A stretch of 64,000 nucleotides of DNA from Streptomyces chattanoogensis (GTDB taxonomy: Bacteria; Actinomycetota; Actinomycetes; Streptomycetales; Streptomycetaceae), in NCBI RefSeq assembly GCF_001294335.1, contig NZ_LGKG01000157.1, forward strand, positions 1-64,000. The letters run 5' to 3'. Made by a program: the position numbers and the translations under genes. Positions within the stretch are counted from its first letter, which is position 1. Each line of letters begins with the position of its first letter. The notes below the pieces were generated by a model. That model saw only the letters and a program-made list of their open reading frames with translations, was not told the origin of the DNA and did not search any database. This document shows, piece after piece, positions 1 through 64,000 of the stretch.

Positions 1-2
1 CT

Positions 3-95
3 CGATGGGAGACCCGTGACGACATCCACGAAGCCTTCCTCGCACTCGCATGCTCACTCATCTGCTGGCGCCGCCTGCAACCAGCATTGCGTTAG
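3..95 (+). CDS. IS5-family transposase, C-terminal end only (gene starts before the window)
   Basis: The reading frame from base 3 encodes about 30 residues ending in DDIHEAFLALACSLICWRRL and a stop at 93-95. This matches the conserved C-terminus of IS5-type DDE transposases (Y/W-E-x-R-x-D-I-H-x-A-F-L-x-L-A-C-x-L-I-C-x-R-x-L). The start lies outside the window, so intactness cannot be judged. It would belong to the outer of the two tandem elements inferred at the dehydrogenase attachment site. It is distinct from the IS copies at 872-3253, whose C-terminus reads FTGIACTLICYRRLAK. Confidence 0.75.
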   Translation, partial: RWETRDDIHEAFLALACSLICWRRLQPALR

Positions 96-497
96 GAGCC
101 CTTAAGAACCCTACGTGGGGGAGGGGATGGACGTGCGAGGGATCCGGAGAAGCGTGTGGCTTGTTTGGAGGGGCTGGCTGAGCTGGGGCTTTGTCAAGTC
201 GATCCCGCGATGCAGATGCCCTCGGGCGAACGTCGCGGGAGGATCGGAGGAATCACCTGCGAGCTGCCGATCGGCAGGACTGCGCACGTGACCTTGCACC
301 TCCAAAGGAGCCACCTCCGTCGCAGCTTCGTGGTCGACTGGCCATCGATTAGGTGTGGTTCGGAGATCCGGTCACGGGATTTGAGATCCCACACTTCACC
401 TTTGTCCGTTGTCATCCAACCCAGTCGTTTTGCCACCGAGGTTAGGCCAACGCCGGTTGTGGGGCGGCGGATCACGACTGGGCCAGGGCCCTGGCCA
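96..497. other. No recognisable gene
   Basis: About 400 bases between the transposase end and the integrase fragment. The open frames here have no recognisable domain, no ribosome binding site and no consistent codon bias. The sequence upstream of the integrase fragment does not resemble the region in front of the related integrase near 21213, so this is probably unrelated DNA joined to a truncated integrase. Confidence 0.4.
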
Positions 498-707
498 AAC
501 GACCTTCGGCACGCCGGGATCTCGTTCTGGATGTACTCCGGTGTGGACCCGGCCGAATGCGCTCGCCGCGCAGGCCAGAGCATCGAGGTCCTCTTCCGCC
601 ACTACGCCAAGTTCCTGGACGGCGTCAGGGAGCAGGCCAACCGCCTCATCGAGCAGTCCATGCAGGAGTGGGACTGCGTCAGCCAGGGCGCGGCGCCTGC
701 GGGGTGA
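498..707 (+). pseudogene. Tyrosine integrase, C-terminal fragment
   Basis: The last about 70 codons of a tyrosine recombinase remain, including the DLRHAG box and the FRHYAKF segment with the nucleophile tyrosine. From base 501 the protein is almost identical to the end of the truncated integrase at 20736-21419 (differences include M/L in SFW(M/L)YSG and a few C-terminal residues). Upstream of 498 the similarity stops abruptly, so the N-terminal arm-binding and core-binding domains are missing. The open frame continues leftwards to about 156 but with unrelated residues. It is inferred to be the att-proximal remnant of a second integrative element. Confidence 0.8.
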
Positions 708-870
708 GTCGGGATTTGGACCGGAAATAGACCGGAAGAGCTGGTCAGGAGCGGGATAGCGGTGGGAGGAACTGGTAGTTTCGGCGTAAAGCGGGCCCCG
801 CTCCGAGCGGGCCGAGCGGAAGGCGCCTGACGGGCGAAAGACCAGGTCAGGCGCCTTTTTCGTGCCCTTT
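501..870. repeat. Left copy of 370-bp direct repeat (integrase 3' end plus terminator)
   Basis: This segment, running from the integrase DLRHAG codons through a hairpin terminator, is repeated in the same orientation at 21213-21581 with scattered substitutions. Together with the dehydrogenase 3'-end repeats (3254-3320 and 21582-21651), and ignoring the transposon at 872-3253, the total direct repeat is about 435 bp. The two copies bracket an 18 kb island. Confidence 0.85.
821..860 (+). terminator. Rho-independent terminator after integrase fragment
   Basis: An 11-bp perfect stem (AGGCGCCTGAC with its complement at 846-856) is followed by a T run at 856-860. The same hairpin recurs at 21534-21574 downstream of the second integrase copy. 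Confidence 0.8.
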
Positions 871-871
871 A

Positions 872-1139
872 GACGTCATCTCATTTGGCTGGCTCGGTAG
901 GGTGTCGGTCGTGGTGGGGATCGTTGAGCGGCTGGTGCCGGACGAGTTGTGGGAGCTGCGGTCTGCCCCTGTCCGTCGGGACCTCGGGGGCGAACCTGCA
1001 CGACAGCCAGGCTCTGATCCCCCTGGTCAAAGGCTTACCCCGATCCGGTCCCGCCGAGGACCCCGACGACGCAGGCCGGACAAGCTGCACGGCGACAAGG
1101 GCTACGACTACTCCCACCTGCGACGATGGTTACGCAAGG
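872..1139 (+). pseudogene. IS5-family transposase remnant (left IS copy)
   Basis: From the outer inverted repeat the sequence runs into the transposase N-terminus (GTG at 902, MSVVVGIVERLVPDELWEL), then jumps to the middle of the second ORF (LPLSVGTSGANLHDSQ, GDKGYDYSHLRRWLRK) and stops matching the right copy at about 1139. Most of orfA and all of the orfB C-terminus are gone. It retains a stretch of about 110 bp (980-1092) that is deleted from the right IS copy, so the two copies have complementary deletions. Confidence 0.8.
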
Positions 1140-1311
1140 CCGGAAGGCATGGGGAAATGTAGCTCTGGGTGACGTGCGTGACGTTCCGCCGCGATAGCGG
1201 CTCCCTCATCACGTCGCCATCGCCGCGGCCCGGCTGCACCAACGGCGTATCGGTGGTTCAGTGGAATCAGGGGAACCTGTATCCACTACCGCAAGCCGAG
1301 GAGGTCGGGCC
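1140..1311. other. Leader region of the RiPP-like cassette
   Basis: No gene is visible. It separates the broken left IS from the small peptide gene and should hold the cassette's promoter, but no clear -35/-10 pair stands out. It ends with a GGAGG box about 8 bases before the ATG at 1312. Confidence 0.4.
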
Positions 1312-1566
1312 ATGTCTGAATTCAGGCTGGGCGATCGAATTGATGAGAGCACGGAATTCGTCAACACTCCACCCCCTGTGGTCTTCAAGACCCAGCCGAC
1401 CGGTTACGTTCGGCTGAAGAGTCCCGAGGAACTCCGGGCGTGGGAAGAGGCAGTGCGCCTGACCACGGGCCTTGAGATAGACGCCGACAGTCTCGCAGGC
1501 CACGTCTGCGAATCTGGCTGCGAAGTCAACCTCACAAGTCGCAGCGATAGGTGTGACTTGGCATGA
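1312..1566 (+). CDS. Candidate RiPP precursor peptide (84 aa) paired with ATP-grasp ligase
   Basis: The ATG at 1312 has a strong GGAGG at about 1300; the upstream in-frame GTG at 1261 has none. The 84-residue product is acidic, with a proline/threonine-rich N-terminal part (TPPPVVFKTQPTGY) and a helical-looking middle (SPEELRAWEEAVRLTTG). Its tail holds all three cysteines and several Glu/Asp/Ser/Thr residues (HVCESGCEVNLTSRSDRCDL). It overlaps the ATP-grasp gene by ATGA, so the two are translationally coupled. Size, position and a hydroxyl- and carboxylate-rich tail fit a graspetide-type leader-core peptide. I do not recognise the family, and it could instead be a small accessory protein. 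Confidence 0.6.
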   Translation: MSEFRLGDRIDESTEFVNTPPPVVFKTQPTGYVRLKSPEELRAWEEAVRLTTGLEIDADSLAGHVCESGCEVNLTSRSDRCDLA

Positions 1567-2510
1567 TTCTGGCCGTCTCCTACCGTGAGGACTTGCATGC
1601 GGTCGCGGTACAGCACGCGGTGCGCAGTCGAGGTCATGACTTTCACATCGTGGAGTGCGACACCATCGGTGGACGAGCGGCTCTCTCGTGGCATTCGCAC
1701 GGAGCCGGAAAGAGCCATGCCCCGGGAAGGGCAACCCTGGTGACGTCCGAAGGCGCGACCGTGGATCCGGAGGAGGCGAGCCGTCTGTGGTGGCGGCGAG
1801 CCAGGGCTGATCAGGAGATCAGCGAGCGGGTGCGCAGTGACCACCAGCGCAGTCTGATCAACAACGACTGCCGCGGCGCGCTCGCCGGCGTCCTCGCCGC
1901 CGCCTTCCACGGGGATTGGATTTCATCCCCTGAAGCAACCCACCGGTCCTCGGACAAGGTGTATCAACTGGCGGCAGCGAGGCAGGCAGGGTTCCGGGTG
2001 CCGCAGACCCTGGTCTCGCAGTCACGTGAGGATGTCATCGCCTTTGTCAAGGAAGTCGGACGAGCCATTGTCAAACCCGTGGTCGGCGCCGTTGGACCTT
2101 CGCTCTACACAAGCTGGGTTGATGGACCGGAGTCGATCCCTGAAGGGTCGTTCGAAGTCTGCCCCGCCACCTACCAGGAGTACATCGAGGGCAATCGACA
2201 CGTCAGGCTCAACTGTTTCGGCGACCACATGTACGGGGCGCTCATCGCGACAGAAGCACTTGACTGGCGCCCCGACCTCAATGTGCCCATTTCGGCTTGG
2301 CCCGTTCCCGAGTACGTGAGCAGGCAGGTCGAAGAAGTGCTGCGCCGCCTGGGGCTTCGCATGGGTGTGGTGGATCTGAAACTCACACCGGAGGGCGAGC
2401 CGGTATGGCTTGAAGTGAACCCACAGGGCCAGTTCCTGTTCCTGGAACCACTAACCGGCCAGCCACTGACCGAGCTCTTCGCCGATTTCCTGCTGTCCGC
2501 GGCGGCTTAG
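1563..2510 (+). CDS. MvdD/TgnB-like ATP-grasp ligase (putative RiPP maturase)
   Basis: The protein has 315 residues. It has an N-terminal pre-ATP-grasp region like MvdD_N, the ATP-grasp lysine context SSDKVYQLAAARQAGFRVPQT (about 130-150), a second lysine segment IVKPVVG, a YQEYIEGNRHVRLN strand, and the metal-binding end DLKLTPEG...WLEVNPQGQFLFLE. The last motif is typical of ligases that form ester or amide cross-links between Asp/Glu and Ser/Thr/Lys side chains in microviridins and graspetides. It overlaps the small peptide gene at 1312-1566. Its TAG stop is built at the junction with the right IS end (TTA target plus the IS G at 2510), so the native C-terminus may have been trimmed by a few residues. 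No protease or exporter gene is present. Confidence 0.8.
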   Translation: MILAVSYREDLHAVAVQHAVRSRGHDFHIVECDTIGGRAALSWHSHGAGKSHAPGRATLVTSEGATVDPEEASRLWWRRARADQEISERVRSDHQRSLINNDCRGALAGVLAAAFHGDWISSPEATHRSSDKVYQLAAARQAGFRVPQTLVSQSREDVIAFVKEVGRAIVKPVVGAVGPSLYTSWVDGPESIPEGSFEVCPATYQEYIEGNRHVRLNCFGDHMYGALIATEALDWRPDLNVPISAWPVPEYVSRQVEEVLRRLGLRMGVVDLKLTPEGEPVWLEVNPQGQFLFLEPLTGQPLTELFADFLLSAAA

Positions 2511-3253
2511 ATGTCATCTCATTTGGCGAGTCTGCGGTAGCAGATGAGTGTGCAGGCGATGCCGGTGAAGGCGAGGAAGTGCTCGGCTTTGCGTTCGTAG
2601 CGTCGATGGAGGCGACGGCAGCCGGCGAGCCAGGACATGGTGCGTTCGATGGTCCAGCGGTGCCGGCCCAGCCGCTGGGAGGTCTCAATGCCCTTGCGGG
2701 CTATGCGGTGGGTGATGCCGCGCTTGCGTAACCATCGTCGCAGGTGGGAGTAGTCGTAGCCCTTGTCGCCCGACGGACAGGGGCAGACCGGTCCGCTCGG
2801 TGATCAAGTGGATCTTCGAGCCGTATTTGCCCCGGTCGACAGGATTCGGACCCGTCAGGTCCCCCTTTTCAGGGCCCGCATGTTCACCGAGTCGATCGCA
2901 CAGCGGGACCAGTCCAACTCGCCACGGGCGCCGAGCTCGTCGAGGACCAGGCGGTGGAGCTTGGCCCACACCCTGGCTTTCGTCCACTCGGAGAAACGCC
3001 GGTGGGCCGTCGCGCCCGACGGCCCGAACGACGCTGACGGCAACTGCTGCCACGTGCAGCCTGACGTGGCCACGAACACGATCGCAGCCAACACCTCCCG
3101 GTCACCATGCCGGCGTCGGCCGCCGCCCTGAGGCCGCGACGGGGCCTCAGGTACCACCCGCTGGAACAGCTCCCACAACTCGTCCGGCACCAGCCGCTCA
3201 ACGATCCCCACCACGACCGACACCCTACCGAGCCAGCCAAATGAGATGACGTC
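2510..3253 (-). mobile_element. IS5-family (IS1031-type) insertion sequence, right copy
   Basis: Both terminal inverted repeats are present: the inner end GATGTCATCTCATTTGGC at 2510 and the outer end GACGTCATCTCATTTGGC read from 3253. Both sides carry TTA. The length of 744 bp is shorter than expected because about 110 bp is missing near 2770, at the point where the left remnant carries the TSGANLHDSQ segment. Confidence 0.8.
2519..3223 (-). pseudogene. IS5-family transposase (two frames, internally deleted)
   Basis: The gene starts at the GTG at 3223 (MSVVVGIVERLVPDELWEL). The first frame runs through ATSGCTWQQLPSASFGPSG and WTKARVWAKLHRLVLDELG. The second frame carries GSKIHLITERTGLPLSVG, then jumps over a deletion to GYDYSHLRRWLRKRGI, the catalytic region HRWTIERTMSWL, and the C-terminus YRRLAK ending at about 2519. 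IS1031-type elements normally make OrfAB by frameshifting, so two frames are not themselves damage. The missing segment between PLSVG and GYDY makes the enzyme unlikely to work. Confidence 0.75.
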
Positions 3254-3320
3254 TTAGAAGAAGCCCAGCTTCTTCGCCGAATACGACACCAACAAGTTCT
3301 TCGTCTGCTGGTGGTACAGC
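3254..3320. repeat. Displaced dehydrogenase 3' end, putative attachment site (left)
   Basis: Read on the minus strand this stretch encodes [19 protein letters not shown] and a TAA stop. It is nearly the same as the C-terminus of the aldehyde dehydrogenase gene ([23 protein letters not shown] stop at 21582). Similarity to the gene ends at about 3320, and nothing upstream in the dehydrogenase is duplicated. A short 3'-end duplication at the far end of an island is the signature of integration into the 3' end of a gene that the element then restores. Confidence 0.75.
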
Positions 3321-3613
3321 CATTACTTGGTCGTTGACCTGCTGAAACGGCGGTCCCCTCGTGTGGTTGACGGTGTGCTGGTCCGCAAATGGTCCGGATC
3401 TTGGTCCTGGATGGACGCGTGTCACCGTGGGGCGCTGGCCTGTAGAGAGAACGTGACGCCACACCGGAGACACTGCACGGCACCGGGTTCAGGGCTGTCC
3501 TGCTACCGCCGTCACGGCTGCGCGAGACAGCTCCTGCCCGATGAACGCTGCCCCGGCGGCGTGCGGGCTGCACGCCGCCGGGGGCCCAGGTGGTGAGAGG
3601 GGACGGTGCGCTG
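3321..3613. other. Gene-free stretch with a strong hairpin
   Basis: No coding frame with convincing features is seen. The only clear element is the hairpin at 3551-3583, which serves the minus-strand gene ending at 3614. Confidence 0.4.
3551..3583 (-). terminator. Hairpin terminator for the secreted-protein gene
   Basis: A perfect 14-bp stem (CCCCGGCGGCGTGC and its complement) around a 5-base loop lies 30 bases beyond the stop of the minus-strand gene at 3614-4540. There is no T tract, as is common in Streptomyces. Confidence 0.6.
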
Positions 3614-4540
3614 CTAGTTCTGGCGCTTGACCCACGTAAGGGGAGCGGAGTCCGTCGGCGCCTGGATGAGCACGCGTGCGGGAATCGCGACGATCTTCTG
3701 CGCCTTGCCGTCGGTGTTGTCGATCTTTTGAAGGATGTATCCGGTGTACCACCCGCCGTTCGCGCGCCCTTCGAGCCATCCCGTTGTCTTGTCCGGGATG
3801 TCGACGTCCCTGCGCTCCTCGGCCATGCTCTCCCACTTGTTCGTCACCGAGGTCGACTGGTTGTACTCGAAGCTGGTCTCGGCGCCCCCCCCTTTGTTCT
3901 CTGGCGAGGCAGAGATGGTGACCTTGCCGCCCGCCTTCCAGCCACTGGTCGTGGTGTCTTCCTTGGCGACTTTGGCCTGGGTCACGTAGGTGAGTTTCGC
4001 CTTACCGATGGTCTTCGACGTGGTCCGCATCGTCGGGTACTTCGTGTCGAGCTTTCCCACAAAGCCACACGTCAGTGTGCGATTTGGCACGCTTTCCTTG
4101 CCGCACACGGTCTTCGCATCCAAGTTGCCCAGCCAGCCAGGATCCTTGTCCTCCTTGCTGCTCGTGCGTTCCTCCGTGCCGTAATCTTCGTAACCAGAGG
4201 TGGAGCCGAAGCCCGTCAGCCACTTCTGGGCATCCTTGACCGCCTGGGCGGGTGAATAGACCTTCTTCGCCTGTTCGAGTGTGATCTTCTGGGTGTCCTG
4301 ACCGGTGACCGGGTAGCCCTGGATGGCTTCGTGCTCATAGAGGGGCGAGTTCTTGCTGAGTTGGTCGATGACCTCCTTCTCACTCTTGAGGTAGGTGTTG
4401 CCGTCCTCGGCCATGGCAGGCGTAGCCGCGCCGGCCAGCATCGGCGCGGCGATGAGGGCGACGGATGCCGCAAGTACGGCGGCACGCCTCCCCGTTCGGC
4501 GCGGTGCTTTGTGTGCGGGGGTGGTGACGGGTGTGGTCAT
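3614..4540 (-). CDS. Secreted protein of unknown function, possibly aerolysin/ETX-MTX2-like
   Basis: The protein has 308 residues with a long Sec-type signal peptide (RRTGRRAAVLAASVALIAAP, then AxA at about residues 40-44). The mature part has two cysteines (TVCGKES...LTCGFVG). It has a long Ser/Thr-rich beta region, SGWKAGGKVTISAS followed by TSFEYNQSTSVTNKW, then GWYTGYILQKID near the C-terminus. Alternating beta-strand residues with an amphipathic S/T stretch are reminiscent of aerolysin-type pore formers, but I see no diagnostic motif and this is only a structural guess. It is monocistronic, ends in a strong hairpin, and faces the SGNH lipoprotein gene across a 346-bp divergent region. 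Confidence 0.6.
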   Translation of the reverse strand: MTTPVTTPAHKAPRRTGRRAAVLAASVALIAAPMLAGAATPAMAEDGNTYLKSEKEVIDQLSKNSPLYEHEAIQGYPVTGQDTQKITLEQAKKVYSPAQAVKDAQKWLTGFGSTSGYEDYGTEERTSSKEDKDPGWLGNLDAKTVCGKESVPNRTLTCGFVGKLDTKYPTMRTTSKTIGKAKLTYVTQAKVAKEDTTTSGWKAGGKVTISASPENKGGGAETSFEYNQSTSVTNKWESMAEERRDVDIPDKTTGWLEGRANGGWYTGYILQKIDNTDGKAQKIVAIPARVLIQAPTDSAPLTWVKRQN

Positions 4541-4770
4541 GTTCGTCTTCGCTTTCTCTCAGGGGGAGTTGTGTGGGGGAGGCGGCGCCCCATCCGCCTT
4601 TCGGACGGGCGGGAGCCCGGCCACTGCAGACGCGGGGAGCCGATGACGGCAGGCTGAATCGCACCCCGCTTCGTTCCCCCGGATGTGCGCCGGCTGTCTG
4701 GAACGCCTCGGCAGTGGGTGCGGCCGTGGTGGAAAACTAGCCGCCGGGCGCCGTCGCCGTGTGACCGCCT

Positions 4771-4855
4771 GTGGCTCATCGTGTGACCGGTAGATGACCG
4801 CCCGGCCGGTGACGGCCGGTGGCTCATCCTGTGACCGCTGGATGACCGCCCGGCC
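4771..4855. repeat. Two 37-bp direct repeats upstream of the SGNH lipoprotein gene
   Basis: Units at 4771-4807 and 4819-4855 (GTGGCTCATC, TGTGACCG, GATGACCGCCCGGCC) differ at about four positions and start 48 bp apart. A partial copy (GTGTGACCGCC) precedes them. They lie in the divergent region just before the start at 4887, where they could be operators. The rest of 4541-4886 shows no gene. Confidence 0.6.
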
Positions 4856-4886
4856 GATCGGCTCGGTGCTCTGTTTGCCTGGGGGC

Positions 4887-5741
4887 ATGGACAAGAACTT
4901 CACCTCACCTCACGCGCACCAGCCCCCTCACCGCCGGCGTCGCGGCCGGCGGGCCGCGCTTGCCGCCGTCCTCGCTGCCACGGCTGTGACCGGCGCCGTG
5001 CTGACCGGTTGCGGGGCGGGGGGCGGCGGGGACGGTGCCTCGAAGACGGACCCCGGCACGCCGGCGCAGCAGGGGCCACAGGGCAAGGGCAAGAGAGTCC
5101 TGTGGATGGGCGACTCCATAGCCGGTGCTGAGGCGCCGCCCCTGGCGGCGGCGTTGAAGGCGAGCGGCGTGGGGTTCAAGAACGCGGCGTCCGACGGCGG
5201 CGGCACGGTCGTCGAGGGGGACAAGATGGCCGGTGAGATCGCTGAGGGGACGTGGAAGGACCTCTCGAAGAACATCGGGTCCTTCCGTCCGGATGTGATC
5301 GCCTATCAGGTCACCACCTACGACTGGGGCACCGCCGACCAGCAGCGGGCCTCGTACGAGAAGCTCGCGAAGACCGCACAGAAGGCCGGTGCCGAGCTGG
5401 TGATCGTCTCGGCCCCGCCGTTCAAGATCGACGACTTCTACAAGAAGTACGAGAGCGCGATCGCGAGCGCGCCGAAGGCGGCCAAGCAGGTTGCCGACCG
5501 CAGTGGCGGCAAGGTCCGGTTCGTCGACGCCTCCGCGCTGTGGGGCACCGACCCCGAGGCCGGGAAGGCCCAGCGCGCGTCCGACGGCATCCACTCCTGC
5601 CAGCAGGGTTCGGCTGCCTTCGCCAAGTGGTTCACGGAACAGCTCGGCAAGACCTACGGCTTCACTCCGGCTGCCCCGAAGCAGTGGGCGACCGGCTCGT
5701 GGACCGGAGACGAGCGGTACGGCAAGCTCGGCTGCCGCTGA
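4887..5741 (+). CDS. SGNH/GDSL-like hydrolase lipoprotein
   Basis: The chosen start MDKNFTSPHAHQ precedes an arginine-rich n-region and the lipobox LTGC (about residue 50), so the mature protein is probably a membrane-anchored lipoprotein. Block I GDSIAG supplies the serine and DGIHS near the C-terminus supplies the Asp-His pair of the SGNH fold. Total length is 284 aa. It ends 25 bp before an OafA-type membrane acyltransferase gene. Such pairs usually act together, with the membrane protein passing acyl groups outward and the SGNH protein transferring or removing them on an extracellular glycan. The exact substrate is not visible. An in-frame upstream start at 4794 would add residues without a signal-like character. 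Confidence 0.75.
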   Translation: MDKNFTSPHAHQPPHRRRRGRRAALAAVLAATAVTGAVLTGCGAGGGGDGASKTDPGTPAQQGPQGKGKRVLWMGDSIAGAEAPPLAAALKASGVGFKNAASDGGGTVVEGDKMAGEIAEGTWKDLSKNIGSFRPDVIAYQVTTYDWGTADQQRASYEKLAKTAQKAGAELVIVSAPPFKIDDFYKKYESAIASAPKAAKQVADRSGGKVRFVDASALWGTDPEAGKAQRASDGIHSCQQGSAAFAKWFTEQLGKTYGFTPAAPKQWATGSWTGDERYGKLGCR

Positions 5742-5766
5742 GCCGCTCTGTGCAGAAAGGCTCGCC

Positions 5767-7017
5767 GTGTCTTCGTCTCTGCCCCTGCCCGGAACGCGTT
5801 CCCACCGCCGGCCGCGCCGCGGGCCTGTTCCCGGCGGTCCCCCTGGCACCCACATCGCCCCGCTCGACGGGCTGCGCGGACTGGCTGTCCTCGCCGTCCT
5901 GCTCTTCCACGCCGGGCATCTGAGCGGCGGCTTTCTCGGTGTCGACCTCTTCTTCGTGCTGTCCGGCTTCTTGATCACCGGCCTGCTCCTGCGGGAGGCC
6001 GCGGACCGCGGCCGGATCGGCCTGACGGCGTTCTGGGGCCGGCGGGCGCGCCGCCTGCTGCCGGCGCTGACCGTTGTGGGCGTCGGCACCATCCTGCTCA
6101 CCTGGGCGTTCGGGGCGGCGTCCGTCCTGCTCTTCGCGCTCGAGGACGCGCCATGGGTCGCGGCGCAGGCGGTGAACTGGCACTTCGTCGCCGAGCAGAT
6201 CGGGTACTGGAACGCCTCCGGCTCCCGCGTCTTCGCACATCTGTGGAGCATCGCTGTCGAGTGGCAGTTCTACCTGGCCTGGCCACTGGTGGTGGCGCTC
6301 GCCGGGCGGGGCCGGGGCGGGCAGCGGCGGATCGCCGTGCTCGCCGGTGCGGGGGCGCTGGTCTCGCTCGTGCTGATGCTCCACTACGGCGATGCCGTGG
6401 ACACGACGCGTGTGTACGAGGGCACCGATACCCGGGCGTTCTCCCTGCTGCTCGGTGCACTGGCGGCCACGGCGCCGGTCCGGCGTCTGATCGCCCGCGT
6501 ACCGGGGCGCGTTGCGGACGTGGTGTGCGCTGTGCTGGCGTGCGGCATCGGCGCCGCCTGGGGTCTGACGGATGGTCAGAACGCGCCCGGCCTTTTCCGG
6601 GGCGGGCTGTTCGCGCACTCCTTGGCCGCCGCCGTACTGATCGCCCTGCTCGCCCATGCGCCGGACACCCGCGCCGGCCGGCTCGTCGGCAGCGCCGTCC
6701 CCCGCCGGCTCGGGGAACTGTCCTACAGCCTGTACCTGTGGCACTGGCCGATCTACCTGCTGCTGCCGCAGACGGTGTTCGGGTTCGGCGGGTGGTGGCG
6801 CACCGCCGTGGCCATCGGGGTGTCGCTGCCGGCCGCCTGGTTGACGAAGGTGTGCGTGGAGGACCCGGTGCGGTTCCGGGCGAGGTGGGCGACCGGGCGC
6901 CGGGGCCTGCCGGTGCTCGCCGCCGCCCTCGCCGTGGCGGCGGGCGTGTGGGCGGCCGTACCGCAACCGCAGCCCGGTGCGGGGACGGTGGACATCGGGC
7001 GGCTGACGGCGCCGTGA
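5767..7017 (+). CDS. OafA/YrhL-type membrane acyltransferase (acyltransferase 3 family)
   Basis: The GTG at 5767 with AAAGG at about 5757 gives 416 aa. The family signature is clear: PLDGLRGLAVLAVLLFHAG (catalytic His region), GGFLGVDLFFVLSGFLITGLL, FWGRRARRLLPAL, LWSIAVEWQFYL, and YSLYLWHWPIYLL. About ten membrane helices are predicted. It lacks the fused C-terminal SGNH domain of OatA-like enzymes, and the separate lipoprotein encoded just upstream probably fills that role. It is likely an O-acetyltransferase of a cell-surface glycan. Confidence 0.85.
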   Translation: MSSSLPLPGTRSHRRPRRGPVPGGPPGTHIAPLDGLRGLAVLAVLLFHAGHLSGGFLGVDLFFVLSGFLITGLLLREAADRGRIGLTAFWGRRARRLLPALTVVGVGTILLTWAFGAASVLLFALEDAPWVAAQAVNWHFVAEQIGYWNASGSRVFAHLWSIAVEWQFYLAWPLVVALAGRGRGGQRRIAVLAGAGALVSLVLMLHYGDAVDTTRVYEGTDTRAFSLLLGALAATAPVRRLIARVPGRVADVVCAVLACGIGAAWGLTDGQNAPGLFRGGLFAHSLAAAVLIALLAHAPDTRAGRLVGSAVPRRLGELSYSLYLWHWPIYLLLPQTVFGFGGWWRTAVAIGVSLPAAWLTKVCVEDPVRFRARWATGRRGLPVLAAALAVAAGVWAAVPQPQPGAGTVDIGRLTAP

Positions 7018-7069
7018 GACGGGGGTGCGGGGCGTCCGGCCGGCGTGCGGGGAGACTGGGCGCATGCCG

Positions 7070-7657
7070 ATGAAGGGTGCACACGGGCCGGGAAGGGTGC
7101 GGTGGGGCGTGGTGCGCACGGCGCGACCCGTGGCCGTGCTGGTCGTCTCCTGGGCGCTCGCTTGCTGCGGTGTTCCTGATACCCGGCCGGAGGCGGCCGG
7201 GGCGCCGGCTGGGGGAGGGCGCACGGTCGGCGCCGCCGGCTGGGTGCGGGTGTACTTCGTCGCCCCTAACGGAGCCTGGCCCGTCGCCCGCGCCGCGTCG
7301 GCCGGAGCCGGGCCGCAGACGGCGCTGGACGAGCTGTTGGCCGGACCGACCCGCGGCGAGCGGGACCGAGGGCTCGTCACCGCGCTGCCGGCCGGGAGGC
7401 ACAAGGTCCGGGCCGCGGCGGCGGGGCCCGGAACGGTGGACCTGTACCTGCCGTGGCTCGTGGCGGAGCTGGACGGCGTGGCGGTCAACCAGATGGTGTG
7501 CACGGCCGCCGTGGCACCGGGGATCCCGGGCGGAAGACGGCCTGCCGATGTTGTTGTGCGCGTGTACGAGTCGGGCGAGCCCGGGGAGCCATGGAGCGTC
7601 AGGTGCGACGAGACCGGAACGGCCATCCCGGTGGCGGCGCCGCCGACCGCCCGCTGA
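7070..7657 (+). CDS. GerMN-like lipoprotein
   Basis: From the MKGAHGPG start (a second ATG lies at 7064) the protein has about 195 aa with a hydrophobic segment AVLVVSWALAC ending in a lipobox-like LAC. The mature part has the GerMN pattern VRVYFVAPNG...ALDELLAGPT..ER..GLVTALPAG, known from LpqB and GerM and thought to bind peptidoglycan or regulate adjacent sensors. It precedes a response regulator gene by about 100 bp and has a paralogue directly after the histidine kinase gene (9882-10394). Confidence 0.7.
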   Translation: MKGAHGPGRVRWGVVRTARPVAVLVVSWALACCGVPDTRPEAAGAPAGGGRTVGAAGWVRVYFVAPNGAWPVARAASAGAGPQTALDELLAGPTRGERDRGLVTALPAGRHKVRAAAAGPGTVDLYLPWLVAELDGVAVNQMVCTAAVAPGIPGGRRPADVVVRVYESGEPGEPWSVRCDETGTAIPVAAPPTAR

Positions 7658-7759
7658 CGCACCGCCTGCATGCGTATGTTCAGCCGTTACAACCCATTTA
7701 CGGTGCTATACGGGGTGGGTGTATCGACGAGCGAGAAGAGCGAGAGGAAAGGCCGGTCC

Positions 7760-8452
7760 ATGACACGCGTCCTGCTGATCGAGGACGATCCCGGCGTGCG
7801 CCGCGGCGTCACGCTGGGACTGCAGCACTACGGTCACGAGACGGAGGCGGTCGCCACGGGCGAGGACGGCCTGGCATCGCTCGTTCCGTTCGCGCCGGAC
7901 ATCGTGCTGCTCGATCTGATGCTGCCCGGAATGAGCGGCCTGGAGGTGTGCCGGCGCATCCGCGTGAGCAGCCAGGTGCCCATCGTGATCCTCTCCGCCC
8001 GCGGTGACGACATCGACGTCGTGATCGGCCTGGAGGCGGGCGCCGACGACTACATCGTCAAACCCGCGAGCAGCGAGGTCATCGAAGCACGGATGCGCGC
8101 GGTGATGCGCCGCCTGGCCCCCTCGCAGCCCCGCTCCGGCCAGGGCGACCAGCCCCTGGCCTACGGCGACCTGGAGATCGACGGGGCCGCGGTGCGGGTG
8201 TGCAAGCACGGTCGGGCACTCACCCTCGCCCCCTCCGAGCTGAAGCTCCTGCTCTTCCTGTCGGCCTCCCCAGGGCAGACCTACAGCCGCCAGCAGCTCC
8301 TCGAACAGGTCTGGGAACACAGCTACTACGGCGACGCGCGACTCGTCGACGCATGCGTGAAACGGCTGCGCTCCAAGATCGAGGACGACCAGCGCAATCC
8401 GCGCTACATCCAGACCGTGCGCGGCTTCGGCTACCGCTTCGGGCCGCTGTGA
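7760..8452 (+). CDS. OmpR-family response regulator (AfsQ1/CseB-like)
   Basis: The ATG at 7760 follows GAGGAAAGG. The protein has 230 aa. The receiver domain has the acidic pair LIEDDPG, the phospho-acceptor Asp in IVLLDLMLPGMSG, the conserved Ser in VILSARGDD and Lys in DDYIVKP. The C-terminal winged helix contains LAPSELKLLLFL, YSRQQLLEQVWEHSYYGDARLVDACVKRLRSKIED and VRGFGYRF. GDDIDVVIGLEAGADDY and the VWEH..GD.RLVDACV run resemble AfsQ1. The kinase gene overlaps it by GTGA. Confidence 0.9.
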   Translation: MTRVLLIEDDPGVRRGVTLGLQHYGHETEAVATGEDGLASLVPFAPDIVLLDLMLPGMSGLEVCRRIRVSSQVPIVILSARGDDIDVVIGLEAGADDYIVKPASSEVIEARMRAVMRRLAPSQPRSGQGDQPLAYGDLEIDGAAVRVCKHGRALTLAPSELKLLLFLSASPGQTYSRQQLLEQVWEHSYYGDARLVDACVKRLRSKIEDDQRNPRYIQTVRGFGYRFGPL

Positions 8453-9885
8453 GACGCCTCCTCCCGCGGGGCCTGCGCACCCGCCTCGTCGTCGCCTTCC
8501 TCCTGGTGTCGGCCCTCAGCGCCCTCATCGCCGCCGCCCTCACCTTCCGCCAGGGACGGGCCGCCATCCTGGACCGCGTCCGGGACGGCGCCGTGCACGA
8601 ACTGCGCGCCCAGATCGGCTCCCTGGCCCCCGACCTGCCGTACGCGCCCGCCGGGACGGACCTGCGCACCCTTGCGCTCCAGCTCGACCGGGCCGGCGGC
8701 TCCCGGGACGGCTGGCGCACCGCGGCCGCCTACCGCGGCGGCGCCCTCGTCTCCGCCGCGGGCCCCGCACCCGCCCTGCCCGCCCCCTTGCGCCACGCCG
8801 CCTCCTCTGCGCACACCGCCGTCGTCCAGCGTTTCCACCATGCCGGGGAACCCTGGCTGGCCGTCGCCCTGCCGGTCGCCCGCGAGAACCGCCCCTCCGA
8901 GCCCTCCGGACTGGTCGTCTACGCGTCCTTCTCGCTCATCGAAGAGGAACGGGACGTCGCCACCCTCCTCTCCGCCGCACGTGCCGGCGCACTGCCCGTC
9001 ATACTGCTGTCCCTCGTCCCGGCGCTGCTCGCGGCCCGCCGCGTCCTGCGCCCGGTACGACAGCTGCGATCGGCCGCCGAGAAGATGACCGCCGGCGCCC
9101 TCGACACCAGGATCCGCGTCACCGGCGACGACGAACTCGCCGACCTCGGCCGTACGTTCAACACGATGGCCGCCACGCTCCAGGCCGATGCGGCCGCACT
9201 GCGTGCCATGGAGAGCCGAGCCCGCCGTTTCGCCGCGGACGTCTCCCACGAACTGCGCACCCCCCTCGCCGCGATGACCGCCGTCACCGGCGTCCTGAGC
9301 GAGGACGCCGGCTCGGGGCGGCTGGCCCCGGAGACCGCCGAGGCGCTGGAGCTGGTCGCCGACGAGACGAACAAGCTCGGCCGTATGGTCGAGGACCTGA
9401 TGGAGATCTCCCGGTTCGACGCGGGTGCCGCCGCCCTGGACCTCGACGAGATCGACATCGGCGAACTCGTCCGCAAGACGCTCGGCCTGCGGCACTGGCA
9501 GGACCGGGTCGGCGTCGACGTGCCGCAGGGTTTGCGCGCCCGTCTCGATCCCCGGCGCATCGATGTCGTCCTCGCCAACCTCATCGGCAACGCCCTGCGT
9601 CACGGCGGCCCGTCCGTACCGGTGGACGTCCGGGCCCGGACCGAGGACGACCTGCTCATCGTCACCGTCACCGACGGCGGCCCCGGCATCCCGGAGGACA
9701 CCCTGCCGCACGTCTTCGACCGCTTCACCAAAGGCGACGCGGCCCGCCCCCGCAGCGAGGGCAGCGGCCTGGGCCTCGCCATTGCCGCAGAGAACGCGCG
9801 CCTGCACGGCGGCACCCTCACCGCCGCCAACGCGCCCGGCGGGGGAGCGGTCTTCACCCTCACACTGCCCCAGGAGCCGACGTGA
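8449..9885 (+). CDS. Sensor histidine kinase (AfsQ2/CseC-like)
   Basis: The GTG at 8449 overlaps the regulator stop. The protein has 478 aa. The first membrane helix is at about 12-32 (LVVAFLLVSALSALIAAALT). An extracytoplasmic sensor of about 130 residues follows, then a second helix (GALPVILLSLVPALLAA), a HAMP linker (VRQLRSAAEKMTAGALDTRI), an H-box ADVSHELRTPLAAM, an N-box NLIGNALRHGG, and G-boxes DGGPGIPE and GSGLGLAIA. It is a class-I kinase, presumably phosphorylating the regulator upstream. The external domain, together with the two flanking lipoproteins, suggests sensing of an envelope condition. Confidence 0.9.
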   Translation: MRRLLPRGLRTRLVVAFLLVSALSALIAAALTFRQGRAAILDRVRDGAVHELRAQIGSLAPDLPYAPAGTDLRTLALQLDRAGGSRDGWRTAAAYRGGALVSAAGPAPALPAPLRHAASSAHTAVVQRFHHAGEPWLAVALPVARENRPSEPSGLVVYASFSLIEEERDVATLLSAARAGALPVILLSLVPALLAARRVLRPVRQLRSAAEKMTAGALDTRIRVTGDDELADLGRTFNTMAATLQADAAALRAMESRARRFAADVSHELRTPLAAMTAVTGVLSEDAGSGRLAPETAEALELVADETNKLGRMVEDLMEISRFDAGAAALDLDEIDIGELVRKTLGLRHWQDRVGVDVPQGLRARLDPRRIDVVLANLIGNALRHGGPSVPVDVRARTEDDLLIVTVTDGGPGIPEDTLPHVFDRFTKGDAARPRSEGSGLGLAIAAENARLHGGTLTAANAPGGGAVFTLTLPQEPT

Positions 9886-10394
9886 GACCGCGCGCGGCGT
9901 CCGCGCCGCTCCTCGCCCTGTGCCTGGCGTCCCTGACCGCCTGCGGCATCGACGACACGGGCCCCGCCGGAGCGGGAGCTCCCGCCTCCGGCCTGCCCCG
10001 GGCACACGGCCGCCCGGCCGCCGCCGTGCACGTCTACTTCTCGTCGCCCCGCGGCCTCGAACGCGTCTCCCGCCTCGACGATCGCCCCGACATTCTCCGG
10101 GCGGCCATGCGCCAGCTCGTGGCCGGCCCCGACCCGGCCGAACGGGCCCGCGGCCTGGTCAGCCTCATCCCACCCGGCACACCTGTACCCACGGCCGTCA
10201 CACCGCGACCTGGCATGGCCGACGTGCGCCTGCCGCCCCGCTGGACAGCCAACCGCACCGCCCTCCACCAGCTCGTCTGCACAGTCGCCGACGCCGCCGC
10301 CACCACACACGGCACCGAGCCGCAGGACACCCGCGTCAGACTGCACCGCCCGGGAGGCGGAGAACCCACCACGGAAGGGTGCGCGCGCCCCTGA
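9882..10394 (+). CDS. GerMN-like lipoprotein, paralogue of 7070-7657
   Basis: The GTG at 9882 overlaps the kinase stop by 4 bp, so it is the third gene of the regulator-kinase operon. The product has 170 aa with signal peptide PLLALCLASLTAC and lipobox LTAC at about residue 22. It then has VHVYFSSPRGLERV, a QLVAGPDPAERARGL helix and a C-terminal VRLHRPGG region comparable to the first paralogue. The organisation matches the afsQ1-afsQ2-lipoprotein operon of Streptomyces. Its likely role is an external accessory or modulator of the kinase. Confidence 0.7.
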   Translation: MRPRAASAPLLALCLASLTACGIDDTGPAGAGAPASGLPRAHGRPAAAVHVYFSSPRGLERVSRLDDRPDILRAAMRQLVAGPDPAERARGLVSLIPPGTPVPTAVTPRPGMADVRLPPRWTANRTALHQLVCTVADAAATTHGTEPQDTRVRLHRPGGGEPTTEGCARP

Positions 10395-10427
10395 CGTACG
10401 GCGCTCTGCGGCCGCACGCTCGGGGAA

Positions 10428-10682
10428 TCAGGCGATGCCCGCCCGGCGCTGGGCGTCGCGGCGGCCGATGAAGAACCAGAGCAGGCTCCCGAGGAAGGGG
10501 GCCATCAAGGCGAAGACGAGCCAGACCAGCTTCATCCCGCCGGTGAGGTCGGACCGGACGATGCTGAGCAGACCGCCGAAGTACAACGCGAGAACGCAGA
10601 GGACCGCGGCAGCTCCTGCGCAGGCGATCACGATGTCGCCCGTAGGGGCGAGGGCCATCTGCTGTGCGAGCTGTGCGTGCAT
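10428..10682 (-). CDS. Small PLDc_N-type membrane protein
   Basis: The ATG at 10682 follows AGGAGAGCACC, giving 84 aa. There are two membrane helices (IVIACAGAAAVLCVLALYFGG and KLVWLVFALMAPFLGSLLWFFIGR). The pattern K-x-x-W-L-x-x-x-x-x-P-x-x-G-x-x-x-W-F-x-x-G-R is that of PLDc_N, a domain found alone in many small actinobacterial proteins. It converges with the GerMN lipoprotein gene; function is unknown. Confidence 0.75.
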   Translation of the reverse strand: MHAQLAQQMALAPTGDIVIACAGAAAVLCVLALYFGGLLSIVRSDLTGGMKLVWLVFALMAPFLGSLLWFFIGRRDAQRRAGIA

Positions 10683-10801
10683 GGTGCTCTCCTCTTGCGG
10701 GTGGGGGCTCTCGGAGCTCGTCGGTGGGGCTGGACTGTGCTGGTCAACGGCGCTCACGGCGGGTGGCGCGGCACGGCGGGTGGTGCGTCAGGGAGCGGCG
10801 G

Positions 10802-12106
10802 CTACCCACCCTGACGGGAGCCGTCGGCCGCGGCCACCGTCGCCGGCGTCTGTGGATCGGCCTGCGCGGGTGCGTCCGGCCTGATGCGTGCTCGGGTGGG
10901 CGGCAGAGCGTGGTTGCGGATGCCAGAGCGGGTTTCGTGCGGGCCCAGGCCCTGGGGGTGGCGGCGGATGACCCGCCCGAAAAAGCCGATCAGGGCCAGG
11001 CAGAGGGCCGGGGGCAGCAGCAGGACGAGTCCGGTGACCGGGTCGGCCGCGAGGCGGTACGCCACCTCCTGCGCCTGGCTCGCGACCTCGTTCAGGATGG
11101 AGGGGTCGGTGGAGGCCGTGGCGCCGAAGAAGACCGCACTCGCGGCGAGGGAGAGGGCCGTACCCCCGCCGAGGCAGGTGAGCAGCAGGACAGGGCTCAG
11201 TATCAGGGCCCGCAGGGCGAGTCGGGCGGGGCTCGGTCGTCCGCCGTCCGGCGTGACCAGCCGCAGCCGCAGGATGTGCTTGCCGGGTGTGGTGCCCGTC
11301 AGCCATGGGAGGAGGACGAACCAGAGGGCGAAGGCGATCGGCGGCGCCAAGAGCGCCGTCTCCGCGCCGAGGACGGAATATCCGGCGACCGCGATGAACG
11401 GGGTCAGCAGCGCGACGCCCGTCACATCCAGCAGCAGCGCCATGAGACGGCGGCCGAAGGGGACCTTGCCGTCGGCGAGCGGGGCGAGGGCGCGGTCGTC
11501 CAGCGCGTCCAGGGCGGGCAGTGCGCGGGCCAGTGGTCCGGCGGCTGCCCAGCCGAGAGCGGCGCCCGCTGTGTTGACGATGAGGTCGTCGACGGCGAAG
11601 AGGCGGTAGGGGCACGCGTACAGGCCCCAGAGTCCGGTGTACTGGGTCAGTTCGAAGAACAGCGAACCGGCGAATCCGGCCACCGTGGCCGCGACGAGGC
11701 CGCGCCGGAAGTGGATCCGTACGAACACCCCGAGCGGCAGCAGCAGGATCAGGTTGAAGACGGTCTGCCAGAAGGCGGAGTTGTGCAGGATCAGCGCGTC
11801 GAGGGTGACGTGATGGTGTGCCTCCTTCCAGATGTCGGAGAAGGCGACGCCCGGTGTGAGCTGGGGTTTGGCGAAGGTCGGGTAGTTCGTGCAGACGTCC
11901 ACCGAGGGCTTCGGCAGCGGCACTATGACCATGCAGAAGGCGGTGAGTGCGTAGTAGACGCCGCCGTAGAGCGACAGCAGGCGCCAGCGGGTCATGACGC
12001 CGTGCCGCCGGTAGAGGACGATCGCCGTCGGCACGAACATTACGAAGGCCAGCGCGGGGAAGAGCAGCGCGGCCGTACCGATCGGCAGCAGGTAGACGTC
12101 GGTCAT
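10802..12106 (-). CDS. VanZ-RDD fusion membrane protein
   Basis: The start at 12106 overlaps the upstream gene stop by ATGA. The protein has 434 aa. The N-terminal half is a VanZ-like domain (NLILLLPLGVFVRIHFRRG, FELTQYTGLWG, FAVDDLIVNTAGAALGW). The C-terminal half is an RDD domain (FGRRLMALLLDV, GTTPGKHILRLRLV). VanZ proteins are linked to low-level teicoplanin resistance and RDD proteins to ion or small-molecule transport; the combined function is unknown. It is the last gene of a PadR-HAAS-VanZ/RDD operon, so expression should respond to PadR. The last about 35 residues are a basic, disordered tail. Confidence 0.8.
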   Translation of the reverse strand: MTDVYLLPIGTAALLFPALAFVMFVPTAIVLYRRHGVMTRWRLLSLYGGVYYALTAFCMVIVPLPKPSVDVCTNYPTFAKPQLTPGVAFSDIWKEAHHHVTLDALILHNSAFWQTVFNLILLLPLGVFVRIHFRRGLVAATVAGFAGSLFFELTQYTGLWGLYACPYRLFAVDDLIVNTAGAALGWAAAGPLARALPALDALDDRALAPLADGKVPFGRRLMALLLDVTGVALLTPFIAVAGYSVLGAETALLAPPIAFALWFVLLPWLTGTTPGKHILRLRLVTPDGGRPSPARLALRALILSPVLLLTCLGGGTALSLAASAVFFGATASTDPSILNEVASQAQEVAYRLAADPVTGLVLLLPPALCLALIGFFGRVIRRHPQGLGPHETRSGIRNHALPPTRARIRPDAPAQADPQTPATVAAADGSRQGG

Positions 12107-12678
12107 GCCGGGCGCCTGACTGCGCGCGCCAGCAGGTAGACGCCGGCGGCGACCGGGAGCACCAGGGCGAGCAGGCCGACCGGGAGGAACAGCGCTCCGA
12201 AGCCGAGGTGCACATCGCCCATGACGGCCACGGACTCCGCCACCGCGAACAGCAGCGGCACGACGGCGGCCACCGTCCCGATCACCTTGTCCCGCCTGCT
12301 CCACTGCCGCGAGGTCCACAGCCACCAGATCGCGCCGGCCACGGGAATGCAGCCGAGCAGAGGGTAGGGGGTGAGCATCGACAGGGGGGCGGTCATCGCC
12401 AGCAGCACCAGCAGGGCCAGGGCGCGCGCCAGGCTTGGCCGCGGGGCAGCGGCCTCCTCACCCAGGGCGGTCGCCGCGATCGTGCGCGGGTCGCCGAGGC
12501 GGGCGAGCACGGCGCGGATCTCGTCGTCACCGGAGGCGGACTCCTCGACGAGGGCCACGGCTATGTGTTCCTCCAGGTCGGCCAGCAGCTCGTTGCGGCG
12601 TTCCGGGCTGAGTGCGGCCGTCTCCCGCGCCACGGCGGCCAGGTACTTCTTCGCCAGGGGGTGCTCGGTGATCGTCAT
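12103..12678 (-). CDS. HAAS-domain membrane protein
   Basis: The ATG at 12678 follows CGGGAGACCACC. The protein has 191 aa. The N-terminal about 75 residues form a HAAS (DUF1700-like) helical domain (YLAAVARETAALSPERRNELLADLEEHI, IRAVLARLGDP). Four membrane helices follow. HAAS proteins are typically encoded next to PadR regulators, as here: the PadR stop lies 21 bp upstream and the VanZ-RDD gene overlaps downstream. It probably acts as a membrane sensor or regulator with the PadR protein. Confidence 0.8.
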   Translation of the reverse strand: MTITEHPLAKKYLAAVARETAALSPERRNELLADLEEHIAVALVEESASGDDEIRAVLARLGDPRTIAATALGEEAAAPRPSLARALALLVLLAMTAPLSMLTPYPLLGCIPVAGAIWWLWTSRQWSRRDKVIGTVAAVVPLLFAVAESVAVMGDVHLGFGALFLPVGLLALVLPVAAGVYLLARAVRRPA

Positions 12679-12699
12679 GGTGGTCTCCCGTCAGTCGGT

Positions 12700-13062
12700 T
12701 CAGTCGGTGATGAAGTGGTCGACCGCTTCACGGAAGTGCGGCCAGATGGCGGTGAACTCCTTCAGCGCCGTATGTCCCGACGGCGTCAGCTCGTAATAGC
12801 GCCGCGGGGGCCCGCTGGGGGACTCCTGCCAGCGGGTCTCCACCAGTCCGTCACGACGCAGCCGCGACAGCAAGGGGTAGATCGTCCCTTGGCTCGTGAC
12901 CATGACATTGACCGCGCCGAGCGTTTCGAGCAGCTCCACGCCGTAGCGCGGACCCTCCCGCAGGAGCGCAAGCACGCAGTACTCCAGCACCCCCTTGCGG
13001 AGCTGGCTCTCGGCCTTGCCCGCAGCGGGCTTGCCTGCGATGTCAGGTACCATGCATGGCAC
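12700..13062 (-). CDS. PadR-family transcriptional regulator (first copy)
   Basis: The protein has 120 aa from the ATG at 13062; an alternative start is at 13053. It is a PadR winged helix: LRKGVLEYCVLALLREGPRYGVELLETL, TSQGTIYPLLSRLRRDGLVETRWQESPSGPPRRYYELTPSG. No ribosome binding site precedes the start, and a palindrome-like stretch (GTACCATGCATGGCAC) overlaps the start codon, so translation may be leaderless and autoregulated. It is about 75% identical by eye to the second copy at 15522-15884. Each copy heads an operon of membrane proteins. Confidence 0.85.
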   Translation of the reverse strand: MPCMVPDIAGKPAAGKAESQLRKGVLEYCVLALLREGPRYGVELLETLGAVNVMVTSQGTIYPLLSRLRRDGLVETRWQESPSGPPRRYYELTPSGHTALKEFTAIWPHFREAVDHFITD

Positions 13063-13211
13063 AGTACCCGGCTATCCCTGGAAGTCCAAAGTGATGCCGG
13101 TCGGGCCTGTGGTGCAACGTCCGGACCGCACTCAAGCCCCGCTTTGAGGGGCCCTGACCTCGATGGATGTGGCGCGGCTCATATCATCCGTCTCGCGATT
13201 CGAGACGAAGG

Positions 13212-14223
13212 TCAGGCCAGTCGTTTGCGTGCCCGGAGGAGGACGAACGCCGCGAGGGCGAGGGTGAGGGCAAACAGGATTGCGGCGCCGAGCCACTGCA
13301 TGCCGCTCATCTGCGAGGCGGGAAGGTAGTCCACCGACCAGCCGACGACGTGTTCCTTGGCCAGGCAGGCGGCTTGGCCCCGCTCTGTCGTTTCGTTGCT
13401 GCAGGTGCCCCAGTCGATGAGTTTGCCGGCGCTGGTGAGGTAGGACTGGTCCAACTGGAAGGCTCCGGCCCGGCAGTTCGGGGGAGGCCGCCTCGCCCAC
13501 ACCCTGGTGGGTCGTCATGGTGACCACGCTCCCGAGGTCCATCCGGAGGTACGACCCCACCAACGGCACCGCGACGGCGAAGCCGAAGGTGACCGCCATG
13601 GCCGCCAGGACGCGGCGCAGGAGCATGCCGATCGCCACACCGCCAAGGATGGTGAACAGGGTGAGCGCCACGGGCACCGGGCCGGTGTTGTCGAAAAAGA
13701 CCCCGGAGATCCAGCCCTGTGGGGGCATGTCGATCGCCTTCAGCGGTTCGTACCACCAGCTGAATGCGGCGGACGCCGCGACGGCGCAGACCGTCACCAC
13801 GAGAGCGGTCATGCCCGGCTTCATGGCGAGCCGGCGGACACGGGTGACGGACTGCGAGGTGATCGGCTTGGCGGTGCCGTGCTCCAGGTCGCCGGCGAGC
13901 AGCGGCGCGCCCAGGAAGACGCCGAGCAGAACGGGGACGAAGCCGAGCGCTGAGCCGGCGCTGCTCAGCCGGTCGGCGTCGGGCCGGACGTCCCGTTCCC
14001 AGTTCTCCCCTGTCGGGTGCGGCCAGCCGATCGTGTGGAGGTGATCCATCATTCCGGCGCGCAGGAAGGCGATCAGGGCCACGCAGGCGACGGTGGCGGC
14101 GAGGACGGTCCAGAAGGCGGCCCAGTGCTGGCGCCGGACGAGCCAGGTCAGTCCGCGCAGCCGCGGACCGCGGGCGGACCGGGAGGCGGCGGCCGGGGCA
14201 GGGATGCCGGTGAGTGTGGTCAT
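13212..14223 (-). pseudogene. ABC transporter permease with a frameshift
   Basis: From the ATG at 14223 about 240 residues are good permease sequence (WAAFWTVLAATVACVALIAFLR, PLLAGDLEHGTAKPITSQSVTR, five to six helices). Near 13470-13490 the frame is lost. The continuation, FQLDQSYLTSAGKLIDWG...LPASQMSGMQWLGAAILFAL and a final helix ending RARKRLA at 13212, is in another frame. A single-base indel would join them. It is either a real mutation or a sequencing error. The start overlaps the ATPase gene stop (ATGA). Confidence 0.75.
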
Positions 14224-15172
14224 GCCGCTGTCTCCTTCGGGCCGGTGTGGCCGGCGACCTGGGCACTGGGGGTGATCAGGGGCGGCGCATCGGGCGAGCG
14301 GAGGTACGCGAGCGGGAGATCCTCCAGGTTCGGGGCACCGAACTGCCAGGAGCCCGTGATCGCTCCGTAGGGGCGGACCAGTGCGCTGATCTGCTGTCCG
14401 CTGGTGCGGGACTCGACAACGCCGTGCGGTGCGAGGTCCTCCGGGGTGCCTTCGCCGGTCCGGACGCCGGTGACCCAGGTGTGCGCGCCCAGCAGGGCAT
14501 CCACCTCGCCGGCCAGACGCAGCCCGCCCGAGGCGACGACCAGCAGGTAGTCGCAGACGCCCGCCAGCTCGTCGAGCAGGTGGGAGGACAGCAGCACGGT
14601 CGTGCCGTGCTCGACGGCCCCGGCGAACAGCGTGTTCATCAGCTCATGACGTACCAACGGGTCGAGGTCCGACATGGGTTCGTCAAGGATGAGCAGGTCG
14701 GGGCGTTTGCCGAAGGCGAGAGCGAAGGCGACTCGGGTGCGCTGCCCGCCCGAGAGGGTGCCGACCTTCGCGTGCAGGGGCACATCGCCGCAGCGGACGA
14801 TCTCCTCGGCGGCTCGCTGGTCCCAGCCGGGGTTCAACTCCCGCCCCAGGCGCAGGGTTTCGGCAACGGTGAAGAGGCGAAAGAGCGGCTTTTTCTGCGC
14901 GAGGAAGGCGGTACGCCGGTTGGCCTCCGCCGATTCCGGGGCCGCGCCGAAAACTCGTAGGCTGCCCGCGGTCGGTTCCAGAAGATTCGCGGCGATCCCC
15001 ATCAAGGTGGTCTTGCCGGCGCCGTTGGGGCCGACGAGCCCGCAGATCCGGCCTGCGGGCAGCCGGAACGAGCAGTCGCGCAGGGCCCACCCCGCCGACA
15101 CTTCTTCCCCAGGCCGTGCGCCTCCAGCGCAGCCTGGCCCACCGGCGCTCCAGGGCCCGTGCTGTCACTCAT
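14220..15172 (-). pseudogene. ABC transporter ATP-binding protein with an N-terminal frameshift
   Basis: The best start is the ATG at 15172, 8 bases after GAGGAG, giving GQAALEAHGLGKKCRRG. The frame then shifts by one base at a G-run near 15093-15098 into WALRDCSFRLPAGRICG. The rest is intact: Walker A GPNGAGKTT, Q-loop AFLAQKK, signature LSGGQRTR, Walker B LLILDEPMSDLDP, H-loop SSHLLDE. A GTG at 15101 could give a shortened protein lacking the first strand. It pairs with the permease downstream. Two frameshifts in adjacent genes suggest decay of the transporter or low-quality sequence. Confidence 0.75.
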
Positions 15173-15521
15173 CAGTGCACTCCTCGTTCCTTGTTCGTTG
15201 CTGTGTCCAGGTCAGCGGGGGCTGCCGGGAGCGTTGTCGTACCGGACTTCCCGTTCCGCCATGACCGGCACGGCGACATGTTCCTGATCCAGGCCGGCCG
15301 CGTAGGCACGTTCCATTGAGCAATCGGCGAACGCCAACCAGCCCTATGCGGGGCTGCGGTACCGGTCCGGATGCCCTTCGCTCACCCGGACCGCTCGGTC
15401 CGCATGTCCCTCTGCGCATGAGCTGACCAGGGCCAAGGGAGCGGTGGGGCGTGCACGGGTCGGCCGGCTCTCAGCAGCTGGTGAGGGGAGGCGTCCATGT
15501 CAGATCCTTCCTGTCCGTGTG
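15173..15521. other. Spacer between second PadR gene and ABC genes
   Basis: No convincing gene is seen. A 34-codon minus-strand frame at 15212-15316 (MERAYAAGLDQEHVAVPV...) may be the end of a deleted gene. In the first PadR operon the next gene is a HAAS protein, and here that position appears to be empty. Confidence 0.3.
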
Positions 15522-15884
15522 TCAGTCGACGATGAATTGGTCGACGGCACCTCGGAAGTGCGGCCAGATATCGGTGAAGTCCTTCAGTGCGGCCCGCCCC
15601 GTGGGCGTCAGCTCGTAGTAGCGGCGCGGCGGCCCGATGGGCGACTCCTGCCAGCGGGTCTCCACCAATCCGTCACGGCGCAGCCGTGACAGCAGGGGGT
15701 AGATCGTGCCCTGGCCGGCGGCCATGACACTCCCTGCCTCCAGCGCCTCCAGCAACTGCACGCCGTAGCGGGGGCCGTCGCGCAGCAGGGCCAGTACGCA
15801 GTGCTCCAGCGCCCCCTTGCGGAGCTGCCTCTCTGCTTTGCCGACTGAGAACTTGCCTGCAATGTCAGGTTCCATGCAATGCAT
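15522..15884 (-). CDS. PadR-family transcriptional regulator (second copy)
   Basis: The protein has 120 aa from the ATG at 15884, or 117 aa from 15875. It is nearly the same as the first PadR: LRKGALEHCVLALLRDGPRYGVQLLEALEAG, GTIYPLLSRLRRDGLVETRWQESPIGPPRRYYELTPTG, HFRGAVDQFIVD. There is no Shine-Dalgarno sequence, and two 12-bp repeats overlap the start region. It is probably the regulator of the damaged ABC genes downstream. Confidence 0.85.
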   Translation of the reverse strand: MHCMEPDIAGKFSVGKAERQLRKGALEHCVLALLRDGPRYGVQLLEALEAGSVMAAGQGTIYPLLSRLRRDGLVETRWQESPIGPPRRYYELTPTGRAALKDFTDIWPHFRGAVDQFIVD

Positions 15885-15907
15885 GCTACATGGTAATGCA
15901 ATGCATG
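15874..15907. promoter_or_regulatory. Paired operator-like repeats at the second PadR start
   Basis: The 12-mer ATGCAATGCATG occurs at 15874-15885 and again at 15896-15907, exactly 22 bp apart (two helical turns). Each copy includes the palindrome ATGCAT. PadR dimers bind such AT-rich dyads, so autoregulation is the likely role. Confidence 0.6.
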
Positions 15908-16048
15908 TACTCGGAGGAGGGGTGTGGTCTGCCGCACCCCGGCCTGCCCGGGCCCGCCTGCCCCGGCGTGCGGGGTGCCGCGCCGCCCGCGTCGAGTCGC
16001 TCACCGTGATGACGCATATCGCCTGATAATGGACATGAGTGGTGCGCG

Positions 16049-16309
16049 ATGGCTCCCTCACCAGCGAGGAGCGAGATGAACACCTCTAACGATCTTGTCG
16101 GTGGCGGGTCGTTGCCGTTGAGCGATGCGGCCGCTGTGGTCGACGAGGGCTGGGGACAGGGCGCGGCCGGTGGCCGCGCCCTGTTTGTCGTGGCCCAGCT
16201 CGCCGTGTGCCGAGGCTGCCGCTACGGCCGCCGCGGAACAACCATCTGGGGCGAACGGTCCCTCACCGCCACCACCGCACCTGCCGGGCTCCGGGAGGTG
16301 GAGACATGA
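16049..16309 (+). pseudogene. Degenerate HATPase C-terminus (relic of a phosphatase/kinase-like gene)
   Basis: The 86-codon frame ends with GGRALFVVAQLAVCRGCRYG and RRGTTIWGER, which align with the C-terminus of the downstream phosphatase (GGRGLYMVSQFAQLWGTRYH, ARGKTIWAEQ). No catalytic N-, G1- or G2-box remains. Its TGA overlaps the next start (ATGA at 16306). It may still be translated as a small coupled leader, but it is most simply the tail of a deleted paralogue. Confidence 0.5.
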
Positions 16310-18774
16310 CCCCCCGGATCTTCGGTGATCTTGCCGCGCCACAGGACGAGGCTTATGCCGTCATCGGCGCACGGGGCGTGGTGACGAGTTGGAGCCCGGG
16401 TGCCGAGCGCCTGCTCGGCTACCCCGCCGACGCCATCCTGGGGCGGCGCGGGACGGGCCTGCTGCAGGACGAGACTGATGCTCCCCGACTCGAGGAGCGC
16501 TGCCGGGCCGGGGAGCCCTTCCTCGGGCAGACGGCCCTACGCCATCGGGACGGCAGCCGCGTCGAGGTCGCTCTGCATGCCCAACGCCTCGTGTCCGCCG
16601 ACGGTGAGCCGCAGTGGCTGATTCGCGCGAACTCCGCTGATGCGGTGCGTCAGCAGAATCTCGGCCGTGCGCTCCTGAGGGGCCTGTTCACCGAATCACC
16701 CTTCCATATCGACGTCTTCGACGCCCGGCTGCACTACGTCGCGCAGAATGCGCGGCGCGTGAAAGGTTTCGCGTATCGGGATTTCGAGGGGCGCACCATG
16801 CGGGAAGTGGCTCCGGTCGGAGTGTTCGACATCGACGACTTCGAGGCCCGGCAGCGGAATGTCCTGGCCACCGGTGAGGCGCTGGTCGCAAACGAAGTGC
16901 ATGCACGCGATCCCGGGGACCCGGACCGGTACCGGGCCTTTTCCGAGACGATCGTTCCGCTGCGCAGCGATTCGAAGGAGGTGATCGGCCTGGCCCACGC
17001 GGTATTCGAAATCACCGACCGAGTCCGCGCCCGGGAGCGATTGGCACTGGTCAATGACGCCGGCTCGAAGATCGGCAGCACACTTGAGGTCCTGCGCACC
17101 GCACAGGAGCTGACCGACGTGGCGATCCCGGTCTTTGCCGACCACGCCTACGTCGACCTGCTGGACCCCGTCTTCGGGGGCGAGGAACCCGTGGCCGGTC
17201 CCGTCGACGAGACGGTTCCGCTACGCCGCGTGGCGAGTTCATCGGTCCGTGACGGGCCGGTGGAGGAAGCGGTCGTCACGGGGGACATCGATCTGTTCAC
17301 CTCCGGAGTGAGCTCCGTGTTCACCCGGGCGCTGGCCAGTGACGAGCCCCTGCTCCTGACCCGCAGCGAGGTGATCGCCGAACTGGCCGCGACCGATTCC
17401 CGCCTGGCCTCGCGTGCCGAAGAATTCGGCGTCCACTCGTGGCTGCTGGTGCCGATGTTCGCACGAGGCGCCGCGCTGGGCGTGGTGGTCTTCGAACGCT
17501 TCAGAGGTGAGCACGGCTTCGAGGCGGACGATGTGCTGCTCGCCGAGGACGTGGTGGCACGGGCCGCCGTATGCGTCGACAACGCCAGGCGGTACACCCG
17601 CGAGCGGACGACGGCGTTGGCGCTGCAACGCAGTCTGCTGCCGCAGCGGATGCCCGTGCTCAGTGCCGTCGAGGCCGCCTCGCGCTACCTGCCGGCGAGC
17701 GGCCGAACGGTGCTGGGAGGCGCCTGGTTCGACGCGATCTCGCTGTCGGGCGCACGCGTCGCGCTGGTGGTGGGAGACGTACCCGGAAACGACCTGCACT
17801 CGGCCGTGACGATGGGTCGGCTACGGACCGCAGTGCGCACACTCGCGGACCTCGACCTGTCGCCCGAGGAACTCCTCACCCACCTGGACGACCAGGTCAA
17901 CCGATTCCACGACGAGCACGGAGAAGGCATTGCGGGCAGAGCGGTCGGGACCACGTGCGTGTACGCGGTCTTCGACCCCCTCACACGGCGCTGCACCGTG
18001 GCCCGCGCAGGGCATCCGGCACCCGCACGCGTACGCGCGGACGGGCAGGTCGAATTCCTCGATCTGCCCGACGGTCTCCCCCTCGGCCGTGGCGGAGCAC
18101 CCTTCGAAAAAGGCGAAGCGACACTGGACGACGGAGATCTGCTCGTCCTGCACACCGATGGCTCACCCACCGGGCAGGGCCAGGGCGCCGAGACGAACCT
18201 CGCGTCGCTCCGCGAGGCGCTGTCCGGCGCGGGGCTCAACCCCGCTCAACGGCTCGATGACATCTGCGACACGATCATGGGCCACCTTTCCCCCGCCCGT
18301 CGGCAGGACGACGTGGCGCTGCTCGTAGCGCGGGTACGCGGCCTTGAGCCGGACCGACACGTCACCTGGGATCTGGCGGACGATCCCGCAGTCGTGAGCG
18401 AAGCACGTGCCCTGGCCATCGGGAAACTGCAGGAATGGGGCCTGGAAGACCTGGAATTCACCACAGAACTTCTGGTCAGCGAACTGGCCACCAATGCCAT
18501 CCGCTATGGCAGCCCACCCATCCAGCTGCGGCTCATCCGAGACCGCAACCTCATCTGCGAGGTCTCCGACAGCAGCAGCACCTCTCCCCATATCCGCCGC
18601 GCCCTTGATACCGACGAAGGAGGACGCGGCCTCTACATGGTCTCTCAGTTCGCCCAGCTCTGGGGCACCCGCTATCACGCCCGCGGCAAGACCATCTGGG
18701 CCGAACAAGCCCTCCCCATGGCGCGCCTGCCATTACCGAACAGCTCTGACGGCAACGTGACAGGGCCGGCGTGA
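16306..18774 (+). CDS. PAS-PAS-GAF-SpoIIE phosphatase with C-terminal HATPase
   Basis: The ATG at 16306 follows GGAGGTGGAG. The protein has 822 aa. The first PAS domain (VVTSWSPGAERLLGYPADAILG) is at about 20-130 and a second PAS at about 135-250 (FHIDVFDARLHYVAQNARRVKGF). A GAF domain lies at about 255-430. A PP2C/SpoIIE phosphatase lies at about 440-660 (LQRSLLPQRMP, GGAWFDAISLSG, VGDVPGNDLHSA, VARAGHPAPARVR, GDLLVLHTDG, DDVALLVARV). An anti-sigma-like HATPase follows at about 690-800 (ELLVSELATNAIRYG, GRGLYMVSQFA, GKTIWAE). Such proteins tune anti-sigma/anti-anti-sigma switches in response to small signals. Confidence 0.9.
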   Translation: MTPRIFGDLAAPQDEAYAVIGARGVVTSWSPGAERLLGYPADAILGRRGTGLLQDETDAPRLEERCRAGEPFLGQTALRHRDGSRVEVALHAQRLVSADGEPQWLIRANSADAVRQQNLGRALLRGLFTESPFHIDVFDARLHYVAQNARRVKGFAYRDFEGRTMREVAPVGVFDIDDFEARQRNVLATGEALVANEVHARDPGDPDRYRAFSETIVPLRSDSKEVIGLAHAVFEITDRVRARERLALVNDAGSKIGSTLEVLRTAQELTDVAIPVFADHAYVDLLDPVFGGEEPVAGPVDETVPLRRVASSSVRDGPVEEAVVTGDIDLFTSGVSSVFTRALASDEPLLLTRSEVIAELAATDSRLASRAEEFGVHSWLLVPMFARGAALGVVVFERFRGEHGFEADDVLLAEDVVARAAVCVDNARRYTRERTTALALQRSLLPQRMPVLSAVEAASRYLPASGRTVLGGAWFDAISLSGARVALVVGDVPGNDLHSAVTMGRLRTAVRTLADLDLSPEELLTHLDDQVNRFHDEHGEGIAGRAVGTTCVYAVFDPLTRRCTVARAGHPAPARVRADGQVEFLDLPDGLPLGRGGAPFEKGEATLDDGDLLVLHTDGSPTGQGQGAETNLASLREALSGAGLNPAQRLDDICDTIMGHLSPARRQDDVALLVARVRGLEPDRHVTWDLADDPAVVSEARALAIGKLQEWGLEDLEFTTELLVSELATNAIRYGSPPIQLRLIRDRNLICEVSDSSSTSPHIRRALDTDEGGRGLYMVSQFAQLWGTRYHARGKTIWAEQALPMARLPLPNSSDGNVTGPA

Positions 18775-18821
18775 ACTTGTTCCGCCTGTCCGACGCACGG
18801 AATGTGACACAGGAGGATGCG

Positions 18822-19880
18822 ATGTCTCTCACCCTCGACACTTACCGGCTGCTGGGCCGCTCAGGTCTGCGGGTCTCGCCGCTGGCGCTGGGCACCATGA
18901 CCTTCGGTGCCGACTGGGGGTGGGGTGCCGACACTGACGAGGCGCGCCAGCTGTTCGAGACCTACGTCGAGCGCGGCGGCAACTTCATCGACACTGCCAG
19001 CATGTACACCGACGGCAGCTCCGAGCGGCTGCTGGGCAAATTCACCAGCGACAACCGCGAAAGCCTGGTGCTGGCAACGAAATACGTGGCCCTGCGCCGA
19101 CCGCGCGACCCGAACTCCGGTGGCAGTCACCGTAAGAGCATGTTCGCCTCGGTGGAATCGAGTCTGCGACAGCTGAATACGGATTACATAGATCTGCTGT
19201 ACGTGCACGCGTGGGATTCCGTGACCCCGGTGGAGGAGATCCTGCGCGGCCTCGACGACCTGGTCCGCCAGGGCAAGGTGCTGTACGTGGCGATCTCGAA
19301 CACGCCCGCCTGGCAGGTCTCGCGCATGCAGACCATCGCCGATCTGCGCGGGTGGTCGCCGCTGGTGGCACTGCAGATCGAATACAGCCTGATCGAACGG
19401 ACCGTCGAGCGCGATCTGATTCCCATGGCGCGCGAAATGGGGCTGAGCGTGATCGCATGGTCACCGCTGGCCAGCGGGATGCTCACCGGCAAATACAGCC
19501 GCGCCGACCTGGCTGAGCAGCCCGCCGCCGCCTCGCCCGAAGGAACCCGCAAGAACTTCGCGCGCGCCCACGGCTATCTCACCGAGCGCGGTCTGGCGAT
19601 CGCCGATGTGGTGAAAGAGATCGCGGCCCAACTGGGCAAGAAGCCGTCGCAGGTCGCCCTCGCCTGGATCTTGCAGAACCCCGACGTGACGGCACCGATC
19701 GTCGGCGCCCGGACCCCGGCGCAGCTGGAGGACAACCTCGGTGCCCTGGACGTCGCATTCGATGCCGCTCACCTCGCCCGCCTGGACGAGGCCAGCGCCA
19801 TCGACCTCGGCTTCCCCCACGAGCTCCTGGCCCGCAACCGCAACACCATGTTCGGCGACCTGAAAGTCGAATCCCGCTGA
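18822..19880 (+). CDS. Aldo/keto reductase
   Basis: The ATG at 18822 follows AGGAGG. The protein has 352 aa. It is an AKR TIM barrel: LGRSGLRVSPLALGTMTFG, FIDTASMYTDGSSERLLGKF (catalytic Asp and Tyr), LATKYV (catalytic Lys), DYIDLLYVHAWD (His), ALQIEYSLIER, and the nucleotide-binding end VTAPIVGARTPAQLEDNL. The substrate is not predictable. It lies about 50 bp after the phosphatase gene and before a cluster of gene relics. Confidence 0.9.
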   Translation: MSLTLDTYRLLGRSGLRVSPLALGTMTFGADWGWGADTDEARQLFETYVERGGNFIDTASMYTDGSSERLLGKFTSDNRESLVLATKYVALRRPRDPNSGGSHRKSMFASVESSLRQLNTDYIDLLYVHAWDSVTPVEEILRGLDDLVRQGKVLYVAISNTPAWQVSRMQTIADLRGWSPLVALQIEYSLIERTVERDLIPMAREMGLSVIAWSPLASGMLTGKYSRADLAEQPAAASPEGTRKNFARAHGYLTERGLAIADVVKEIAAQLGKKPSQVALAWILQNPDVTAPIVGARTPAQLEDNLGALDVAFDAAHLARLDEASAIDLGFPHELLARNRNTMFGDLKVESR

Positions 19881-19965
19881 GCCGCGAGTATGTGCGCAAG
19901 GGCACCGAGATCAGCGGCCCGACCCGAGCGGCGTTCGCCGTGGCGTCTGCAGGTGTGGCCGCCCG

Positions 19966-20395
19966 TCAGGCGGGTGGGTCGGCCAGGTCGGCGTATACGT
20001 CACGGTAGAACTCGCGGATCCAGCCCAGCTGGGCCGCGTCGTCGGACTCCTCGGTCCAGGTCGTCAGGAAGATGGCCTTCATGACCGCGTCGCGTTGGGC
20101 GACGGCGGTGGCCTCCGGCGGTACCGCGTTGACCTGGCCGCCGTACCCGGCGAGCATCAGCAGGCCGGTCGGGCTGGCGTCGGGGTCGGTCAAGTACCGC
20201 TAGATCGTGCCGAGTTGGGTGTCAGTGAAGCAGCGGCGCAGGTATCCGGCCTTGTTCTTGAACCGGCGGGTGATTGCGTCGCCGGTCTGACCGGTGCCCG
20301 GCCGGGTCGTCGGATGCAGCCACGGCAACGTGCGCCGAGTCTCGCTCGGCGTGGTGCCGGTGCCCGCTGTCACCGCGGTCACCACGTCGATCACT
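19966..20395 (-). pseudogene. FAD-linked oxidase (BBE type), C-terminal relic with an internal stop
   Basis: The terminal part GYGGQVNAVPPEATAVAQRD, AIFLTTWTEE and LGWIREFYRDVYADL is the berberine-bridge-type C-terminus of flavin oxidases. Reading upstream in the same frame, RFKNKAGYLRRCFTDTQLGTI is followed by a TAG at about 20202 and then RYLTDPDASPTG, so the gene is interrupted by a nonsense codon. The FAD-binding half is absent. Confidence 0.7.
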
Positions 20396-20632
20396 GGGTC
20401 GATGTGCGCCGTCGGGGATGTCGCCAGGGCCGGCCGTGTGCAGGCCGTACGGGGTGCCTCTCGTTGGGCGGGTTCTGGCGGTTTCACGGCCGAGGCGTGA
20501 GCCCGAGGAGAGTTCGAGCAGCGGCCTCCTTCTTGGACGTCGTCGGCAGTTTCCCGGAGTAGGCATGTGGCTCGCTCGTGCATCGGAACGGTGTGAAGCA
20601 GACCCTTTACGGGTGCAACTTGATCGTCTTCT
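20396..20632. other. No recognisable gene
   Basis: A short stretch between two gene relics with no coding signal; probably junction DNA from deletions in the island. Confidence 0.3.
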
Positions 20633-20740
20633 GTGGCCATGGCCGCCGAGGCGGCCGAGTTGATCAGCGCTGACTTCCAGAAGGGCTTCATCAAGGTAGA
20701 GGTCATTTCCTTCGCCGGCCCGGTCGAGGTCGGCTCGGTA
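20633..20740 (+). pseudogene. YchF-like GTPase, C-terminal relic
   Basis: AAEAAELISADFQKGFIKVE followed by VISF resembles the TGS-domain segment of YchF/Obg-like ATPases (APEAAGxIHTDFxKGFIKAEV). Only about 35 codons remain. The sequence then runs directly into integrase sequence at about 20736, so a deletion has fused two unrelated genes. Confidence 0.5.
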
Positions 20741-21419
20741 CCCGGCTCAGGTTGTCCGACTGCTCGCGGCGGTTGGCCAGCAGTGCGGGCGCGGTCCTCA
20801 CCTCGAGGCGTTCTTCGGCTGCATGTACTACGCGGCCATGCGGCCGGCGGAGGTCATCCACCTCCGGCTCGAACAGTGCCATCTGCCCAAGACCGGGTGG
20901 GGGATGCTCAACCTGTCGGGCGGAGTCGTCACCGCAGGAAAGGAATGGACGGACGACGGTGCGGTGCACGAGGTGCACTCGCTCAAGCGCCGTGCGGCTA
21001 CCGCGACCCGGCCAGTGCCCATCCCGCCGCAGTTCGTACGCATCCTCCGTGCACACATCGAACGGTTCGGCGTGGCGCCGGACGGCCGACTGTTCCGGAA
21101 CCAGGCCGGCAACTACGTGGACGCGTCTGCGTATGGCATTACGTGGGCGCGGGCACGGAAGTACGTGCTGACCCGCACGGAACTCGCCTCCGGGCTGGCC
21201 AAGCGGCCCTACGATCTCCGGCACGCCGGGATCTCGTTCTGGTTGTACTCCGGTGTGGACCCGGCCGAATGCGCTCGCCGCGCGGGCCAGAGCATCGAGG
21301 TCCTCTTCCGGCATTACGCCAAGTTCCTGGATGGCGTCAGGGAGCAGGCCAACCGGCTGATTGAGCAGTCCATGCAGGAGTGGGACCGCGTCAGCCAGGG
21401 CGCGGCGCCTGAGGGGTGA
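20736..21419 (+). pseudogene. Tyrosine integrase, 5'-truncated (catalytic domain only)
   Basis: Integrase sequence begins at RYPAQVVRLLAAVGQQCGRG and the first possible start is the ATG at 20823 (198 aa), which has no ribosome binding site. The catalytic residues are present: Arg in MRPAEVIHLRLEQ, PYDLRHAGISFW, and Tyr in LFRHYAKF. The N-terminal about 180 residues (arm- and core-binding) are missing because of fusion to a YchF relic. It lies about 165 bp from the dehydrogenase 3'-end att site, as integrase genes do. The terminator at 21534-21574 follows. Confidence 0.75.
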
Positions 21420-21581
21420 GTCGGGGTTTTGGTCCGTGACTGGTCCGGAAGAGCTGGTCAGGAGCGGGATAGCGGTGGGAGGAACTGGGAGTTACGACGT
21501 AAACCGGGCCCTGCTCTGAGCGGGCCGAGCGGAAGGCGCCTGACGGGCAAAAGCCCAGGTCAGGCGCCTTTTTTCGTGCCT
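21213..21581. repeat. Right copy of the 370-bp direct repeat
   Basis: This is the counterpart of 501-870, covering the integrase C-terminus, spacer and terminator. It continues without interruption into the dehydrogenase 3' end, unlike the left copy, which is split by the transposon. Confidence 0.85.
21534..21574 (+). terminator. Rho-independent terminator between integrase and dehydrogenase
   Basis: An AGGCGCCTGAC stem and its complement (21559-21569) are followed by six T. It probably works in both directions between two convergent genes. Confidence 0.8.
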
Positions 21582-23105
<1,524 letters not shown>

Positions 23106-23204
23106 GGTGCGGCCTCCCCATCGCTCTCGACGTGGTGCCCGGCGCCTCCGGTGCGACGGGCGTTGCGCGCAGGGTAGAGAGGCGAAGGTTGCGCGAACGT
23201 TGCG

Positions 23205-23522
23205 TCACGGGCCGAGGGACTCCGCCTGCCGTTCCACGACCAGCAGGGTTCCGCGGCTTCCCGGGCGCACCGCGTGCGGGGTGTCCGCGGGGACCACGTA
23301 GAGCTCGCCCGGCCCGACCGGCACGCGGGTGCCGTCGACGTCGAGTTCGAGCCGGCCGTCGAGGACGAGCAGCGCCTCGGCGTCGTCGTGGCGCTCCTCC
23401 GCGACGGGCAGCTCGTTCATCCGCAGCACCTTCACCACGGCCGAGCCGACCCGGCCGAGCGGCAGCGAGCGCCACTCCTGGGGAAGGGCGGCGGTGGCGT
23501 CCGTCAGGTTGACCAGGCTCAT
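23205..23522 (-). CDS. Small cupin-domain protein
   Basis: The ATG at 23522 follows GGAGGAG. The protein has 105 aa. A single cupin barrel contains ERHDDAEALLVLDGRLELDV and PGELYVVPADTPHAV, with histidine and glutamate metal ligands. It lies about 100 bp upstream of the dehydrogenase gene on the same strand and is likely co-regulated. Substrate unknown. Confidence 0.8.
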   Translation of the reverse strand: MSLVNLTDATAALPQEWRSLPLGRVGSAVVKVLRMNELPVAEERHDDAEALLVLDGRLELDVDGTRVPVGPGELYVVPADTPHAVRPGSRGTLLVVERQAESLGP

Positions 23523-23660
23523 GGCATGCTCCTCCGGACGGCCCGGCGGGAAACCGACGGCCGTCCTCAGTGGTTCGGGGGATGCCGAAGAGGCTAGGTG
23601 ACCTGCGGGGACGGTGGGTCGACCGTTTGGCAAAGGATGCTGACGGACCGCCTAGGGGGC

Positions 23661-23710
23661 GTCGTCACATTGGGGTGTCATCGCATGGGGTGTCGTCACA
23701 TTGGGGCGTC
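23661..23710. repeat. Short tandem repeat at the 3' end of the GAF regulator gene
   Basis: GTCGTCACATTGGGG(T/C)GTC occurs at 23661-23679 and 23692-23710, with a degenerate third unit (ATCGCATGGGGTGTC) between them. It lies just beyond the stop at 23712. It is not a hairpin. Confidence 0.5.
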
Positions 23711-23711
23711 G

Positions 23712-24992
23712 TCACCTTCGCGCCTGGTGCCCCGCGGCCCCGTCCGTCAGCCCGTACTCCGCCCGCAGCCGGCCGGCCGCGGCGAGCGGGGCGGTGCGTG
23801 CCGGGGAGCGGTGCGGCAGGGCGTGCGCCAGGGCCTCCCAGATTTCCAGGTCGTGCTCGCCCCAGGGGGTCGCCGACCACTGGCGCAGCAGATCGGGTTC
23901 CCGGGCGCCGAGCAGGGCGCACCGCAGCCGGCCCTCGAGCGCCGTGCGCAGCCGCCGTACCCCGGGTGCCTCCGACAGCGGCAGCAGCGGACCGTGGTAG
24001 GTATCCAGCGCGGCCATGACCTCCCCGGCGGTCAACTCCGCCTCCACCGTGGCGAGATCGGTGTCGACGGGGCGGGTCAGACGGTACGGCCGCGAGCCGA
24101 GCAGCGGGCCGACGAGCCGCCGCAGCCGGGACAGCTCGGCCCGCAGCGTGACCGGGCTGATCTCGCGCTCGCCGTAGAGGAGTACCGCGAGGTGCTCACC
24201 CGTCAGGCCCTCCGGGTGACGGGTGAGCAGCACCATGATCTCGCTGTGCCGTGGGCCCAGCCGCAGCCGCCTGCCGTCCGTCACCAGCAGCGCCTCGTCC
24301 CGGCCCAGCGCGGACAGACACACCACCGGCTCCGGTGCCCCGCACGCGAGATGGGCCTCGGCGGCGCGGGCGGTGGCCTGCACCAGGGCGAGGCTGTGCG
24401 GACCGGCCAGATGATCGCCGCCGGTGATGTCCACGGCGCCCAGCAGCCGGCCGGTCCGGGGGTCGTGCAGCGGGGCCGCGGCACAGGTCCAGCGCTGCAC
24501 CCGGCGGTTGTAGTGTTCCGCGGCGAAGATCTGCACGGGGTGACCGGCGGCGAGCGCGGTGCCGGGTGCGTTGGTGCCGGCGTGCCGTTCGTCCCAGCGT
24601 GCGCCGACGACGAAGTTCATCCGCTCCGCCTGGCGCCGTACCCCGGGGTGCCCCTCGACCCACAGCATCCGCCCCTGGGGATCGCAGACGGCCATCAGAT
24701 GGGCGCCGTCCTGCGCGATGCTGCCCAGCAGCTCCCGGAAGACCGGCATGGCGCGGGCCAGCGGATGCCGGTCGCGGTAGGCGCACAGCGCGGATTCGTC
24801 CAGCTCGATGGGCGCCGCAGCGTCCGATGCCGCCCGCGCCCGCGCCGAGCGGCGCCAGGAGTCCGCCACCACCTGGCGTACGGGCGGTGCCACCGTCCCG
24901 CCGGCCAGGAACGCCTCATGGGCCCGTCGCACCCTGCGGGTGTGTGCCACCGGGTCGGCGCCCGACTCCAGCGCCAGCCAAGGGTTGACCAC
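23712..24992 (-). CDS. GAF-domain transcriptional regulator (AcoR-like without AAA domain)
   Basis: The protein has 426 aa. The N-terminal region (VRQVVADSWRRSARA) and the GAF domain (LMAVCDPQGRMLWVEGH, NFVVGARWDERHAGTNAPGTAL, RWTCAAAPLHDPRTGRLLGAVDITG) match the sensor part of acetoin/aldehyde-type regulators. No AAA+ domain follows. The C-terminal half has an OmpR-like or helix-turn-helix region (LGPRHSEIMVLLTRHPEGLTGEHLAVLLYGE, ISPVTLRAELSRLRRLVG). It probably activates the neighbouring aldehyde dehydrogenase gene. Confidence 0.8.
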   Translation of the reverse strand: MVNPWLALESGADPVAHTRRVRRAHEAFLAGGTVAPPVRQVVADSWRRSARARAASDAAAPIELDESALCAYRDRHPLARAMPVFRELLGSIAQDGAHLMAVCDPQGRMLWVEGHPGVRRQAERMNFVVGARWDERHAGTNAPGTALAAGHPVQIFAAEHYNRRVQRWTCAAAPLHDPRTGRLLGAVDITGGDHLAGPHSLALVQATARAAEAHLACGAPEPVVCLSALGRDEALLVTDGRRLRLGPRHSEIMVLLTRHPEGLTGEHLAVLLYGEREISPVTLRAELSRLRRLVGPLLGSRPYRLTRPVDTDLATVEAELTAGEVMAALDTYHGPLLPLSEAPGVRRLRTALEGRLRCALLGAREPDLLRQWSATPWGEHDLEIWEALAHALPHRSPARTAPLAAAGRLRAEYGLTDGAAGHQARR

Positions 24993-25080
24993 CTGTCACC
25001 TCTTCGCCTACGGATGTGTCCACGGATCGCGACCTCGCACGCCGATGGTGCTCGTACGGGACTCAGCCGTAAACCCCGCG

Positions 25081-26073
25081 TCAGGTGCGGGCGCCGCGAC
25101 GGCCGCCGGCCTCCAGCCGCAGCCCGTCCGCGACGATCAGATCCGAGGTGACCTGGGCCTGCTCGGCCTCCACATCGGTCATGAAGACGAAGGGCGGCAC
25201 GACCGGTGGTACCGGCAGGGTGTCGGGGGTGAAGGTCAGACAGACCACGCCTTCCAGGCAGCCGCTGAACTTGGTGAGGTAGAGGACCACCTCGCCGTCG
25301 AGCTTCAACGAGTCGGCGTTCAGGCGGAGTTGGGGGCCTTTGCTGTCGTGGGTGAGGAGGCGGTAGTCGGTGAGGGAGGCGGCCTTCATCTTCAGGACCA
25401 TGACTTTCAGGGGGCCGCCGGCCGTCGGGATCTCGGTGACCCCGGCGAGGGTGAATCCCTGCGGTGCGAACAGGGTCGTCTGCACGGTCGGCGGGGCCGG
25501 GGGCGCGGGGATCCCGGCCGCGCCGGCCTTCTGCGCCGGGCCGCCGACAGCGGTGAACAGCGCGAGGGGCAGGCCGACGGCGAGGACCCTGCTGCCGGTG
25601 CCACGGCGGGCCGGTGCGGGGTCCGTGCCGTCCCCGGACCCGGCGGCGGTGCCGCCCTCCGCGGCATCCCGGACCGGAGTCCACCCGAACCCCATCGCAC
25701 TGCCCGCGATCCCCAGGCCCATGCCCACCAGAAAGCCGCCGAGGTTGGTCGCGGCGAAGGAGAGCACGGAAAGGATCAGCGCGTTGATGCTCACATAGTG
25801 GTGCGCGGCCGGTGCGCACCACAGGAAGATCCCCGCGGCCATCAGCGCCAGCCCGATGCCGAGGGCGGCCAGCCCGCCGAGCCCCAGGCTCACCAGCACG
25901 GTCAGCGGCGACAGCGGGACCAGCAGCAGTTCGGCCCCGCCGAGCAGAAGCAGCAGACCGGCCCAGAACGGCCGGGTCCGCCGCCAGCTCCGCAGCGCCG
26001 CCCGCCGCTCGGGCCAGGGCAGCGTCCGTTCGAGCCGCGCGCCCCACCGGGCGCGGTGCGCGCTCAGAAACAC
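25081..26073 (-). CDS. DUF6114 membrane protein
   Basis: The protein has 330 aa. The N-terminal part (RTRPFWAGLLLLLGGAELLL) and three or four further helices form the DUF6114 region. The C-terminal half (about 200-330) is a periplasmic-type region with CLEGVVCLTFTPDTLP and a variable proline-rich linker. It overlaps the DUF6230 gene by 10 bp, a pairing conserved in Streptomyces. Function unknown. Confidence 0.75.
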   Translation of the reverse strand: MFLSAHRARWGARLERTLPWPERRAALRSWRRTRPFWAGLLLLLGGAELLLVPLSPLTVLVSLGLGGLAALGIGLALMAAGIFLWCAPAAHHYVSINALILSVLSFAATNLGGFLVGMGLGIAGSAMGFGWTPVRDAAEGGTAAGSGDGTDPAPARRGTGSRVLAVGLPLALFTAVGGPAQKAGAAGIPAPPAPPTVQTTLFAPQGFTLAGVTEIPTAGGPLKVMVLKMKAASLTDYRLLTHDSKGPQLRLNADSLKLDGEVVLYLTKFSGCLEGVVCLTFTPDTLPVPPVVPPFVFMTDVEAEQAQVTSDLIVADGLRLEAGGRRGART

Positions 26074-26705
26074 CGGTCGCCGTCCAGGCTCACGCTCACC
26101 CGCAGCCCCTTGAGCCGGAAGTTGCCGCCGGTGGCCGACCAGGCATGCGACCTCACCCCGGCGACCTCGATGTTCCCGGCCTGCAGCCCGAACTTCCCCT
26201 TGGGGCCCCTGACCCCCGGTACGGCATCGAGCGAGGCGGCGTCCCGTCCGATCTGGGCCGTACCGAAACGGGCGTCGCCCACCAGGTCCTCACCGTCGAT
26301 GACCAGGCTGTCGGCGGACACCGCACCGGCCTTGCCGCCCGCCGTCAGCTTGAACACCACGGTGCCGACCGGCGTTTCGACCTGCGCCGACTGGCAGATG
26401 TCGGTGAGTGTGGCCCGGCCGATGCCGAGCAGCGCGACGGGGTGGCCCCGGCCGTCGGCGTCGCGGTCGGTGTGCACGTACGAGGCGAGGCCGTTGCTGG
26501 TCAGCCTGCCCGACGCCACCTGGAAGTGGGTGCCGGAGACGGCGAACGACGCCGCCAGCGCGCCCTGGGCCATCACCGTCGCCAGCGCACCCACGGCGAG
26601 CACGGCGGGTAGCGCCACCACGGCGGTCTTCTTCCAGGAGGTGCGCCCCTCGGGCGGGATGCGCGCGGCGAGCGGTGCGGTCGGTGTGCGGGGCGTAGAG
26701 CTCAT
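26064..26705 (-). CDS. DUF6230 secreted or membrane-anchored protein
   Basis: The start at 26705 follows GGGGAGGA, giving 213 aa. One N-terminal membrane segment (TAVVALPAVLAVGALATVMAQGALA) is followed by a beta-rich domain (ASFAVSGTHFQV, GIGRATLTDICQS, LVIDGEDLVGDARFG, FGLQAGNIEV) with two cysteines. It is the usual partner of DUF6114 and is divergent from a TetR gene, which may control it. Confidence 0.75.
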   Translation of the reverse strand: MSSTPRTPTAPLAARIPPEGRTSWKKTAVVALPAVLAVGALATVMAQGALAASFAVSGTHFQVASGRLTSNGLASYVHTDRDADGRGHPVALLGIGRATLTDICQSAQVETPVGTVVFKLTAGGKAGAVSADSLVIDGEDLVGDARFGTAQIGRDAASLDAVPGVRGPKGKFGLQAGNIEVAGVRSHAWSATGGNFRLKGLRVSVSLDGDRCF

Positions 26706-26825
26706 TGCGTCCTCCCCGGGGCAGCGGCCGACCGTCCGGGGGATCCGGAGAGGTTCATGACGGTCTGTCATACTGCCGGAAAAATCTAGGTAGTTGACGA
26801 CTTCAGTGGGAGACTAGGGCCGATT

Positions 26826-27485
26826 TTGAATAAGAGTCAACAGCGCGGACAGGGCGGATCCCCGGGCGCCCGCGGCACCGTACGCTCCCAGGCGCGGCGT
26901 GCCGAACTCATCGCCACAGGAAGGAAGTTGTTCGCCGACACCTCGTACGACGCGCTGTCCATGGACGACATCGCCCGCGAGGCCGGAGTGGCCAAGGGCC
27001 TGATCTACTACTACTTCACCAACAAGCGCGGCTATTACCTCGCGATCATCGAGGACGCGGTGGCCCAGCTGGTCGAGCGCGCGGGAAACGCTCATGATTT
27101 CCCGCCAGTCGAGCGCGTCCGGCGCACCATCGACGGCTATCTGCGCTACGCCCAGCACCACCAGGCCGCCTATCGCGCCATCGTCACCGGCGGCGTCGGC
27201 TTCGACGCCGAGGTGCTGGCGATCCGCGACACGGTGCGCGCCCGGCTGCTCGGCACCATCGCGCAGGGTGCCTGGGGCCGGGACGACATTCCGCCGCTCG
27301 CCCGTACGGCCCTGACCGGCTGGCTCTCCAGCGTCGAGGGCGTCACCCTCGACTGGATCGCGGCCCAGGAGATACCCCGTGAGACGGTGGCCGCTCTCCT
27401 GGTGCGCGGCCTGGGCGACACGCTCCGGCTGATCGAGGAGTACGAGCCGGCCTGCCCGGCGCCGCCGTCCCGGCCGCCGGCCTGA
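26826..27485 (+). CDS. TetR-family transcriptional regulator
   Basis: A TTG start at 26826 is the likely one (219 aa). The helix-turn-helix is LSMDDIAREAGVAKGLIYYYFTNKRGYYLAI, preceded by RRAELIATGRKLFADTSYDA. It is divergent from the DUF6230/DUF6114 pair; the 120-bp space between contains a TTGACG/TAGGGC promoter-like pair in front of the regulator gene. The ligand-binding domain is unassigned. Confidence 0.85.
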   Translation: MNKSQQRGQGGSPGARGTVRSQARRAELIATGRKLFADTSYDALSMDDIAREAGVAKGLIYYYFTNKRGYYLAIIEDAVAQLVERAGNAHDFPPVERVRRTIDGYLRYAQHHQAAYRAIVTGGVGFDAEVLAIRDTVRARLLGTIAQGAWGRDDIPPLARTALTGWLSSVEGVTLDWIAAQEIPRETVAALLVRGLGDTLRLIEEYEPACPAPPSRPPA

Positions 27486-27514
27486 GCTCCCGTCACCGCC
27501 CGCGGCAAGGGGAA

Positions 27515-27542
27515 GGGCGGGAGGCCCCACAGCCTCCCGCCC
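27515..27542. terminator. Bidirectional hairpin between tetR-type gene and chitinase
   Basis: GGGCGGGAGGC and GCCTCCCGCCC form an 11-bp stem around a 6-base loop in the 80 bp between two convergent genes. Confidence 0.7.
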
Positions 27543-27567
27543 GGCTCCGTCACTGCCGCCGTCAGCG

Positions 27568-28836
<1,269 letters not shown>

Positions 28837-28937
28837 GTCATCTCCTCGGAGGGGGGCGAGGTGGAGCCTGACCTGCGTTCGGATTGCGCCTGGAGGGACT
28901 TGGCATGAACGCGTAGAACGTTGGAGGAGAAGGTAGA

Positions 28938-28973
28938 AGGACTAGACCAGTAGGGTCAATGGTTCGGACCAAT
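28938..28973 (-). promoter_or_regulatory. Chitinase operators (DasR dre-like / chitinase direct repeats)
   Basis: On the minus strand TACTGGTCTAGTCCT (from 28952) and ATTGGTCCGAACCATT (from 28973) lie 22 bp apart, about 100-135 bp before the chitinase start. Both resemble the DasR site ACTGGTCTAGACCAGT and the 12-bp direct repeats known in Streptomyces chitinase promoters. Each half TGGTC is perfect. The remaining 28837-29204 holds no gene. Confidence 0.7.
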
Positions 28974-29204
28974 TTCGTGGCCGGGGGAGGGGCGGGAGAC
29001 CGCTGGCCGGACCGGTCACATCTGTTGATGATCAACCCGTGACGCGGGGCGTCCGATCGGGCATACTCCTAGCGCCACAGCTGCAGGTCATGGCCATCCG
29101 AGACCCGGACGGTGATCATCGGCTGGGCACCCGGAAATCCGGCGGCGCCGCCCTCACCCCGTGCGCGCGTTGCCGCAGCGCCCGACAGGGAGGAGAGCGC
29201 CGCA

Positions 29205-30377
29205 ATGACCGAGTACGGCCCCCGGCCGGTGGACCGCAAGCTGCCCACCGAGGAAGCCCGCGACCTGCTGACGCTCGTACGCGAACTCATCGAGCGCGAG
29301 ATCAGGCCGGTCGCCGCGGAGGAGGAGGACGCCGGACGTTTCCCGCGCGACACCTTCACCCTGCTCTCCGAATCCGGACTGCTGTCTCTTCCGTACGCCG
29401 AGGAGTTCGGCGGCGGTGACCAGCCCTACGAGGTCTACCTCCAGGTCCTCGAGGAACTCGCGGCCGCGCGGCTCACCGTCGGCCTCGGCGTCAGCGTGCA
29501 CACCCTCGCCTGCCATGCGCTCGCCGAATTCGGCACCAAGGAACAGCGCGCCGAACACCTCCCGGCCATGCTCGGGGGCGGGCTGCTCGGCGCGTACTGC
29601 CTCTCCGAACCGGCCTCCGGTTCCGACGCCGCGTCCCTGACCACTCGCGCCACGCGTGAGGGCGACCACTGGGTCATCAACGGCACCAAGGCGTGGATCA
29701 CCCACGGCGGAGTGGCCGACTTCTACACCCTTCTGGCCCGTACCGGCGGCGACGGCCCCCGCGGCATCACGGCCTTCCTCGTCCCCGGCGACGCCGAGGG
29801 CCTCAGCGCCGCGGCGCCCGAGCGCAAGATGGGCATGAAGGGGTCCCCGACCGCCCAGCTGCACTTCGACGACGTCCGCATCCCCGACGCCCGCCGCATC
29901 GGCGACGAGGGCCAGGGCTTCGCCGTCGCCCTCTCGGCCCTCGACTCCGGCCGCCTCGGCATCGCGGCCTGCGCCATCGGCGTCGCCCAGGCGGCACTGG
30001 ACGAGGCGCTCGCCTACGTCGCCTCACGGCAGCAATTCGGCCGCCCGATCGCCGACTTCCAGGGCCTGCGCTTCATGCTGGCCGACATGGCCACCCAGGT
30101 GGAGGCCGGCCGGGCGCTCTACCTCGCCGCCGCCCGCCTCCGGGACGCCGGGCAGCCGTTCTCCAAGGAGGCGGCCATGGCCAAACTCTTCTGCACGGAC
30201 GCGGGAATGCGGGTGACCACGGACGCCGTCCAGCTCCTCGGCGGCTACGGCTACACCCTCGACTTCCCGGCCGAGCGCTATATGCGCGAGGCCAAGGTGC
30301 TCCAGATCGTGGAGGGCACCAACCAGATCCAGCGGATGGTCATCGCCCGGCACCTGGCGGGACCCGAGTCGCGCTGA
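29205..30377 (+). CDS. Acyl-CoA dehydrogenase
   Basis: The ATG at 29205 follows AGGGAGGAGAG. The protein has 390 aa. Family motifs are LLGAYCLSEPASGSDAASL (FAD and substrate), WVINGTKAWITHGG, MGMKGSPTAQLHFDDVRIP, RQQFGRPIADFQGL, QLLGGYGYTLDFPAERYMREAKVLQIVEGTNQIQ with the catalytic Glu in the last segment. It is a soluble FAD enzyme for the first step of acyl-CoA oxidation. A strong terminator follows at 30391-30424. Confidence 0.92.
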   Translation: MTEYGPRPVDRKLPTEEARDLLTLVRELIEREIRPVAAEEEDAGRFPRDTFTLLSESGLLSLPYAEEFGGGDQPYEVYLQVLEELAAARLTVGLGVSVHTLACHALAEFGTKEQRAEHLPAMLGGGLLGAYCLSEPASGSDAASLTTRATREGDHWVINGTKAWITHGGVADFYTLLARTGGDGPRGITAFLVPGDAEGLSAAAPERKMGMKGSPTAQLHFDDVRIPDARRIGDEGQGFAVALSALDSGRLGIAACAIGVAQAALDEALAYVASRQQFGRPIADFQGLRFMLADMATQVEAGRALYLAAARLRDAGQPFSKEAAMAKLFCTDAGMRVTTDAVQLLGGYGYTLDFPAERYMREAKVLQIVEGTNQIQRMVIARHLAGPESR

Positions 30378-30390
30378 GGCACCTCGAGGG

Positions 30391-30424
30391 GCGGGGCCGG
30401 GCGCCACACGGTGCCCGGCCCCGC
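30391..30424. terminator. Hairpin terminator after acyl-CoA dehydrogenase gene
   Basis: The 12-bp stem GCGGGGCCGGGC / GCCCGGCCCCGC has a 10-base loop and no T run. Confidence 0.65.
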
Positions 30425-30521
30425 TCCGTGGCGCCCGCACTTTCCGCCTGGGTATGGCAGCCGGCGCGTACCTGACGTACCGTCAACTCCCCTGCGAGGA
30501 CCGCGCGCCCAGGAGGAGACC

Positions 30522-31643
30522 GTGTCCGACCGCCCGATCGCGCTCGACGAATACCCGATCCACCAGGCCCCGCTGTCCATGCGGCATGTCGCCACCGGTG
30601 ACCGCAACGCCTACGACCGGTGCATCTTCCACGTCATGGACCACTCCGGCCGCGCCCTGCTCATCGCCGGCCTCGGCGTCTACCCCAACACCGGGGTCAT
30701 CGACGCCTACGCCACCCTCCGCCTCGGCGACCGCCTGTATGCCGTACGGGCCTCCGATGCGCTCAGCGACGACCGGCTGGCGCTCACCGTCGGCCCGCTC
30801 GCCATCACCGTCGAGGAGCCGCTCGCCCGCCTGCGGCTGACCTGCGCTCCCGACCCCGGCGATCCCGACGGCCTGGCGTACGACCTGACCTGGACCGCGG
30901 CCTTTCCCGCCACCTGGGAGCCGCACCACACCCAGTACCGCGGCGACCGGCTGATGCTGGAGGGCCGCCGGTTCGTCCAGGCCGGCACCTGCACCGGAAC
31001 CCTCCGCGCCGGCGGGGAGGAGCTCACCGTCACGACGGGGGAGTGGACCGGCACCCGCGACCGCAGCTGGGGCGTCCGCCCGATCCCCGGGGAGGACGCC
31101 GGGCGGGCCGGGGAGGAGATGCGGCCCGAGGGCTTCCACTGGGTCTGGTGCCCGGTCCGCTTCGACGACCGGTTCGTGATGGTCATCGTCCAGGAGGACG
31201 CCGACGGCCACCGCACCCTGAACGAAGCGCTGCTGGTCCGCGACGGCTCCCGCGATGTCCAGCTCGGCTGGCCGGGCACCGACATCACCTACCGCCCCGG
31301 CACCCGGCACCCCGAGCGCGCCGTCATCCACCTCACCGACCCGGCCCGCAAACCCCTCGAGCTCACCGCCGAGATCCTCACCTCCTCACCCCTCGCCGTC
31401 GGCGCCGGCTACCCTCCCGCCGACGACTGGCAGCACGGCACCTGGCGCGGCCGCGGCTGGACCGACCGCCGCAGCTACGACCTCTCCGACCCCGCCGCCC
31501 ACCCCCTCGCCGCCTACGGCGTCACCGACCACGCCGCCCGCTTCACCCTCGACGGCCAGGTGGGCCACGGAATCTTCGAGCACGGCAGCTTCGGCCGCCA
31601 CGACCCCAGCGGCTTCACGGGCTACGGATCGGTCGCGCCATGA
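30522..31643 (+). CDS. DUF7064-like conserved protein
   Basis: The GTG at 30522 follows AGGAGGAG. The protein has 373 aa. Features are FHVMDHSGRALLIAGLGVYPNTGVIDAYA near the N-terminus and GEWTGTRDRSWGVRP mid-protein, as in DUF7064/7065 proteins that accompany lipid or hydroxy-acid catabolic genes. No membrane segment is seen. It overlaps the following phosphotransferase gene by ATGA, so the two are one transcription unit. Function unknown; it may be a lipid-binding or lyase-like beta protein. Confidence 0.65.
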   Translation: MSDRPIALDEYPIHQAPLSMRHVATGDRNAYDRCIFHVMDHSGRALLIAGLGVYPNTGVIDAYATLRLGDRLYAVRASDALSDDRLALTVGPLAITVEEPLARLRLTCAPDPGDPDGLAYDLTWTAAFPATWEPHHTQYRGDRLMLEGRRFVQAGTCTGTLRAGGEELTVTTGEWTGTRDRSWGVRPIPGEDAGRAGEEMRPEGFHWVWCPVRFDDRFVMVIVQEDADGHRTLNEALLVRDGSRDVQLGWPGTDITYRPGTRHPERAVIHLTDPARKPLELTAEILTSSPLAVGAGYPPADDWQHGTWRGRGWTDRRSYDLSDPAAHPLAAYGVTDHAARFTLDGQVGHGIFEHGSFGRHDPSGFTGYGSVAP

Positions 31644-32791
31644 CTGCCGCTCCGCGCCCCCGCACCACCACCCGCGACCCCGAAGCCCTGGCCCGGCGCC
31701 TCACCGCCTGGCTCGGCACCCGGCTCCCCGGCGCCCGCGCCACCCACACCACCGTCCCCGCCTCCAACGGCATGTCCAGCGAAACCCTGCTCTTCGACAT
31801 CGACCACCCCCACCACCCCGACCCGCCCTTCCGCTCCTGCGCGCTGCGCCTCGCCGCCGACCCCGCCGCGTACACGGTCTTCCCGCGCTACGACATGGCC
31901 CGGCAGTACCGCACCATGCGCCTGGTAGCCGACCGCACCGACCTCCCCGTGCCCCGCACCCTCTGGCTCGAAGAGGACCCCGCACACCTGGGCGCGCCCT
32001 TCTTCGTCATGGAGCGCGCCGCCGGCCGCGTCCCGCCGGACGTCATGCCCTATACGTACGAGGGGAATTGGCTGCACGACGGCACGGATGAAGAACGGGA
32101 ACGCCTCGAAGCCGCGAGCGTTTCGGTGCTCGCCCGGCTGCACGACCAAGTCCCGGTGCAGGAAGCGGAATTCCTCGCGGATGACGGATCCGGGAACGGA
32201 TCCGGGAACGGATCCGGGAACGGATCTGGGAACAGGTCCGGGAACGCATTGCAGCGTCATGTCGCAGCCCAACGCGCCTACTACGAATGGGTCGTTGACG
32301 GCCGTCCGCATTCCCCGGTCATTGAGCGCGGCTTTTCCTGGCTCGCCGAACACTGGCCGGCGGATCCCGGTGAAACGGTTCTGACCTGGGGTGATGCCCG
32401 GATCGGCAATATCGTCTACGACGATTCCTGGGAGCCTGCCGCCGTACTGGACTGGGAAATGGCCGCCCTCGGGCCCCGCGAACTCGACCTGGGCTGGATG
32501 GTGTATCTCCATCGCTTCTTCCAGGACCTCACGCAGAGCAGCGGGCAGCCCGGACTCCCTGATTTTCTGCGCCGCCACAATATCGAGGGGCGCTATACCC
32601 GGCTCACCGGGCACACACCCCGCGACATGGAATTCCACACCCTCTATGCGGCCCTGCGGCAGGCCATCGTGATGCTGCGGGTGGCGTACCGCCAGGTGCA
32701 TTTCGGTGAGGTGCCGGTGCCGGCCGACGCCGATGCGCTGATCCTGCACCGGGACACCCTGGAAGCGATGCTCGCCGGCCGTTACTGGTGA
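31640..32791 (+). CDS. APH-like phosphotransferase (ACAD10/11-type kinase)
   Basis: The protein has 383 aa. The kinase fold has a Lys/Arg-containing N-lobe (SSETLLFDI, SCALRLAADP), hinge VPRTLWLEEDPAHLGAPFFVMERAAG, catalytic loop LTWGDARIGNIVYDD and metal-binding VLDWEMAALGPRELDLGW. Homologous domains in ACAD10/11 phosphorylate 4-hydroxyacyl substrates before a dehydrogenase acts, and an acyl-CoA dehydrogenase gene lies just upstream. An in-frame insertion of five GSGN-type repeats (32186-32245) sits between the lobes. Confidence 0.8.
   Translation: MTAAPRPRTTTRDPEALARRLTAWLGTRLPGARATHTTVPASNGMSSETLLFDIDHPHHPDPPFRSCALRLAADPAAYTVFPRYDMARQYRTMRLVADRTDLPVPRTLWLEEDPAHLGAPFFVMERAAGRVPPDVMPYTYEGNWLHDGTDEERERLEAASVSVLARLHDQVPVQEAEFLADDGSGNGSGNGSGNGSGNRSGNALQRHVAAQRAYYEWVVDGRPHSPVIERGFSWLAEHWPADPGETVLTWGDARIGNIVYDDSWEPAAVLDWEMAALGPRELDLGWMVYLHRFFQDLTQSSGQPGLPDFLRRHNIEGRYTRLTGHTPRDMEFHTLYAALRQAIVMLRVAYRQVHFGEVPVPADADALILHRDTLEAMLAGRYW
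32186..32245 (+). repeat. 12-bp minisatellite inside the phosphotransferase gene
   Basis: Five tandem copies of GGATCCGGGAAC (the last two with single changes) encode Gly-Ser-Gly-Asn units (one Arg variant) without disturbing the frame. Confidence 0.9.
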
Positions 32792-32813
32792 GCGGCCGGC
32801 CGGGCGAGCGGAC

Positions 32814-33248
32814 TCAGGCGCTGTGGCGCATCTCCGGCACCCGGGCCGGCCGGGTGCCGGGGCCGCCGATGTGCGAGAACGGCTGGCGGCGCCAGTCCAG
32901 GCTCTCCGGGAGCGTCAGCAGCACGGCCGCGTCCTGCTCCTGAGTCTCCGTCGCGCCGTCGGTCTCCGGCGCCTCGGCCACCGGCCGGCCGGATCCCTGG
33001 CACACCGTCAGGCCGAACGGATTCCACGGCGAGGGGCACAGGGCGTGCTCCGGCAGCGTGTCCTCGTCCGCCAGCAGCGCGATCGGCTGCCCGCAGTCCG
33101 GGCAGGTCACGCGGTAGATGTCAAAGGTCTCGAAGGCCTCGTCCGGGCCGTCCGTACCGTCGTCCCCAAAGAAACCGGGACTGTCGCCCTCCTGTGCGCC
33201 GACGGTCGACGCGGCGGATTCCTGCTTGAGGCGTCGCATGATGTCCAT
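32814..33248 (-). CDS. Conserved hypothetical protein with zinc-ribbon-like segment
   Basis: The protein has 144 aa from the ATG at 33248, or 141 from 33239. The central part YRVTCPDCGQPIALLADEDTLPEHALCPSPWNPFGLTVCQGSG holds four cysteines in a CxxC...C...C layout and may bind zinc. The ends are acidic and low in complexity. It is convergent with the phosphotransferase gene. No function is recognised. Confidence 0.65.
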   Translation of the reverse strand: MDIMRRLKQESAASTVGAQEGDSPGFFGDDGTDGPDEAFETFDIYRVTCPDCGQPIALLADEDTLPEHALCPSPWNPFGLTVCQGSGRPVAEAPETDGATETQEQDAAVLLTLPESLDWRRQPFSHIGGPGTRPARVPEMRHSA

Positions 33249-33461
33249 CCCCCTCGGGTGGGCCAGGCCACTCGGACCGCTGACTTCCTTGACGGGCGGT
33301 CCCGGCCACCACCAGCAATTCCCTTCATGCCGCGTGCATAATCACCGCGGCCCGGCGGACACGGGTTCACCGGTGTGGCATTGCTCACACGGGACCCGCG
33401 CGGGGTGTCCACGATCCGGCGCGCGCTGCGCATTCGCGGCCGCGCACAGTAGGTTGGGCGG

Positions 33462-33902
33462 GTGGAGGAGTTGGACCGACAAATCGTGGATCTGCTCGTC
33501 AAGGACGGGCGGATGAGCTACACCGACCTGGGCAAGGCCACCGGCCTGTCCACCTCGGCCGTGCACCAGCGCGTGCGCCGGCTCGAGCAGCGCGGTGTCA
33601 TCCGGGGCTATGCCGCCATCGTGGACCCCGAAGCCGTGGGCCTGCCGCTCACCGCCTTCATCTCGGTCAAACCCTTCGACCCCAGTGCGCCGGACGACAT
33701 CTCCGACCGCCTCGCGGAGGTCCCCGAGCTGGAGGCCTGCCACAGCGTCGCGGGCGACGAGAACTACATCCTCAAGGTCCGCGTCGCCACCCCGCTGGAG
33801 CTGGAGCATCTGCTCACCCGGATCCGTTCGCTCGCCGGGGTCTCGACCCGTACGACGGTCGTGCTGTCCACTCCGTACGAGGCCCGGCCGCCGCGCATCT
33901 GA
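33462..33902 (+). CDS. Lrp/AsnC-family regulator
   Basis: The GTG at 33462 gives 146 aa. The helix-turn-helix (DRQIVDLLVKDGRMSYTDLGKATGLSTSAVHQRVRRLEQRGVI) is followed by the RAM domain (AFISVKPFDP, LEACHSVAGDENYILKVRV, GVSTRTTVVLST). The GDENY motif forms the amino-acid effector pocket. An amidohydrolase gene follows after 60 bp. Confidence 0.9.
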   Translation: MEELDRQIVDLLVKDGRMSYTDLGKATGLSTSAVHQRVRRLEQRGVIRGYAAIVDPEAVGLPLTAFISVKPFDPSAPDDISDRLAEVPELEACHSVAGDENYILKVRVATPLELEHLLTRIRSLAGVSTRTTVVLSTPYEARPPRI

Positions 33903-33963
33903 CCTGGCGATATCCGGCCCCCCGCGTGCGGTGCGCCCGCGCGCAGGGGCCAGACTGTCCGGT

Positions 33964-35610
33964 ATGAGCGAGCGCATCCCCGACCCGGCCCCGCCCCGTA
34001 CCGTCCTGCTGCGCGGCGGTGAGGTGCACAGCCCCGCGGACCCCTTCGCCACCGCCATGGTGGTCGAGGGCGACCGCATCGCCTGGGTGGGGGAGGAGGG
34101 CGCCGCCGACTCCTTCGCCGACGGTGTCGACGAGGTCGTGCACCTAGAGGGCGCGCTGGTCACCCCCGCCTTCACGGACGCACACGTGCACACCACCGCC
34201 ACCGGGCTCGCGCTGACCGGCCTCGATCTGGCCGGTGCGGCCACACTGTCGGATGCGCTGGCCCGCATCCGCGCGTATGCGGCCGCGCGCCCGGCGGACC
34301 GGGTCCTGCTCGGCCACGGCTGGGACTCCGGCGACTGGCCCGAGGGGCGCCCGCCCTCCCGTACGGAACTGGACGCGGCAACCGGCGGCCGTCCCCTCTA
34401 TCTGACCCGTGTCGACGTGCACTCCGCGGTCGTGACCACGGCCCTGCTGGACCTGGTCCCCAGGGTTCGTGAGCTGCCCGGATTCCATGCCGACGCCCCG
34501 CTGACCGAAGACGCCCACCACGCCGTACGGGCCGCCGCCCACGCCACCGTCACGCCTTCCCAGCGGGCCGACGCCCAGGCGGCGGCGCTCGCCCGCGCCG
34601 CCTCGCTCGGGATCGGCAGCATCCATGAGTGCGCGGGGCCGAAGATCTCGAGCGAGGACGACTTCACCGCGCTGCTGGCCCTGGCGGCCGACAGCGGTGT
34701 CGCCGGCCCGCGGGTGGTCGGCTACTGGGCCGAACTGATCGCATCCGCAAAGGAGGCCGAGCGGATCCGGGAGCTGGGCGCGATCGGCGCGGCCGGCGAT
34801 CTGTTCGTCGACGGCTCCCTCGGCTCGCACACCGCCCACCTGCACGCCCCGTACGCCGACGCCGCCCACACCGGCACCGCGCACCTCGACGCCGAGGCCG
34901 TCGCCGCCCATGTCGCCGCCTGCACCGAGGCCGGGCTCCAGGCCGGTTTCCATGCGATCGGCGACGCGGCGCTGACCACCGTCGTCGACGGCGTACGGGC
35001 CGCCGCCGAGCGCGTCGGCCTGGACCGGATCCGCGCCGCCCGGCACCGCGTCGAGCACGCCGAAATGCTCACCGCCACCACCCTCGCCGGCTTCGCCGAG
35101 CTCGCCCTGACCGCCTCCGTACAGCCCGCCTTCGACGCGGCATGGGGCGGCGGCGAGGGCATGTACGCGGCCCGCCTCGGCGCCGACCGCGCCCGCACCC
35201 TCAACCCGTACGCCGCCCTGCTCAAGGCCGGTGTCCCGCTCGCCCTCGGCTCCGACAGCCCGGTCACCCCGCTCGACCCCTGGGGCACCCTGCGCGCCGC
35301 CGTCTTCCACCGCACCCGCGCCCACCGCATCTCCGCCCGTGCCGCGTTCACCGCCCACACCCGCGGCGGCTGGCGGGCCATCGGCCGGGACGACGCGGGA
35401 GTCCTGGTGCCCGGCGCGCCCGCCGACTACGCGGTCTGGCGCACCGGCGAACTGATCGTCCAGGCCCTCGACGAGCGGGTGGAACGCTGGTCCACCGACC
35501 CGCGCTCCGGCACCCCCGGTCTGCCCGATCTGACCCCCGGCGGCGACCTCCCGGAGTGCCTGGCCACGGTCGTCGGCGGCCGCACCGTCTTCGCGCGGCC
35601 GATCGAGTGA
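33964..35610 (+). CDS. YtcJ-like metal-dependent amidohydrolase
   Basis: The ATG at 33964 gives 548 aa; the leader is short and lacks a clear Shine-Dalgarno sequence. Motifs are the metal pair TPAFTDAHVHTTATG, the strand ending GFHAIGDAAL, RHRVEHAEML and the catalytic Asp region LALGSDSPVTPLDPWGTL, all of the amidohydrolase superfamily (NfdA/YtcJ group). The usual length is about 540. It probably hydrolyses an N-formyl or amide substrate in the cytosol. It may be controlled by the upstream Lrp-type regulator. Confidence 0.85.
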   Translation: MSERIPDPAPPRTVLLRGGEVHSPADPFATAMVVEGDRIAWVGEEGAADSFADGVDEVVHLEGALVTPAFTDAHVHTTATGLALTGLDLAGAATLSDALARIRAYAAARPADRVLLGHGWDSGDWPEGRPPSRTELDAATGGRPLYLTRVDVHSAVVTTALLDLVPRVRELPGFHADAPLTEDAHHAVRAAAHATVTPSQRADAQAAALARAASLGIGSIHECAGPKISSEDDFTALLALAADSGVAGPRVVGYWAELIASAKEAERIRELGAIGAAGDLFVDGSLGSHTAHLHAPYADAAHTGTAHLDAEAVAAHVAACTEAGLQAGFHAIGDAALTTVVDGVRAAAERVGLDRIRAARHRVEHAEMLTATTLAGFAELALTASVQPAFDAAWGGGEGMYAARLGADRARTLNPYAALLKAGVPLALGSDSPVTPLDPWGTLRAAVFHRTRAHRISARAAFTAHTRGGWRAIGRDDAGVLVPGAPADYAVWRTGELIVQALDERVERWSTDPRSGTPGLPDLTPGGDLPECLATVVGGRTVFARPIE

Positions 35611-36165
35611 CATCGGGCGGGAAGGTGTCGCCACAGGTGCGCTTGCAGCCCCTTGCCCCACCTGGGCCCGCCCGCCGGTGACCTGGGGCGACGCGAAACC
35701 GACGCAGGCGGAGCACCTGTTGACAGCAGGCGGTCGGCGGCCGGTAGGTTCGGCCGGGTCCACCACAGGACGTCCGATCGGGAGACCTCCGCGCAGTCGT
35801 CGAACGCAGCTGGGCCATGGGGCGGGGCGCCACACCGGCGCACCGCCACTGGGAGCCAGGTCCAGCGCCAGCGGGACGGCGTGACGGAGGGTTTCAGTCG
35901 GTCGGCAGGTGCGACCCGGGTGGGGCCCGGAGCTCAGTAGACAACGGCTTTCGGTCGACCCGCAGCCAGCGGGTCCCAGGTCGGCCCGAAGGGCACCGGG
36001 CCCCGATCCGCACCTCTCCGCACAACCCCGCGCTTGTGCGCTGCGCCTCGGTCTTGCGCACCTGGCACCCGGTACGGCGCCTTCCCGATGTACGGTCAGC
36101 TCACTCCCCCGAGCTCCCCAGGAGCAGGGAGGGACCCCCACCCGACCTGCAGGAAGGCCGCGACC
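35611..36165 (+). other. 555-bp gene-free region with promoter and structured leader in front of lnt
   Basis: No protein gene is seen. A sigma-70-like promoter TTGACA (35720-35725) and TAGGTT (35745-35750, 19-bp spacer) is followed by about 400 bases rich in hairpins, for example ACCCGC/GCGGGT and GCCC/GGGC pairs near 35958-36000. This could be a long untranslated leader or a small RNA gene. Confidence 0.4.
35720..35750 (+). promoter_or_regulatory. Putative sigma-70-type promoter
   Basis: A perfect -35 TTGACA and a near-consensus -10 TAGGTT stand 19 bp apart in an otherwise GC-rich intergenic region, about 415 bp before the lnt start. Confidence 0.45.
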
Positions 36166-37803
36166 GTGTCATCGGTCTCCGAGACCACCGAACCAGCCGT
36201 CAGCGGCGACCCGTCCGACGGCCCGGTGCCGCCCGCCGAGAAGGGCGTGACCGACGTGCCACACCGCCCCGGCCGGCTCCGGCGGCTCGCCGCACTCGCC
36301 CGTCGCGAGGCGGCGCGCACCGCCCTCGCGGTCGTCTCCGGCGTTGCGCTCGCGCTCGCCTTCCCGCCGTACGGCCTGTGGCCGCTTTCCCTGGTGGGCG
36401 TGGCCGCGTTCGCGCTGCTCACCCGCGGCCGGACGGTACGGCAGGGAGCCTGGACCGGCTTCGCCTTCGGGCTGCCGTTCTTCGTGATCCTGCTCAAGTG
36501 GCTGCATGTGGTCGGCTGGGACGCTGTGATCGGGCTGTCCGTCGCCGAGGCGCTGTTCCTGATGCTGCTGGGCGCGGCGCTGGCGGGCACCTCGCGGCTG
36601 CCGGCCTGGCCGCTGTGGGCCGCCTGTCTGTGGGTCGCCGAGGAATGGGCCCGCGACCGGCTGCCGTTCGGCGGTTTCCCCTGGGGGCGGCTGGCGTTCG
36701 CCAACACCGGCTCGCCGTTCACCCCGCTCGCCGCGCTCGGCGGCGCCCCGCTGGTGACCTTCGCCGTCGCGCTGTGGGGCCTGCGCGACGGCGGCCGGGC
36801 GCGCAAGGCGGTGACGGTCATGGAGTGCTTCGGCCTCGCCGCCGCGGTGACGGTCGCGGGCGCGGCCGTCCCCGTCCCGACGAAGGCCGACGACACCGTC
36901 GACATCGCCGTCGTCCAGGGCAACGTCCAGCAGCCCGGTATGGACTTCCTGGGGCGCCCCATGAAGATCCTCGACAACCACGCGACGGCCACCGAGAAGC
37001 TCGCCGCCGACATCAAGGCGGGCAAGACCAGGAAGCCCGACCTGGTCATCTGGCCGGAGAACTCCTCCGACCTCGACCCCTTCCAGTACCCCCAGGCCTA
37101 CGACCGGATCGACGAGGCCGTGAAGGCGGTCGGTGTGCCGGTACTCGTCGGCGCCCTCGTCGACCACCCCACCAAGAAGGGCTATGTCTTCAACGAGGGC
37201 ATCGTCTGGGACCCGAAGAAGGGGCCGGGCGCCTCGTACACCAAGCAGCACCCGGTGCCGTTCGGCGAGTACGTCCCCTTCCGGGAGCAGCTCAGCAAGA
37301 TCATTACGCGGTTCAAGCGGGTGCCCCGCAACTTCTACCCGGGCGACCACACCGGCGTACTGAAGCTCGGCCCCGCCAGGCTCGGCGACGTCATCTGCTT
37401 CGAGGTCGCCTATGACGAGATCGTGCACGACACCGTCGACGCGGGCGCCCGCGCCCTGGTCATCCAGACCAACAACGCCACCTACGGCCGCACCGGCCAG
37501 CCCGAGCAGCAGCTGGCCATGTCCAAGCTGCGCGCCGTCGAACACGGCCGGGCCATCGTCACCGCCGCCACCAGCGGGATCAGCGCGGTCGTCGCCCCGG
37601 ACGGCGCGGTCACGCACCAAATTCCCGAATTCACCCACGGCGTCGTCTCGGCGCGGATCCCGCTGCGCGACGAAACGACGCTCGCCGACCGCGTCGGTGC
37701 GGCACCCGAGTGGGTGCTCGCTATCGTGGGCTTTCTGTCCTGCGCCGCGGGGGTTGTCATCGGTCGGCGCGGGCGTACGGAGACCGAAAAGGGGAAGCAG
37801 TGA
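36166..37803 (+). CDS. lnt: Apolipoprotein N-acyltransferase
   Basis: The GTG at 36166 follows AGGAAG. The protein has 545 aa. Six to eight helices at about 45-250 (LALAFPPYGLWPLSLVGVAAFALL, FVILLKWLHVVGW, WVAEEWARDRLPFGGFPWGRLAF) are followed by the nitrilase domain. That domain has Glu in DLVIWPENSSD, Lys in SYTKQHPVPFGEYVPFR, and Cys in LGDVICFEVAYDE; it then has NNATYGRTGQPEQQLAMSKLRAVEHGR. It adds the third acyl chain to lipoproteins at the membrane. It overlaps the ppm1-like gene by GTGA, as in mycobacterial and Streptomyces Lnt-Ppm pairs. Confidence 0.95.
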   Translation: MSSVSETTEPAVSGDPSDGPVPPAEKGVTDVPHRPGRLRRLAALARREAARTALAVVSGVALALAFPPYGLWPLSLVGVAAFALLTRGRTVRQGAWTGFAFGLPFFVILLKWLHVVGWDAVIGLSVAEALFLMLLGAALAGTSRLPAWPLWAACLWVAEEWARDRLPFGGFPWGRLAFANTGSPFTPLAALGGAPLVTFAVALWGLRDGGRARKAVTVMECFGLAAAVTVAGAAVPVPTKADDTVDIAVVQGNVQQPGMDFLGRPMKILDNHATATEKLAADIKAGKTRKPDLVIWPENSSDLDPFQYPQAYDRIDEAVKAVGVPVLVGALVDHPTKKGYVFNEGIVWDPKKGPGASYTKQHPVPFGEYVPFREQLSKIITRFKRVPRNFYPGDHTGVLKLGPARLGDVICFEVAYDEIVHDTVDAGARALVIQTNNATYGRTGQPEQQLAMSKLRAVEHGRAIVTAATSGISAVVAPDGAVTHQIPEFTHGVVSARIPLRDETTLADRVGAAPEWVLAIVGFLSCAAGVVIGRRGRTETEKGKQ

Positions 37804-38558
37804 CAGACGGCGGTCAGCGGCAGTACGGTCCGCTCGGCACCACGTTGGTGATCATCCCGACGTACAACGAGGCGGAGAACATCAAGCCGATCGTCTCGCG
37901 GGTGCGGTCCGCCGTCCCCGAGGCCCATGTCCTGGTGGCGGACGACAACTCTCCCGACGGCACCGGCAAGCTTGCCGATGAACTCGCCGCCGAGGACGAG
38001 CAGGTCCATGTCCTGCACCGCAAGGGCAAGGAGGGGCTCGGTGCCGCGTACCTCGCGGGCTTCCAGTGGGGCATGGACAACGGCTACGGCGTACTGGTCG
38101 AGATGGACGCCGACGGCTCACACCGCCCCGAGGAGCTGCCCCGGCTGCTGACCGCCCTCAAGGGCGCCGATCTCGTCCTCGGCTCGCGCTGGGTGCCCGG
38201 CGGGCGGGTGGTGAACTGGCCCAAGCGGCGCGAGTTCCTCTCCCGCGGCGCCAGTGCCTACTCGCGCGCCCTGCTGGACGTCCCGATCCGCGATGTGACC
38301 GGCGGCTACCGGGCCTTCCGTGTGGAGACGCTCCAGGGGCTCGGGCTGGAGGAGGTGGCTTCGGCCGGCTACTGCTTCCAGGTCGATCTCGCCCGTCGTG
38401 CGGTACGGGCCGGGTTCCACGTCGTCGAGGTGCCGATCACCTTCGTCGACCGCGAACACGGGGACAGCAAGATGAGCCGCGACATCATGGTCGAGGCGCT
38501 GTGGCGGATCACGGCCTGGGGCATCGATACCAGGGTGAGCAAGATGCGACGCCGCTGA
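37800..38558 (+). CDS. ppm1: Polyprenol-phosphate mannosyltransferase (Ppm1/DPM1-like)
   Basis: The GTG at 37800 overlaps the lnt stop. The protein has 252 aa. It is a GT2 fold with VIIPTYNEAENI, VLVADDNSPDGTG, HRKGKEGLGAAYLAGF, EMDADGSHRPEELP and VTGGYRAFR, which are the donor- and metal-binding motifs. It lacks membrane helices, as do catalytic Ppm domains that partner with Lnt. It makes polyprenyl-phosphate-mannose for protein O-mannosylation and cell-envelope glycans. Confidence 0.92.
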   Translation: MTDGGQRQYGPLGTTLVIIPTYNEAENIKPIVSRVRSAVPEAHVLVADDNSPDGTGKLADELAAEDEQVHVLHRKGKEGLGAAYLAGFQWGMDNGYGVLVEMDADGSHRPEELPRLLTALKGADLVLGSRWVPGGRVVNWPKRREFLSRGASAYSRALLDVPIRDVTGGYRAFRVETLQGLGLEEVASAGYCFQVDLARRAVRAGFHVVEVPITFVDREHGDSKMSRDIMVEALWRITAWGIDTRVSKMRRR

Positions 38559-38592
38559 CCTCGTGGCAGGTCGTGCCAGGCACACTTGAGGC

Positions 38593-39186
38593 ATGACGTT
38601 CGGAGCCATGCCACCGCCCAGTACCCGCCCGCCCCAGCGACGTTCCCGCGCCCGCCGGTTCGTCCCGCTGGGCATCGCCGCCTGGGTGGTGCTGGAGGTC
38701 TGGCTGCTGATCGTCGTCGGCGACGCCACGAACGGACTGACGGTCTTCCTGCTGCTGCTCGCGGGGGTGGTGGCCGGTTCGCTGGTGATCAAGCGGGCGG
38801 GCCGCCGGGCCTGGCGCAGCCTGACCGAGAGCCTCCAGTCCGGCGGTCCCGCGGCGCAGTCCGGGAAGTCCGGGTCCGCGGGCAACGGCAACACCATGCC
38901 GATGCTGGGCGGACTGCTGCTGATGGTGCCGGGGCTGGTGTCCGATGTGGCGGGTCTGCTCTGCCTCTTCCCGCCGACCGGGAAGCTGATCCAGCGCCGC
39001 ACGGAGAAGCTGCTGAACCGGCGGGCGGGCCAGGGCCAGGGCCCGGGGTCGTTCGGCGAGGCGTTCCAGCAGGCCCGCATCCACCGGCCCGGCGGCAAGG
39101 TTGTCCAGGGCGAGGTCATCCGCGACGACGCGGCCGGGGACGGACCCCCGGCGCCGCCGCGCCAGGACCCGCCGCTGACCCGCTGA
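38593..39186 (+). CDS. fxsA: FxsA-family membrane protein
   Basis: The protein has 197 aa. Its FxsA core is PLGIAAWVVLEVWLLIVVG, GLTVFLLLLAGVVAGSLVIKRAG, and MPMLGGLLLMVPGLVSDVAGLLCLFPPTGKL. The C-terminal about 60 residues are polar. It follows ppm1 on the same strand and converges with rbpA. Confidence 0.9.
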   Translation: MTFGAMPPPSTRPPQRRSRARRFVPLGIAAWVVLEVWLLIVVGDATNGLTVFLLLLAGVVAGSLVIKRAGRRAWRSLTESLQSGGPAAQSGKSGSAGNGNTMPMLGGLLLMVPGLVSDVAGLLCLFPPTGKLIQRRTEKLLNRRAGQGQGPGSFGEAFQQARIHRPGGKVVQGEVIRDDAAGDGPPAPPRQDPPLTR

Positions 39187-39220
39187 GAGCGGGGCGCACC
39201 GGACGCAGGGCGCAAACGAG

Positions 39221-39263
39221 CAAGGGCCGGGGCCACCGCGCGATGCGGTGGCCCCGGCCCTTG
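39221..39263. terminator. Strong bidirectional terminator between fxsA and rbpA
   Basis: A perfect 19-bp inverted repeat (CAAGGGCCGGGGCCACCGC) has a 5-base loop and sits between the two convergent genes. Confidence 0.9.
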
Positions 39264-39299
39264 TGCTGCTTACTGTCTGCGCAGGCCGCCCGGCAGGTG

Positions 39300-39677
39300 T
39301 CAGGCGGACTTGCGGTTGCTGTCGCGCGGATGCACGGCAATGTTCATGGTGCCGGAGCGCAGGACCGCCAGCCGCTCGGCCAGCACTTCCTCCAGCTCCT
39401 CGCGGGTGCGCCGCTCCATGAGCATGTCCCAGTGCGTACGCGCGGGCTTACCCTTCTTCTCTTCGGGGCCGTCGCCATCCACCAGAAGAGAGGGTGCACC
39501 ACAAACCTTGCACTCCCACTCCGGCGGAATCTCGGCCTCAACCGAGAACGGCATCTCAAATCGATGGCCGTTCTGGCATGCGTACTCCACCGCCTGGCGC
39601 GGGGCCAGGTCGATGCCGCGGTCGGTCTCGTAGCTGGTCACCACGAGTCGCGTACCGCGGAGAGCTCGCTCACTCAT
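39300..39677 (-). CDS. rbpA: RNA polymerase-binding protein RbpA
   Basis: The ATG at 39677 follows GGGAGGC. The protein has 125 aa. The sequence MSERALRGTRLVVTSYE is the RbpA N-terminus. The zinc-binding core VEYACQNGHRFEMPF...WECKVCGAPSLLV follows, then the sigma-interacting helix WDMLMERRTREELEEVLAERLAVLR. RbpA binds the sigma factor and RNA polymerase and stabilises open complexes with HrdB. The gene is single and faces the terminator at 39221-39263. Confidence 0.97.
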   Translation of the reverse strand: MSERALRGTRLVVTSYETDRGIDLAPRQAVEYACQNGHRFEMPFSVEAEIPPEWECKVCGAPSLLVDGDGPEEKKGKPARTHWDMLMERRTREELEEVLAERLAVLRSGTMNIAVHPRDSNRKSA

Positions 39678-39928
39678 GAATCGTGCCTCCCGGGCTTTGT
39701 CGCCCACAGGACAGGTGTCGCTGTCGTCGTCATCCGGTCAACGTCCGGTCGGCGGTGAAGATTCCCGTAATCTGCGTCGCCCGTCGTGCCGCCCCTTTTT
39801 GTACCCACCAGCGCCCGGTTTGTCACATCTGGCAGCAGATGTCACCCAACGCTTTCCTGAAATGAGCGCGCAGTAACGGTCCGCCTGGTGAGCCAAAGGC
39901 GTACACTACCGGCCCGCGCCCCCCGAAC

Positions 39929-41293
39929 CTAAATCCGGTCCGGGATGCGGTTACCCGCCGCCGCGATCGCCCGCCGCACCGGCACCCTCGCCAGCAGCAC
40001 AAAACCGACCGCGAAGAACGCCACCAGGGACACGATCGCATCCCGGTAGCTCCCGGTCAGCTGGTAGGCCAGCCCGAACACCAGCGGCCCCAGCCAGCTC
40101 ACACCCCGGTCGCTCATCTCGTACGCGGAAAAGTACTCCGCCTCCTTGCCGCCCGGTATGAGATGGGAGAACAGCGACCGGGAGAGCGCCTGGCTGCCGC
40201 CCAGGACCAGACCGATCCCCGAGGCCAGCGCGAAGAACCACACCGGCGCCTTCGCCGGCACGAAGAAGGCGGCCGCGAGCGTCAGCGCCCAGGCCGCCAG
40301 CGAGCCCAGGATCGTGCGCTGGGCGCCGTACCGCCGTGCCAGCCGGCCCATCAGCATCGCGCCGGCCGCGGCCAGGATCTGCACCAGCAGCACCGCGATG
40401 ATCAGCGTCGTCTGGTCCAGCCCCAGCTCCTCCGAGCCGTAGACGGACGCCTGGCTGATAACCGTCTGCACCCCGTCGTTGTAGACGAGATAGGCGAGGA
40501 GGTAGGCGAGGGTCAGGGGGTGGCGGCGCATATCGCGCAGGGTCTCCACCAGCTGCCGCCGGCCCTGGCCCGGCGAGGCGTCCCCGTCGCCGGGGGCCGC
40601 GGCTGCCGTCCGCCGGTCCCGCAGCCGGAGCAGCGGGATCAGGGAGAAGCCGCCCCACCACAGCCCCGCCGTCGCCAGGCAGATCCGTACCGCGGTGCCT
40701 TCGGAGACGCCGACGGAGTCGTGCCCGGCGTAGAGCGCCAGATCGGCGATCAGGACCAGCGCACCCGCCGCATAGCCGAACGCCCAGCCGCGGGAGGAGA
40801 CCGCGTCCCGTTCGTCGGGCTCGGCTATCTGCGGAAGGAAGGAGTTGTAGAGCATCATCGACACGACGAAGCAGACGTTCGCGACGATCAGCAGCGCCCC
40901 GCCCAGCAGATAGCGGTCGCCGTGCAGGAAGAACATCCCGGTCGTCGCCGCGGCCCCGGTGTACGCACAGCCGCCCAGCAGCGGCTTCTTGCGGCCGGTC
41001 CGGTCGACCAGCGCCCCGGCGAGCGGCATCGCCAGCACCGACAGCAGCAGGGACGCGGAGACCGAGTACGCGAAGAAGGAGCCCGCGCGCACCGGAATGC
41101 CCAGGGGATGGACGAATCCGTGCGGATCCGCCGCGGCCTTCGCCACCGAGGTGAGATACGGCCCCAGGAACACCGTCAGGATGCTCGTCGAATAGACGCT
41201 GTTTGCCCAGTCGTACCAGTACCAGCCGCGTTGCTCGCGGCGTCTGGCCGCCGTCTCCTCGTCGACGCCCCCGGTCACGGCTTGTGCGCTCAC
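39929..41293 (-). CDS. MFS transporter (UMF1/Atg22-like)
   Basis: The GTG at 41293 gives 454 aa and 12 predicted helices. Features are WYWYDWANSVYSTSILTVFLGPYL at the N-terminus, PLAGALVDRTGRKKPLLGG, LYNSFLPQIAEPDERDAVSSRGWAFGYAAGALVL, YNDGVQTVISQASVYG, and LGGSQALSRSLFSHLIPGGKEAEYFSAYEM. These match the UMF1 family of the major facilitator superfamily. Its substrate is uncertain; fungal relatives export amino acids from vacuoles. A GDPD gene starts the adjacent unit. Confidence 0.88.
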   Translation of the reverse strand: MSAQAVTGGVDEETAARRREQRGWYWYDWANSVYSTSILTVFLGPYLTSVAKAAADPHGFVHPLGIPVRAGSFFAYSVSASLLLSVLAMPLAGALVDRTGRKKPLLGGCAYTGAAATTGMFFLHGDRYLLGGALLIVANVCFVVSMMLYNSFLPQIAEPDERDAVSSRGWAFGYAAGALVLIADLALYAGHDSVGVSEGTAVRICLATAGLWWGGFSLIPLLRLRDRRTAAAAPGDGDASPGQGRRQLVETLRDMRRHPLTLAYLLAYLVYNDGVQTVISQASVYGSEELGLDQTTLIIAVLLVQILAAAGAMLMGRLARRYGAQRTILGSLAAWALTLAAAFFVPAKAPVWFFALASGIGLVLGGSQALSRSLFSHLIPGGKEAEYFSAYEMSDRGVSWLGPLVFGLAYQLTGSYRDAIVSLVAFFAVGFVLLARVPVRRAIAAAGNRIPDRI

Positions 41294-41349
41294 CGCACCC
41301 CACCCCCGTCTTTCCGTCCCCGTCGGCGCGGCGGACCCGCGCCGGGCGG

Positions 41350-42150
41350 TCAGACCCAGGAGCCTCGCTCGGTCAGCACCGTGCGCAGTGTGTCTATGTG
41401 ATCGGTCATGATGCCATCGACACCGAGATCCAACAGCGCCGTCATCCGTTTCGCGTCATTGATCGTCCAGACATGGACCTGCAGGCCGAGCGCATGCGCG
41501 GCGCGCAGGAACAGCGGATCGACGACGGGGATGCCGTACTGCCGCTCGGGGACCTGGACACACACCGCGTTGCGCCGCACCGCCGCGCCCAGCAGCCGGT
41601 CCAGCGGCACCGCACCCCGCCCGTACGACCGCAGGCGCAGCCCGGCCACGCCGCGGGTGCCCAGCGAGGTCGCCAGCCGCGGGCCGGCCAGCCGCTGCGC
41701 CCGCGCCACCCGGGCCTCGGAGAACGAGCCGACGCACACCCGGTCCCAGGCGTGGGTGCGGCGCAGCAGGTCCAGCAGCGGCGCCAGGGCGGCCTCCGCC
41801 TTGAGGTCGACGTTCCAGCGGGCCTCGGGGAACTCCTCCAGCAGCTCCTCGAACAGCGGCAGCGGCTCACGGCCGCCGACCCGGGCCTGGTTCACCGCCC
41901 GCCAGGGGAGCGCGCCGATCGCGCCGCGCGAGTCGGTGACCCGGTCCAGCGTCGGATCGTGGAAGGCGACGAGCCGGCCGTCCGAGGTGGCGTGGACATC
42001 GGTCTCCAGATAGCGGTAGCCGAGACCGACGGCGCGCCGGAAGGCGGCGGCGGTGTTCTCCAGGCCCTCCGCCGCACCGCCCCGGTGGGCGAAGGGGAGC
42101 GGTGCCGGATGGTCGAGATAGGCGTGGCGGAGGCGTATCGCTGAGGTCAC
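41350..42150 (-). CDS. Glycerophosphodiester phosphodiesterase
   Basis: The protein has 266 aa. GDPD signature motifs are LPFAHRGGAAEGLENTAAAFRRAV, GYRYLETDVHATSDGRLVAFHDPTLDRVT and WNVDLKA, with C-terminal VHVWTINDAKRM and GVDGIMTDH. It hydrolyses glycerophosphodiesters to glycerol-3-phosphate and an alcohol. No signal peptide is visible. Its GTG start overlaps the YczE-like gene stop by GTGA. Confidence 0.93.
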   Translation of the reverse strand: MTSAIRLRHAYLDHPAPLPFAHRGGAAEGLENTAAAFRRAVGLGYRYLETDVHATSDGRLVAFHDPTLDRVTDSRGAIGALPWRAVNQARVGGREPLPLFEELLEEFPEARWNVDLKAEAALAPLLDLLRRTHAWDRVCVGSFSEARVARAQRLAGPRLATSLGTRGVAGLRLRSYGRGAVPLDRLLGAAVRRNAVCVQVPERQYGIPVVDPLFLRAAHALGLQVHVWTINDAKRMTALLDLGVDGIMTDHIDTLRTVLTERGSWV

Positions 42151-42848
42151 TCCGGCAGTATGGCGCGCTCAGGTGAAGCGACGGTGCCGCGGGCCACCAC
42201 CGGCGACGGAGGCTCCGGCAGGCCCTTGATCGCGAAGTACCGGAGGAAGAACTGCGCCATCGGCCCGATGGCCAGGGCGTAGACCACGGTGCCGGCCCCG
42301 ATCGAGCCGCCGAGCGCGAAGCCCACCGCCAGGACGGTCACCTCGATGCAGGTCCGCACCAGCCGTACCGGGCGCCCGGTACGCAGATGCAGCCCGGTCA
42401 TCAGTCCGTCGCGCGGGCCCGGGCCGAAGCGGGCGGAGATGTACAGGCCGGTCGCGGCGCCGTTGAGGACGACGGCGAAGGCCAGCAGCGGAATACGGAC
42501 GGCGAGCGCGTGCACCTGGGGCACCAGCGCCAGCGTCGCGTCCATCACCGCCCCGAGGATCACCACATTCGACACCGTCCCCAGGCCCGGACGCTGCCGC
42601 AGTGGAATCCACAGCAGCAGGATCAGGGCGCCGGAGACGATGGTGACGGTGCCGATCGTCAGCCCCGTATGCCGGGATATGCCCTGGTTCAGCACGCTCC
42701 AGGGTTCCAGTCCGAGCTCCGCGCGCAGCATCAGCCCCATGCTCACGCCGTACAGCACCAGCCCCGCATAGAGCTGGACCAGCCGGCGCGGCAGCAGCGC
42801 CCTGGGCGTGGCGGATTCCCTGGAGCCGGAATCCCGGGTGATGGACAT
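42147..42848 (-). CDS. YczE/YitT-like membrane protein
   Basis: The ATG at 42848 gives 233 aa with five or six helices. It has LYAGLVLYGVSMGLMLRAELGLEPWSVLNQGISRHTGL, FGPGPRDGLMTGLHLRTG and VVYALAIGPMAQFFLRYF, the pattern of the YczE/YyaS group. It is divergent from a MocR regulator gene, the classical yczR-yczE arrangement, which suggests the regulator controls it. The substrate is unknown. Confidence 0.82.
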   Translation of the reverse strand: MSITRDSGSRESATPRALLPRRLVQLYAGLVLYGVSMGLMLRAELGLEPWSVLNQGISRHTGLTIGTVTIVSGALILLLWIPLRQRPGLGTVSNVVILGAVMDATLALVPQVHALAVRIPLLAFAVVLNGAATGLYISARFGPGPRDGLMTGLHLRTGRPVRLVRTCIEVTVLAVGFALGGSIGAGTVVYALAIGPMAQFFLRYFAIKGLPEPPSPVVARGTVASPERAILPE

Positions 42849-42900
42849 GACTCTTCCCCCTCCTGGCAGAATTGGACTGACGCATGACACGATGTGGCCG

Positions 42901-42924
42901 GTACTAGCCAGGTAAGTAGAGCCA
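42901..42924. promoter_or_regulatory. Candidate MocR operator in the yczE/mocR divergent region
   Basis: Two direct repeats GTACTAGCCA (42901-42910) and GTAGAGCCA (42916-42924) lie between the divergent starts at 42848 and 42950. MocR-type proteins bind direct repeats of this kind. Confidence 0.4.
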
Positions 42925-42949
42925 ATCCGGCGAAGGTGGACTGATTTCA

Positions 42950-44455
42950 ATGGCTCAGTGGACTTCAGCGGTAGGTGCGCCCCAACTGGCCCGGCTCCTT
43001 CAGTCGCAGGACCCGCGGGACGCCGAACTCACCGCCGCCGGGCGCCGGTTGCCCGCCTACCGCAGCCTTGCCGACGGTGTGCGCCTGCTCGTCCTGGAAG
43101 GGCGGGTGCCGGTCGCCGCCCGGCTGCCCGCCGAGCGGGAACTGGCCGCCGCGTTCGGGGTCAGCCGCACCACCGTCGCCGCCGCCTACGAAGCGCTGCG
43201 CGCCGAGGGCTTCCTGGAGTCCCGCCGCGGCTCCGGCAGTTGGACCGCCGTCCCGGCAGGCAACCCCCTGCCCACCCGCGGCCTGGAGCCCCTCCCGCCG
43301 GAGGCCGCCGGCTCCATGATCGACCTCGGCTGCGCCGCCCTCCCGGCCCCCGAGCCCTGGCTGACCCGCGCCGTCCAGAGCGCCATGACCGACCTCCCGC
43401 TCTACGCCCACACCCACGGCGACTACCCCGCCGGCCTCCCCGTCCTGCGCCAGGCCCTCGCCGACCGCTACACCGCCCGCGGCATCCCCACCATGCCCGA
43501 GCAGATCATGGTCACCACGGGCGCGATGGGCGCCGTCGCCGCCATCTGCCGCCTGTGTACGAGCCCCGGCGAGCGGGTGGCTGTCGACTCGCCCTCCTAC
43601 GCCAACATCCTCCAGCTGATGCGGGACGCCGGCGCCCGGCTCGTCCCCGTCGCACTGGGGGAGCGGCTCACGGGCTGGGACATCCCCGTCTGGCGGCAGG
43701 TCATGCGGGACGCCGCGCCCCGGATGGCGTATGTCGTCGCCGACTTCCACAACCCCACCGGGACCCTGGCCACCGACGACCAGCGCCGCCGCATGGTCGA
43801 CGCCGCGCGGTCGGCCGGCACCCTGCTCGTCGTCGACGAGACCATGGCCGAGCTCCACCTGGACGACGACCCCGAACCGCCGCGCCCGGTCTGCGCCTTC
43901 GACCCCGCGGGCAGCGCCGTGATCACCGTCGGCTCGGCCAGCAAGGCTTTCTGGGCCGGGATGCGGATCGGCTGGGTGCGCGCCGCGCCGGACATCATCC
44001 GCAGCCTGGTCGCCGCCCGCACCTACTCCGACCTCGGCTCGCCCGTCCTCGAACAGCTCGCCATCGCCTCGCTGCTGAAGGGGGAGGGCTGGGACGCCGC
44101 CGTCGAGATCCGCCGGCAGGAGGCCCGCGAGAACCGTGAGGCCATCGTCGCCGCAATCCGCCGGCACCTGCCCGACTGGGAGTTCAGCGTCCCGCGCGGC
44201 GGCCTCACCCTCTGGGTCCGTACGGGCGGCCTGTCCGGCTCCCGGATCGCCGAGGCGGGGGAGCGGCTGGGGGTCCGGGTGCCCTCCGGGCCGCGGTTCG
44301 GCGTCGACGGCGCCTTCGAGGGCTACGTACGGCTGCCGTTCACCGTCAACGGAGCAGTTGCCGAGGAGGCCGCCCTACGACTTGCGGGCGCCGCGCGGCT
44401 GGTGGCCACCGGCGCCACCGTCGAGGCCGAGACACGGCACGCCTTCGTCGCCTGA
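42950..44455 (+). CDS. MocR-type regulator (GntR helix-turn-helix fused to aminotransferase-like domain)
   Basis: The protein has 501 aa. An N-terminal GntR domain at about 25-100 (LADGVRLLVLEGRVPVAARLPAERELAAAFGVSRTTVAAAYEALRAEGFLESRRGSGSW) is linked to a fold-type I PLP domain (VTTGAMGAVAAICRLCTSPGERVAVDSPSYANIL, VVADFHNPTG, VVDETMAEL). The PLP lysine is in VGSASKAFWAGMRIGWVR. It is a PLP-dependent regulator divergent from the membrane protein gene 42147-42848. Confidence 0.92.
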   Translation: MAQWTSAVGAPQLARLLQSQDPRDAELTAAGRRLPAYRSLADGVRLLVLEGRVPVAARLPAERELAAAFGVSRTTVAAAYEALRAEGFLESRRGSGSWTAVPAGNPLPTRGLEPLPPEAAGSMIDLGCAALPAPEPWLTRAVQSAMTDLPLYAHTHGDYPAGLPVLRQALADRYTARGIPTMPEQIMVTTGAMGAVAAICRLCTSPGERVAVDSPSYANILQLMRDAGARLVPVALGERLTGWDIPVWRQVMRDAAPRMAYVVADFHNPTGTLATDDQRRRMVDAARSAGTLLVVDETMAELHLDDDPEPPRPVCAFDPAGSAVITVGSASKAFWAGMRIGWVRAAPDIIRSLVAARTYSDLGSPVLEQLAIASLLKGEGWDAAVEIRRQEARENREAIVAAIRRHLPDWEFSVPRGGLTLWVRTGGLSGSRIAEAGERLGVRVPSGPRFGVDGAFEGYVRLPFTVNGAVAEEAALRLAGAARLVATGATVEAETRHAFVA

Positions 44456-44485
44456 CGGAACGGACCCCGGTCGCCTGACACGACG

Positions 44486-46138
44486 TCAGGACAGCGGGCC
44501 CTCCACGTGCGCGGCCTCCGAACCGTTGACCGCGACGGACTCCCCGCCCTGCGCGGTGGCCGCCTGCGCGCCGAGCGGGGCGGCCTCGTCCGCGGCGGGC
44601 GCGGCCTTGGCGAAGGACGTCGACGCGGCCAGCGGGACGGTCCGCTCCGGCAGCAGCGCCATCACGGCCAGCCGGTCCGCCTCGCAGGTCTCCTCGTCGA
44701 ACGGGTCGGGTGTGGCCGGCACCTGGAGCCGCAGCACCGGACCGGTCCCCAGCCGGGCATAGCCGCGGCCGGGCGGTACATCGGCCGTCGGCGTGGTGTG
44801 CGGCGGCGCCCCGAGCACCGACCGCACCTCGTCGGCCGTCGCCGGGCCGAGCACCACCCGCGCCCGGGTGTGGGCCCGTACGGCATCGGCCAGCAGCTCG
44901 GCGGTCTCGCACCGCTCGGCCACGACGACCGTGACATTGGCCGCCCCGCCGTGCCGCAGCGGCATCTGCAGGAGCAGCTGGGGATCGTCGCGGCCCTCCG
45001 CGGCCGCGAGATGGGCCAGCGTGGTGGGGCGGTCCACGATGATCCACAGTGGCCGCCGGGTGTCCTCCGGCGCGGAACGGCCCGCCTGCCGCGCCCGGTT
45101 CGCCGAGATCAGCCGGCGCTCGGTCTCGTGCGCGGCCCACTCCAGCGTCGCCAGCGCCCCCGCGAGTCCGCTCTCCACCCCCAGCACCCCGGACCGGCCG
45201 GCCAGACAGGCGAACTCGCCGGTGCCGGTGCCGTCGATGACCAGCACATCGCCCTCGGCCAGCGCCTGCAGCGCGATCGACCGCAGCAGCGTCGTACCGC
45301 CCGTCCCGGGCTGCCCCAGCACCAGCAGATGCGGCTCGGTCGACCGCTGCCCGGTGCGCCACAGGACCGGCGGCGCATCCTGGGTCTCCTCGCCCTGAAG
45401 GACCGGCAGGGTCCGGTGGACGGAATCCGGGTCGGTGAACCCGAGCACCGTCTCGCCCGGCGAGGTCACGAAACGCTGCGCCGCGATATCCGTGGGCAGC
45501 GCACCGAGGACGCTCAGCACCAGCTGGTTGGCCGCCTCGTCCCAGGCGAAGTGATACTCCCGGCCGCGGCCGGACTTGGCGTGCAGCACCTGCTCGATAC
45601 GGTCCCGGGACTGGTCCTCGCCATCGGTGAAATACGCCGGGTACTTCAGCTGCAGGCGCTCCAGCCGCCCGCTCTCGTCGAAGCCGTACTCGGTGAAGGC
45701 CTGCTCCCAGTCACCGCCGTGGGAATACAGCGGGCTGGGATCCCCGTCGGCGGAGAAATACGGCACCAGCGCCTCGTACAGCCCCTGCAACCGCTCCTTC
45801 TGGGCCTCGCCCGGCCCGGACTTCGCAGCATTGCGGTCCCGCCCCGCCCAGGCCGCCGCCCCCATCATCGAGATGGCCGCGAGCAGCGGGCCGTACGGCA
45901 CCACCGCCACGGCCAGCGCACACGCGGCAACGGAGAAGAACAGCGGGCCACGGCGATCCTTGGGTGTCGCATCCCAGCGCTGTCTGCCGGCGGCGGCGAG
46001 CCGACCCAGTCCACGACTGATGGTGATCAGCGGGTGGAACACATCGGAGGCGCTGTCGGCGGCGGTGCGCGCGATCTCTCTGCTGCGCGCGAGGGAAGCG
46101 CTGTCGGTCAGGATGCGGGGCAAGGGGCGCCGGGCCAC
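44486..46138 (-). CDS. FtsK/HerA-like P-loop ATPase with N-terminal membrane helices
   Basis: The protein has 550 aa. Two helices at about 68-100 (FFSVAACALAVAVVPYGPLLAAISMMGAAAWAG) precede an SCO-type domain. An FtsK-like core has Walker A LGQPGTGGTTLLRSIAL, a Walker B-like VLVIDGTGTGEF and a second acidic strand LWIIVDRPTTLAHL. Homologues are conserved in Streptomyces next to a tiny membrane protein, as here. The layout recalls TraB/Spd-type DNA-transfer modules, but no mobile genes surround it. Confidence 0.7.
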   Translation of the reverse strand: MARRPLPRILTDSASLARSREIARTAADSASDVFHPLITISRGLGRLAAAGRQRWDATPKDRRGPLFFSVAACALAVAVVPYGPLLAAISMMGAAAWAGRDRNAAKSGPGEAQKERLQGLYEALVPYFSADGDPSPLYSHGGDWEQAFTEYGFDESGRLERLQLKYPAYFTDGEDQSRDRIEQVLHAKSGRGREYHFAWDEAANQLVLSVLGALPTDIAAQRFVTSPGETVLGFTDPDSVHRTLPVLQGEETQDAPPVLWRTGQRSTEPHLLVLGQPGTGGTTLLRSIALQALAEGDVLVIDGTGTGEFACLAGRSGVLGVESGLAGALATLEWAAHETERRLISANRARQAGRSAPEDTRRPLWIIVDRPTTLAHLAAAEGRDDPQLLLQMPLRHGGAANVTVVVAERCETAELLADAVRAHTRARVVLGPATADEVRSVLGAPPHTTPTADVPPGRGYARLGTGPVLRLQVPATPDPFDEETCEADRLAVMALLPERTVPLAASTSFAKAAPAADEAAPLGAQAATAQGGESVAVNGSEAAHVEGPLS

Positions 46139-46210
46139 ATCTGTCTCCTGTTGGTCGTGCGGCGGTCGTGACGGGCTCGCCGTGGGCGGCGAGCCCGGTG
46201 GGGTGAGGCG

Positions 46211-46405
46211 CTAGATCTTGAGCCCTCCCAGGAGGCTCGCGAGGCTCGCGCCGCCCGCTCTGATACTGGGCGCGATGGCGGAGCCCGCGAGATAGAACCC
46301 GAAGAGCGCACAGACCAGCGCGTGGGACAACTTGAGGCCGTCTTTGCGGAAGAAGAGGAAGACGATGACACCGAGCAGGATGACGCCGGAAATGGACAGA
46401 ATCAT
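46211..46405 (-). CDS. Small membrane protein (64 aa) paired with the FtsK-like ATPase
   Basis: The ATG at 46405 follows CCAGGAGAG. Sequence ILSISGVILLGVIVFLFFRKDG, then LSHALVCALFGFYLAGSAIA, gives two membrane helices, and LASLLGGLKI ends the protein. It is conserved in size among Streptomyces and its stop lies 72 bp before the ATPase start. Its function is unknown; it may be a partner or anchor of the ATPase. Confidence 0.75.
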   Translation of the reverse strand: MILSISGVILLGVIVFLFFRKDGLKLSHALVCALFGFYLAGSAIAPSIRAGGASLASLLGGLKI

Positions 46406-46618
46406 GGGGGTTCTCTCCTGGGTGGTGGGGACGATCACCGTGAGTTCTTCCAGCCTCACAGCCAGTATCAAGCCATCGAAAGCTGCGAACGGGTGATTTG
46501 TCGTTGAAACCGCCCGGACGGGCCCCGTCCGTAGAGCGCGTCGCCTGGAACTGTGCTTCGCGTGTCGCACCCGGATCCTGCCACCGGCGTGACCACGGCC
46601 TCCGGCACAATCAGTGAG

Positions 46619-47080
46619 GTGTCGAAGAAGAAGCCCAGGAAAACGTCCCCGACGAAGCGGCCGGAGACGGAACCGCGCCGCCCCGTCGCCGTGACCCCGA
46701 CCTCGCCCTGCCCCTGCGGGCGCGATGCGACCTACCGCGACTGCTGCGGCGCCTGCCATCAAGGGCGCGCCGCCGCCCCCACCGCGGAGCGGCTGATGCG
46801 CTCGCGCTACAGCGCCTTCGTCGTGGGAGACGCCGGATATCTGCTGGCCACCTGGCACCCCTCGACCCGGCCCGCCGGCCTGGAATTCGTCTCCGGGCAG
46901 CGGTGGACCGGCCTGGAGATCCTCGGCACCACCGGCGGCACGGCCTTCCACGCCGAGGGAACGGTGGAGTTCCGCGCGCACTACACGCTGCAGGGGCAGG
47001 CCGAGAGCCAGTACGAGAACAGCCGCTTCGTCCGCGAGGACGGGGCGTGGGTCTACGTGGACGCCCTGCCGCCCGCGTAA
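46619..47080 (+). CDS. YchJ-family protein with SEC-C motif
   Basis: The GTG at 46619 gives 153 aa; longer starts at 46553-46591 are possible. The SEC-C zinc motif CPCGRDATYRDCCGACHQG (four Cys) is followed by the YchJ/UPF0225 domain (AERLMRSRYSAFVVGDAGYLLATWHPS, TVEFRAHYTLQGQAESQYENSRFVREDGAWVYVDA). Its role is uncharacterised; SEC-C binds zinc and is also found in SecA. Confidence 0.85.
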   Translation: MSKKKPRKTSPTKRPETEPRRPVAVTPTSPCPCGRDATYRDCCGACHQGRAAAPTAERLMRSRYSAFVVGDAGYLLATWHPSTRPAGLEFVSGQRWTGLEILGTTGGTAFHAEGTVEFRAHYTLQGQAESQYENSRFVREDGAWVYVDALPPA

Positions 47081-47115
47081 CCCCTGAGCCGGAACCCCGT
47101 ACGCCCGGCCCCTGC

Positions 47116-47499
47116 CTACCGTCCGCGCAGCATCAGCTGCTCGATCTCGCGCCGGTCGCGCTTGGTGGGACGTCCCGCACCGCGGTCACGCACCGGGGCG
47201 ACGGCGACCTCCTCGCGCGGCGGGGGCGGCGGGGAGTTGTCGACGAAGCACTGTGCCGCGACGGGCGCGCCCACCCGCTTGCGGACCAGCTTCGAGACGA
47301 CCACGATCCGCTCCCGGCCGGCGTACCGCAGCCGCACCTCGTCGCCGCTGCGCACGGCGTGCGCCGGCTTCACCCGGTCGCCGTTGACGCGGACGTGCCC
47401 GGCACGGCAGGCCGCGGTGGCCTGCGAGCGCGACTTGATGAGCCGGACCGACCAGATCCAGCTGTCGATACGGGTGGTGGTCCCCTCGTCTGAAGCCAT
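47116..47499 (-). CDS. S4-domain RNA-binding protein (Hsp15-like)
   Basis: The protein has 127 aa. The N-terminal S4 domain (TRIDSWIWSVRLIKSRSQATAACRAGHVRVNGDRVKPAHAVRSGDEVRLRYAG) is followed by a basic proline-rich tail. Hsp15 binds stalled 50S subunits; by family this protein should act on ribosomal RNA. It converges with the YchJ gene. Confidence 0.88.
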   Translation of the reverse strand: MASDEGTTTRIDSWIWSVRLIKSRSQATAACRAGHVRVNGDRVKPAHAVRSGDEVRLRYAGRERIVVVSKLVRKRVGAPVAAQCFVDNSPPPPPREEVAVAPVRDRGAGRPTKRDRREIEQLMLRGR

Positions 47500-47538
47500 G
47501 ACACGACTCTAGGCCGCGAGGGGGCGGGTGTGCCGGTA

Positions 47539-48639
47539 TTAAGCGGACGCCTTCTTGGCCGCCCGCTTGGCCGGGGGCTTCTTGGCGGTGGCTGCGGCGG
47601 CGGATCCGGCGGTGGCCTTGGCGGCGGTCTTGCGCGCGCCCTTCGTGCCGGTGGACTTGGTGCCGGTGGACTCGGTGTCCGAGGCCCTGGCGTCCGACGT
47701 CTGCGCCGTCGTCGTCTTCTTCGCGGGGGACTTCTTGGCGGCGGGCCTCTTTGCCGCCGCCTTCTTCCCGGCCGGCGCCGGCCCAGCCGCTTTCGCGGCC
47801 TTCTTCCCGGCCGTCCGCCCCCGTATCGGCGTCACGGAAGCGGCCCCTCCGGGCTCCGCTCCGCCGCCCTGCCGGGCCGCCTCGACGCTCTTCTCCAGCG
47901 CCGCCATCAGATCGACGACCTGGCCGCCAGGGGGGCCGGCGGGAGCCACCGGCGTCCCGCCCTCCAGCTTCTGGGCCACCAGCTCCTCCACGGCCTCGCG
48001 GTACTCGTCATGCAGCTCGGCGGGGTCCAGCTCGCCCAGGGAATCCATCAGCATCTCGGCGAGCCGGAACTCGTTCTCGCGGAGCTTGACGTCGGCCCGG
48101 GGGCCGACACCGGCCGCGGGGCGGATCTGGTCGGGCCACAGCAGCGAATGCATCACGATCGCCCCGTCGTGCGCCCGCAGCATCGCCAGCGACTCCCGCC
48201 CCCGGATCGCCACCTTGCCGATCGCGACCTTCCGCTGATGCTCCAGTGCCTCCCTCAGCACCGCGTACGGCCTGGCGGCGGACGAGCCGTTCGGGCCCAG
48301 GTAGTAGGCCTTGTCCAGCTGGAGGGGATCGATCTCGTCGGCGTCGACGAACGCCAGGATCGCCATCGTCTTGGCGGCCGGCATCGGCAGCCGGGCCAGA
48401 TCCTCGTCGGTGATCTGCACGATCGTCTCGTCGTCCGGCGCCTGGTACCCCTTGCCGACCTCCTCGTTCGGCACCTCCTCGCCGTCCAGCTCACAGATCT
48501 TGCGGTACCGGATCTGCGCGCCGTCCTTTTCGTGAATGCGCACAAACGAAACCGACGAGGTGCGGTCGGTCGCGCTGTATGTCTTCACCGGGATGGTGAC
48601 CAGGCCGAACGATATGGACCCGTTCCAGATGGATCGCAT
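47539..48639 (-). CDS. ku: Ku-type DNA end-binding protein
   Basis: The protein has 366 aa. The Ku core at about 1-255 (MRSIWNGSISFGLVTIPVKTYSAT, VSFVRIHEKDGAQIRYRKICELDGEEV, IVQITDEDLARLP, YYLGPNGSSAARPYAVLREAL) is followed by a long Lys/Ala-rich C-terminal tail (AKKxxxK repeats) that may bind DNA. It is divergent from a LigD polymerase gene 40 bp away, a nonhomologous end-joining pair. Confidence 0.95.
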   Translation of the reverse strand: MRSIWNGSISFGLVTIPVKTYSATDRTSSVSFVRIHEKDGAQIRYRKICELDGEEVPNEEVGKGYQAPDDETIVQITDEDLARLPMPAAKTMAILAFVDADEIDPLQLDKAYYLGPNGSSAARPYAVLREALEHQRKVAIGKVAIRGRESLAMLRAHDGAIVMHSLLWPDQIRPAAGVGPRADVKLRENEFRLAEMLMDSLGELDPAELHDEYREAVEELVAQKLEGGTPVAPAGPPGGQVVDLMAALEKSVEAARQGGGAEPGGAASVTPIRGRTAGKKAAKAAGPAPAGKKAAAKRPAAKKSPAKKTTTAQTSDARASDTESTGTKSTGTKGARKTAAKATAGSAAAATAKKPPAKRAAKKASA

Positions 48640-48679
48640 ATGTCATCCTCTGTCCCGCGATTCATGGGATTCTCATCGT

Positions 48680-49576
48680 ATGTCGCCGATCACCGTCGTG
48701 GAGGGGCGGCGCCTCTCGCTGACCAACCTGGACAAGGTCATCTATCCCGAGACCGGTACGACCAAGGGCGAGGTGGTGCACTACTGCACCATCACCGCGG
48801 ACCCGCTGCTCGCGCATCTCCACGACCGGCCGCTCTCGTTTCTGCGCTATCCCGACGGGCCCGACGGCCAGCGCTTCTTCACCAAGAACGTGCCGCCCGG
48901 CACCCCCTCCTGGGTGCAGACCTGCGAGGTGCCCCATACGACCTCCGGGCCCACCCGCCAGGTCTTGGTGCAGGACCTCTCCTCGCTGGTCTGGGCCGCG
49001 AACCTGGTCGTCGAACTGCACGCACCCCAATGGACCAGCGGGGCACCGGGCCGCGCCGACCGCCTCGTCCTCGACCTCGACCCCGGTGTCCCGGCCACCG
49101 TCGTCGAATGCTGCACCGCGGCCGAGTGGCTGCGCGAGCGGCTCGCGGCGGACGGCCTGGGCGCCTGGGCCAAGACCAGCGGTTCCAAGGGCCTGCACCT
49201 CGTCGTGCCCATCGAGCCGACCCCCTCGGAACGGACCACGGCCTACGCCAGGAGCCTCGCCGTCGAGGCCCAGCGGGCCCTCCCGGACCTCGTCGTCCAC
49301 AAGATGACCAAGGCGCTGCGCCCAGGCAAGGTCTTCATCGACTTCTCCCAGAACGCCGCCGCCAAGACCACCGCCGTCGCCTACACCCTGCGTGCCCGCG
49401 CCACCCCCACCGTCTCCACCCCGGTCACCTGGGACGAAATCGCGGCCTGCACCGACCCCGCCCAACTCACGTTCCGCTTCGAGGCCATCGCGCCCCGCCT
49501 CGCCCGCCACGGCGATCTGCTCGCCCCGCTCCTGGACCCCGGCCGCGCCCGGCCGCTACCCCAACGGCCCCGGTAA
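48680..49576 (+). CDS. ligD: LigD-type polymerase/primase (Pol domain only)
   Basis: The ATG at 48680 has no Shine-Dalgarno sequence, so it is perhaps leaderless. The protein has 298 aa. The archaeo-eukaryotic primase-type catalytic residues are in LVLDLDPGVPATVV and KVFIDFSQNAAAKTT, with SGSKGLHLVVP supplying the histidine. There is no ligase or nuclease domain, so it is a stand-alone LigD Pol subunit that fills ends held by Ku. The matching ATP ligase must lie elsewhere. Confidence 0.9.
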   Translation: MSPITVVEGRRLSLTNLDKVIYPETGTTKGEVVHYCTITADPLLAHLHDRPLSFLRYPDGPDGQRFFTKNVPPGTPSWVQTCEVPHTTSGPTRQVLVQDLSSLVWAANLVVELHAPQWTSGAPGRADRLVLDLDPGVPATVVECCTAAEWLRERLAADGLGAWAKTSGSKGLHLVVPIEPTPSERTTAYARSLAVEAQRALPDLVVHKMTKALRPGKVFIDFSQNAAAKTTAVAYTLRARATPTVSTPVTWDEIAACTDPAQLTFRFEAIAPRLARHGDLLAPLLDPGRARPLPQRPR

Positions 49577-49608
49577 GAGCGCGCAGGCCCGCACCGTAGA
49601 TTGATCAC

Positions 49609-51285
49609 ATGGTGGAGGGGACAACACACAGCACAACAGCGTCGGCCGAGCAGGGAGCGGACACCGCGCCCGGAGGGGGCGGCAGGGGAGGCGGGCTGGC
49701 GCGTTCGTCGCTCCTGATGGCCGCCGGGACGATGGTCTCGCGGGCGACCGGGCTGATCCGGACGACGCTCCAGGCGAGCGCGCTGGGCACCGGGCTGCTG
49801 GCGAGCTCGTACGGCATCGCCAACACCGTGCCGATGAGCATCTACACCCTGCTGGTCGGCGGTGCCCTGAACGCCGTGCTGGTGCCCCAGCTCGTCCGCG
49901 CCCGGGCCGAGCACGCGGACGGCGGCCGGGCCTTCGAGCAGCGGCTGGTCACCCTCGTCCTGACCGTGCTCGCGGTGGGCACGGCGCTCGCGGTGTGGGC
50001 CGCCCCGGGGATCGTCGCGGTCTTCGTCCCCGACACGCCGAAGTCGCACGCCGCCTTCGAGCTCACTGTCGTCTTCGCCCGCTTCCTCCTCCCGCAGGTC
50101 TTCTTCTACGGCCTCTTCTTCATCCTGGGTCAAGTCCTCAACGCCAGAAGCAAGTTCGGTGCGATGATGTGGACGCCGGTGCTCAACAACATCGTGCTGA
50201 TCGCCATGTTCGGCCTCTACATGGGACTGCTGGCCGGCCCCGACCGCGTGCAGGACATCACCCCCGCCCAGATCAACCTCCTGGGCATCGCGACCACCGG
50301 CGGCATCGCCCTCCAGGGCCTGGCCCTGATCCCGTTCGTCCGGGCCGCGGGCTTCCGCTTCCGGCCGCGTTTCGACTGGCGCGGCCACGGACTGCGCAAG
50401 AGCATCGTCGCCGCCCGCTGGACCCTGCTGTTCGTGCTCGTCAACGTTGTCGCCATGGCAGTCGTTTCACGCTTCGCGAGCGCGGCGGACCAGCAACTCC
50501 CCGATGCCGGCGTCGGATACGCGGCCTACTCCTACGTCCAGAACATCTGGAACCTGCCGCAGTCCATCGTCACGGTCTCGCTGGTGACGGCCCTGCTGCC
50601 GCGGATGAGCCGAGCGGTCACCGAGGGCCGCCTGGACGACCTGCGCGACGACCTCTCCCGCGCGCTGCGGGTCAGCGGCTTCCTCATCGTCCCGGCCGCC
50701 TTCTTCTTCGTCGCCCTCGGCCCGCAGACGGCCCAACTCCTGTTCGGCCACGGCGCCGTGGACGCCACAACGGTCGCCCCCGCGGGCCATATGCTCCAGG
50801 CCCTCGGCCTCGGCCTGATCCCGTTCTCCGGGCAGTATCTGCTGCTGCGCGGCTTCTACGCCTTCGAGGACACCCGTACGCCGTTCTGGATGGCCGTCGT
50901 CGTCAGCGCCGTCAACATCGCGCTGGCCGCCGTCTGTCACCTTTTCCTGCCCACCCGCTGGGCGGTCACCGGCATGGCCGCCGCCTACGCCCTCGCGTAC
51001 GGCGTCGGCATGCTCGCCACCGCCCTGCTCCTGCGCCGCCGGCTCGCCGGACGCCTCGACGGCCGCCGCCTGTGCCGCGCCTACGGAAAGCTGACCGTGA
51101 CCGCCGCCGTAGCCGGTGCGCTCGGCTGGCTGGTGGCGCGCGCCTGCTCCGGCGTAGCGGTCCCGGCGGGCTGGACCCCGGTGACGGCCCTGGCCGCGGG
51201 CGGCGGCACCATGGCCCTGGTCTATCTGGGGCTGGCCCGTCTGCTGAACATCGCGGAGGCGCGGAGCCTGCCCGGCCTGCGATGA
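49609..51285 (+). CDS. murJ: MurJ/MviN-type lipid II flippase
   Basis: The protein has 558 aa with 14 predicted helices. A disordered N-terminus precedes GLARSSLLMAAGTMVSRATGLIRTTLQ, ASSYGIANTVPMSIYTLLVGGALNAVLVPQLVRA, RFLLPQVFFYGLFFILGQVLNARSKFGAMMWTPVLNNIV, and PQSIVTVSLVTALLPRMSRAV. Actinobacterial paralogues vary; this one may be the core MurJ or an additional copy, and its partner proteins are not here. The 17-bp repeat array begins just after its stop. Confidence 0.85.
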   Translation: MVEGTTHSTTASAEQGADTAPGGGGRGGGLARSSLLMAAGTMVSRATGLIRTTLQASALGTGLLASSYGIANTVPMSIYTLLVGGALNAVLVPQLVRARAEHADGGRAFEQRLVTLVLTVLAVGTALAVWAAPGIVAVFVPDTPKSHAAFELTVVFARFLLPQVFFYGLFFILGQVLNARSKFGAMMWTPVLNNIVLIAMFGLYMGLLAGPDRVQDITPAQINLLGIATTGGIALQGLALIPFVRAAGFRFRPRFDWRGHGLRKSIVAARWTLLFVLVNVVAMAVVSRFASAADQQLPDAGVGYAAYSYVQNIWNLPQSIVTVSLVTALLPRMSRAVTEGRLDDLRDDLSRALRVSGFLIVPAAFFFVALGPQTAQLLFGHGAVDATTVAPAGHMLQALGLGLIPFSGQYLLLRGFYAFEDTRTPFWMAVVVSAVNIALAAVCHLFLPTRWAVTGMAAAYALAYGVGMLATALLLRRRLAGRLDGRRLCRAYGKLTVTAAVAGALGWLVARACSGVAVPAGWTPVTALAAGGGTMALVYLGLARLLNIAEARSLPGLR

Positions 51286-51305
51286 GCGGCCGTTGGGCCG
51301 TGTTG

Positions 51306-51492
51306 CCGCCGGTGGACCCTTCCCGGCGGCGAATCCTTCCCGACGGTGAATCCTCTCCGACAGTGAATCCGTCCTGACGGTAAGTGATTTCCGGCGGTGA
51401 GTTATTTCTGACGATGGGTGATTTCTGATGATGGATCACTTCTGATCGGCGATCGCTGCCGACGGCGCATCACTCCTGTCGGGTGATGGGTA
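51306..51492. repeat. Eleven-unit degenerate 17-bp tandem array
   Basis: Consecutive 17-bp units run from 51306 to 51492 without gaps; the consensus is about CYGACGGTGAATCATTC. Units 2-6 are the most similar and the ends are more diverged. The region from 51286 to 51705 contains no gene. The repeats start 20 bp beyond murJ and end about 210 bp before the nuclease start. Confidence 0.85.
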
Positions 51493-51705
51493 ATTCACCG
51501 GCTTGCCGCCTTTACGACCGATAAGCCTGGTCAACCCAGTTGCCCGTTTGTCGCCAGGCGAACACATAACTCTCTCCCCGTGTTCACACTGTGGTGAATG
51601 CCGCGATGGAAAGCTGTTTTTGACCGTATACAGACAACGGTCGGCGCCGGCCGTGCCCCACATTTTCACGGACCGGTGCCACATTTCGGGGAGAGGACAC
51701 CATCC

Positions 51706-52566
51706 GTGGACACCACCCGCTTGACCCGTCGCGCCCGCATCGCGCTGACCGTGGCCGCCGGATCCGCGCTGGCGGCGGTCGCCGTGCAGATTCCGTCCAC
51801 CGCCACGGCCGGTACGGCAGCACATGGGGCGACGGCACACGGGACGTCGGCACACGGCAGCTCCGTCACGGCGTACGACGACACGTACTACAAGGACGCG
51901 CTGGGCAAGACCGGCCCGGAGCTCAAGAACGCGCTGCACGGGATCATCAGCAGCACCCAGACCGGGAAGCTGTCCTATGACCAGGTCTGGGACGCGCTCA
52001 AGGACACCGACGAGGACCCGGCCAACAAAGCGAACGTCATTCTTCTCTATTCCGGCCGATCCCAGAGCAAGAACTCCAGCGGCGGAAATCCCGACGACTG
52101 GAACCGCGAGCACGTCTGGGCGAAGTCGCACGGTGATTTCGGTACGGCCACCGGCCCGGGCACCGATATTCACCACCTCCGCCCGGCGGATGTGTCCGTC
52201 AACAGCACCCGCGGAAACAAGGACTTCGACAACGGCGGTACGGAGGTCGGGGAGGCGCCGGGCAATTACACCGACGACGATTCCTTCGAGCCCCGCGACG
52301 CAGACAAGGGCGATGTCGCGCGGATGATCCTCTACATGGCCGTGCGGTACGACGGCGGGGACGGCTTCCCCGACCTGGAGCCCAACGACAAGGTCGACAA
52401 CGGCTCCGCGCCGAACATCGGCCGGCTGTCCGTACTGAAGCAGTGGAGCAAGCAGGACCCGCCGTCCGCCTTCGAACAGCACCGCAACCAGGTGATATTC
52501 GACAAGTACCAGCACAACCGGAACCCGTTCATCGACCACCCCGAGTGGGTCGACGAGATCTGGTAG
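51706..52566 (+). CDS. Secreted endonuclease I (NucM/EndA family)
   Basis: The GTG at 51706 follows GGGAGAGG. The protein has 286 aa with signal peptide (RARIALTVAAGSALAAVAVQ, cleavage near STATA). Short AHG-type repeats lie at about 38-52. The nuclease domain has NREHVWAKSHGDFG (catalytic His) and DIHHLRPADVSVNSTRGNKDFD. It degrades DNA outside the cell. Confidence 0.9.
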   Translation: MDTTRLTRRARIALTVAAGSALAAVAVQIPSTATAGTAAHGATAHGTSAHGSSVTAYDDTYYKDALGKTGPELKNALHGIISSTQTGKLSYDQVWDALKDTDEDPANKANVILLYSGRSQSKNSSGGNPDDWNREHVWAKSHGDFGTATGPGTDIHHLRPADVSVNSTRGNKDFDNGGTEVGEAPGNYTDDDSFEPRDADKGDVARMILYMAVRYDGGDGFPDLEPNDKVDNGSAPNIGRLSVLKQWSKQDPPSAFEQHRNQVIFDKYQHNRNPFIDHPEWVDEIW

Positions 52567-52812
52567 CAGGCCCCGCCGGGCCCGGTGCGGCTGCCGGGCC
52601 CGGCCCGCCGCGGGGGCTGCCATTCCGCGCGGATGGGCGTTGCTCGGTGTAGCGTCCTGATCAGCTGTCGTGGTTCCGAAGTGCCGGGCGCCCGTGTCGC
52701 ATTCACGGGCGTTCTTGCTGTGCAGTGCGTCTCCGGGCCAGGGCGATCACCTCCGGGTTCCGCAGGGCGCGGAAACCGATTCAGGCCCGTTTTTGACGAA
52801 GGAGACAGGAAA
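52567..52812 (+). other. Long leader of the cold-shock gene
   Basis: About 245 bases without a gene. A promoter-like TAGCGT lies near 52650, and the stretch ends with a GAAGGAGACAGG binding site. Long untranslated leaders are normal for csp genes. Confidence 0.4.
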
Positions 52813-53016
52813 ATGGCCAGCGGCACCGTGAAGTGGTTCAACGCCGAAAAGGGCTTCGGCTTCATCGCGCAGGACGGCGGCGGCGCCGACGTATTCGCGC
52901 ACTATTCGAACATTGATGCCCAGGGCTTTCGTGAGCTCCAGGAGGGCCAGAAGGTGACCTTCGAGGTCACCCAGGGCAACAAGGGCCCGCAGGCGGAAAT
53001 GATCCGCCCGGCCTGA
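52813..53016 (+). CDS. Cold-shock protein (CspA family)
   Basis: The protein has 67 aa and is a single cold-shock domain: [20 protein letters not shown] (RNP1), DVFAHYSNI (RNP2) and [20 protein letters not shown]. It binds single-stranded nucleic acid as an RNA chaperone. A strong GGAGACAGG site precedes it. Confidence 0.96.
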
Positions 53017-53090
53017 TTGCCCGGCGGTTCACCGCCCACCGTTGTGGCGCCCGTTCCGTGCCGGTAGCGGGCGCCATGGCATACGGGCGG

Positions 53091-53291
53091 TCAGGACTGC
53101 GGCGGCCCCTCCTGGCCCCGGCCCCGGTCGCTGCCGAGCTGGTCCTTGAGCTTCTCCTGAGCCGTGTCGACCTGGCCCGAGTACGTGCCCCGGGTCTTCT
53201 CGTCGAGAAGATCCCCGGCCTGGTCGATACCCTTTTCGGCCTGCTCCTCATGGCCCTTCAGCAGCTGCTTGAGCTTGTCCATGACGGACAT
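53091..53291 (-). CDS. MT0933-like antitoxin-family protein
   Basis: The protein has 66 aa: MDKLKQLLKGHEEQAEKGIDQAGDLLDEKT, then YSGQVDTAQEKLKDQL. It is small, charged and helical, matching the MT0933/Rv0909 antitoxin family. No toxin gene adjoins it, so the antitoxin label comes only from the family. Confidence 0.7.
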   Translation of the reverse strand: MSVMDKLKQLLKGHEEQAEKGIDQAGDLLDEKTRGTYSGQVDTAQEKLKDQLGSDRGRGQEGPPQS

Positions 53292-53480
53292 GGAACACCC
53301 TCCTCACCACGCCCCCGCCACTCCAGCATCGCCCCCTGCCAACCCGCCCGCATCCGCGTGCCGGAGCCGGCCGAGCTCACCGCTCTCACCCGTACGGGTG
53401 AGTCCCGCCGGGAATTCGGTACAACAGCCCATCGGCCCCCTCGACAGGCGCCGCGCCGCGCCCCGGCCGAGAATGCAGCG

Positions 53481-53690
53481 GTGAGCGATGAACAGCGCAC
53501 TGCCGATGACACCGCACCGCGTCGCATACCGCCCCATGAGCAACGGCGCCTGGCCAGACGAGCGCTGGCCTGCCGCGCGCGGGACGCGGACGACCTGTCC
53601 CTGCTGATGGACATGCTCGGCCTGGACCCGGCCGGCGATCCCTGCCATGAGGCGGCCGAGCGGCCGGAGGCGGGGAGCGAGCGCGGCTAG
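53481..53690 (+). CDS. Short hypothetical protein
   Basis: The GTG at 53481 gives 69 aa: an N-terminal DEQRTADD, a basic helix HEQRRLARRALACRARDADDLSLLMDMLGLDP and an acidic tail. No Shine-Dalgarno sequence is convincing, but the composition fits a coding frame and it is not a shadow of a neighbour. It converges with the mannosidase gene, overlapping its stop by 4 bp. Confidence 0.45.
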   Translation: MSDEQRTADDTAPRRIPPHEQRRLARRALACRARDADDLSLLMDMLGLDPAGDPCHEAAERPEAGSERG

Positions 53691-56600
53691 CAGCCGTCCG
53701 CGGACTCCCGCCCCAGCCGCAGGGTGACGATCTGGAACGGCCGCAGCGCCATCCGGACCGTGTTCCCCTCGCGCTCCAGCGCCGGGCCGTCGTCCGTCGG
53801 CCGCTCGAGCAGGTCCGTGGTGAGCGCGCCGGTCAGCCGGAAGGACGTGGTGACGGCGGTCCTGGCGCGTCCCCCGTGAGCCTCGTGGAGCCGGACGATC
53901 ACATCGCCGCTCGCATCGTCGGCGAGTTTGACGGCCGTGACGACCGTGGCGTCGTTGTCGACCGTGATCAGCGGCGATACGGCGCGGGAGCCGCTGATCC
54001 GCCGTTCGGGGAGGTTGATGCGATGGCCTTCGCGGACGGCGTCGGCGAGGGTGGCGCCCGGCACCAGGGCGTAGCGGAAGTGGTGGCGGCCCTGGTCGGT
54101 CTCCGGGTCGGGGAAGCGCGGGGCACGCAGAAGGGAGAGCCGTACGGTGGTGGTCGTGCCGTGATCGCCGTCGTCCCGGACGGTCCGGGTGACGTCATGG
54201 CCGTAGAGGCAGTCGTTGACCAGCGCGACACCCCAGCCCGGCTCCTCGGCATGGACGAAACGGTGCGCACAGGCCTCGAACTTGGCGGCCTCCCAGCTGG
54301 TGTTGGTGTGCGTGGGCCGGTACAGATGCCCGAACTGGGTCTCCGCGGCGTAGCGGTCGGTGTGCAGATCCAGGGGAAAGGCCGCCTTGAGGAACTTCTC
54401 CGTCTCGTGCCAGTCGACGTCGGTGACGATGTCCAGGCGCCGCTGACCGCGTGCCAGGGTCAGCTCCTGCTCGACGCGGGAAGCGCCGAAGGAGCGCAGG
54501 ACGCGGACCGTCGCGGCGTCCGGTGCGACCGTCCCCAGCGTCACCTCGTCCGCCTCGGTCAGGTCGGTGACGACATTGCGGTAGAAGCAGTCCACGTCCC
54601 AGGCGTCCCACATGTTCGGGAAGTCGGGGTGCACCTGAAGAAGGTTCGCGGTGCCGCCGGGTGCCACGGTCTCGCGTCCGGCGGCGAGATCGTAGGCGGA
54701 GACGACCAGGCCGCGGGCGTCGATCTCGATGCGCAGCAGGCCGTTGTGGAGGGTGAATCCGCCGTCGGGGCGCGGCTCGGCGCGCACGTCGGATCCCTCC
54801 GGCACCGCGCTGCCGATGGCCCCGGCGGCGATTCCGGCGCGGGCGTGCGGCGCGGAGTTCACCGCCAGGGGGTCACTCCCGCCGCCGGCCAGCGAAGCCA
54901 GCGCTGCCGCGATGATCCCCTCGAGCTCGGCGGCGACCGCGGCGTAAGTCCGCTCCGCCTCGCGGTGCACCCAGGCGATGGACGAGCCCGGCAGGATGTC
55001 GTGGAACTGGTGCAGCAGAACGGTCTTCCAGAGGCGGTCCAACTCGGCGTACGGGTAGGGGAGCTGGGTGGTCACAGCGGCCGTTGCCGACCAGAGTTCG
55101 GCCTCGCGCAGCAGCTGTTCGCTGCGGCGGTTGCCGCGTTTCGTCCGTGCCTGGCTGGTGAGCGTCGCGCGGTGCAGCTCCAGATACAGCTCGCCCACCC
55201 ACACCGGCGCCTGGGGATACTCGGCCTCCGCCTTGGCGAAGAACTCGGCGGGCTTCTCCCACTCCACCACCGCCGAACCGTCCAGATCGCGCAGCCGACG
55301 GGCCTTGGCGATCATCTCGCGGGTGGTGCCGCCCCCACCGTCACCCCAGCCGGTCGGCGCGAGTGACCGCCGGGCCGCGCCCTTCTCCTTGAAGTTCCGC
55401 GCCGCATGGGCGATTTCGGCGCCGGCCATCTGGCAGTTGTAGGTGTCCACCGGCGGGAAGTGGGTGAAGATCCGGGTGCCGTCGATGCCCTCCCAGCGGA
55501 AGGTGTGATGCGGAAAGGCATTGACCCGGCTCCAGGAGATCTTCTGCGTCAGCAGCCATTTCGCACCGGCCGCCCTGATGATCCCCGGCAGTCCGGCGGC
55601 GAAGCCGAAGGTGTCCGGCAGCCACACCTCGTCGTTCTCCACCCCGAACTCCTCGAGGAAGAAGCGCTTGCCGTGCACGAACTGCCGGGCCATCGCCTCC
55701 GACCCCGGCATGTTGGTGTCCGACTCCACCCACATCCCGCCCGTTGGTACGAACCGCCCCTCCGCGACCGCCTTCTTGACCCTGGCGTAGACCTCCGGAC
55801 GGTGCTCCTTGATCCAGGCGTATTGCTGCGCCTGTGACATGGCGAAGACGAACTCCGGCTCGTCCTCCAGCAGCGCCGTCATGTTCGACGCCGTACGCGC
55901 CACCTTCCGTACGGTCTCCCGCAGCGGCCACAGCCACGCCGAGTCGATATGCGCATGCCCCACCGCGCTGATCCGGTGCGCGGACGCCGCCGCGGGCGCG
56001 GACAGTACCTCGCGCAGCTGCGAACGGGCCCGGTCCGCCGACCCGTTGACGTTCTGCAGATCCACGGCATCCAGCGCCCGGCCGACCGCCCGCAGCACCT
56101 CCCAGCGCCGCGGACTGTCCACCGCCAGCTCCGCCATCAGCTCGCCGAGCACCTCGAGATCCTGGATCAGCTCCCACACCGAGGTGTCGAACACCGCCAG
56201 ATCCAGCCGCGCCAGCCGGTACAGCGGCTCGCTGCCCGCCGTCTCCGGGTGCCCCAGCCGGGTCGGCTGAAAGGGCGGGACGCCCAGGATCACGGGGTTG
56301 GACGCGGCCTCCAGATGCCATGTGACGCGCTCCCCGCCCCGCACCGGCGCTCCCACCCGTACCCACTGGTTCCGCGGGTTGAGGGCCTTCACCGGACTGC
56401 CGTCGGGCGTGTAGACCAGCGCCTCGCACTGGAAGCCCGGCATCCGCTCGTCGAAGCCCAGGTCCAGTACGGCCTCCACGGTGCGGCCGGCCCACTCGGC
56501 GGGCACCTCACCGGAAACCCTGAACCACGTCGTGCCCCAGGGCGCACCCCAGGCGTCGCCCACCGCGACCGGCGTATGGGCGGCGGCCAGCCCCTCCGCC

Positions 56601-56773
56601 ACGGGCACCGTTCCCCAAGCTCTCGACTCCGCTCGAGCAGGGGAGACCCCGTTTCCTGGCGCGACCCAGGCCGCAGCCTCCAGGGGGACCGATTCCGGAT
56701 ACAGCGCGGGCCGGATGCGCTCGTTCAGCACACGCTCGAGACGGGCTTCGATCAGGTCGCGATCGTCATGCAT
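53687..56773 (-). CDS. GH38 alpha-mannosidase
   Basis: The protein has 1028 aa with no signal peptide, so it is cytosolic. The catalytic domain starts with AVGHAHIDSAWLWPLRETVRK (zinc ligands His and Asp). It has the region with nucleophile Asp, EVWLPDTFGFAAGLPGIIRAAGAKWLLTQKISW, and FPPVDTYNCQ. C-terminal beta domains include the all-beta part with ADEVTLGTVAPDAATVRVLRSFG. It should trim alpha-linked mannose from glycans brought in by the neighbouring importer. Confidence 0.93.
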   Translation of the reverse strand: MHDDRDLIEARLERVLNERIRPALYPESVPLEAAAWVAPGNGVSPARAESRAWGTVPVAEGLAAAHTPVAVGDAWGAPWGTTWFRVSGEVPAEWAGRTVEAVLDLGFDERMPGFQCEALVYTPDGSPVKALNPRNQWVRVGAPVRGGERVTWHLEAASNPVILGVPPFQPTRLGHPETAGSEPLYRLARLDLAVFDTSVWELIQDLEVLGELMAELAVDSPRRWEVLRAVGRALDAVDLQNVNGSADRARSQLREVLSAPAAASAHRISAVGHAHIDSAWLWPLRETVRKVARTASNMTALLEDEPEFVFAMSQAQQYAWIKEHRPEVYARVKKAVAEGRFVPTGGMWVESDTNMPGSEAMARQFVHGKRFFLEEFGVENDEVWLPDTFGFAAGLPGIIRAAGAKWLLTQKISWSRVNAFPHHTFRWEGIDGTRIFTHFPPVDTYNCQMAGAEIAHAARNFKEKGAARRSLAPTGWGDGGGGTTREMIAKARRLRDLDGSAVVEWEKPAEFFAKAEAEYPQAPVWVGELYLELHRATLTSQARTKRGNRRSEQLLREAELWSATAAVTTQLPYPYAELDRLWKTVLLHQFHDILPGSSIAWVHREAERTYAAVAAELEGIIAAALASLAGGGSDPLAVNSAPHARAGIAAGAIGSAVPEGSDVRAEPRPDGGFTLHNGLLRIEIDARGLVVSAYDLAAGRETVAPGGTANLLQVHPDFPNMWDAWDVDCFYRNVVTDLTEADEVTLGTVAPDAATVRVLRSFGASRVEQELTLARGQRRLDIVTDVDWHETEKFLKAAFPLDLHTDRYAAETQFGHLYRPTHTNTSWEAAKFEACAHRFVHAEEPGWGVALVNDCLYGHDVTRTVRDDGDHGTTTTVRLSLLRAPRFPDPETDQGRHHFRYALVPGATLADAVREGHRINLPERRISGSRAVSPLITVDNDATVVTAVKLADDASGDVIVRLHEAHGGRARTAVTTSFRLTGALTTDLLERPTDDGPALEREGNTVRMALRPFQIVTLRLGRESADGC

Positions 56774-56830
56774 GGCGGCGGCTCCATGGAGAGAGTGGGG
56801 GAGGGGTGGGTGGCGGCCAGCGGTGGGCGG

Positions 56831-57492
56831 CTACCAGGGATGGACGGTCCCGGCTGGTTCCGAGCTGGTGAACGGCTCGGATACGGCGCGTACTTCGATC
56901 TGCAGCGCCTCCTCGTCCGGCTCGCGGCGCAGGCCCGGCAGAGAGAACGCCGTACCGCACGTCCCGCTCCGGAAACGGCGGCTGCCGTCCGGGAGCCGGC
57001 GGTGCAGCTGGGAGTGGCGCACCGGTCGAGGCCGAGCACCGTGGCGGCACCGGACGGCAGCCGCGCCGGGAACGGTTCCACGGTCGCGGGGGAGCCGAGG
57101 GCGCCCCGCCCAGCAAACTGCTGCCGCCGCGCGAGGCATCGGCGAAGTCCAGAGAAATGTCCGGGCGTTGACCCTCGGTACGGACCGGCCGGCGCCGTGG
57201 TGGCAGCCGGTCCTGCAGCCCGAGAGGGTTCCACGGCGCGTCCGGCGACGGTGGCCGCCCCGTCCTCGTACCAGCGCAGTCCGTGACCGGTGTTGACGGC
57301 CGTCGTGAACGGCAGCGAGTCGGGGAACCAGTACGAGGCATTTGGCTGCAGCGGGTCCCCGGCGGTGCGGGGCCCGGGGGAGCGGCCGCCGGTCGCCGCG
57401 GCACCGGGCGCCGGGCCGAGCAGGGCGGCCGCCGTGCCCGCCCCGGCCAGGAGCACACGGCGGCGGGACAGCGGAGCGGAATGCTGGGGCAT
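56831..57492 (-). pseudogene. GH85 endo-beta-N-acetylglucosaminidase, decayed
   Basis: The start has a Tat-type signal (SRRRVLLAGAGTAAALLG) and QPNASYWFPDSLP, the conserved opening of GH85 enzymes. After an internal deletion the fragments FTTAVNTGHGLRWYEDG, APWNPLGLQDRLP and PDISLDFADASRGGSSLLGG appear in two frames; these match later GH85 segments. The catalytic Asn-x-Glu region is missing. The C-terminal piece ends LQIEVRAVSEPF at 56831. The gene is clearly broken but retains the position expected in an N-glycan locus. Confidence 0.7.
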
Positions 57493-57512
57493 GGGGGTCT
57501 CCTCCGTGGGGG

Positions 57513-58757
57513 CTACGGCCGGTCGACCTCGTCCGGCGTGCAGACCTCGGTGATATGACGTGACGCCAAATGCTCTTTGTCATCCGCGAGTTCGGCCAGT
57601 ACGAGACTGGGCCGGACGCCCTGCGCGGTGAGCTTCACCCACGCCTCGAAGACGGCGCCGCCGGGTGCGCACACCGAGCGGTACGGCGCCGCCTCCGCCC
57701 CGCCGACATCGACCACCAGCGCGGTGCCGCGGACCGCAGGTCGGTGTGTCCGGCCGCGCCACTCCTCGGTCAGTGCGGCGATCGCCGCCCCCGCAGGCTT
57801 GACCCCGCCGTCGTTGTCGAGCAGCCCGAGCCCGTACTCCAGCTCGGGGAAGTCCGCCAGCGACCGTGCGACGTCATGCGAACACCACCAGGTGACGCCC
57901 CACAGATCCGGGCAGTCCAGCGCATTGACGACGGTGGCCTCGGTGAAGCGCGCCGCCCGGTCCTCGGGGATGTGCGGGGCCGGCGCGCCGACCTCCTGGA
58001 GCCATACCGGACGGTGCGGATCCACCGCCCAGGCCTTGGACAGCTCGATCAGATACGCGGCGTGGTGCTCGGTGGCGGTGCCGGCCGGGCCGTACCGCTG
58101 TGCGGTGCCGTCGAACACCCACGAGTGCACGGCGGTCGCGGCGCCCAGCCGGGCGGCCTGGGCGGGCGTGAAGGGGTGCCCGTCGCGGTACCAGGCGGCG
58201 TCGTACTCGGCATGCAGATGCATCCGGCCCGGCGCGCCCCGCTCGCAGGCCGCCAGCATCCGCTCCAGCCAGGCCGTGGCCTGCCCCCGGGTGATGCGGT
58301 CCGGGTCCGGGTGCGGGCGGTCCGAGAACTGGTTGATCTCGTTGCCGAGCGTCATCCCGAGGAAGCCGGGGCGGTCGCTGAGGGCGGCCGCGAGCGTGCG
58401 GAGGTACTCCTCCTGGCCGGCCAGCACCTCGGGGTCGGTGAAGAGGTTGCGGCGGTGCCAGGTGCGGGTCCAGGCGGGCAGGAAGTCGAAGCTCGAGACG
58501 TGGCCCTGGAGGCCGTCGACGGCGACGTCCAGACCGCGCTCGGCGGCGGCGTCCGCCAGCTGGACGAGCTGTCCCACGGCGCGCGGCCGGATCAGGGTGC
58601 GGTTGGGCTGGAAGAGCGGCCAGAGCGGGAAGACCCGGACGTGGTCCAGGCCGAGGGCCGCCAGGGAGTCGAGGTCGGCGCGTACGGCATCGAGGTCGAA
58701 GTCCAGCCAGTGGTGGAACCACCCTTGGGCGGGCGTGTAGTTGGCGCCGAATCGCAT
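57513..58757 (-). CDS. GH5 subfamily 18-like beta-mannosidase
   Basis: The protein has 414 aa with no signal peptide. Its TIM barrel (MRFGANYTPAQGWFHHWLDFD) has an acid/base Glu in GMTLGNEINQFSD and a nucleophile Glu in VWLQEVGAPAPH. GH5_18 enzymes of bifidobacteria and Streptomyces split the Man-beta-1,4-GlcNAc core of N-glycans. The C-terminal about 70 residues (GTALVVDVGGAEAAPYR...) form a beta domain. It follows the importer genes on the same strand. Confidence 0.8.
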   Translation of the reverse strand: MRFGANYTPAQGWFHHWLDFDLDAVRADLDSLAALGLDHVRVFPLWPLFQPNRTLIRPRAVGQLVQLADAAAERGLDVAVDGLQGHVSSFDFLPAWTRTWHRRNLFTDPEVLAGQEEYLRTLAAALSDRPGFLGMTLGNEINQFSDRPHPDPDRITRGQATAWLERMLAACERGAPGRMHLHAEYDAAWYRDGHPFTPAQAARLGAATAVHSWVFDGTAQRYGPAGTATEHHAAYLIELSKAWAVDPHRPVWLQEVGAPAPHIPEDRAARFTEATVVNALDCPDLWGVTWWCSHDVARSLADFPELEYGLGLLDNDGGVKPAGAAIAALTEEWRGRTHRPAVRGTALVVDVGGAEAAPYRSVCAPGGAVFEAWVKLTAQGVRPSLVLAELADDKEHLASRHITEVCTPDEVDRP

Positions 58758-58797
58758 GGGGCTCCTCTGCGGACGGGGGAGGGGACGGGCGGGCCGG

Positions 58798-59646
58798 TCA
58801 GCCCTTGACGGCGCCCTCGCCGACGCCTCGGAAGAAGTAACGCTGCAGACAGGCGAACAGCACGATCAGCGGCAGGACGGCGATCACCGTACCGGCCGCG
58901 ACCAGGCGCTGATCGTCGGCGAAGGTGCCGTGCAGAAAGTTCAGGCCGATGGTCAGGGTGAACTTCGACTGGTCGCTGAGCACGATCAGCGGCCAGAGGA
59001 AGTCGTCCCAGGCACCCATGAAGGCGAAGATCGCCACGACCGCGAGGGTGCCCTTGACCGACGGCAGGGCGATCCGTGCGAACCGCTGCCAGGCGTTGGC
59101 GCCGTCGATGTACGCCGCCTCCTCCACCTCGTACGGCAGGCCCGCGAAGGCATTGCGCATCAGCAGCACGTTCATCGCGCCGATACAGCCGGGCAGCAGC
59201 ACCCCGATCAGGGTGTTGTTGAGCTGCAGCTCCCGCATCGTCACGAACTGGGCGATCATGATGCTCTCGACCGGCACCAGCATCGCCATGATGAAGACGG
59301 TCAGAGCGGTCCTGCGGCCCCTGAAGCGCATCCGGGCCAGTGCGTAGCCCGCCAGCGCCGCCCCCACGCAGTTGGTGAGCACATTCGCGGCGGCCACCTT
59401 GAGCGAGTTCAGCGCGAAGTCCCAGACCGGGATGATCCTTGCCACGCCGGCGTAGTTGGCAAGGGTGGCCTGACGGGGAATCAGGCTCGGGGGATAGCGG
59501 TAGATGTCCTCGCCGGGGCCCTTGAGGGACGTGGACAGCTGCCACAGGAACGGGCCTACGGTCAGCGCCAGCACGGCCAGCAGCAGGAGATAGCGGAGCA
59601 CCAACTGCCGTGCGGACAAACGTCGTTCACCGGGCGCCCGGTTCAT
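58798..59646 (-). CDS. CUT1 sugar ABC transporter permease (MalG-like)
   Basis: The protein has 282 aa with six helices (LLLLAVLALTVGPFLWQLSTSLK) and the EAA loop EVEEAAYIDGANAWQRFARIALPSVKG. Its start overlaps the MalF-like gene stop by ATGA. It works with 59643-60536 and 60547-61839. No ATPase gene is present, so a shared MsiK-type ATPase is expected. Confidence 0.92.
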   Translation of the reverse strand: MNRAPGERRLSARQLVLRYLLLLAVLALTVGPFLWQLSTSLKGPGEDIYRYPPSLIPRQATLANYAGVARIIPVWDFALNSLKVAAANVLTNCVGAALAGYALARMRFRGRRTALTVFIMAMLVPVESIMIAQFVTMRELQLNNTLIGVLLPGCIGAMNVLLMRNAFAGLPYEVEEAAYIDGANAWQRFARIALPSVKGTLAVVAIFAFMGAWDDFLWPLIVLSDQSKFTLTIGLNFLHGTFADDQRLVAAGTVIAVLPLIVLFACLQRYFFRGVGEGAVKG

Positions 59647-60536
59647 GCCTGGTCCCCCCGCCGGTTGGCGTGCAGCACCAGCAGCATCAGGCCCAGCGTG
59701 ATGACGAAGACCACGACGGACAGCGCGGAGGCATAGCCGACCCGGCCGCTCAGGCCCGTGCCGACCTGCTGGACGAGCATCACCAGCGTGGTGTCCTCGC
59801 CGCCGGGGCCCCCGGTCGGCCCGGCCATCAGATAGACCTCGGAGAACACCCTGAACGCGTTCACCGAGGACAGCGCGCCCACCAGCACCATCGTCGACCG
59901 CACCGCCGGCACGGTGACGGTCAGAAAGCGGCGCACCGCCCCCGCACCGTCGACCGCGCAGGCCTCGTTCAGCTCCCGGGGGACATGGGCCAGCGCCGCC
60001 AGATAAATGATCATGTAGTAGCCGAGGCCCTTCCACACCGTCACCGCCATCGCGCTGAGCAGCAGCAGCCAGGGATCGCTGAGAAATCCGACCCGGCCGA
60101 AGCCGAGCTTCTCCAGCAGCGCATTGATCAGCCCCCGGTCGTCCAGCAGCCAGACCCAGATCAGCCCGACCACGACGACGGAGGCCACCACGGGGGTGTA
60201 GAACGCGGCGCGGAAGAACGTGATTCCCGGGAGGTGCCGCCGTACGAGCATGGCCAGCAGCAGCGGCAGGATCACCAGCAGCGGTACGACCCCCAGGACG
60301 TACAGCAGGCTGTTGCGCAGCCCCGTCCAGAACATCGCGTCATGGATCAGTTCCCGGTAATTGGCCCCGCCGACGTACTGCCCCTCGATGAGCATGCGCG
60401 CATCGGTGAAGGAATGCGCCACGGTGCTCAGGAACGGATAGAGGCTGAACGCCGCGACGACCAGCAGCCCGGGGACCAGGAACAGCCAGGGACTGGACGG
60501 CAGATGCGTACGGATTCCGGGGACCCTTTCCGCCAT
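59643..60536 (-). CDS. CUT1 sugar ABC transporter permease (MalF-like)
   Basis: The protein has 297 aa with six helices (WLFLVPGLLVVAAFSLYPFLSTVAHSF) and the EAA loop ELNEACAVDGAGAVRRFLTVTVPAVRS. It ends with an ATGA overlap with the MalG-like gene and begins 10 bp after the binding-protein gene stop. Confidence 0.92.
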   Translation of the reverse strand: MAERVPGIRTHLPSSPWLFLVPGLLVVAAFSLYPFLSTVAHSFTDARMLIEGQYVGGANYRELIHDAMFWTGLRNSLLYVLGVVPLLVILPLLLAMLVRRHLPGITFFRAAFYTPVVASVVVVGLIWVWLLDDRGLINALLEKLGFGRVGFLSDPWLLLLSAMAVTVWKGLGYYMIIYLAALAHVPRELNEACAVDGAGAVRRFLTVTVPAVRSTMVLVGALSSVNAFRVFSEVYLMAGPTGGPGGEDTTLVMLVQQVGTGLSGRVGYASALSVVVFVITLGLMLLVLHANRRGDQA

Positions 60537-60546
60537 CACCGGCGCC

Positions 60547-61839
60547 TCAGCCCGTCTTGAGCAGACGGTTGCACTCGGCGACCGCGCCGTCCAGCGCCGC
60601 CTTCGGGGGCTCCTTGCCCTGCACCGCCTTGGCAACCGCATTGCGCAGCACGGTCTTCATCTGGTCGCTGAGCGGCACCGGCGTGTAATTCACCGCGGTC
60701 TTGAGCGACCTGGCCGCGGCCACCCGCACCCGGGTCGCATCGGTGCCGTCCTCCCTGGTGAAGTACGGATCGTCCAGCGAACCCCCGGTGCTCGGGAAGA
60801 TCGCGACCTTCCTGGCGAAGGCCATCTGGTTCTTCCGCTCCGTGACGAAGTGGGCAAACGCCACGGCCGCCGGCTTCACCCTGCTCTGCGCATTCACCAT
60901 CAGGCCCTGGACATACATATTGGCCTTACCGGTGTTGCTGACCGTGTCCGTGATCCCGATGCTCCGGTAGAGGCTCGGCGCTTCCTTCTTGAACGTCTGC
61001 AGATCGAGCGCGCTGCCCGGATTCATGGCCACGGCCTGCTGCTGGAATTTCCGCCCGGACGATTCGGCCTTGGCGGTGAGCGCCTGCGAGTCCAGCGCCC
61101 CGGCCGCATAAAGGTCCTTGTAGTGCCGCAGCAGTTCGACGCCCTTGGGCTCGTTGAAGGTGAACGCCGTACCCGCCGCATTCATCAGCCGCACGCCGTA
61201 GCGCCCGAAATCCTCGATGGCCGGGGTACTCGCGAGCATCGCCGTCCTCCGGCCGCTCTTCTTCGCCATCGAGGCGGCCGCCTCGAAGAGCTGGTCATAG
61301 GTCTTCGGCGGCTTTTCCGGATCCAGCCCCGCCTGCCGGAAAAGCCTTTTGTTGTAGAACATCGGTCCGGTGTTCAGATACCAGGGGAAGGCATAGACCC
61401 CCGGCAGCCCGGGCATCGCATTGCTCCGCCACGCCCCGTCGAGATACTCCCCGCGGTACTTCCCGGCGGCCCGCTCCAGATCGAGCGCCAGACCGGCCTT
61501 GGCCAGCGGATACGCGAGATCGGGCGACACATTGACGACATCGGGCAGCGTACCGCCCGCCGCATCCGCGCTGAGTTTCTCCGGATACCCCTCGGCCGGC
61601 TGGTCGATCCACTTCACCCGGGCGTCCGGATACTTCCTCTCGAAGTCCGCGATCAGGCCCTCGAAATAGCCCTTGAAATTCGCCTTCAGATTCCAGGTCT
61701 GAAAGGTGACCTGCCCCTCAACCTTTCCCGAAGCGCTGTCGGATCCACCGGAGTTCCCCGAGGCCCCGCACGCGGTCAGCGCAATCAAAGATGTCACCAG
61801 GCTTGCGCCGACCACGGCCGCTCGGCAGGGAATAGGCAT
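60547..61839 (-). CDS. Sugar ABC transporter substrate-binding lipoprotein
   Basis: The ATG at 61839 follows AAAGGAGACGG. The protein has 430 aa with signal peptide and lipobox LTAC at about residue 24. It has a type-I/II binding-protein fold (VTFQTWNLKANFKGYFEGLIADFERKYPDARVKWIDQPAEGYPEKLSA, PGVYAFPWYLNTGPMFYNKRLFRQAGLDPEKPPKTYDQL). It probably captures mannose-containing oligosaccharides for the two permeases. The LacI operator at 61937-61952 lies in its promoter. Confidence 0.9.
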   Translation of the reverse strand: MPIPCRAAVVGASLVTSLIALTACGASGNSGGSDSASGKVEGQVTFQTWNLKANFKGYFEGLIADFERKYPDARVKWIDQPAEGYPEKLSADAAGGTLPDVVNVSPDLAYPLAKAGLALDLERAAGKYRGEYLDGAWRSNAMPGLPGVYAFPWYLNTGPMFYNKRLFRQAGLDPEKPPKTYDQLFEAAASMAKKSGRRTAMLASTPAIEDFGRYGVRLMNAAGTAFTFNEPKGVELLRHYKDLYAAGALDSQALTAKAESSGRKFQQQAVAMNPGSALDLQTFKKEAPSLYRSIGITDTVSNTGKANMYVQGLMVNAQSRVKPAAVAFAHFVTERKNQMAFARKVAIFPSTGGSLDDPYFTREDGTDATRVRVAAARSLKTAVNYTPVPLSDQMKTVLRNAVAKAVQGKEPPKAALDGAVAECNRLLKTG

Positions 61840-61936
61840 GACTGTCCGTCTCCTTTGCCGTGAACAAGCAGTAAACCAGCAGAAGTAAGCGGTATTGCTG
61901 CGCGGCAACCACCCGAGAAACGCTTCGACAGACCGT

Positions 61937-61958
61937 ACTAATGCGTTTTAGTGACTGT
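61937..61958 (-). promoter_or_regulatory. Promoter and LacI operator of the sugar-import operon
   Basis: The 16-bp near-palindrome ACTAATGCGTTTTAGT (61937-61952) lies between a minus-strand -35 TTGACA (61953-61958) and a -10 TACGGT, so a bound repressor would block transcription of the binding-protein operon. Confidence 0.75.
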
Positions 61959-61994
61959 CAATACCCGGTGCGCGAGATGACGGTGGCACGCGGA

Positions 61995-62045
61995 TTGACA
62001 CACCCGTTACCGCTGGTCAGACTGGGCGCACTAATGCGGTTTAGT
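61995..62045 (+). promoter_or_regulatory. Promoter and LacI operator of the regulator gene
   Basis: A -35 TTGACA at 61995-62000 precedes ACTAATGCGGTTTAGT (62030-62045), which differs at one base from the operator at 61937-61952. Start of the regulator gene is at 62081. This suggests autoregulation. Confidence 0.7.
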
Positions 62046-62080
62046 GGATCAGCGGTCCATGTCACGAGGAGGGCCCGCCC

Positions 62081-63136
62081 ATGTCAGCGCCCGGTGAGGC
62101 CGCCCGCCGTAAGCCCGCACGCCGGCCGACGATCAAGGACATCGCCCGCCGGGCGGGGGTCTCGGAAAGCGCCGTCTCCTTCGCGCTCAACGACCGGCCG
62201 GGCGTCTCCCAGGACACCCGGGCCCGGATCCGGCGCGTGGCACAGGAGCTGGGCTGGCAGGCCAACAGCGCCGCCCGCGCACTGTCGGGCGAACGCGCGG
62301 GCTGTGCGGGGCTGGTGCTCGCCCGCCCCGCCCGGACCCTCGGCGTGGAGTCGTTCTTCCTCCAGCTGGTCTCCGGGATCCAGGAGGTGCTCTCGACACG
62401 CCGGACCGCGCTGCTCTTCCAGGTCGTCGAGGACCTCGAGACCGAATGCGCGCTCTACCGCCGCTGGTGGGCCGAGCGCCGGGTGGACGGCGTCCTCGTC
62501 GTCGACCCGCGCACCCGGGACCCGCGGCCCCAGCTGCTCGCCTCGCTCGGCCTCCCCGCGGTCGTCGTCGGCGGCCTCGCCGCTCCCGATCCGGCCACCT
62601 CCACCGTCTGGGCCGACGACGCCAAGGCCATGGCCCGGGTCCTCGACCATCTCCACGGGCTCGGGCACCGCCGTATCGCGCATGTGGCCGGCATGCCGGA
62701 CCTGGCCCACACCGAGCGCCGGATCCGCTCGCTGCGTACCGAAGCGGACCGCCGGGGCCTCGACGCACGGCACGTCCGCTCGGTGACCACCGACTACTCC
62801 GACGCCGAAGGCGCCGAGGCCACCCGCCGCATCCTGGACGCGGCCGAGCCGCCCACGGCGGTCATCTACGACAACGATGTGATGGCCGTGGCCGGCGCCT
62901 CGGTCGCCGCCGAGCGGGGCATCGCCGTACCGGGCGGGCTGTCGATCGTGGCCTGGGACGACTCGGCGCTGTGCCGGGTAACTCACCCCCGCCTGACGGC
63001 ACTTGTCCGCGACACTCCCGGCTTCGGCAGGCTCGCCGCCCAGGAACTCCTCGCCGTTCTCGACGGCGGCCCGGTGCGCACCGTGCAGGGCGAACTGCCG
63101 CACCTGGAAGCCCGGGAGAGCACCGGCGCGCCTTGA
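62081..63136 (+). CDS. LacI-family transcriptional repressor
   Basis: The protein has 351 aa. The helix-turn-helix PTIKDIARRAGVSESAVSFALNDRPGVSQDTRARIRRVAQELGW is followed by a periplasmic-binding-like domain (GVLVVDPRTRDPRPQLLA, RRIAHVAGMPDLAHTERRI, IYDNDVMAVAGASVAAERG, LSIVAWDDSALCRVTHPRLTAL). It is divergent from the import operon and flanked by two matching operators. The inducer is likely a mannose-containing sugar from N-glycans. Confidence 0.93.
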   Translation: MSAPGEAARRKPARRPTIKDIARRAGVSESAVSFALNDRPGVSQDTRARIRRVAQELGWQANSAARALSGERAGCAGLVLARPARTLGVESFFLQLVSGIQEVLSTRRTALLFQVVEDLETECALYRRWWAERRVDGVLVVDPRTRDPRPQLLASLGLPAVVVGGLAAPDPATSTVWADDAKAMARVLDHLHGLGHRRIAHVAGMPDLAHTERRIRSLRTEADRRGLDARHVRSVTTDYSDAEGAEATRRILDAAEPPTAVIYDNDVMAVAGASVAAERGIAVPGGLSIVAWDDSALCRVTHPRLTALVRDTPGFGRLAAQELLAVLDGGPVRTVQGELPHLEARESTGAP

Positions 63137-63243
63137 CAGTGCCGTCCGCGGATGTTGAAGATTGCCGCACGGCATCGCGCGTCGGTCACCGGCCGGGTGA
63201 GGCGTGGAGGTGCCCGGGAGATGCCTTCTGGAGGCATTCCGCA

Positions 63244-63645
63244 GTGTCAGTCGAGTTGAACCACACCATCATTTCCGCCCGGGACAACCGGGCTTCCGCC
63301 GAATTCCTGGCGCATATCCTCGGTTTGCAGGTCGGAACGGAATGGGGACCCTTCATTCCGGTCGACACCGGCAACGGCGTCACGCTGGACTTCGCCACCG
63401 TGGAACCTGAGTCGATCACCATGCAGCACTATGCCTTCCTCGTCTCCGAGGAAGAGTTCGACGCGTCGTTCGCCCGCATCAAGGAAGCCGGGCTCACCTA
63501 TTGGGCCGATCCCCGGCAACAGCATCCCGGTGAGATCAATTACCACCACGGCGGTCGGGGCGTGTACTTCCTGGATCCCGCCGGTCACGCCATGGAGATC
63601 ATCACCCAGCCGTACGGCAATTCCGTGACGTCCGCGCAGACGTGA
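63244..63645 (+). CDS. VOC-superfamily protein (glyoxalase/dioxygenase-like)
   Basis: The GTG at 63244 follows GGAGG. The protein has 133 aa. Two VOC beta-alpha-beta-beta-beta modules contain ELNHTIISARDN (metal His) and MQHYAFLVSEEEF (His), plus RGVYFLDPAGHAMEIIT (Glu). Substrate not predictable. Confidence 0.88.
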   Translation: MSVELNHTIISARDNRASAEFLAHILGLQVGTEWGPFIPVDTGNGVTLDFATVEPESITMQHYAFLVSEEEFDASFARIKEAGLTYWADPRQQHPGEINYHHGGRGVYFLDPAGHAMEIITQPYGNSVTSAQT

Positions 63646-63652
63646 CGGAAGC

Positions 63653-63683
63653 GGGGAGCGGGCCGCTTGGGCGCCCGCTCCCC
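63653..63683. terminator. Hairpin terminator between convergent genes
   Basis: GGGGAGCGGG and CCCGCTCCCC form a 10-bp stem with an 11-base loop, between the VOC gene and the SapA-like gene. Confidence 0.7.
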
Positions 63684-63696
63684 GGCAGGCACTCAC

Positions 63697-64000
63697 TCAG
63701 TGATGGGTCACCACTCCCGGCGCCAGCCGGCCGCAGTTCGACCCGGAGACGCTGACGCTGACGGACTCGATCGTGCCGCCCCAGTCGACACACCGACCCT
63801 TCGCCGGCAGATACACCGGACCGGCGTAGGAGGTGTACAGGCCGCTGTCGAACACGGTGTCGGACGTGCCGTCGCTCGGTGCGAGATAGGTGTACATATA
63901 GACGGGCTTACCGGGACTGTTCCGCACCGTGACGACACAGTTCTTCCCGGTCTTCGCGCTGTACGTCAGGTACGCGGTCCCCTTTCCGGTGACCGGTACG
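63697..64000 (-). CDS. SapA-like secreted protein, C-terminal part (gene runs off the right edge)
   Basis: The frame is open to the window edge. It reads GTAYLTYSAKTGKNCVVTVR, then YMYTYLAPSDGTSDTVFDSGLYTSYAGPVYLPAKGRCVDWGGTIESVSVSV and ends CGRLAPGVV. Paired cysteines and the YAGPVYLxAxGxCxDWGG segment match spore-associated protein A of Streptomyces, a small extracellular protein of aerial hyphae and spores. The signal peptide is outside the window. Confidence 0.75.
   Translation of the reverse strand, partial: VPVTGKGTAYLTYSAKTGKNCVVTVRNSPGKPVYMYTYLAPSDGTSDTVFDSGLYTSYAGPVYLPAKGRCVDWGGTIESVSVSVSGSNCGRLAPGVVTHH

Follow-up and report, generated by a model that had tools for sequence, protein, structure and literature searches.

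A short cysteine-rich peptide gene that runs directly into an ATP-grasp ligase gene, both lying between two insertion sequence (IS) copies, raises the question of whether the pair is a peptide-modification system of the graspetide type and, if so, what part its cysteines play. We addressed this in a window of 64,000 nucleotides (the whole stretch of DNA analysed), which is the start of one contig of the Streptomyces chattanoogensis genome (9.13 Mb in 217 contigs). The two genes form a unit of about 1.2 kb whose nearest relatives are from Streptomyces:

1139-1311, + strand: upstream region of the pair, common to S. wedmorensis, with the ribosome-binding site GAGGAGG just 5' of the ATG
1312-1566, + strand: precursor peptide gene, 84 aa, ATG start (phmmer, profile search, alignments A1-A3)
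1563-2510, + strand: ATP-grasp ligase gene of graspetide-synthetase type, 315 aa (profiles, PDB relatives, model)

As originally predicted, the peptide frame overlaps the ligase frame by the sequence ATGA, and the peptide tail carries three cysteines, Cys66, Cys70 and Cys81. We consider the pair to be most probably a minimal graspetide-type system. It very likely works like one, and its most likely product is a small ring-stapled peptide. Layout, enzyme and core chemistry conform to those of graspetides, and the product itself is predicted from sequence and structural modelling.

The ligase and its closest known counterparts

The expected kinship of the ligase with graspetide-type ATP-grasp enzymes was confirmed by its predicted fold (mean pLDDT 90.8). 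When this model was compared with the PDB by Foldseek, the first 32 rows were all graspetide synthetases (MdnC, PruB, AMdnB, CdnC, PsnB and MdnB), and these rows, including MdnC with its precursor, gave TM-scores of 0.66-0.84 by query length; PDB relatives of the ligase were 5ig9, 5ig8, 7m4s, 9bou, 7mgv and 7drm. Lys132, Lys171, Glu206, Arg215, Asp271, Glu284 and Asn286 are invariant in an alignment of 53 ligase sequences. All of them except Lys171 align to identical residues of 5ig9, and we take these six to be catalytic-site residues. By its profile matches, sequence, predicted fold and invariant ATP-grasp residues, the ligase is of the graspetide-synthetase type.

The best NCBIfam match was TIGR04187 (SAV_5884), which describes actinomycete ATP-grasp maturases. 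It extends over nearly the full length of the ligase, but its score of 154.6 bits misses the curated cut-off of 350. The MvdC (128.9 bits against a cut-off of 425) and MvdD (105.9 against 475) models also matched over nearly the full length and missed, and the ligase scores under the curated cut-off of every named maturase model in NCBIfam. Unlike the TIGR04187 systems, the pair has a precursor recognised by no NCBIfam model. It resembles MdnC/MdnB, AMdnB, CdnC, PsnB and PruB in predicted fold, in catalytic-site residues and in having a separate, adjoining gene for a leader-bearing precursor. It differs from them in sequence (18-27% identity in structural alignments), in its Cys-rich and strongly conserved core, and in being without a recurrent transporter, protease or acetyltransferase.

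Several relatives of the ligase carry the public name 'RimK family alpha-L-glutamate ligase', and an enzyme of this kind would attach amino acids, glutamate or others, to the peptide or to a different protein. We regard such an activity as very improbable, since RimK and LysX, together with ArgX, ranked behind the 32 graspetide-synthetase chains by fold and the rimK_fam model scored 43.9 bits on the ligase against 154.6 for TIGR04187. For RimK, one would not generally expect a dedicated partner of the precursor type.

Co-occurrence, distribution and neighbours of the pair

Ligase relatives were confirmed in 163 stretches by a scan of GTDB genomes, and 80 loci were kept. The original prediction had proposed a search for conserved co-occurrence of peptide and ligase. 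Among the 17 nearest ligases (50-94% identity in the best segment), a homologous peptide ORF lies just upstream in all 17, indicating that the peptide is not a chance ORF. The two frames overlap by 4 bases in 11 of these loci and by 1 base in 3, and are separated by 1 base in 2; in the remaining one (L017, a Chitinophagaceae MAG of Bacteroidota), the gap is 70 bases with the ligase start taken from the start of the tblastn match. We also looked for signs that the peptide lacks homologues beside ATP-grasp genes or belongs to a known unrelated family, and found neither.

A tree of 48 ligases was built from 20 that accompany the Cys-rich precursor family and 28 from the other 63 loci, and the 20 fell into one clade with support of 100/99. 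Across these 20 pairs, ligase distances correlated with those of the leader at 0.87 and with those of the core at 0.58, and none of 2000 permutations was as high (Mantel test, in which shared ancestry remains). Contig sizes pointed in the same direction: an exact longest-contig size was shared with one of the 120 listed ligases by 25 of the 120 listed precursors, whereas with sizes offset by 1 to 40 in both directions the number of matches averaged 0.78 and never exceeded 6. Some matches between short contigs, such as that of P0175 with P0019, are probably due to chance.

More distant ligases (L019 onward), where a precursor could be guessed, are accompanied by other cores such as SISGSDDGWDDCDE. 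Other unclassified precursor-like peptides stand just 5' of the ligase match in L027, L030, L031, L034 and L037, in L026 and L028, and in L033 and L035. Their hosts are Intrasporangiaceae, other Micrococcales, cyanobacteria and Rhodobacterales, and ATISGSDSGWDDSDCF is another example of their cores. Three more distant ATP-grasp matches in the window's own genome, on contigs C185, C207 and C155 (L103-L105), are possibly other graspetide loci.

The precursor was found in 6 of 394 Streptomycetaceae genomes and, among 396 Actinomycetota genomes, in one, the window's own. Of the five Streptomycetaceae genomes besides the window's, four have kept the ligase, and two of these four share exact stretches with loci L013 and L015 and so are probably the same assemblies. 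In the fifth (G288, locus L084), the precursor contains an internal stop and no ligase lies within the 3.25 kb stretch examined, which may be a loss of the pair caught in progress. Viral contigs yielded 49 stretches matching the precursor-alignment pattern, none of which encodes a relative. Phage records contained no close relative and only distant ATP-grasp matches, in two records and covering 62-64% of the ligase; these are 26-32% identical to it (MT835913.1 and KF114876.1, a faecal phage and a Leptospira phage). Among plasmids, where 55 records matched at 1e-10, the single close relative (65.9%) comes from Streptomyces sp. NBC_00158, where it is carried by a linear plasmid. On the 498-kb linear plasmid NZ_CP108162.1 (L107), about 4 kb separates the pair at 7753-9059 from a lanthipeptide dehydratase/cyclase cluster at 13169-16960.

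Apart from the pair itself, no family of genes within about 8 kb was shared by more than 3 of the 17 loci. A neighbour family present in four loci under a looser grouping was split in a stricter run, its members in L003 and L011 being short-chain dehydrogenases. Sister loci L005 and L008 have a syntenic stretch in common. Twenty flanking ORFs from 11 of the 17 loci, picked by script and not always the nearest, matched varied Pfam families, with no ABC-type exporter, clear leader peptidase or recognised radical-SAM enzyme among them. The predicted absence of an exporter or protease likewise held in the window, where no such gene is present between the IS copies. As no neighbour family recurs beyond 3 of the loci, the unit would be either self-contained or served by proteins encoded elsewhere.

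A make-up of synthetase and precursor only is described for graspetide groups 27, 28 and 35 in the available portion of PMC13097080, and the pair is like these groups at the level of group description. According to the accessible part of PMC8939145, many new graspetide precursors have conserved cysteines, which are tied there to radical-SAM thioethers; compared by description, the pair shares the conserved Cys with those clusters, and differs in that a radical-SAM enzyme was not recognised among the 20 flanking ORFs.

Single-locus candidates for helper genes near the pair include, in L006, an alpha/beta-hydrolase upstream and a methyltransferase-domain ORF (9164-9787) that closely follows the ligase and shares its strand, the latter possibly a local tailoring gene; a CstA-family membrane protein in L009; and, on plasmid H1, a gene with a trypsin-like peptidase domain about 1 kb upstream of the pair on the opposite strand. 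In the window, the minus strand at 3614-4540 encodes a 308-aa protein with a secretion-signal-like start and no Pfam match.

A conserved cysteine-rich core

The precursor is divided into a leader (about residues 1-64) and a core (about 65-84), which reads VCESGCEVNLTSRSDRCDLA. Its homologues numbered 11 by phmmer and 157 by profile search. The 84-aa peptide matched no NCBIfam family and a single Pfam model, ABATE, under its cut-off (E 0.045). Assigning the family from Pfam or NCBIfam hits over 112 aligned precursors was tried and rejected, as no family hit more than 10 of the 112 and the best E of 0.004 was attributed to chance. The precursor family is nameless in both collections. Its core strings were not found in the literature searched.

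We based the following counts on alignment A3, whose 112 rows are 105 of the best 120 of the 157 precursor matches, the window's peptide and peptides from 6 loci. Most of the 15 listed precursors outside it duplicate other rows closely or are truncated or extended; part of P0228 is garbled, and P0215 was omitted without such a reason. Two others outside A3 depart at the core: P0172 breaks the core rule with Ile at the position of Glu67, and P0207 carries Cys68 alongside Thr66.

Conserved leader positions are P21-P22, Q28, P38, W44-E45 and G53, and the precursor model predicts a helix at 38-52 followed by a low-confidence tail. The family consensus PPVV[LF]x[VA]Q fits the leader pattern Phhx(1,2)h as given in the available text of PMC8939145, to which the window's own PPVVFKTQ is a loose fit; the same text finds this motif in only about half of graspetide precursors. 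The peptide had been described as unlike graspetide precursors. This stands in so far as no named precursor model matches it, and falls as regards layout, since the PPVVF leader, the predicted helix and the acidic Ser/Thr tail do match.

The family core can be written as [SCT]E[ST](G)CSxGC[ST]DDC[DG], and ASESCSGGCSDDCD is the core of one consensus-type homologue. Among acids and candidate donors, E67 is present in 111 of the 112 rows, S/T68 in 103, S/T78 in 111, D79 in 110 and D80 in 90; elsewhere in the core, the counts are 108 for C70, 98 for S71, 99 for G73, and 97 each for C77 and C81. All 112 cores contain 2-8 donors (Ser, Thr or Lys) and 2-5 acceptors (Asp or Glu), and between 1 and 6 cysteines, odd numbers being frequent. 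The window's core retains E67, S68, C70, S78, D79, C81 and D82; its residue 66 is Cys, and S71, C77 and D80 are missing. On this sequence comparison, the window's precursor is a divergent member of the family.

Co-variation of tail residues, which the original prediction had also proposed to look for, was evident as trades between positions. Ser or Thr occupies 66 or 68 in every row, and the 9 rows without it at 68 all have it at 66. Similarly, Asp occupies 80 or 82 in 111 of 112 rows, with D82 in 21 of the 22 rows that are without D80 (Fisher P 2e-5, relatedness ignored), and S/T66 is associated with D82 (Fisher P 4e-7 over the 112 rows, relatedness ignored). On a leader-only tree, these patterns need 6 changes for D80 loss, 7 for D82, 6 for S/T66 and 2 for S/T68 loss; because several changes are needed, the trades are not all one event. 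Losses of C77, C81 and C70 need 4, 8 and 1 changes. Exchange among donors (Ser/Thr) and among acceptors (Asp) is the pattern predicted if these side chains are linked.

We propose the following sequence of steps, the first of which is suggested by the enzyme family and predicted structure. The ligase would bind the conserved leader through its PPVVF..Q motif and the helix at 38-52. It would then use ATP to phosphorylate the core carboxylates of Glu67, Asp79 and Asp80 or Asp82 and join them to the hydroxyls of Ser/Thr 66 or 68, and 78, probably making two ester staples with 18 Da lost per link. Cys66, Cys70 and Cys81 would end as a disulfide, metal ligand, free thiol or thioester. Finally, a housekeeping protease would remove the leader by cutting close to the small residues G63-x-[A/V]65; we propose a housekeeping enzyme because the pair is not accompanied by a protease or exporter gene of its own.

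Such a Cys-rich core, with its strong conservation, may point to a different reaction. Only Cys, Ser or Thr is seen at position 66 in 106 of the 112 rows, at position 70 in 112 and at position 81 in 111, an exchange that leaves room for a Cys donor. Carboxylates might be joined to Cys thiols, or to a mixture of Cys and Ser/Thr, to form thiolactone rings, which we judge unlikely. The near-constant nucleophile at these three positions speaks for it, as do the 8 changes needed for Cys81 loss, nearly always to Ser; Cys to Ser is a common neutral swap too, which counts against this use of the exchange, and the steadiest donor positions, 68 and 78, are Ser/Thr and not Cys. Published synthetases form thioesters once a donor is swapped for Cys, but the cases given in the available portions of PMC12291112 and PMC13097080 are engineered or non-native only.

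Mean conservation over the 112 rows is 3.32 bits per column in the core (14 columns) versus 2.45 in the leader (61 columns). Cores of RiPPs usually vary faster than their leaders, and a core better conserved than its leader across the family suggests a fixed function. The Cys tail might bind metal or form disulfides while the ligase only shapes or stabilises it, with a role inside the cell and not as an exported antibiotic. We hold this reading as a tentative possibility, with more doubt than belief. In addition to core conservation and the high counts of C70, C77 and C81, it accords with the reach of the family to a Bacteroidota MAG (L017) and with the lack of an exporter recurring beside the pair in the 17 loci. 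It fits less well with leader block 21-28, which at 3.31 bits per column is level with the core, with the variable and often odd number of cysteines, with the missing C77 of the window's copy, and with the repeated swapping of Cys for Ser on the leader-only tree; export could also proceed via proteins encoded elsewhere. The ester-stapled product remains our preferred reading. With its many natural variants, this small portable unit offers a route to asking whether graspetide synthetases naturally use cysteine.

The IS-bounded insertion and selection on the window's copy

Two damaged IS copies had been predicted on either side of the pair, and both were recovered together with the junctions of the insertion:

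869-871, no strand: TTA bordering the insertion on the left, a candidate target duplication (sequence)
about 872-1138, + strand: left IS remnant, with the outer end and some inner segments of an IS5-family element (blastn alignment to the right copy)
2510-3253, - strand: right IS5-family copy, shortened, 744 bp, with a PF13340 transposase ORF at 2855-3223
3254-3256, no strand: TTA at the right outer junction (sequence)
21205-21651, + strand: paralogous, uninterrupted copy of the insertion target (blastn)

By blastn, the inverted ends are identical over 88 bp including one TTA base (871-958 = 3254-3167, 100%), and the left remnant matches the right copy further at 959-980 (= 2790-2769) and 1091-1138 (= 2770-2723). 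The outer junctions read TTA|GACGTC...GACGTC|TTA. The flanks are paralogous to a second site in the window, 493-866 matching 21205-21580 at 91.8% and 3255-3320 matching 21583-21651 at 85.5% (blastn); joined across the insertion, they are identical to it at 405 of 449 positions, and the uninterrupted site, near 21.58 kb, reads CTA. Identical ends, TTA on both sides and an uninterrupted paralogous site make 872-3253 look like one composite IS5-family insertion, and the predicted location of the pair inside an IS-bounded unit is upheld by the same blastn ends and junctions. The right copy is also bracketed by TTA on its own (2507-2509 and 3254-3256), and its separate insertion is possible.

The unit is like composite transposons of IS5-family elements in having one IS twice around a cargo, TTA at the outer ends and an insert-free paralogous site. 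It is unlike them in that the cargo is a two-gene peptide-modification unit and both IS copies are shortened. The right copy has 744 bp against about 853-857 bp in 12 listed relatives named 'IS5 family transposase', each aligned in two pieces, and the left copy is fragmentary; a working transposase was not found in the unit. With both copies shortened, any movement would need a transposase from elsewhere. We infer that the pair has moved, and a minimal Cys-rich system of graspetide type, in a mobile copy, is the most likely description of the locus. No paper treating a graspetide together with an insertion sequence was found in the literature searched.

The same pair in S. wedmorensis (L001 7577-8964) is 95.1% identical in nucleotides to 1139-2526, with homology starting past 1138. 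IS relatives are present on both sides of that pair too, in a different arrangement, and 959-1135 is 77.7% identical to the IS there. In the other 16 loci, nucleotide similarity to the IS is confined to two cases: L002 has a 72-bp match distant from its pair, and in L013 an alignment ends in a weak run of 57 bases.

A fuller proposal can be framed from these observations: a two-gene Cys-rich graspetide family spanning Actinomycetota and a Bacteroidota MAG, in which Cys is the natural donor, the ligase builds thioester (thiolactone) staples and the pair spreads as a composite transposon in the window's lineage. We find this combination rather improbable. If Cys is indeed a natural donor, the conserved core and the lack of a recurrent exporter would point to an internal role (metal, redox or signal) and not to an antibiotic.

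Selection was estimated against S. wedmorensis. dN/dS was 0.08 in the leader (1 non-synonymous change), 0.33 in the ligase and 0.51 in the core (4 non-synonymous changes). Of the 9 pairs tested, 4 had a core dN below that of the leader (L002/L006, L002/L003, L005/L008 and L014/L016) and 5 had one above it, including all 3 with the window; core conservation is thus a property of the family and not of the window's lineage, which is drifting from an otherwise conserved core. With its core diverging and C77, S71 and D80 lost, the window's copy could be less constrained.

Such drift might mean that the copy is an IS-trapped relic out of use, as would fit the damage to both IS copies, the decayed precursor with no ligase nearby in one relative (G288/L084), and a core off the family consensus with the dN/dS given above. 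Neither frame is interrupted, the ribosome-binding site is preserved, and dN/dS in leader and ligase is well under 1, and we accordingly consider a relic quite unlikely.

Two further observations concern the left flank of the insertion. The segments 493-866 and 21205-21580 are 92% identical, and a frame at 156-707, over the first of them, resembles a tyrosine recombinase C-terminus but had no Pfam hit. The two segments may therefore be a repeated mobile-element end.
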